Origin: Spirogloea muscicola
Taxonomy: Eukaryota > Streptophyta > Zygnematophyceae > Spirogloeales > Spirogloeaceae
Direction: 5' to 3'
DNA length: 21,960 nt
Assembly: GCA_009602725.1 (NCBI GenBank)
Contig: WELB01000287.1
Span: 107,562 to 129,521, forward strand
Part shown: one piece after another, positions 1 through 21,960 of the stretch
Layout: each line of letters starts with the position of its first letter
Position numbering within the stretch: the first letter of the stretch is position 1
Program-made: the position numbers and the translations under genes
The notes under the pieces: generated by a model
Database searches by the model: none
Seen by the model: only the letters and a program-made list of their open reading frames with translations
What the model was told of the DNA's origin: nothing

Positions 1-2
1 GC

Positions 3-3000
3 GGCGGCGTGGAGGCCGCGGGCGCGCTCGCTGGCGGCATCGCCGCCTGCGCCCTGGCCCCCGGTGGCGACCTGCTGGCGCTCGTCACCGGCGCGGGCCG
101 CCTGCTGACGCTGACGCCCGAGCTCGACGTCGTCGCGGAGGTCGACCTCCTCCAGCACGCCGCTGCCGTGCAGCCGGCGGCACCCACCAAGGTGCCCTGC
201 TCTGCCACACCGCCGCCAATCCATGGGGCAGCTATATGTGAAGTTGACATAAGGAATACCATACCATAGGAACCACTGACAAAGAAGTATAATCAAGTCA
301 AGAATTTCCATCTGGGCTATTTGTGGCGGTCGCTGATTACGCGCGCTTCAGGTGGCAGCGGACGCGATGGAGGCGGCGGCTACGGCGGCAGAAGCAGACG
401 AGCTGGGTGCCGTGTGCATCAGCTGGCGTGGCGATGGCCGCTTCTTCGCCACGATCTCAGGGCCGGTCGGCGGCCGGCTCGTCCGCCTGTGGGAGGCTGA
501 CGGCTGCCTGCTGCACTCGTCCGCCGGCGGCCTACACGGCGCGCCTGTGGCGTGGCAACCCTCAGGCGCGTTGATCGTCGGCGGTGCTGCTAGCGGCGCT
601 GCCCTCTTCTTCGAGCGCAATGGCCTGCAGCGGGGGCCTCCCCTTGACCTGCGGGTGCCCGCCGGCGCTGCCATCGCCGACCTCCAGTGGAGCTGCGACT
701 CGGAGCTGCTTGGCGCTGTGTTGCGTGGTCCTACCTACAATTGCGTGCAGGCAAGGACCTCCCCTGAATTCGCACGAACAAATCGAGTATTCTAATGAGG
801 GTTTCCTAGTGTAACGTGTGTGTCTGTGATACTAGTGTGATGTGATGTCTGTTGTTGACTGGTGACATCTAGTCTGGGCATGAGACAGCTTCTTTGGATG
901 ACTGTATGTGAAGATGTCGATTTTGGACATTATGTTCAGCTGTTCCCTGCCCCATGCACTCCAAATACAGAAATTGTCAAGCTTGGACCTTGAACTCACG
1001 AAACTGAAGCACCCATAATCTATATCTGACCCTGATCTTACGCCTGGCATGGACACGTGATCTTCAAACCCAAAGGGTTTTGGGGCCTCCGGTCTAAGTT
1101 CCAAAGCACACTTCCTAAACCTTGTAGATGGTGGAATTTGATCAAGTGCAGATTTGGCACCGTAGCAACTACCACTGGTACCTCAAAGCGGAGTGGCGGG
1201 CAGCGCCCGGCGATGGCCTACACGTGAGGTGGGATGCTGAGCGGCCGCTGCGCCTGATGCTGTGGACAGAGGGTGGGGCACTGCGCCGCATTGACCTCGC
1301 CTGGTCCTCGGCTGCCGCTGGCTGTGCGTCTGGCACGGCCGCCGTGGTCGACGGCGCTGACGTGCTCGTCACGCCGCTCGCACGCGCCATCGTGCCGCCA
1401 CCCATGGCGCTTGCCCGCACGCGTTTTCGTGCACCCGTGCGCTGCTTGGACCTGGTCGTCACTGCGGGGGGCGGCTTGGAGCGGCTCGCAGCGGCCCTGG
1501 TAGACGGCTCACTGGCGGTCACTGATGTCCTCGTTGACGAAGCTCAGGAGGCTGAGGATGAAGAGCGAGAGGTGGGAACGACGTCTCTTGCTACTGTGGG
1601 GGCGCTGCACCTTCCAGATGCAGCAGCGGACAAGGCCGGTGAAGTGGTCCACCTTGCGTGGCTTAGCTCGCAAGTGCTCCTAGTCGCTACGGTCTTCACG
1701 GAGGACAGCGGTGGCACGGCTGCATGGCGCCTTCTCCTGATTGAAGTTGCTCAATACGGCGGCGGTTGCTGGTCAGGCACATTGGTAGCTCAGGCGTCAT
1801 TGGACGCGCCGGTAGTGCGCATGGCCCAGGTGTGGGACAGCGCCGGGTGCACCACCGGCGCGCTCGTGGAGCTCCATGGCGGTGCACTAGTTCGGGTTCC
1901 TGCAGCAGCAAAGGCAGGCCTCCCCTTGCTGGACGCCTCCCCAGCAGTCCTGGCCGCCCTGCCGTGCACCTGTCTGCAGCTCAGTGCAGTCGAGCTCGTG
2001 GCGACGGACGGCGGCGTAGTCGCTGTGGGACTGTCGGAGAGCGGCCGGCTGTATGCTGGGCAGGTTCTTGTCGCTGAGCATTGCACGTCCTTTGTGCTGC
2101 ACCGTGGGGATTCTGCCGCCGTTACGGTTGCGGATCACAGCAGTGCCAAGGAGACAGCCGCCATTGCAGCAGCCACGTTGCCGCCAGCCTGGAGTATTGT
2201 GTACCTGGTCGACGAGCGGCTCCATGTTGTGGACCTTGAGAGCGTGCTCTCGTCGAGAGCACCTGGCGCTGGTACAGAAGCAGAGGTGCAGGGGAGAGGA
2301 GAGAGGGGCCAAGCACAGCAGCGGCCTGCGCAGCCGGTGTGGGAGAAGGGTGCGCGCCTGGTGGCTGCTGCTCGCAGTGTCGGCTGTGCTGCCGCCAGCA
2401 CCTTCGGCTGCGCCCCTGTGGTCCTGCAGACACAGCGCGGCAGCCTGGAGACCGTCTTCCCACGATCGCTCGTCCTGCGCGGTGTTGCAGCGGTGCTGCG
2501 CGCAGATGACATTGGCCTCGCGCTTGCAGCGGCACGGCGTCACCGCCTGGACCTCAATGTGCTTGTAGACGGCCTCGGTTGGCGGCGGTTCGTGGAGCGC
2601 GGCGCGGTGCACCTTGTCCAGCAGGCCAATTTGGCACATGTCACTGAGCTGGTCTGCGCGCTACGGCGGGACAACGTTGTGACCGCGGGCGGCATCTACG
2701 AGGGCCTGCTGCCGCCACAGCATGGCGACAATAATGATGATGATGATGCGCCGCCTCCCGAGGGTAAGGTAACGGCAGTGTGCTCAGCCATCCGGCGCGC
2801 GCTGGAGGTGGAGGCGCCGGCCGGCCAAGCGCGCGAGGCATGCATCCTGACGACGCTGGCAAAGAGCGACCCACCAGAGTTGGAGGCGGCGCTGCATCGG
2901 ATCAGGCGCCTGAGAGACGAGGAGCTGCTCAGCAGCGCTGCTGCAATGCGAAGCTCTGACGGCGACGCTGCCCATTGTCTGCCGGCGCCGACCTCCGAGG

Positions 3001-5068
3001 ATGTGGCCGGCAGAGCAGCGAGTGGGACCGTCGCTCCATTGATGGTGGATGAAAGAGCAACAATTTGCACCAAAATGAGTGCCGAAGCTGCGCTGCGGCA
3101 CCTCATGTGGCTTGCAGACGGTGATCGTGTCTTTGACGCTGCACTTGGCATGTATGACTGCGGCCTGGCGGCAATGGTGGCATCACTGAGCCAGAAGGAC
3201 CCCGCTGAGATCCTGCCGCTGCTGCGCGAGCTCCAGTCGATGCCGATGCCGCTCATGCGGGCCACGATCGACCGTCGGCTCGGTAGGATAGAGAGCGCTC
3301 TGCGGAACCTCGCCCAGGCCGGCAGCAACCACCTTGAGACCTGCCTGCAGCTCCTGCGCGACCACCCCCTTCTTTTCCCAGCCGCCATCGCCATCTTTGC
3401 AGCGAGCAGTGGAGGCACCGAGCAGGCAGGCGGCAGCAGCGACGCTATGTCCCGTCAGCGTGTGCTGCAAGAGTGGGGCCAGCACCTGCAGGAAGCGGAG
3501 CAGTTCCGAGAGGCTGCTGGTGCCTTCGTCGCGGCTGGTCTGCCAGACAGGGCATTGGCGGCATGCCGAGCTGGGGGCTTATGGAGGGGCGCCATGCTGC
3601 TTGCGAGCCGGCTCAAGATGCCACCGGCCGAGCTCCGCGAGCTCCACAATGTCCTGCTGAAGGAGCTGCTGCACATGGGCAAGCATGAGGAAGCTGCAAG
3701 GTCAGTCGTGAGCCAAAGCTGGAAAGTATAGGGTCTGTGTTGAATTTCGGGTCTGAGGTCCTGAAATCCTTACATCAGTCTAAGTAAGTCAGCACCACCT
3801 ATCTGCTGAAGTCGCTCCACAAGGCACTACCATGCTGTGCTCACAAGTATTTCATGGACAGGATGGCCATGGAGTACTGCGAGGACAAGGTGGGCACCAT
3901 TGGGCTGTTGGTGCAGGTGCACCACTGGGAAGAGGCGGCCCGCATAGCCTACGTGCACGGGCTGGATGAAGTTGTGGATGGCATGATACGAGACAATGCC
4001 GTGGAAAGGGCACATGACCTGTGCCGGAGCTGCGTGGAGGGCGTCGAGAAGGTGGGCAGGTATATAGTGCAGTTTCAGGCACTCCGGCAGCGGCGCCGCC
4101 TGCTGGCGGAGAAGCTGGTGGAGGTGCAAGGCAGCAGAGGTGGAGACGACGGGATGGCAGAGGACTCTGCGTCTGAGTCAGGCAGCAGTGTCAGCAATCT
4201 GAGCCTCTACACTCATGGGTGAGGGGCTACCATCCCCCATTGATGCAGTGTCCTCTTGATTTCAAGTTGCTACTCAGCTGCTTGTGGTGCATGAATGCCC
4301 TGATGTAATAATTCAAACCTACCTTTCTTGCCGCATACGGCTTCAGGAGTCGAGCCACGGCGGCTACTTCTGAGACGGGCAGTGCCGCATCCAGCAGAAG
4401 AGCGAACCGCAAGCAGGCCAAGCTGGCAGCACGGGGGTTGAACCGCATTCGTGCAGGAAGGTGCATGCAGCTGTCTTCAAGAGCCTGGTGGTCGCACCCA
4501 TTGGGGCTCGTTCTATTCACATGTTGTTGGACTCGTTTCGCACAGCAGTGTCGTTAACAGCGGCTGTCTTGCATTTGCTCCCACACTGAGAGTGAGTATA
4601 CTGCCAGGGTATAGGATTGATGCAGAGCATGAAACCTCACCTAGCAATGTGTGTGCATGGTTATGGCTGCCCAGCCCTCAAGAGGAGCAGGCGCTGGTAG
4701 AGCACTTGGTGGGCCTGGCGCCGAGCGCGGCGCTCAAGGAGGAGGTGGCGCAGCTGCTCGACCTCCTCATCCTCCTGCAGCACGCGGACTTGGCAAGAAA
4801 GCTCCAGACGTCCCTCCATAAGCTGCTGACTAGCCACCTGGCTGCAGTGGCCAGTGTGGAGGCCGACCTGGCGGCCGACATGACTGCGCCTCTTGCAGCA
4901 GGAGGACGTGGTAGGGATGTCGTTGGCTCTGCTGTAGTGGACAAGAGGAACTGGCTAACTCCTCCAAGCAGAGCAGCCGATCTCCGCTGGGCACAGGCCA
5001 TCCTGGAGCCTGTGCCTGGTGAAGCCGGCCCAGGGAATGTGAAGCAGGGCAAGGTTGCATGGACTTGA
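3..5068 (+). CDS. ELP1: Elongator complex protein 1 (ELP1/IKAP), 5'-partial, six exons in window
   Basis: Scaffold and dimerisation subunit of Elongator (ELP1-6), which with ELP2 and ELP3 modifies wobble uridines of tRNA in the cytoplasm. Exons read: 1(partial)-191, 352-750, 1152-3700, 3862-4218, 4347-4460, 4675-5068. All phases agree, giving about 1,333 residues in the window; human ELP1 is about 1,332 in total, so roughly 100 N-terminal residues are missing at the left edge. Seen: WD40 propeller strands, including SWRGDGRFFA (exon 2) and the family hallmark VQ/IWHRSNYHWYLK across the exon 2/3 junction; VPPPM in exon 3; an alpha-solenoid in late exon 3 and exon 4 (HHWEEAARIAY); a Ser-rich then basic stretch in exon 5 (SSRRANRKQAKLAARG), matching the basic tRNA-binding region; and a C-terminal helical exon 6. 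The family is certain; the exact last codons are less so. The long open frames on the other strand are shadows. Confidence 0.93.
751..1151 (+). other. GC-AG intron in ELP1
   Basis: The exon 2 reading ends ...NCVQ with donor CAG|GCAAGG and exon 3 resumes ATTTGG (IWHRSNYHWYL) after ...AAGTGCAG. Human ELP1 has the contiguous string CVQLWTVGNYHWYLK, which fixes both borders to the codon. The available GT in TGC|GTGCAG does not restore this reading. GCAAGG fits the strong flanking consensus expected of GC-AG introns. The other ELP1 introns in the window are GT-AG. Confidence 0.75.
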
Positions 5069-5503
5069 CGAAGAGATTGACCTTCAGCTTGCAGGCAAGA
5101 CCTCTTTCTCCTTTCCTCAAGCTGATGGCCTGAAGTGCACAAGCATCTGCTGCGCTCCAGCTCATTTGGCCTGCAGTTGCATATGCTAAAAATTGTGGCG
5201 TGCACCATCTGCACCTCGTATCAGAAGCCTCAGCACATCATGTGCAACAGTCAGGCAGTGTGCTGCTGCTGCAAGGGTGTTGATGGCTTGACCCACATCA
5301 CCAGGGAAAGTGACCACATTGTCAATACTGGCCCTTGACTCATGAATGCCTCAGCACCTTCCTGCAAAATCATGTTGAGATTACATACACGAGGAATGCG
5401 TTCAAATGACAAGCTCATGATTCTGCCTGTCATTATTTTACCGCGGCAAGCATCAGCAGCCCTTGCTCTTGATTTGGAGTTTGATACCGCGAGCACCTGT
5501 CCA

Positions 5504-5508
5504 TGTAA
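5504..5508 (+). terminator. candidate chlorophyte poly(A) signal TGTAA for ELP1
   Basis: TGTAA is the usual polyadenylation signal in chlorophyte algae. The copy here lies about 435 bases after the ELP1 stop codon. The pentamer is short and common, so this is only the most plausible candidate. Confidence 0.3.
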
Positions 5509-6780
5509 GCAGTCATCAAGTCATATCCCGCCCTCGCCGTGTTGTTGAGCGCTGATTTGCTGTTGCTTCTCCAAGCTCAGCTACCAGCACCCTCTTGTCC
5601 ATTTTGCATGCACTTGGCTGACCTTCACAGCAGCTTTTTCTTTCAGCAACCAATTGCCAGGTACTTTGACGCCTTGATAATAGGCGGCTGTGGATTTACA
5701 GGCAGCAGCCCCAAGGTTGGTGTCATACCGTAATTGCTTTTTCACATTTTCTGATATATTGCTGAGTCAAAATTCACATCCTGAAAAACCTAAACACATT
5801 GATGGAGGTGTGATCTGTTCACTTAGGTATTCAAGCAACTCTCCATTTTGCCAATGCTTCAGCAACGTCGGTGAAATTGTCTTCAGTACCTAGAACACAC
5901 TTAAAGAGCAAGCACATTCACTGACAGGTGTGGTGGCAGGAGTTTTTCAGCAGACCCTAATTGTCAGCAGCCAAGTGGAGGCCCGGGGCTACCGCTGAGG
6001 GGAAAGCACTCATGCAAGGGCTAGGCATCTGGGCACACCATTATCAAATTGCTGAAACGAAGGACTCAGGGGGTCGCCACTCAAACCATGCAGGGCCGAT
6101 GTCTGGAGGTCGCCCTGGCTGCGCAGCACACTGTCGTAGTACTGGCTCACGTCCTCATGTGACACTGGCGGCATTTCCTCCTGCCCTGTACGTGGCATCG
6201 TTCAGGCCCTGCAGCTCGGGTCCAGGCCATGGCTTGCGGCATGAAGCCTGCCAACGGGCGTCCAGTACGCACACAATCGCCAGCCCCGCCAGATCTGCTC
6301 GCTGTGAAGTTGGCTCTCAAGTCGGTAACCTTGGCAAGCAGCGGAGCTGCTGCCGTCGCCGTTGCGCAGGGCAGCAGCCCCGCTGCCATCGTAGTCAGCC
6401 GGCAGGTTTCACAGCAGCCGACGCGGAAGCTGAGACACCTGGGTGGCCCCCATGATGCGGAAGACCTGGGCTAAGCATTCAATGAGCAAGCCAAGCATCA
6501 GCCAACTTGATGACTTCTTCTTTATGTTGGCATTCCCTGATCGACACTTGCTATTGCAAAAGTGGTTTTGAAGATTTATGTTGGTGCTTTCGTCGTGGGG
6601 CTTCCCCACGCGACGTTGTCCTTTTCTGTGAGCTGCCATAGAAGTGGTTCTTGAGATGGCCTTACACCCACGACCTTAATCAGTGTTGTGGCTTGCTTTC
6701 TAGAGCCTCACCCCCGCTGGAAGAGCTGCTTCTTCTCCCAGCCTCCAAACTTGGGACTTGGCGTTGGGAATTTAAAAAGC
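5509..6780. other. intergenic; unassigned coding-like blocks on the minus strand (6010-6640)
   Basis: No gene is established here. On the minus strand, three blocks have coding character and possible splice borders. Around 6639-6450 is a basic stretch (AHRKGQRRVGKPHDE); around 6400-6200 is a G/S/A-rich stretch (YDGSGAAALRNGDGSSS); and 6198-6010 encodes MPPVSHEDVSQYYDSVL and runs to a stop. I could not join them with agreeing phases or assign a family. They may be 3' exons of a minus-strand gene or a decayed gene. An imperfect hairpin (CGTCGTGGGG CTT CCCCACGCGACG) lies near 6591-6615. Confidence 0.25.
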
Positions 6781-6852
6781 CAATGGCGATGGCTGCGATT
6801 GGCCATCCCAGAAAAGAATGAACAGAGGTTGAAGGGGCCAAAAATGCGCTAG
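6780..6852 (-). repeat. retroelement tail module, degenerate, minus orientation
   Basis: Reads GATGGCTGCGATTGGCCATCCC, then AGAAAAGAATGAACAGAGGTTGAAGGGGCC. This is the reverse complement of the shared tail unit GGCCCCTT..TTGTCCATTCTTTT..GGGCTGGCC...CAGCC. The hairpin is weakened. It is the leftmost sign of the retroelement cluster. Confidence 0.6.
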
Positions 6853-7213
6853 ACTAAAAGGGACTCGTGGCCACTGCGTGCTATATGCTCAACATGCCTT
6901 TCTGAGCAACCGTTGTCAGAGAATGCGGTCTTCGGCTTGTGAATATTCCTTCCATGTCTTTCTTGCTCATGAAAGGCCGGTCCTTGGTGTCCCTCCGGCT
7001 CGCTTGCTCAAGTGCAAGGAAGAGCCATGAAGAAGATTTCGTGTATAAGAAACAAATGTAGCCCAAATGGCCAAGTACAAAGGCAAGCACATCTAAAGAT
7101 CTACTTAGCCTACAGCAGATTGACCCGCTCAATAATCACGGGTCAAAACACAAAGGTCACTAATCGATGCATGAATACTAGATGCCAGAAACGGAGCCCT
7201 TCTGCCACCAACT

Positions 7214-7295
7214 AGAGCTCGCCCAAAAGGGGGGCTGGCAAAGCCAGCCCAAAAAAGGATGGACAAAATCCAAAGAGCCAAAAGAGCGGCATAGG
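7214..7295 (-). repeat. retroelement tail module with perfect hairpin, minus orientation
   Basis: GAGCTCGCCCAAAAG is followed by GGGCTGGC-AAA-GCCAGCCC (7232-7250, 8-bp perfect stem) and then AAAAAAGGATGGACAAAATCCAAAGAGC. The order is the reverse complement of the type A tail (..GTCCATTCTTTTTTGGGCTGGC..GCCAGCCC..GGGCGAGC). Confidence 0.7.
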
Positions 7296-7371
7296 GTGCC
7301 GCCTTGCAATGACACCTGCAGCAAGGGGACTTCCGTGTATTTAAAACAAACGAAGGCCTGCAGCGGTCCTT

Positions 7372-7565
7372 AGCTTCTGTTGTCCACTTACATGCAGGTC
7401 GCGCAGTGGCTCTGCTCCGCCTCCGCCTTCCGTCAGAGCGACGCTTTTCCGCCCTCAGTTACTCTGATTTCCACTTGCTGACTAGAGGTTATTGTGCGCC
7501 TCTTGCTGCCGTCTTGGAGACTTGTATCCTGCTTTTTCCTTTGTCCATTCCTTTGGGCTCGCCTC
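7372..7565 (+). pseudogene. 5'-truncated non-LTR retrotransposon copy N1 (C-terminal end plus tail start)
   Basis: In frame from about 7372 it reads VVHLHAGRAVA...SYSDFHLLTRGY, matching the end of the intact copy at 11506-12189 (AVHSRAGCALVA...SYSDLMLLTRGY). The family stop TGA has become TGT at 7493-7495, so the frame reads on. The following sequence (GCGCCTCTTGCTG..CTTGGAGACTTGTATCCTGC) is shared with the copy ending at 9752, so the two have a common ancestor. A tail-like string GTCCATTCCTTTGGGCTCGCCTCTCACAGC closes it. Confidence 0.7.
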
Positions 7566-8239
7566 TCACAGCGCCGTGTCGACCTGGTGGCGTCAACGCC
7601 GGGCGGCGGTACGCCTATTATCCTAGCCTAGCATCTCTGATCTGCGGCTGCTTAGCTGGGATTACTGAGTGATTCGTAGCTGCTTTGTTTGTATGTGTGC
7701 TTGTTTTTTTTTAGCGCTTCCCCTGGCCCCCTTCTCGTACTCTGTTCATTCTTTTTTTGGGCTGGCTTTTCCAGCCCCTATCCTCAATGGGCGAGCACTC
7801 TCTATTATCGCTGATGTGGTCACCACTGATGTACTCGACGGCTCCAACCCGGGGCTCTCTGCCTCGCGGGCTGGCCATGCTGCGGCGAAAGCTGCTCGCA
7901 GCAAGGCGGCCACACACGCCGACCACCCTGCTGCAGATGAGTTTGTCCCTTGGCTGTGGACGTGCACGGGGCTCTCGGGTCCCAGTGGCTCGACCTGCTG
8001 GCCAGGCTTGCGCGGCACGCTGTGTCCCGCAGGTGCGGTGAGCCGGCCGACTTCAACGCCGCTGGCTCGTGGGCCCAAGTCTATCGTATGAGATTGTCGG
8101 TCTCCCTTCAGCGGTCCATGGCCCAAGCCTTGCATCTGCGTTCTGGCCGTGCTCTCGCTGCGGCCTCCGGTTTTCGTCAGGCTTTAGTTTTCCGGCAGCT
8201 AGTCTGTCGGATTTGAGGCTCCTCATCCGTAAGTATTGA
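7566..8239 (+). pseudogene. non-LTR retrotransposon copy N2, REL-endonuclease C-terminus, interrupted by N3
   Basis: Left part 7566-7622 reads QRRVDLVASTPGGGTPII; right part from 7810 reads ADVVTTDVLDGSN. Joined across the nested insertion they align without gap to RRADLVAIPPGGGPRIIADVVTADC of the intact copy. Downstream, GHAAAKAARSK, LAVDVHGALGSQWLDLLARLARH and RMRLSVSLQRSMAQALHLR are clear, ending SLSDLRLLIRKY with TGA at 8237-8239. One frameshift lies near 7946 (FVP/LAVDV) and another near 8190, so the copy is dead. The Asp/Asp/Lys pattern resembles the restriction-enzyme-like endonuclease of early-branching non-LTR elements, by inference. There is no 3' tail before the next copy. Confidence 0.8.
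7623..7801 (+). mobile_element. nested 179-bp 3'-end insertion N3 with 8-bp target-site duplication
   Basis: CTATTATC stands at 7615-7622 and again at 7802-7809. Between them lie the last codons of the family (PSISDLRLLSWDY, TGA 7666-7668) and a complete type A tail with the hairpin GGGCTGG-CTTTT-CCAGCCC (7759-7777), ending CAATGGGCGAGCACT. Removing the insert plus one repeat restores the host copy's frame exactly (..TPII|ADVVTTD..). This is a severely 5'-truncated insertion into an older copy, consistent with target-primed reverse transcription. Confidence 0.82.
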
Positions 8240-9075
8240 GTGGTCCGTCCTCCCCCGCGGCGCCGTCTACCACGCCATTGTGGAAGTAAGCAATGTAATG
8301 CCCATCACCACGGATTCCCAGGGACGCCATCACCGCCGCACCCTGGACAATGTGGGTGTACAACTTGTCGGAGGCCCACGAGCCTTGGTTGATGTCGTGG
8401 TGACGGAGGCATACAAGAATTTCGCTTTGACGCACATTGCTGGCCACGCAGTGGGAGGTGCTGAGCAGAGAAAGCTCCGACACTACTCTGACTACCCCCG
8501 CAGTGATCAACTCCTACCGGTGGCAATCGACACTTTCGGCTGCATCGGCCCTCGCTTCCACACCTTACTGGAGAATATTGCAAGTTTGGGATATGCTCGA
8601 CGTGAGGATAATGCTTCCAGCTCAGATGGGCATGCCGGCAGCCTACTTGTCATTTTTGCGTCATCGAGTGTCAGCTTGTCTGCAGCGAGCTCAGGCTCAT
8701 GCGTTACATCAGAAAGCTGGTCGAGCCTTAGCTGGTAGCTCTAGAGCTTGTCAATTGCCGTCCGGCATTCGAGCATCAGTTAGCGACCTCTATGTGCTGA
8801 CTCGTGGTTACTGAGCGGGTCAGCTTAGCAGCAGATGACGTACATTTGTCAATGTGCTTGCCTTTGTACTTGACAACACATGCCCCCCCCATCTCTTGAA
8901 ACACGCATTATTCCCCGTACTGCCATAGCTTCTTCAGGCCCCTTCTTGCCCCTTCGTAGCTGCTAAGTGATTTTGGCCTCTTCAAGCCTCTGTCAGTTTT
9001 CGGGCTGGCTTTTCACAGCCCTTGCCCCCACGGGGAGTGCCACTTCTCACAGCAACCAGTCAATCTGGCCGCGAT
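8240..9075 (+). pseudogene. non-LTR retrotransposon copy N4 (divergent) with type B/C tail
   Basis: Begins immediately after the N2 stop. It reads AIVEVSNVMPI...VDVVVTEAYKN...AGHAVGGAEQRKLRHYSDYP...LLPVAIDTFGCIG, colinear with VAVEHSSIMPP...IADVVTADC...AGHAVALAARSKERKYADHP...ALAIDVHGAYG of the intact copy, but much diverged. A frameshift near 8580 moves the end to another frame (VSACLQRAQAHALHQKAGRAL...SVSDLYVLTRGY, TGA 8812-8814). The tail holds a C run (about 8882-8889), then a type B unit (CTTCTTCAGGCCCC..GGGCTGGCTTTTCACAGCCCTTGCCCCC, hairpin 9002-9021) and a type C string (AGTCAATCTGGCCGCG). It is the most diverged long copy here, hence probably a distinct subfamily. Confidence 0.75.
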
Positions 9076-9520
9076 TTCGCCTTGTGTGCCATGCATGCGG
9101 CCCCTGACACACCGTGTCCATGATTGGGCTGGCCACTCACAGCACTTGCCGTAATGTGGAATAGCAATACCTTCAGCGGCGCTTGGGCCGACACGCCAGA
9201 AAGCATGTTTGTCGGTGTCCACCTGGAGAAGCTTAATTCGTCTGCTGAAGTTTAATTCACTCTGGTGCAAACCCCTGGCTGAGCCCAGAAGTGCGTGTTA
9301 CAACGACACGGCCTTCGCCACCTACCCCAGAGGGGCGACACGCCGAGGCCGCCACTACTTTGCGGGACCCTTGGGATCTTGTCCATCTTGTCCAAATCCA
9401 GGCTTGCCCACTTTTCGCGCTCTTTGGAGAGAGAAGAGGCGCGCGGTGCGCATGAGAGGAAAGCGATGCTAATTCAAAGCCAATACAATACATGGAAGAG
9501 ACGCTTTCTTATAGTAAAAC
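9076..9520. repeat. degenerate retroelement tail modules, mixed orientation
   Basis: At 9124-9160 a plus-oriented unit (TTGGGCTGGCCACTCACAGCACTTGCCG) is recognisable. At about 9430-9490 a minus-oriented string (AGAGAAGAGGCGCGCGGTGC, then GCATGAGAGGAAAGCG, then TTCAAAGCCAATACAAT) matches two strings in the right-edge copy (21490-21560 and 21763-21823). Nothing else is recognised between them and no gene is supported. Confidence 0.5.
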
Positions 9521-9521
9521 A

Positions 9522-9567
9522 GCGTCGTCTTTCGGCGCAGGCTCGCGTCGTCTTGCGGCGCGGGCTC
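9522..9567. repeat. 23-bp tandem duplication
   Basis: GCGTCGTCTTTCGGCGCAGG plus CTC at 9522-9544 is repeated at 9545-9567 with two changes (T to G and A to G). It is a simple local duplication in a GC-rich stretch with no known role. Confidence 0.75.
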
Positions 9568-9689
9568 CGCTTGCTGCTGCCACAATGTCGGGCCCGGCGC
9601 CGCCGTCCTGCTTGCGCGATGCGAGTCGGCACGGTCTGCAGCACGTCATGCCATGGGTATGTGCAATTCGCCGCTTGGTCGGGGGGCTC

Positions 9690-10130
9690 TATTGGTCACG
9701 CTTTTTCGCCCTCTAACTTTCATGATTGCACTTGCTGACTAGAGGTCATTGAGCGCCCACTTGCTGCTTGGAGACTAGTATCCTGCTTTTTGCGCCATCC
9801 GGCACCTTTTAGACCTTGTACAGTCCTTTGTCGCATTCGGATAATGTCCATTCTTTTCTGGGCTGGCTTTGCTAGCCCCCCTTTCTCTGTCCATTCTTTT
9901 TCGGGCTGGTTGTTCCAGCACCTATTCTCAATGGGCGAGCACTTTCTTCTTTTTCTGGGCGCTTCCCCTGGCCCCCTTCTTCTCGTCCTTTGTTGATTCT
10001 TTTTTGGGCTGGCTTTTCCAGCCCCTATTCTCAATAGGCGAGCACTTTCTTCTTTTTCTAAGGGCGAGCCCTTCTGTCTTTAAGCTGGCCTCTCACAGCC
10101 ATTGCCGTAAGTTGGGAAGAGCTGTTTGTA
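9690..10130 (+). pseudogene. 5'-truncated non-LTR retrotransposon copy N5 with several tail modules
   Basis: Only the last codons are recognisable (..ALLTRGH with TGA at 9750-9752), and the sequence after them matches copy N1 (CTTGGAGACTAGTATCCTGC). The tail carries hairpins at 9860-9878 (one G.U-type change), 9903-9921 (one mismatch) and 10006-10024 (perfect), and a type B-like unit near 10071 (AAGCTGGCCTCTCACAGCC). The doubled string GGCGAGCACTTTCTTCTTTTTCT ends two of the units. The copy has no coding capacity. Confidence 0.7.
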
Positions 10131-10199
10131 CGGTGGGCAGCTCCCGTCTTGATGACATCAGGAAGAAGCAAGATAGCTCTCCTAAAAAGAAGTGAGCTC

Positions 10200-11105
10200 T
10201 TTCAGAGGCCGCGCTTTCTCTTTCATGGGGGCGATGGCTGTGAGAGGCCAGCCCGAGAAGAATGGACAAGGTCTAAAGGGGCCGGAAAAGTGCTAAATTT
10301 ATACAGCTGCGCGAACGCCATTAAAGGATGGTCACTTCGTAGCATCAGAGCCCCCCCGCATGGCTGCGGACGAGGGCTGAACGATTGCCCGGCTGCCGCG
10401 CTAGGCAGCGGCTGCGGTCAGTCACCCAACAAAGAAAGAAGAAAGGGAAGGCGCGCGCGGTGGGCACAAAGGGAGGCCTAGCCGAGCCAGCACAGACGAG
10501 AAGCTAGTGCAGTGAGTAACGTGCACAGAAACAGAAAAGGCTCTTTTACAGGCGAGAGCTCTACTAGCAGCAAGCGTTGGCTGCAAAAGGCCAACCCAGC
10601 AGATAAGGACACGGTCTATCTCGTAGCCAACACGAAGGTGTATGCCATCTTGGCAAAACAAGTGGCTGCCACAATGATCATTTAGTAAACAAAGGACACA
10701 ACCACAACTCGGGGGTAGTAGCAGCTAGGGCATGCAGTATGTCAAGGCCAAAGCCCGAGGCATTGAGGCTGGCTGCTCACCTTTCTGCCCCTGCCGCCAG
10801 GCCACAGCTTGTTGCAATAGTTGCAGAGGAGGGCAAGCCACCAAGCCTCGATCGCCTGGTGGACGTCTATCTATTTTTTTGCAAGTGAGACAAAATCAGC
10901 TCTACAGTCTGGTCGGCGTATCTGTTCTCCGTACTTTTCTGGTCAATGTCCCCCACTGAAGGAGCTTCTTCCTTGGGCGACAAGAAAAGAAGGCCCCCGA
11001 GTGTATGAACTGAAAGGGAGACGAGATGGAACAGCTTTTTGCATGTAAGGCAATGGCTGTGAGAGGTCAGCCCATAGGGATGTACAAGGTCTGGAGGCCA
11101 TGGTG
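10200..11105 (-). repeat. run of minus-oriented degenerate tail modules
   Basis: Units are visible near 10220-10290 (GATGGCTGTGAGAGGCCAGC..GAATGGACAAGGTCTAAAGG), 10568-10620 (GTTGGCTGCAAAAGGCCAAC..GGACACGGTCT) and 11048-11100 (AATGGCTGTGAGAGGTCAGC..GTACAAGGTCTGGAGGCC). Strings related to the GCGCGCGG / GAAAGGGAGGC part of the right-edge copy occur near 10450 and 11000. No coding remnant or host gene is visible between them. Confidence 0.55.
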
Positions 11106-11121
11106 ACGCCAGCAGAGTGTT

Positions 11122-11215
11122 CAGCGCTTTTCGGCTCCTTCGACCCTTGTGTCAAGCATATTCCGGGCTGGCTTACTGTCCTCGCCCCTATGCAAGTGCT
11201 CATTCTCTTCGTTCA
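11122..11215 (+). repeat. single plus-oriented tail module inside the minus run
   Basis: Reads CGCTTTTCGGCTCCTTCGAC, then TTGTGTCAAGCATATTCCGGGCTGGC..GCCCCTATGCAAGTGCTC. This is a diverged tail unit in plus orientation, facing the minus units that begin at about 11250. The right arm of the hairpin is lost. Confidence 0.5.
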
Positions 11216-11249
11216 GTGCAAAGAACGGGCAACACAAGACGAAGCTCTA

Positions 11250-11505
11250 CGAGAGCGAAAGAAAGTGGCTCTCCCAATGGGGGCAAGGGCTGTGAAAAGC
11301 CAGCCCGAAAAGATTGACAAAAGCGTCGAAGGGGCCAAATGACGGAGGAGCCTAAAAAGGAAGAGCTCGCCCATAGAAGAGAGGGGCTGGCAGAAGCCAG
11401 CCAAAAAAGAATGGACAGAATCCAAAGAGCTACAACAGGTGCCGAAAAGAAGGGAAACACACAGCTAGGCATCTAGACAACTAGACATGACGAAACCACA
11501 GAAGC
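11250..11505 (-). repeat. 3' tail of copy N6, two hairpin modules
   Basis: Reading down from the N6 stop there is first a type A unit (GTCCATTCTTTTTTGGCTGGC-TTCT-GCCAGCC..ATGGGCGAGC; hairpin 11385-11402). It is followed by a type B unit (GGCCCCTTCGAC..TTGTCAATC..GGGCTGGCTTTTCACAGCCC..CATTGGGAGAGCCAC; hairpin 11288-11306). This copy shows best that the tail is a series of related units, each preceded by GGCCCCTT or TCTTTGG. Confidence 0.7.
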
Positions 11506-12189
11506 TCAATACCCGCGGGTGAGCAACATCAGGTCAGAGTAGCTCGGAGCTGGAAAGGATGCAGGCAGACGAGACCCGGAAGCAGCAACAAGAGCACAGC
11601 CCGCGCGCGAGTGGACGGCATGAGCTAGGGAGCGTTGAAGCGACACGGAGAGCCGCATCCGGAAGACCTGGGCCAGGGAGCCGGCCGCGTTGAAGCCGGG
11701 CAGCCCCCCTGGCGGATCCGGCCGCCGCTCCATGGCCTGCCGGGCAAGCCGCTGGAGGAGATCCAGCCAGCCGCTGCCATAAGCCCCGTGGACGTCTATG
11801 GCAAGGGCCGCGAACTCATCGCCTGTGGGGTGATCTGCATACTTCCGCTCCTTGCTCCGGGCCGCCAAAGCGACCGCATGCCCAGCTGTTGCCGCCGACT
11901 TGGAGGGATTGGCGGAGTCGACACAGTCGGCGGTCACCACATCCGCGATGATACGCGGACCGCCGCCGGGCGGGATGGCGACTAGGTCTGCGCGCCGAGT
12001 GTGGAGCTGACCATCGGCGCCGCGCACGGGGGGCATTATCGACGAGTGCTCCACGGCCACCTTGTAGCCCGCCTCGATGAAGACACCCTGCATGCCATCC
12101 CTGAGAAGGTCATGGGATCCGGTCCTCTCGCCGCCGTGGGCACATCGGAGCATGTGGGCCGCCAGCTCCGCGGGGTCGGCATGGCGGGC
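11506..12189 (-). CDS. non-LTR retrotransposon copy N6: intact C-terminal zinc-motif and REL-endonuclease-like ORF
   Basis: Open for 228 codons from just after a TAG (12190-12192) to TGA at 11506-11508. Order of motifs: HMLRCAHGG..SHDLLRDG, resembling the His/Cys zinc motif and following GG..R..HD segment that lies after reverse transcriptase in many algal and oomycete non-LTR elements. Next come RRADLVAIPPGGGPRIIADVV and AARSKERKYADHP (Asp, Asp, Lys spaced as in a PD-(D/E)XK-type nuclease), then DVHGAYGSGWLDLLQRLAR, RMRLSVSLQRSLAHAVH and SYSDLMLLTRGY. No reverse transcriptase domain is present, so this is a 5'-truncated copy with no sign of its own promoter. It is the only long copy here without frameshift. 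The endonuclease assignment is inference from motif order. Confidence 0.72.
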   Translation of the reverse strand, partial: ARHADPAELAAHMLRCAHGGERTGSHDLLRDGMQGVFIEAGYKVAVEHSSIMPPVRGADGQLHTRRADLVAIPPGGGPRIIADVVTADCVDSANPSKSAATAGHAVALAARSKERKYADHPTGDEFAALAIDVHGAYGSGWLDLLQRLARQAMERRPDPPGGLPGFNAAGSLAQVFRMRLSVSLQRSLAHAVHSRAGCALVAASGSRLPASFPAPSYSDLMLLTRGY

Positions 12190-12192
12190 CTA

Positions 12193-12345
12193 AAAGCGCG
12201 ATGTCAGAGAGGGTGTAGAATGGACCACTCGGGCGAGGCAAACGGCCGCCCCGTCTTGGTGGCCGAGGAGGTTGCCTCGGTCAAAAGCGGGGGTCGTGAG
12301 CACGTCGGCAATGATGCGCCGGCCAGCCGAGCGTGTGAGGGGCGA
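12193..12345 (-). pseudogene. non-LTR retrotransposon fragment N7, immediately upstream of N6
   Basis: On the minus strand the frame that ends at TAG 12190-12192 reads RRIIADVLTTPAFDRGN...DGAAVCLARVV, aligning with RIIADVVTADCVDSANP...GHAVALAAR of N6. It is in the same frame as N6 but upstream of N6's zinc motif, so it is a separate truncated copy. This repeats the head-to-tail pattern seen on the plus strand at N1-N4. Its own 3' half is missing. Confidence 0.55.
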
Positions 12346-12470
12346 GCTGGCCTCGTGCGGGGGAGTGTGTGAGGAACACGGGGAGGGAGTGCGTGGGGCA
12401 CGAGGAAGTGAGCGTGGGGGAGGCAACGACGACAAGGCAATAATGGCATGGTACAGGGAGAGTATCTCGC

Positions 12471-12503
12471 GGACAGCCGCCCGGACAGCCGCCCTGACAG
12501 CCC
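12471..12503. repeat. 12-bp minisatellite, about 2.7 units
   Basis: GGACAGCCGCCC occurs at 12471-12482 and 12483-12494, followed by the partial unit TGACAGCCC. No function is suggested. Confidence 0.7.
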
Positions 12504-12732
12504 GGTCAGTCGGAGGAGATTGGGACCCTAGAAAGTTTGTTGGCTGGGCGGCCGGGCGACGTTCCCCACGTCGTTCTAACGCAGACGCGCACGAGCGTAT
12601 CGCATTTAGCTATTTTGTTTTTAAGCGTCCGAATGATGGCCGCCGGCGGCCGGCCAGGGTGCGAGGCTGCCTATGATTGAGTAAGATTGGCCCACCAGGG
12701 CGCCAACTCCATGCACAGAAAAAAGGTCCATT

Positions 12733-12761
12733 GGGTCGACCCACCAAGGTCGACCCACCAA
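12733..12761. repeat. 14-bp tandem repeat with palindromic core
   Basis: GGTCGACCCACCAA stands at 12734-12747 and 12748-12761. The first unit lies within the perfect palindrome GGGTCGACCC (12733-12742), and a decayed third copy, CCGGGTCCC, follows. Confidence 0.75.
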
Positions 12762-12785
12762 CCGGGTCCCTTCATTTTGATGTGG

Positions 12786-12945
12786 ACTGGCTTTTGAGGC
12801 CCCGTTCCGACATAGCTTCTTCAGGCCCCTTCGTAGCTGCTAAGCGCTGTTTGGCCCCCTCGAAGATTTGTCAATTCTTTCCGGGCTGGCTTTCACAGCC
12901 CTTGCCCCCGTTGGGAGTGCCACTTCTTCTCTTCTTAGAGGGAGG
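12786..12945 (+). repeat. type B retroelement tail fragment
   Basis: The run from GACATAGCTTCTTCAGGCCC through TTCGTAGCTGCTAAGCGCTG and TTGTCAATTCTTTCCGGGCT to the hairpin GGGCTG..CAGCCC (12884-12902) and CCCCCGTTGGGAGTGCCACT closely matches the tail of N4 (8927-9050). No coding remnant precedes it, so it is a tail-only insertion or a relic. Confidence 0.7.
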
Positions 12946-13175
12946 CAATTCCGTGGAGGCCAAATGGCCAAGTTGAGGGCGTGTTTCTCATAAGGACCTG
13001 CGAACAAGCGGAAGCTATAAACTAGCTGCTTCTTCTCCTCCTGCACTTACTATAGTGGTACGGATGAGGGGCCGGTCCCATCATGACGGGCACAAGCTGG
13101 GCCAGCTTGGTCGGAAGCCCAATGGCGAGACGGAGCGGCTGCTTTGTTGGACCCAATGCCTGTCTATGTTATGTC

Positions 13176-13471
13176 CTGGGGCTGCTTAGCAGGGTTACTG
13201 AGTGTCTCGTAGCAGCTTTGTTTCTGTTACTTAGCGCTTCCCCTGGCCCCCTTCTCGTACTCTGTTCATTCTTTTTCGGGCTGGTTGTTCCAGCCCCTAT
13301 TCTCAATGGGCGAGCACTTTCTTCTTCTTCTACTGAGTGATCTGCAGCTGCTTTGCTTCTTTGTGTGCTTGTTTTACTTAGCGCTTCCCCTGGCCCCCCT
13401 TCTCGTCTGTTGATTCTTTTTTGGGCTCGCTTTTCCAGCCCCTATTCTCAATGGGCGAGCTCTTTCTTTGA
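13176..13471 (+). mobile_element. tail-only retroelement insertion N8 flanked by a perfect 28-bp direct repeat
   Basis: A perfect 28-bp direct repeat (begins TGGACCCAATGCC, ends TTATGTC) lies at 13148-13175 and 13472-13499. Between the two copies are the last few codons of the family (GGGCTGCTTAGCAGGGTTAC; one G is lost, so the stop is out of frame) and two tandem type A tails. The second tail restarts with TACTGAGTGATCTGCAGCTG near 13333. Hairpins lie at 13278-13296 (perfect, loop TTGTT) and 13423-13441 (one mismatch). The direct repeat ends exactly at the insert borders, as expected of a target-site duplication. Confidence 0.82.
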
Positions 13472-13499
13472 TGGACCCAATGCCTGTCTATGTTATGTC

Positions 13500-14160
13500 A
13501 CCTGACCATTTCAATAAAGGATTTCCTCGTGTTTGGCAGTATGTTCTTGCCATCAGGTCAGCAGCCTAGTCCGCAGGTCGCCCGTTGAAAGCTGATAATC
13601 TGCTCTTCTGCAGCACTTACATCTTGCCGCCCGATTACAAGCAGATTAAGCGCCCGAATACATGCTGCATCGTCTGGCGGGGCCTGTCAGATAGGCGCCT
13701 GATGTGCATCTGCATATGCAAAGGGGCTCGCGCTTGAAGCCCCTCATCTTCAACTGCTAATTGCTCAAAGTTGCCACATTTTGGTCTTACCCAACTTGTG
13801 GCTCCAGCTGGGAGCTGCATCATACTTGACCGCAATCCTCTTGCTGTGATTTGGCCTTCTGCATACACTTGCCTTTATCGCATTTCCTCATATTCCTTGT
13901 CATCTTCGTCATTCTTGCCGGCATAATACATTAGCAATGTAACCCCAATCCTAACCCAAAATGTAATAAGCCAGAAGCCGAGGCTCCCCACTGCGCCCCA
14001 TTTGTCACAAAGCCAACTGGCCGTCATCGTGGCAATGTGTGCAAAGCACGACGTCCTCTAAACACTACTGAAGTTGCCAATCTGTATTGCACGTCTCAAT
14101 CTGTATTGCACGTCCAGGTCTTGGAGTGCACTTCGTGCAGTTTAGGCAAAGGCATGGGGT
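13500..14160. other. intergenic, no gene seen
   Basis: AT-richer single-copy-looking DNA without a convincing ORF. It holds a 19-bp tandem duplication (CAATCTGTATTGCACGTC at 14078-14095 and 14097-14114) and an AATAAA near 13512 with no gene to serve. Confidence 0.5.
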
Positions 14161-14183
14161 CTAAGAGCTATACGAGCTCTTAG
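14161..14183. repeat. perfect inverted repeat, 9-bp arms
   Basis: CTAAGAGCT - ATACG - AGCTCTTAG forms a perfect 9-bp stem. It ends exactly where copy N9 begins. It could be a hairpin, a rearranged target site, or chance. Confidence 0.7.
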
Positions 14184-14605
14184 AGCCACTTTGGGGCGCT
14201 GGGCGCTCGGTGGCTCGAGCTGCTCACCCAGCTCGCCCGCCACACCATCGCCCGTCGCTTCCATGGGGAGCTGGTAGACTTTCCTCCAGCCGGGTCGCTG
14301 GCGCGAGTGTATCGTATGCGCCTGGCCGCTCGCTGCAGAGGTCTATGGCCCGCGCGCTGCACCTTCGTGCTGGCAGAGCCCTCGCTGCTGCATCTGGCTC
14401 TGGCCAGAGGACCCACTTCCAGGAGCCTAGCATCTCTAATGTGCGGCTGCTTAGCAGGGGTTACTGAGTGATTTGTAGCTGCTTTGTTTCTTTGTGTGCT
14501 TGTTTTTCTGAGCGCTTCCCCTGGCCCCCTTCTCGAACTACGTCATTCTTTTTGGGGCTGGCTTTTCCAGCCCCTATCCTCAATGGGCGTGCACTTTCTT
14601 CTACT
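14184..14605 (+). pseudogene. 5'-truncated non-LTR retrotransposon copy N9 with type A tail
   Basis: Reads SHFGALGARWLELLTQLARH...FPPAGSLARVYRMRL, then a frameshift near 14325 into RSLQRSMARALHLRAGRALAAASGS...PSISNVRLLSRGY, stop TGA at 14465-14467. It aligns with the last third of N6 and best with N2/N3. The tail is a complete type A unit (GTGATTTGTAGCTGCTTTG..GCGCTTCCCCTGGCCCCCTT..) with a perfect hairpin at 14555-14573. It is nearly the same as the tails of N3 and N8, so this branch was recently active. Similar strings GGGGTCTAAG (left) and GGGGTCTTAG (right) may be a worn target-site duplication. Confidence 0.75.
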
Positions 14606-14821
14606 TTGTGTGATAAGGGGGTCTTAGTACCCACGAAAGCTCACAAGGCGGCGGCGCGGCCCGCGAAGGCACGCTGCAGCGCCGCCGGCGTCAGAGCACA
14701 AACCCCTGCAGCATCTTCTCGGTGGCGACGCTTCGCCATCGTTGGGCAAGAAGTGGCGCACAGCCCGTCAGACGGCGCGTGTGGGCTGGCCGCTTCACGC
14801 TACGACCGCCTCGAGCTGACT

Positions 14822-14905
14822 ATCGGGGGGGCTGGCTTCTCCCATTGAGGATAGGGGCTGGACAAGCCAGCCCAAAAAAGAATGAACAAAGAACGAGATC
14901 CCCCA
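14822..14905 (-). repeat. type A tail fragment, minus orientation, upstream of the EXORDIUM-like gene
   Basis: The reverse complement reads CTCGTTCTTTGTTCATTCTT, then GGGCTGG-CTTGT-CCAGCCC (14855-14873, perfect stem), then CTATCCTCAATGGG. It is a lone tail unit about 0.7 kb before the next gene's start codon. Confidence 0.65.
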
Positions 14906-15574
14906 CCATCGCCGACGGCAGTTCGTGGTGGGGCCGAGAGACGTGGGAAGAAGGGCGGGCCCACCGCCGGCAAGGCGGCGATCCGCGCGGCGTAAGAGAC
15001 ACAAGGTACCGCCGGCGGCCAGGAGGTCTGCACGGAGCGCGGGGGGGGCAGGGCTGCTGTCCCAAACGCCACGCGCGGCGCCCCCCGGCAGAGGACGATG
15101 TCCCGCCTCAAAAATCAACCTCTCCCGATTTGGTTCCTCTCCCCGGCCGTTCCTCGGCTGTTGGCTGGCCTTGCGCAGCCACCGCCCCAGACGAGCCTCC
15201 ATCCGTCTGTACTCATAAGCCTGTCCAGCGCCGCTCCTTCGATTGGTATCAGCAGCCGCAGCCTCTGTCGTCCGCAGACCCCCCGTCTCACATCTCTGCC
15301 GCCAGCGCCCAGCCTGCCCGCCCAGCTCCCACTCCACACCCCGCTGCGGCCGCCGCTCCACCCCATTGCTGCTCCTGCTGCGGATCGCCCAGCCGTCCCT
15401 CAGCCCCTTCGCCTCGCCGCCGCGCTGCGCCCGCAACTTGGGTGTCAGCAGTCCGCCCCGCCAGCTGCGCCGCAAGCCCGACGTCTCGGCGGGGCAGCGG
15501 GAACTGGGAATCTGCTCGGCAGCCACCGCCCTCGGGCCAGGCCCGCGCAGAGCCGGACGGCCCAGCTCGGCGGC
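14906..15574 (+). promoter_or_regulatory. GC-rich upstream region and presumed 5' leader of the EXORDIUM-like gene
   Basis: Very GC-rich, with long overlapping open frames on both strands that are Pro/Ala/Arg-rich and look like composition artefacts. No TATA box or known operator is visible. The promoter is presumed only from position. Confidence 0.3.
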
Positions 15575-18002
15575 ATGGCGGCTTCCCTGGCGAGCCTGGC
15601 GGGGCCTCTGGTCGTCCTCGCCATCATCCTCGCAGCATCTTGCAGTGCGGTGAGTGCACACCTTCTCGTGAACTCGCGGTGCAGCTTTGCAGCCCCTCCG
15701 TGGCAGAGCATGGCGGTTGCCTGTTGAGCGCACCCTGGCTGCATGTATGTCCACTTTGCTGATGAAGATCTGTCTGCTCGCGTTGCCCTCTGCCTGCAGG
15801 CCCGAGCAGCTCATAGAGGCAACAACAATGCAGAGAGTATGTCTGGCTAACCTTGAGCCTTCTGTACGAGATGTGCACTACAAGCAGAGTCCCGGGCTTG
15901 GCAAGATCTCTGCTTGGATTTGATGAAGATGGGATTTGCAGAGGTGGACCTAAAACACGCAATGCATGAGTCTGATGCGGAACTCCTGGGGGCCCTGCGC
16001 AGTGGAGCCAATGAGAGGATCGACGCGCCGCCAGCTGATTGTTATTAACTCATCTACACTCTCGCATCATGGTGGTCGAGTGTTCAACAACCCCATATCA
16101 ATCAATATCGTATGGTATGGACATTATCTGGATCAATACTGATTGTGCTGTCACCCAGTGATGTCATGGCAGTTGGCAGTTGGCTTCCTGGGGTTTCACT
16201 GTACAGCTGCTAGCATGTCAGCACTGCCCTGCTGACCTCGGAAAATTTGAGGATCTGCAGGTATGGCCCAGACTGGACGGCAGGCCAGAAGTCCATCATC
16301 CTTGACTTCTTCAGCTCCATCTCTGCGTCTGCAACCGCAGGAGCTCGTGAGGTCCTAATCTTGTGAATGCGCATCCACTTGTGCATGCAAGCATACCTTT
16401 GTCCAGCTCAAGAAACTGGCCTCGTCTCTCCACAGCGTCACTTTATTGAAAAGATACTGACGATGCCTGCACCCATCCATGCTCACAGCAGTGTCATCAG
16501 GCACATGCAGGTATTGATGCACTCCACCTGCTTGTCCCAGGTCAAAAGTTGGTGGAACATTGCTAGGCAGTACTACAACAACAAAGGCGCATATGTGACA
16601 GGGTTGGTCAAACAAGGCTGGCAGTACGATGACACTGGATCATCTGGACTCATAAATGTGGCTCCTCAGGTGATTAGAAGTCTACCCCATGCGTCACTGG
16701 AAAGCCTTGGACAACCACTTCCAGCGTGGTTGTTGAGCCTCCGCAACTTTTTCTCGAATGCTCTGGTTTGTGTAAGCTCGCCTGTATTCAGGCCACACTA
16801 AGTCGAAGGGTGTATATATCTGCAAGCTTACGCTGTCCTGCCTTGATTATCTCCGAGATGTTCTGTGTGCAGACGATACTCACGAATGTTCTGAAAAGGC
16901 ACGGCATCAAGAATCCAGATATTTATGCGTTGCACCTCATCCTTACCAGCCGTAACGTGACCGTGAAGGACCCGCTAGCAGGAACCTTTTGCAAAGACGT
17001 GAGTGCTGGTTTCGTTGCTTCCTTCAGCCTCTTCACTGGCCAATGTTTGTATGTGAGCTGCACGACGTTGATGTGTGACACAAGCAACAGTCGATTGTCT
17101 GGCTAGTAAACTGAGCCTTGTACTTGATATTGCAGTACTGCGCTTTCCACAGCAAGATGAATATCAATGGAAGCGATACTGTAAGCATCACATCATGTGG
17201 ATGCTGATGTCGTGGCTAGCTCGCACTGGCTTGAGACGTTGTCCTAGCTTGATTGACTTATGTCCTGCCAAGAAGTTCGGCCAAATCAGGTCATTTCCTT
17301 CTTGACTAACGCATCTGTGCTCGTGCTCCAGATCTTCTCCTTCGTAGGCAATGCTGATACGCAATGCCCAGGGTCAGTCTCTACTTCTCAAGCCCTGGCA
17401 TGCTGCAGTTGATGTGCGGCTGTACGTATTACAGAAGGACTACGCATAGAGGTAGTATGTGCAAGGTCTGGTTTGTGAAGTAGCCGCTGACAATCTGCTC
17501 CGCATGCATCATCACAGGCAGTGCTCTCAGGATTACACCAGCGCTCCTAGCCCCAACAGCGACAAGGGAGTGGATGCCATGATTAGCCTTCTTGGGGTCA
17601 GCTGTCTGCCACTGCGTCAGACGCAGATATGAACGCTTGGTACGACCAGAATGGCAAGGAAGGCAACGATCTTTGCCAGTACACATATGGCAGCTTCTTG
17701 ACGGCCAGCAATGGTGCATCCTACAACTTGAATGGCATCAATGACAGGTAAACCTGACTCCTCAGATGTGGCTGGCGGTGTTGATGGTTTAGGACACCTC
17801 CTGCTGGCAGCTGAGATCTCATTCTGAAGAAAATGTAGAAAGCTCACAGACTCCGCTAGCGTGACCAATGCAAGTACCCTGCCTGCTCCAAATGCAATTG
17901 TCAAGATCATTGACCTGGCCTTTGTTAGTGATCACTTGCAGGAAGTTTGTTGTGCAGCAAATATACAACCCCACCACTGCACAGTGCGCATCAACTGCAT
18001 GA
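15575..18002 (+). CDS. EXORDIUM / phosphate-induced protein 1 family, secreted; ten exons, one-base deletion in exon 9
   Basis: Family known from plants (EXO, PHI-1) as extracellular growth-related proteins; the biochemical role is unsettled. Exons: 15575-15649, 15800-15836, 16003-16114, 16261-16351, 16541-16669, 16873-16998, 17136-17180, 17332-17372, 17518-17747, 17942-18002. All borders are GT..AG and phases agree throughout. About 315 residues, the usual length. Seen: signal peptide MAASLASLAGPLVVLAIILA; HHGG...INIV/WYGPDW..GQKSIILDF; SWWNIARQYY; YALHLILTSRNVTV; TFCKDYCAFH; FVGNADTQCPGQC; DKGVDAMISLLG; MNAWYDQNGKEGNDLCQYTYGS; GASYNLNGINDRKF; terminal YNPTTAQC. Oddity: between LLG (to 17596) and QLSATAS (from 17599) only two bases remain, where fungal and bacterial relatives have HEL. 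Either the gene is newly broken or the sequence has an error. The start was chosen for the signal peptide. Confidence 0.85.
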
Positions 18003-19442
18003 TACTCCTGTCGCATATATAGATCTCCAAGTAGGACGGCCTTCTCTTCCCCCTCAATCTGAGATGCGGAAGAACACTTGCAGCATAGCTTTCCTTGCCA
18101 TCTCAGGATATGCTGCACCAGCAGCATGCTGCCTTGATTGTCATGCGAAAATAGCCGGCGTGGTTGAGAACAGTAGGATTGCAGATTATGTTATAATTGA
18201 TAAGTAGCACCGGGGCACTTAGAAGCTACACAGGAGTTGGCTTAGAACGCCCCCAGTAGCTTGCCCTGCCAGTCCATTTGTACCATTGGACATTGCAATG
18301 TCAGTGCCTATTGCTTCTCACATTACACATGAAGCACACCTGCAAGTATGTGATGGGAGGTAGTATAGCTAAACACCACAAAGTACTTGTTTGTTTCTTA
18401 TTGTGGATAGTAGCAACTCATGCTGATATACCAAGAGCAGGTTGTGCATGTTCGAATGCCATTGAATCTCTATTTTATGGGCGTTCTTCAAACATTTGAA
18501 GTGCTAAGAGCTGGGACTACTATTTGCAATATGTCCAACTTAGTGGCAAGCACAATGTGAGTTTGACTGTAGTAGTTACCACCACCACACAATCGTGTGC
18601 GCTGGGACTTCAGGCAGGCTGGTGCTACAACAAATTACCATTTGTGAATGTGAAGTACGGCATACAAGTTGGACATTTGTCCAGTAACAGTCGCTAATAT
18701 ACATGTAATTCACGTGCATCTGATTGATGTGCTTGCAGTTCTGACCTCGGGCAAATTTACTCACTATTGATAGCCTGTCCTTATTCACCTCCTCACCTTA
18801 CTACTACTTAGCAAATCGGCTGCTCTGCAAAATTTCAAAGACGAGCGCCAAGCCGGCCTAGCTTCGTCAACCTGCACACGTGACGCGTGCTGTTTACCAA
18901 CACAATGATACATTTCTCTTTCATCAATGCGCATCTGCCAGATGACATAACACTAACACTCACATATTAATCCTGCAGACCAAGTCAGCTCTTTATGCTT
19001 AACAATCTGACAAGGCGAAACGCACCAATTGACTCCCACAAAGCTGAGTATCTGATGCGTTCTTTGCTTCAGAACCTTTGTTGCGCATGATGGGCAGGGC
19101 ACATGTCCTTTGCCGTTTGTGCCCTGAAGACTTGTGTAACCATGCGGGCTGTGCCAAGAAAAACATGACATTGTCCACAGTAAAGAGTGCGGATACTCAG
19201 TACGACTGGTACATTGCAAATAAATTGAGGAGATTGCTTACTGCAGCTTCAGCAGTGCAGCACAAACATTCATATTTGAGGCCTACTGACCGTAATGACA
19301 GACTCACAGCAGTGCCGGACGCATGTTTGAATGGTACATTTCCGTTGCTGTTGCCCGAACTTGACGTTCGCCTGGACCTGCTCTCCGCAAGCAGTACCGA
19401 TGCCCTTTGTGACAGTCAACAATCATCTCAACCATGGTAAAC
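18003..19442. other. intergenic, no gene recognised
   Basis: Convergent space between the EXORDIUM-like gene and the minus-strand coiled-coil gene, presumably holding both 3' ends. A TGTAA lies near 18705. The longest open frames (about 120 codons at 19078-19440, + strand) show no family resemblance or splice support. No retroelement hairpin modules were found here. Confidence 0.5.
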
Positions 19443-21346
19443 TCATGATACTTGAAAAGCAGCAGACAGCACACACCTGAGCTTGCCAAACTCTTCTTGC
19501 TGCCTCTGTATGAGCATCTTCATCCTGCCTTTGTCTGAGTCGTCTGCAGGGGCGGCATTGTCATACAGATGCCTGGCAGCTGTGTCAAGCTGTACGTTCT
19601 CATTCAGTTAAGAGACTTGCGCAGATATTGCTCGTAAGTACTTGTGATGTGTGTCAAGCACCTCCGCCAACATACCGCGTATTCTAGGCAACTCAAAGCG
19701 GAGCCCCAAGAGATAGTCCTCAAGTTGGGACTTCTCCTCTGCGGCCGCGTCTAGTTTCGTCCGCAACCTTCAAGAGGGTCATGTGCAGAGTGTCGAGCGG
19801 AGGGCGTCTTATTAACAATGACCCAGTCCCCAGTTGTTGTGCTGAGACACATGGCAAGGAACTTGTCACTGCAGGCCTTGCACCTGCCGAGCCGAGATGT
19901 TGTTGCCACCAAGTCCGCCTGCAGAGCTATGTGCTCATCGTGAAGGCTGACATCCCTCTCACTAAGCCGACCATTTGCTTCTTGTTCACCTGCCACAGTT
20001 TGCATCTGCTAGAAGCTGCATCAAGAATCTCATGAACAGAATTGCGTCGATATCCTAAAGGATCCAAGCACAGGATCATTCAGAACATCAGTTGGCAAAT
20101 TCATCTTACTTCTGATGGCCCCTAGAAGCCTGACTTTGGTCAGATTCTGCTCCTCAACCACCGCTTGGAGCACCTTCTTATTGATGTCAATGTCCACTTT
20201 CAGTTGGCTGATGTGTTTGCAGATTGTTTCCCTCTTAGATGCAGCCTCAACCTTTGCCTGTTCTATGCGACCTTCATCGCATGAGATCAAGAACGTTCTG
20301 CAGTCCTCTGTGAATTCCTCCCTGTCAAAGCCAAAGTGAAAGGCAGGTGCATTAGGAGATATTGAGCAGGCTCTGACGAATCTGACAGGCCATGTCAAAG
20401 TGTTGTCCTCAATTGCAGACAGACAAGATCGTCAATTCTAGGCCATAGAGGCGTCTAGAAGTGCTTGGTGCCGTGCTTGTAGACATGGGCTGGTCAAACG
20501 CGGTCCTTTCAGCTAGTTCAGCAGAGGGAGGACAACAAGCCACGTCAGGCATGTCATTCAGGGTTGGACGTCAACACCACCTCAGTGCTTCGAGCTGGGA
20601 TGCAACTAGTCGGCCATCTTGGAGGGTCTCGTTGACCTCCTTCTGCTGCCATGCTTTTTCTTCTACCAAAACATCTACCATTTGACATTGCAACCAATGT
20701 GATGTTCTGTGTCATGAACATGTCGAGAATATACCAGCAACTTTTACGGCATCACAGCAGTAAGAGACGCCGTTGCATCCCCTGCATGCTTCTGCAGACG
20801 GCTGCCACTCGTTTGATATATTCCACGGATAAGTTACGAGCTCTCGACGAAATATATGGGACGACACACATGTGCAGTCAATCGGCGGACTGATCACGTG
20901 CAGCTTGCCACGAGTTTCCGGTTCGGAGACCTGCCAGGGAGCGGAGCACGTCGGCCCGGCAGCGGCGCCCGCTGATCGCCGCAACACAGGCGGCCTCGTC
21001 AGCACGCAGCGCCTCGGCGGACCCGTCAGCCTGGGCGAGCTCTGTCTCGAGGCGCCGCGTGCAAGCAATCTGCCTGGCCAGCTCCTCGCCGACCTGCGCG
21101 CAGTGTGGGGGACTGGCCGATGACGAGCTGCGCGGCTGGGTGAGCACCGAGCCGACGGCTCGAGCCGGCATTCGAGCACTCGATCACTCGAGCGTGCTGG
21201 GCGGGCCCCTGGCCGGCAGGTGTCCCCGGCCTGCAGAGGCAGAATGGCGGCGGCGGCGCAGGCCTCACCCGGTCGGCCTCGCCCTTGAGCGCCGTCACCT
21301 GCGCCAGCAGGCTCGTGTCCATGCCCACCGGCGTGAGGCCGGAGGA
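19443..21346 (-). CDS. coiled-coil protein, eight exons, family not recognised
   Basis: Exons read from the minus strand: 21346-21269, 21093-20931, 20674-20581, 20321-20110, 20054-19990, 19918-19884, 19767-19662, 19589-19443. Every intron is GT..AG and all phases fit, giving 291 residues from ATG 21322-21320 to TGA 19445-19443. Blocks in order: MDTSLLAQVTALKGEADR; GEELARQIACTRRLETELAQ; ADVLRSLA; LVEEKAWQQKEVNETLQDG; QLEALREEFTEDCRTF; KRETICKHISQLKVDIDINK; VHEILDAASSRCKLWQ; LRTKLDAAAEEKSQLEDYLL; RMKMLIQRQQEEFGKLR. Heptad-like Leu/Ile spacing and high Glu/Lys/Gln make coiled coil near certain. No catalytic motif, signal peptide or membrane segment. The weakest acceptor is at 20675, and the intron at 20109-20055 is only 55 bases. 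A last splice at GTGTGT (19472) could extend it. Upstream codons overlap retroelement-like sequence, so a 5' exon may be missing. Confidence 0.65.
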
Positions 21347-21370
21347 CTGCGGTGCAGATGTGATACGAGC

Positions 21371-21388
21371 GGCTGTGCAAAGCCAGCC
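21371..21388 (-). repeat. retroelement-like hairpin next to exon 1 of the coiled-coil gene
   Basis: GGCTGTGCAAAGCCAGCC forms a GGCTG/CAGCC stem and differs at few positions from the type B hairpin at 11288-11306 (GGGCTGTGAAAAGCCAGCCC), in the same orientation. It lies 24 bases upstream of the coiled-coil exon 21269-21346. It may be the outermost trace of the right-edge copy, or chance. Confidence 0.4.
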
Positions 21389-21479
21389 GGGTGCACACAG
21401 CGCTTCCATGAAGCCTGCAGCAGCACCGCCCCGCGCGCGCTGCCGGGCTGTCACGTGGCGGCCAATGGCGGCCTAGGCC

Positions 21480-21960
21480 CAATCGGAGACGAGAGGAGGG
21501 CGCCGCGCGGTGCGCATGAAACGAAAGCGAAGGCCGATTCAAGCCAACAAGTTGTTCAGGCCCCCAAGAAAAACGAATGACGAGCTGAGCTCTTCCGGAA
21601 TCGTGATCTTCCTACATGGAACTTGCTTGTCAATGTGATACAAGAAGAAGTGGCTCTCCAAAAGAGAGATAACCAAATTAACTGGTGGCTGGGAGAGGCC
21701 AGCCCCGAGAAGCAAGCGCGGCCAGATTAACTGGTGGCTGGGAGAGGCCAGCCCAAAGAGAGAAGGCGCGCGGGGCGCATGAATTGAAAGGGAGGCCAAT
21801 TCAAGCCAATACATTGTTCAGGCAGAGTCGAGTGCAGACTAAACAATGCTACATAATACGGAGACCTAATCTAAGGTACCTAAGATGACATTAGTACCCA
21901 CGGGTGAGCACAAACAAATCTGACAAGCTAACTTGGGGAGCTGGAGCGCCGCCACGAAAG
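21480..21960 (-). mobile_element. non-LTR retrotransposon copy N10, 3' end and long tail, runs off right edge
   Basis: On the minus strand the last 70 bases read FRGGAPAPQVSLSDLFVLTRGY and stop TAA at 21893-21891, the family C-terminus with a different stop codon. The tail (to about 21480) has two copies of a GCCTGAACAA..TTGGCTTGAAT..CATGCGC..CGCGCG string (21767-21823 and 21504-21560). It also has two type C hairpin units, each GGCTGG-GAGAGG-CCAGCC on the plus strand (21687-21704, 21736-21753). The 5' part is beyond the window, so completeness cannot be judged. Confidence 0.75.
21677..21754. repeat. 29-bp direct repeat inside the N10 tail, 49-bp spacing
   Basis: ATTAACTGGTGGCTGGGAGA plus GGCCAGCCC occurs identically at 21677-21705 and 21726-21754. 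Each carries the type C hairpin. It shows recent duplication of a tail unit. Confidence 0.8.

Follow-up and report, generated by a model that had tools for sequence, protein, structure and literature searches.

A short 5'-truncated LINE-type copy nested in an older copy of its own family

How did a piece made only of the last codons and 3' tail of a repeat family come to lie inside the coding region of an older copy of that family, and does its position show that the family targets itself? We examined this in the window, the whole stretch of 21,960 nucleotides of DNA analysed. The answer we favor, with a probability of about 0.87, is that the 179-bp piece (T1) is a severely 5'-truncated copy of LINE (non-LTR) type, whose reverse transcription started from the 3' end, at a nick in the older, related copy (N2), and left an 8-bp duplication there.

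The 179-bp insertion and its host copy

The features on which this reading depends are as follows.

7623..7801, + strand: T1, the 179-bp insert: a 5'-truncated copy with the last codons and the 3' tail; 90% identical to 14424-14599
7615..7622, + strand: target duplication CTATTATC, left
7802..7809, + strand: target duplication CTATTATC, right
7573..9044, + strand: N2, host copy, enclosing T1 and either enclosing or joined to N3; type B tail at 8913-9044
14193..14600, + strand: T6, nearest relative of T1, coding end and tail

An earlier note on this DNA had described a nested, 5'-truncated insertion with an 8-bp duplication, and the description held. An exact-match search of the window found CTATTATC on the + strand at 7615-7622 and 7802-7809 only, with 179 bp (7623-7801) between the two copies. 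Positions 7625-7803 aligned with 14424-14599 at 89.9% identity over 179 columns (E 6e-62). As the note had also read it, the insert contains the last codons of the family (PSISDLRLLSWDY), then a stop, then the 3' tail; its coding end taken alone is a weak match (tblastn with the 215-aa ORF, E 5). Only CT lies between the tail motif of T1 and its duplication.

The host copy is continuous across the insertion. N2 reads RLSQRRVDLVASTPGGGTPII / ..RRVDLVASTPGGGTPII before T1 and ADVVTTD.. after it, and the corresponding uninterrupted reading in the copy at 11506-12189 (- strand) is RRADLVAIPPGGGPRIIADVVTAD. When the flanks of N2 were joined without T1, they aligned to 11506-12189 (- strand) across the junction (78% over query 123-189, with the junction at 148; E 2e-8), which bears out the earlier statement that removal of T1 restores the host reading. 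The copy used for this comparison had been called intact and is really a 5'-truncated C-terminal fragment with an 8-bp duplication of its own (GCCTAAAA). N2 carries an additional frameshift, being matched by tblastn in two pieces (7804-7944 in frame 1 and 7950-8177 in frame 3). The site of T1 falls between two spaced aspartates of the supposed active site, directly before the second.

A chance direct repeat is rejected on the strength of this host continuity together with a random-breakpoint control, in which a repeat of at least 8 bp was found in 30 of 20,000 pairs drawn in 5.2-15 kb, a region that itself contains real repeats (a repeat was counted if it lay no more than 3 bp from both breakpoints). 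A DNA transposon is also rejected, since 5' ends vary and no terminal inverted repeats were reported at the insert ends. The short length of T1, and a tail that is repeated several times in the window, would suit a SINE or other non-autonomous element with a borrowed LINE tail. Such an identity is extremely unlikely and we reject it, because the piece contains the end of the reading frame and its nearest relative, at 14193-14600, extends 5' into coding sequence.

Target-primed reverse transcription most likely made these insertions; it would fit the variable 5' truncation, the fixed 3' region and the duplicated targets. Two LINE hallmarks were found here: copies of the family have differing 5' starts and a common 3' region, and target duplications of variable length (8, 9, 8 and 34 bp, the last 33/34 identical) occur at four insertions. 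Everything past insertion with duplication is what we infer. The note had suggested checking whether other tails lie next to duplications of 7-30 bp, and of 12 tails scanned a duplication could be accepted for four (T1, 8 bp; T5 with T4, 34 bp with one mismatch; T8, 8 bp; T10, 9 bp). T3 has a 13-bp repeat that is possibly common tail sequence; the remaining seven had no duplication above chance.

Layers of insertion between two host genes

T1 is not alone: family insertions that run in the same direction are stacked in layers between the ELP1 and EXORDIUM-like genes. The genes and the other members of the pile are listed here.

352-5065, + strand: exons of the ELP1 (elongator subunit 1) gene; Pfam beta-propeller, solenoid and TPR domains
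16260-17590, + strand: exons of a Phosphate-induced/EXORDIUM-like gene; Phi_1 (PF04674), E 2.3e-24, exons joined by eye
7214..7286, - strand: T7, tail directly beside another same-strand coding end
7358..7563, + strand: N1, third copy, coding end and tail; the tail resumes after 9053
7564..7572, + strand: duplication TCTCACAGC around N2, left, within the N1 tail hairpin
9045..9053, + strand: duplication TCTCACAGC around N2, right
8240..8872, + strand: N3, further copy within the N2 stretch, boundaries approximate
9726..9886, + strand: T0, copy with split tail, ending at about 10055-10072
9887..10054, + strand: T2 and T3, head-to-tail tails within the T0 tail
11263..11339, - strand: T12, type B tail downstream of the 11358-12187 copy, same strand
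11350..11357, + strand: duplication GCCTAAAA, left
11358..12187, - strand: longest coding fragment (ORF 11506-12189) and tail T8
12188..12195, + strand: duplication GCCTAAAA, right
12800..12927, + strand: T11, type B tail
13142..13175, + strand: 34-bp repeat, left, 33/34 identical
13176..13465, + strand: T4 and T5, head-to-tail tails
13466..13499, + strand: 34-bp repeat, right

The two genes mark the window as eukaryotic, and the gene set together with the style of the repeats suggests a green alga. Two more nested insertions have recovered empty sites. N2 as a whole (7573-9044) lies between the 9-bp copies of TCTCACAGC, and its joined flanks form a tail that matches 21758-21714 (- strand) across the junction (89% over 45 bp, E 8e-12). 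T2 and T3 interrupt the tail of T0. Once the two halves of that tail are joined, with a 5-bp overlap (TTTCT), the alignment to each of two other tails runs through the join (E 1.3e-13 and 4.6e-13). The copy at 11358-12187 (- strand) is bordered by the 8-bp GCCTAAAA at 11350 and 12188; joining its flanks produced no alignment that spans the junction, so the duplication is the one piece of evidence for its insertion. Directly upstream of this longest copy, at 12193-12435 (- strand), is a decayed fragment (RRIIADVLTTP..) that is possibly its insertion host. T4 and T5 lie head to tail between the two copies of a 34-bp direct repeat that is longer than the other duplications in the window and has no other match there. 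No repeat of at least 6 bp was found between the two stretches searched around N3, and no duplication was found for T7.

All eight of the nested or abutting pairs that we placed by hand run in the same direction (T1/N2, N2/N1, T2/T0, T3/T2, T5/T4, the 11358-12187 copy/T12, T0/the hairpin at about 10080, and T7/the coding end at 7072-7176). We put no probability on 8/8, because empty sites back the first three pairs only and T3/T2 and T5/T4 are possibly single events. Neighbors on opposite strands exist, for example 11130-11191 (+) beside 11263-11339 (-), and no nesting was seen there. Self-similar repeats together with the hand-listed coding pieces of the family cover about 52% of 6.5-15 kb; coverage elsewhere is 0.75% (1-6.5 kb), 0% (15-20.9 kb) and 18% (20.9-21.96 kb). 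The copies are therefore clustered, as had been claimed. The companion claim of self-targeting is not demonstrated by such nesting, because a family that fills about half of 6.5-15 kb is expected to receive nested hits.

Three other accounts of the pile have to be weighed. Its arrays may have arisen by template jumping, or by tandem duplication and unequal exchange, instead of by separate insertions. The head-to-tail arrangement of T2-T3 and of T4-T5, the latter within one outer repeat, is consistent with this, as are the lack of a duplication at N3 and a 13-bp repeat at T3 that could be common tail; T1, N2 and the T2-T3 pair each split a recognizable host copy, with different duplications, and the 5' end of T1 is unlike those of its neighbors, which makes this account doubtful. 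A composite that moved as a unit, with T1 already in N2 when N2 entered N1, would explain why N2, including T1 and N3, is enclosed by one pair of 9-bp repeats. The duplication of T1 is internal to N2, however, and the window has a single T1/N2 junction (CTATTATC). We consider this order of events very unlikely, and the insertion of T1 is itself independent of it.

A dedicated form of self-targeting, in which a protein or RNA recognizes the family's own 3' region and inserts in one direction, would be rather unlikely in our judgment. The common direction of the eight pairs argues for it, as does the placement of seven of them in or beside the host 3' end or, for T7, near the end of the coding part. 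LINEs with a restriction-like endonuclease (RLE) are, for the most part, target-specific according to the portion of PMC4640811 cited here, and Zepp elements are said to target existing copies (PMC8226300, in the portion cited). Against this, host positions vary (within, after or before the hairpin, and in the coding region for T1), about half of the interval is already family sequence, T4 and T5 lie between copies of a 34-bp repeat for which the window has no other match, and two of the eight pairs may be single events.

The 3' tail and the coding region

The note had put the 3' end of the element near GGGCGAGCACT. That motif is near the end; the end proper is a pyrimidine run, because most copies continue past the motif with TTCTTC-like letters. 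The 12 bases after the terminal motif contain on average 9.5 pyrimidines in 12 tails (T0 included, T9 left out), compared to a background of 5.95, and none of 20,000 resamples was as high. T7 is the exception (4/12). In these 12 bases no run of A was longer than 2 in any of the 12 tails.

A hairpin, GGGCTGG..CCAGCCC, precedes the pyrimidine run, with 89.2% of 120 cells paired in 20 copies and at most 58.3% in slid versions. This inner hairpin shows no paired changes, and 197 of 500 shuffles reach the same pairing because its columns hardly vary. Around it a closing helix can be drawn in the tails listed here.

+ strand: tails with closing helix, ending near 7803, 9947, 10050, 13322, 13467, 14599, 9046 and 12928
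Minus strand (-): tails with closing helix, ending near 7210, 11358, 14836 and 11260

In these 12 tails 72 of 84 cells of the closing helix are paired, a value reached by one of 20,000 shuffles (slid maximum, 52). Between two subfamilies, G-C changes to U-A at one position, and U-A to A-U and G-C at another; the count of pair types is unremarkable (1,908 of 20,000 shuffles). The closing helix is suggestive only, given its hand-placed arms and the relatedness of the sequences, and we regard it as a candidate for the structure recognized in reverse transcription. We somewhat favor the conserved 3' hairpin as the part that the reverse transcriptase grips. Folds of four single tails gave z scores of -0.87 to -2.51 relative to shuffles, a loose search with the hairpin pattern gave one match, not above chance, and Rfam gave no match at gathering scores. 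Other short repeats were seen in the window. A 57-nt repeat family is present at 9427-9483, 21491-21547 and 21754-21810, matching the reference copy at 72-74% and adjoining, at 21754, a third type of tail hairpin, and there are perfect short tandem duplications of 19 bp at 14078-14114 and 14 bp at 12734-12761.

A range of D-Xn-D spacings is used in the signature of RLE-type LINEs. The longest copy (11509-12189, - strand) has D-X14-D at residues 68-83 and KERKY, a KX2KY motif, at 113-117, and N3 has D-X14-D plus KLRHY. Among 200,000 shuffles of the longest copy, 46 had D-X12-14-D followed 15-45 residues on by KX2KY, a pattern that was chosen after seeing the sequence. The first K of KX2KY, which lies in the second helix, serves as the catalytic lysine of LINE restriction-like endonucleases (PMC5678591, in the part cited). 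For GXW, which lies shortly past the fourth strand in RLE-type LINEs, the copies show by eye GSGW, GSQW and GARW, a GXXW pattern. D-X14-D and KX2KY suggest that the C-terminal region of the protein is probably a restriction-like endonuclease of the LINE kind.

Independent searches for relatives gave little. An AlphaFold model of the coding region was too poor for a test of the fold (mean pLDDT 42.9, pTM 0.39), and a sequence search of the PDB found no solved relative. In a Pfam scan of 45 reading frames, from a window with 85 ORFs of at least 80 aa, the ELP1 domains alone reached the cut-off; weaker matches were far below cut-offs (for example TrmO_N, 0.018, and Ssol_1539-like, 0.1). The scanned frames contained no reverse transcriptase and the window no full-length element; the copies seem to begin too far downstream to include a reverse transcriptase. 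No relatives were found in viral_contigs (proteins, patterns) or genome_contigs (pattern, protein), a result of little weight since these collections hold viruses, bacteria and archaea. In the literature consulted, much of it in partial text and with Repbase and most subscription papers outside its scope, no paper was recognized as describing the family.

Relation to known LINEs and a possible route to one-direction arrays

The arrays resemble those of Zepp and Zepp-like LINEs of green algae (Coccomyxa C-169, Chlamydomonas), which in the cited portions of PMC8226300 and PMC3446292 form nested arrays mostly of 3' ends with frequent 5' truncation. The same portion of PMC3446292 describes nested Zepp clusters, one per chromosome, and that of PMC8226300 assigns Zepp to L1. 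Unlike L1-group Zepp, the coding region here has the C-terminal D-X14-D/KX2KY signature. The tails differ also in lacking poly(A), with A runs of 2 at most after the motif, whereas Zepp elements end in poly(A).

Other LINEs share the signature. The RLE-type elements R2, R4, CRE, NeSL, HERO and Utopia likewise have KX2KY after spaced acidic residues (PMC5678591, as excerpted); compared to these, no reverse transcriptase, CCHC zinc knuckle upstream of the endonuclease or fixed target site was seen in the copies here, which start far downstream. Dualen/RandI, a LINE group that occurs in green algae, has an APE as well as a PD-(D/E)XK-like endonuclease, as the cited text of PMC8226300 and PMC3636483 has it, and the upstream part, where an APE would lie, is missing from the copies here.

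A mechanism that would yield such a pile can be proposed. A nick adjoining a pyrimidine-rich stretch would start target-primed reverse transcription, with priming at the pyrimidine tail of the element RNA, and an early stop would leave only short 3' ends behind. The sense strand of the family's 3' region is itself rich in pyrimidines, and for that reason later copies would land there, in the same direction. We give even odds to the proposal that insertions prefer sense strands rich in pyrimidines, such as those of the family's own 3' ends, and that a one-direction pile-up would thereby arise without a dedicated self-targeting device. A more specific version, which we consider unlikely, would have a green-algal lineage of RLE-type LINEs, separate from L1-group Zepp, in which the pyrimidine-rich hairpin tail is both template end and preferred target; the resulting one-direction arrays of 3' ends would be a second, independent route to Zepp-like self-piling.

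Piling of 3' ends is a behavior already known, and what is new may be the family that shows it. The locus provides three nested insertions of a probably algal LINE family with empty sites given at the level of the base, together with a candidate 3' RNA structure. Should the family belong to the restriction-endonuclease kind, green algae would have self-piling 3' ends beyond the L1-group Zepp elements that have been linked to centromeres.
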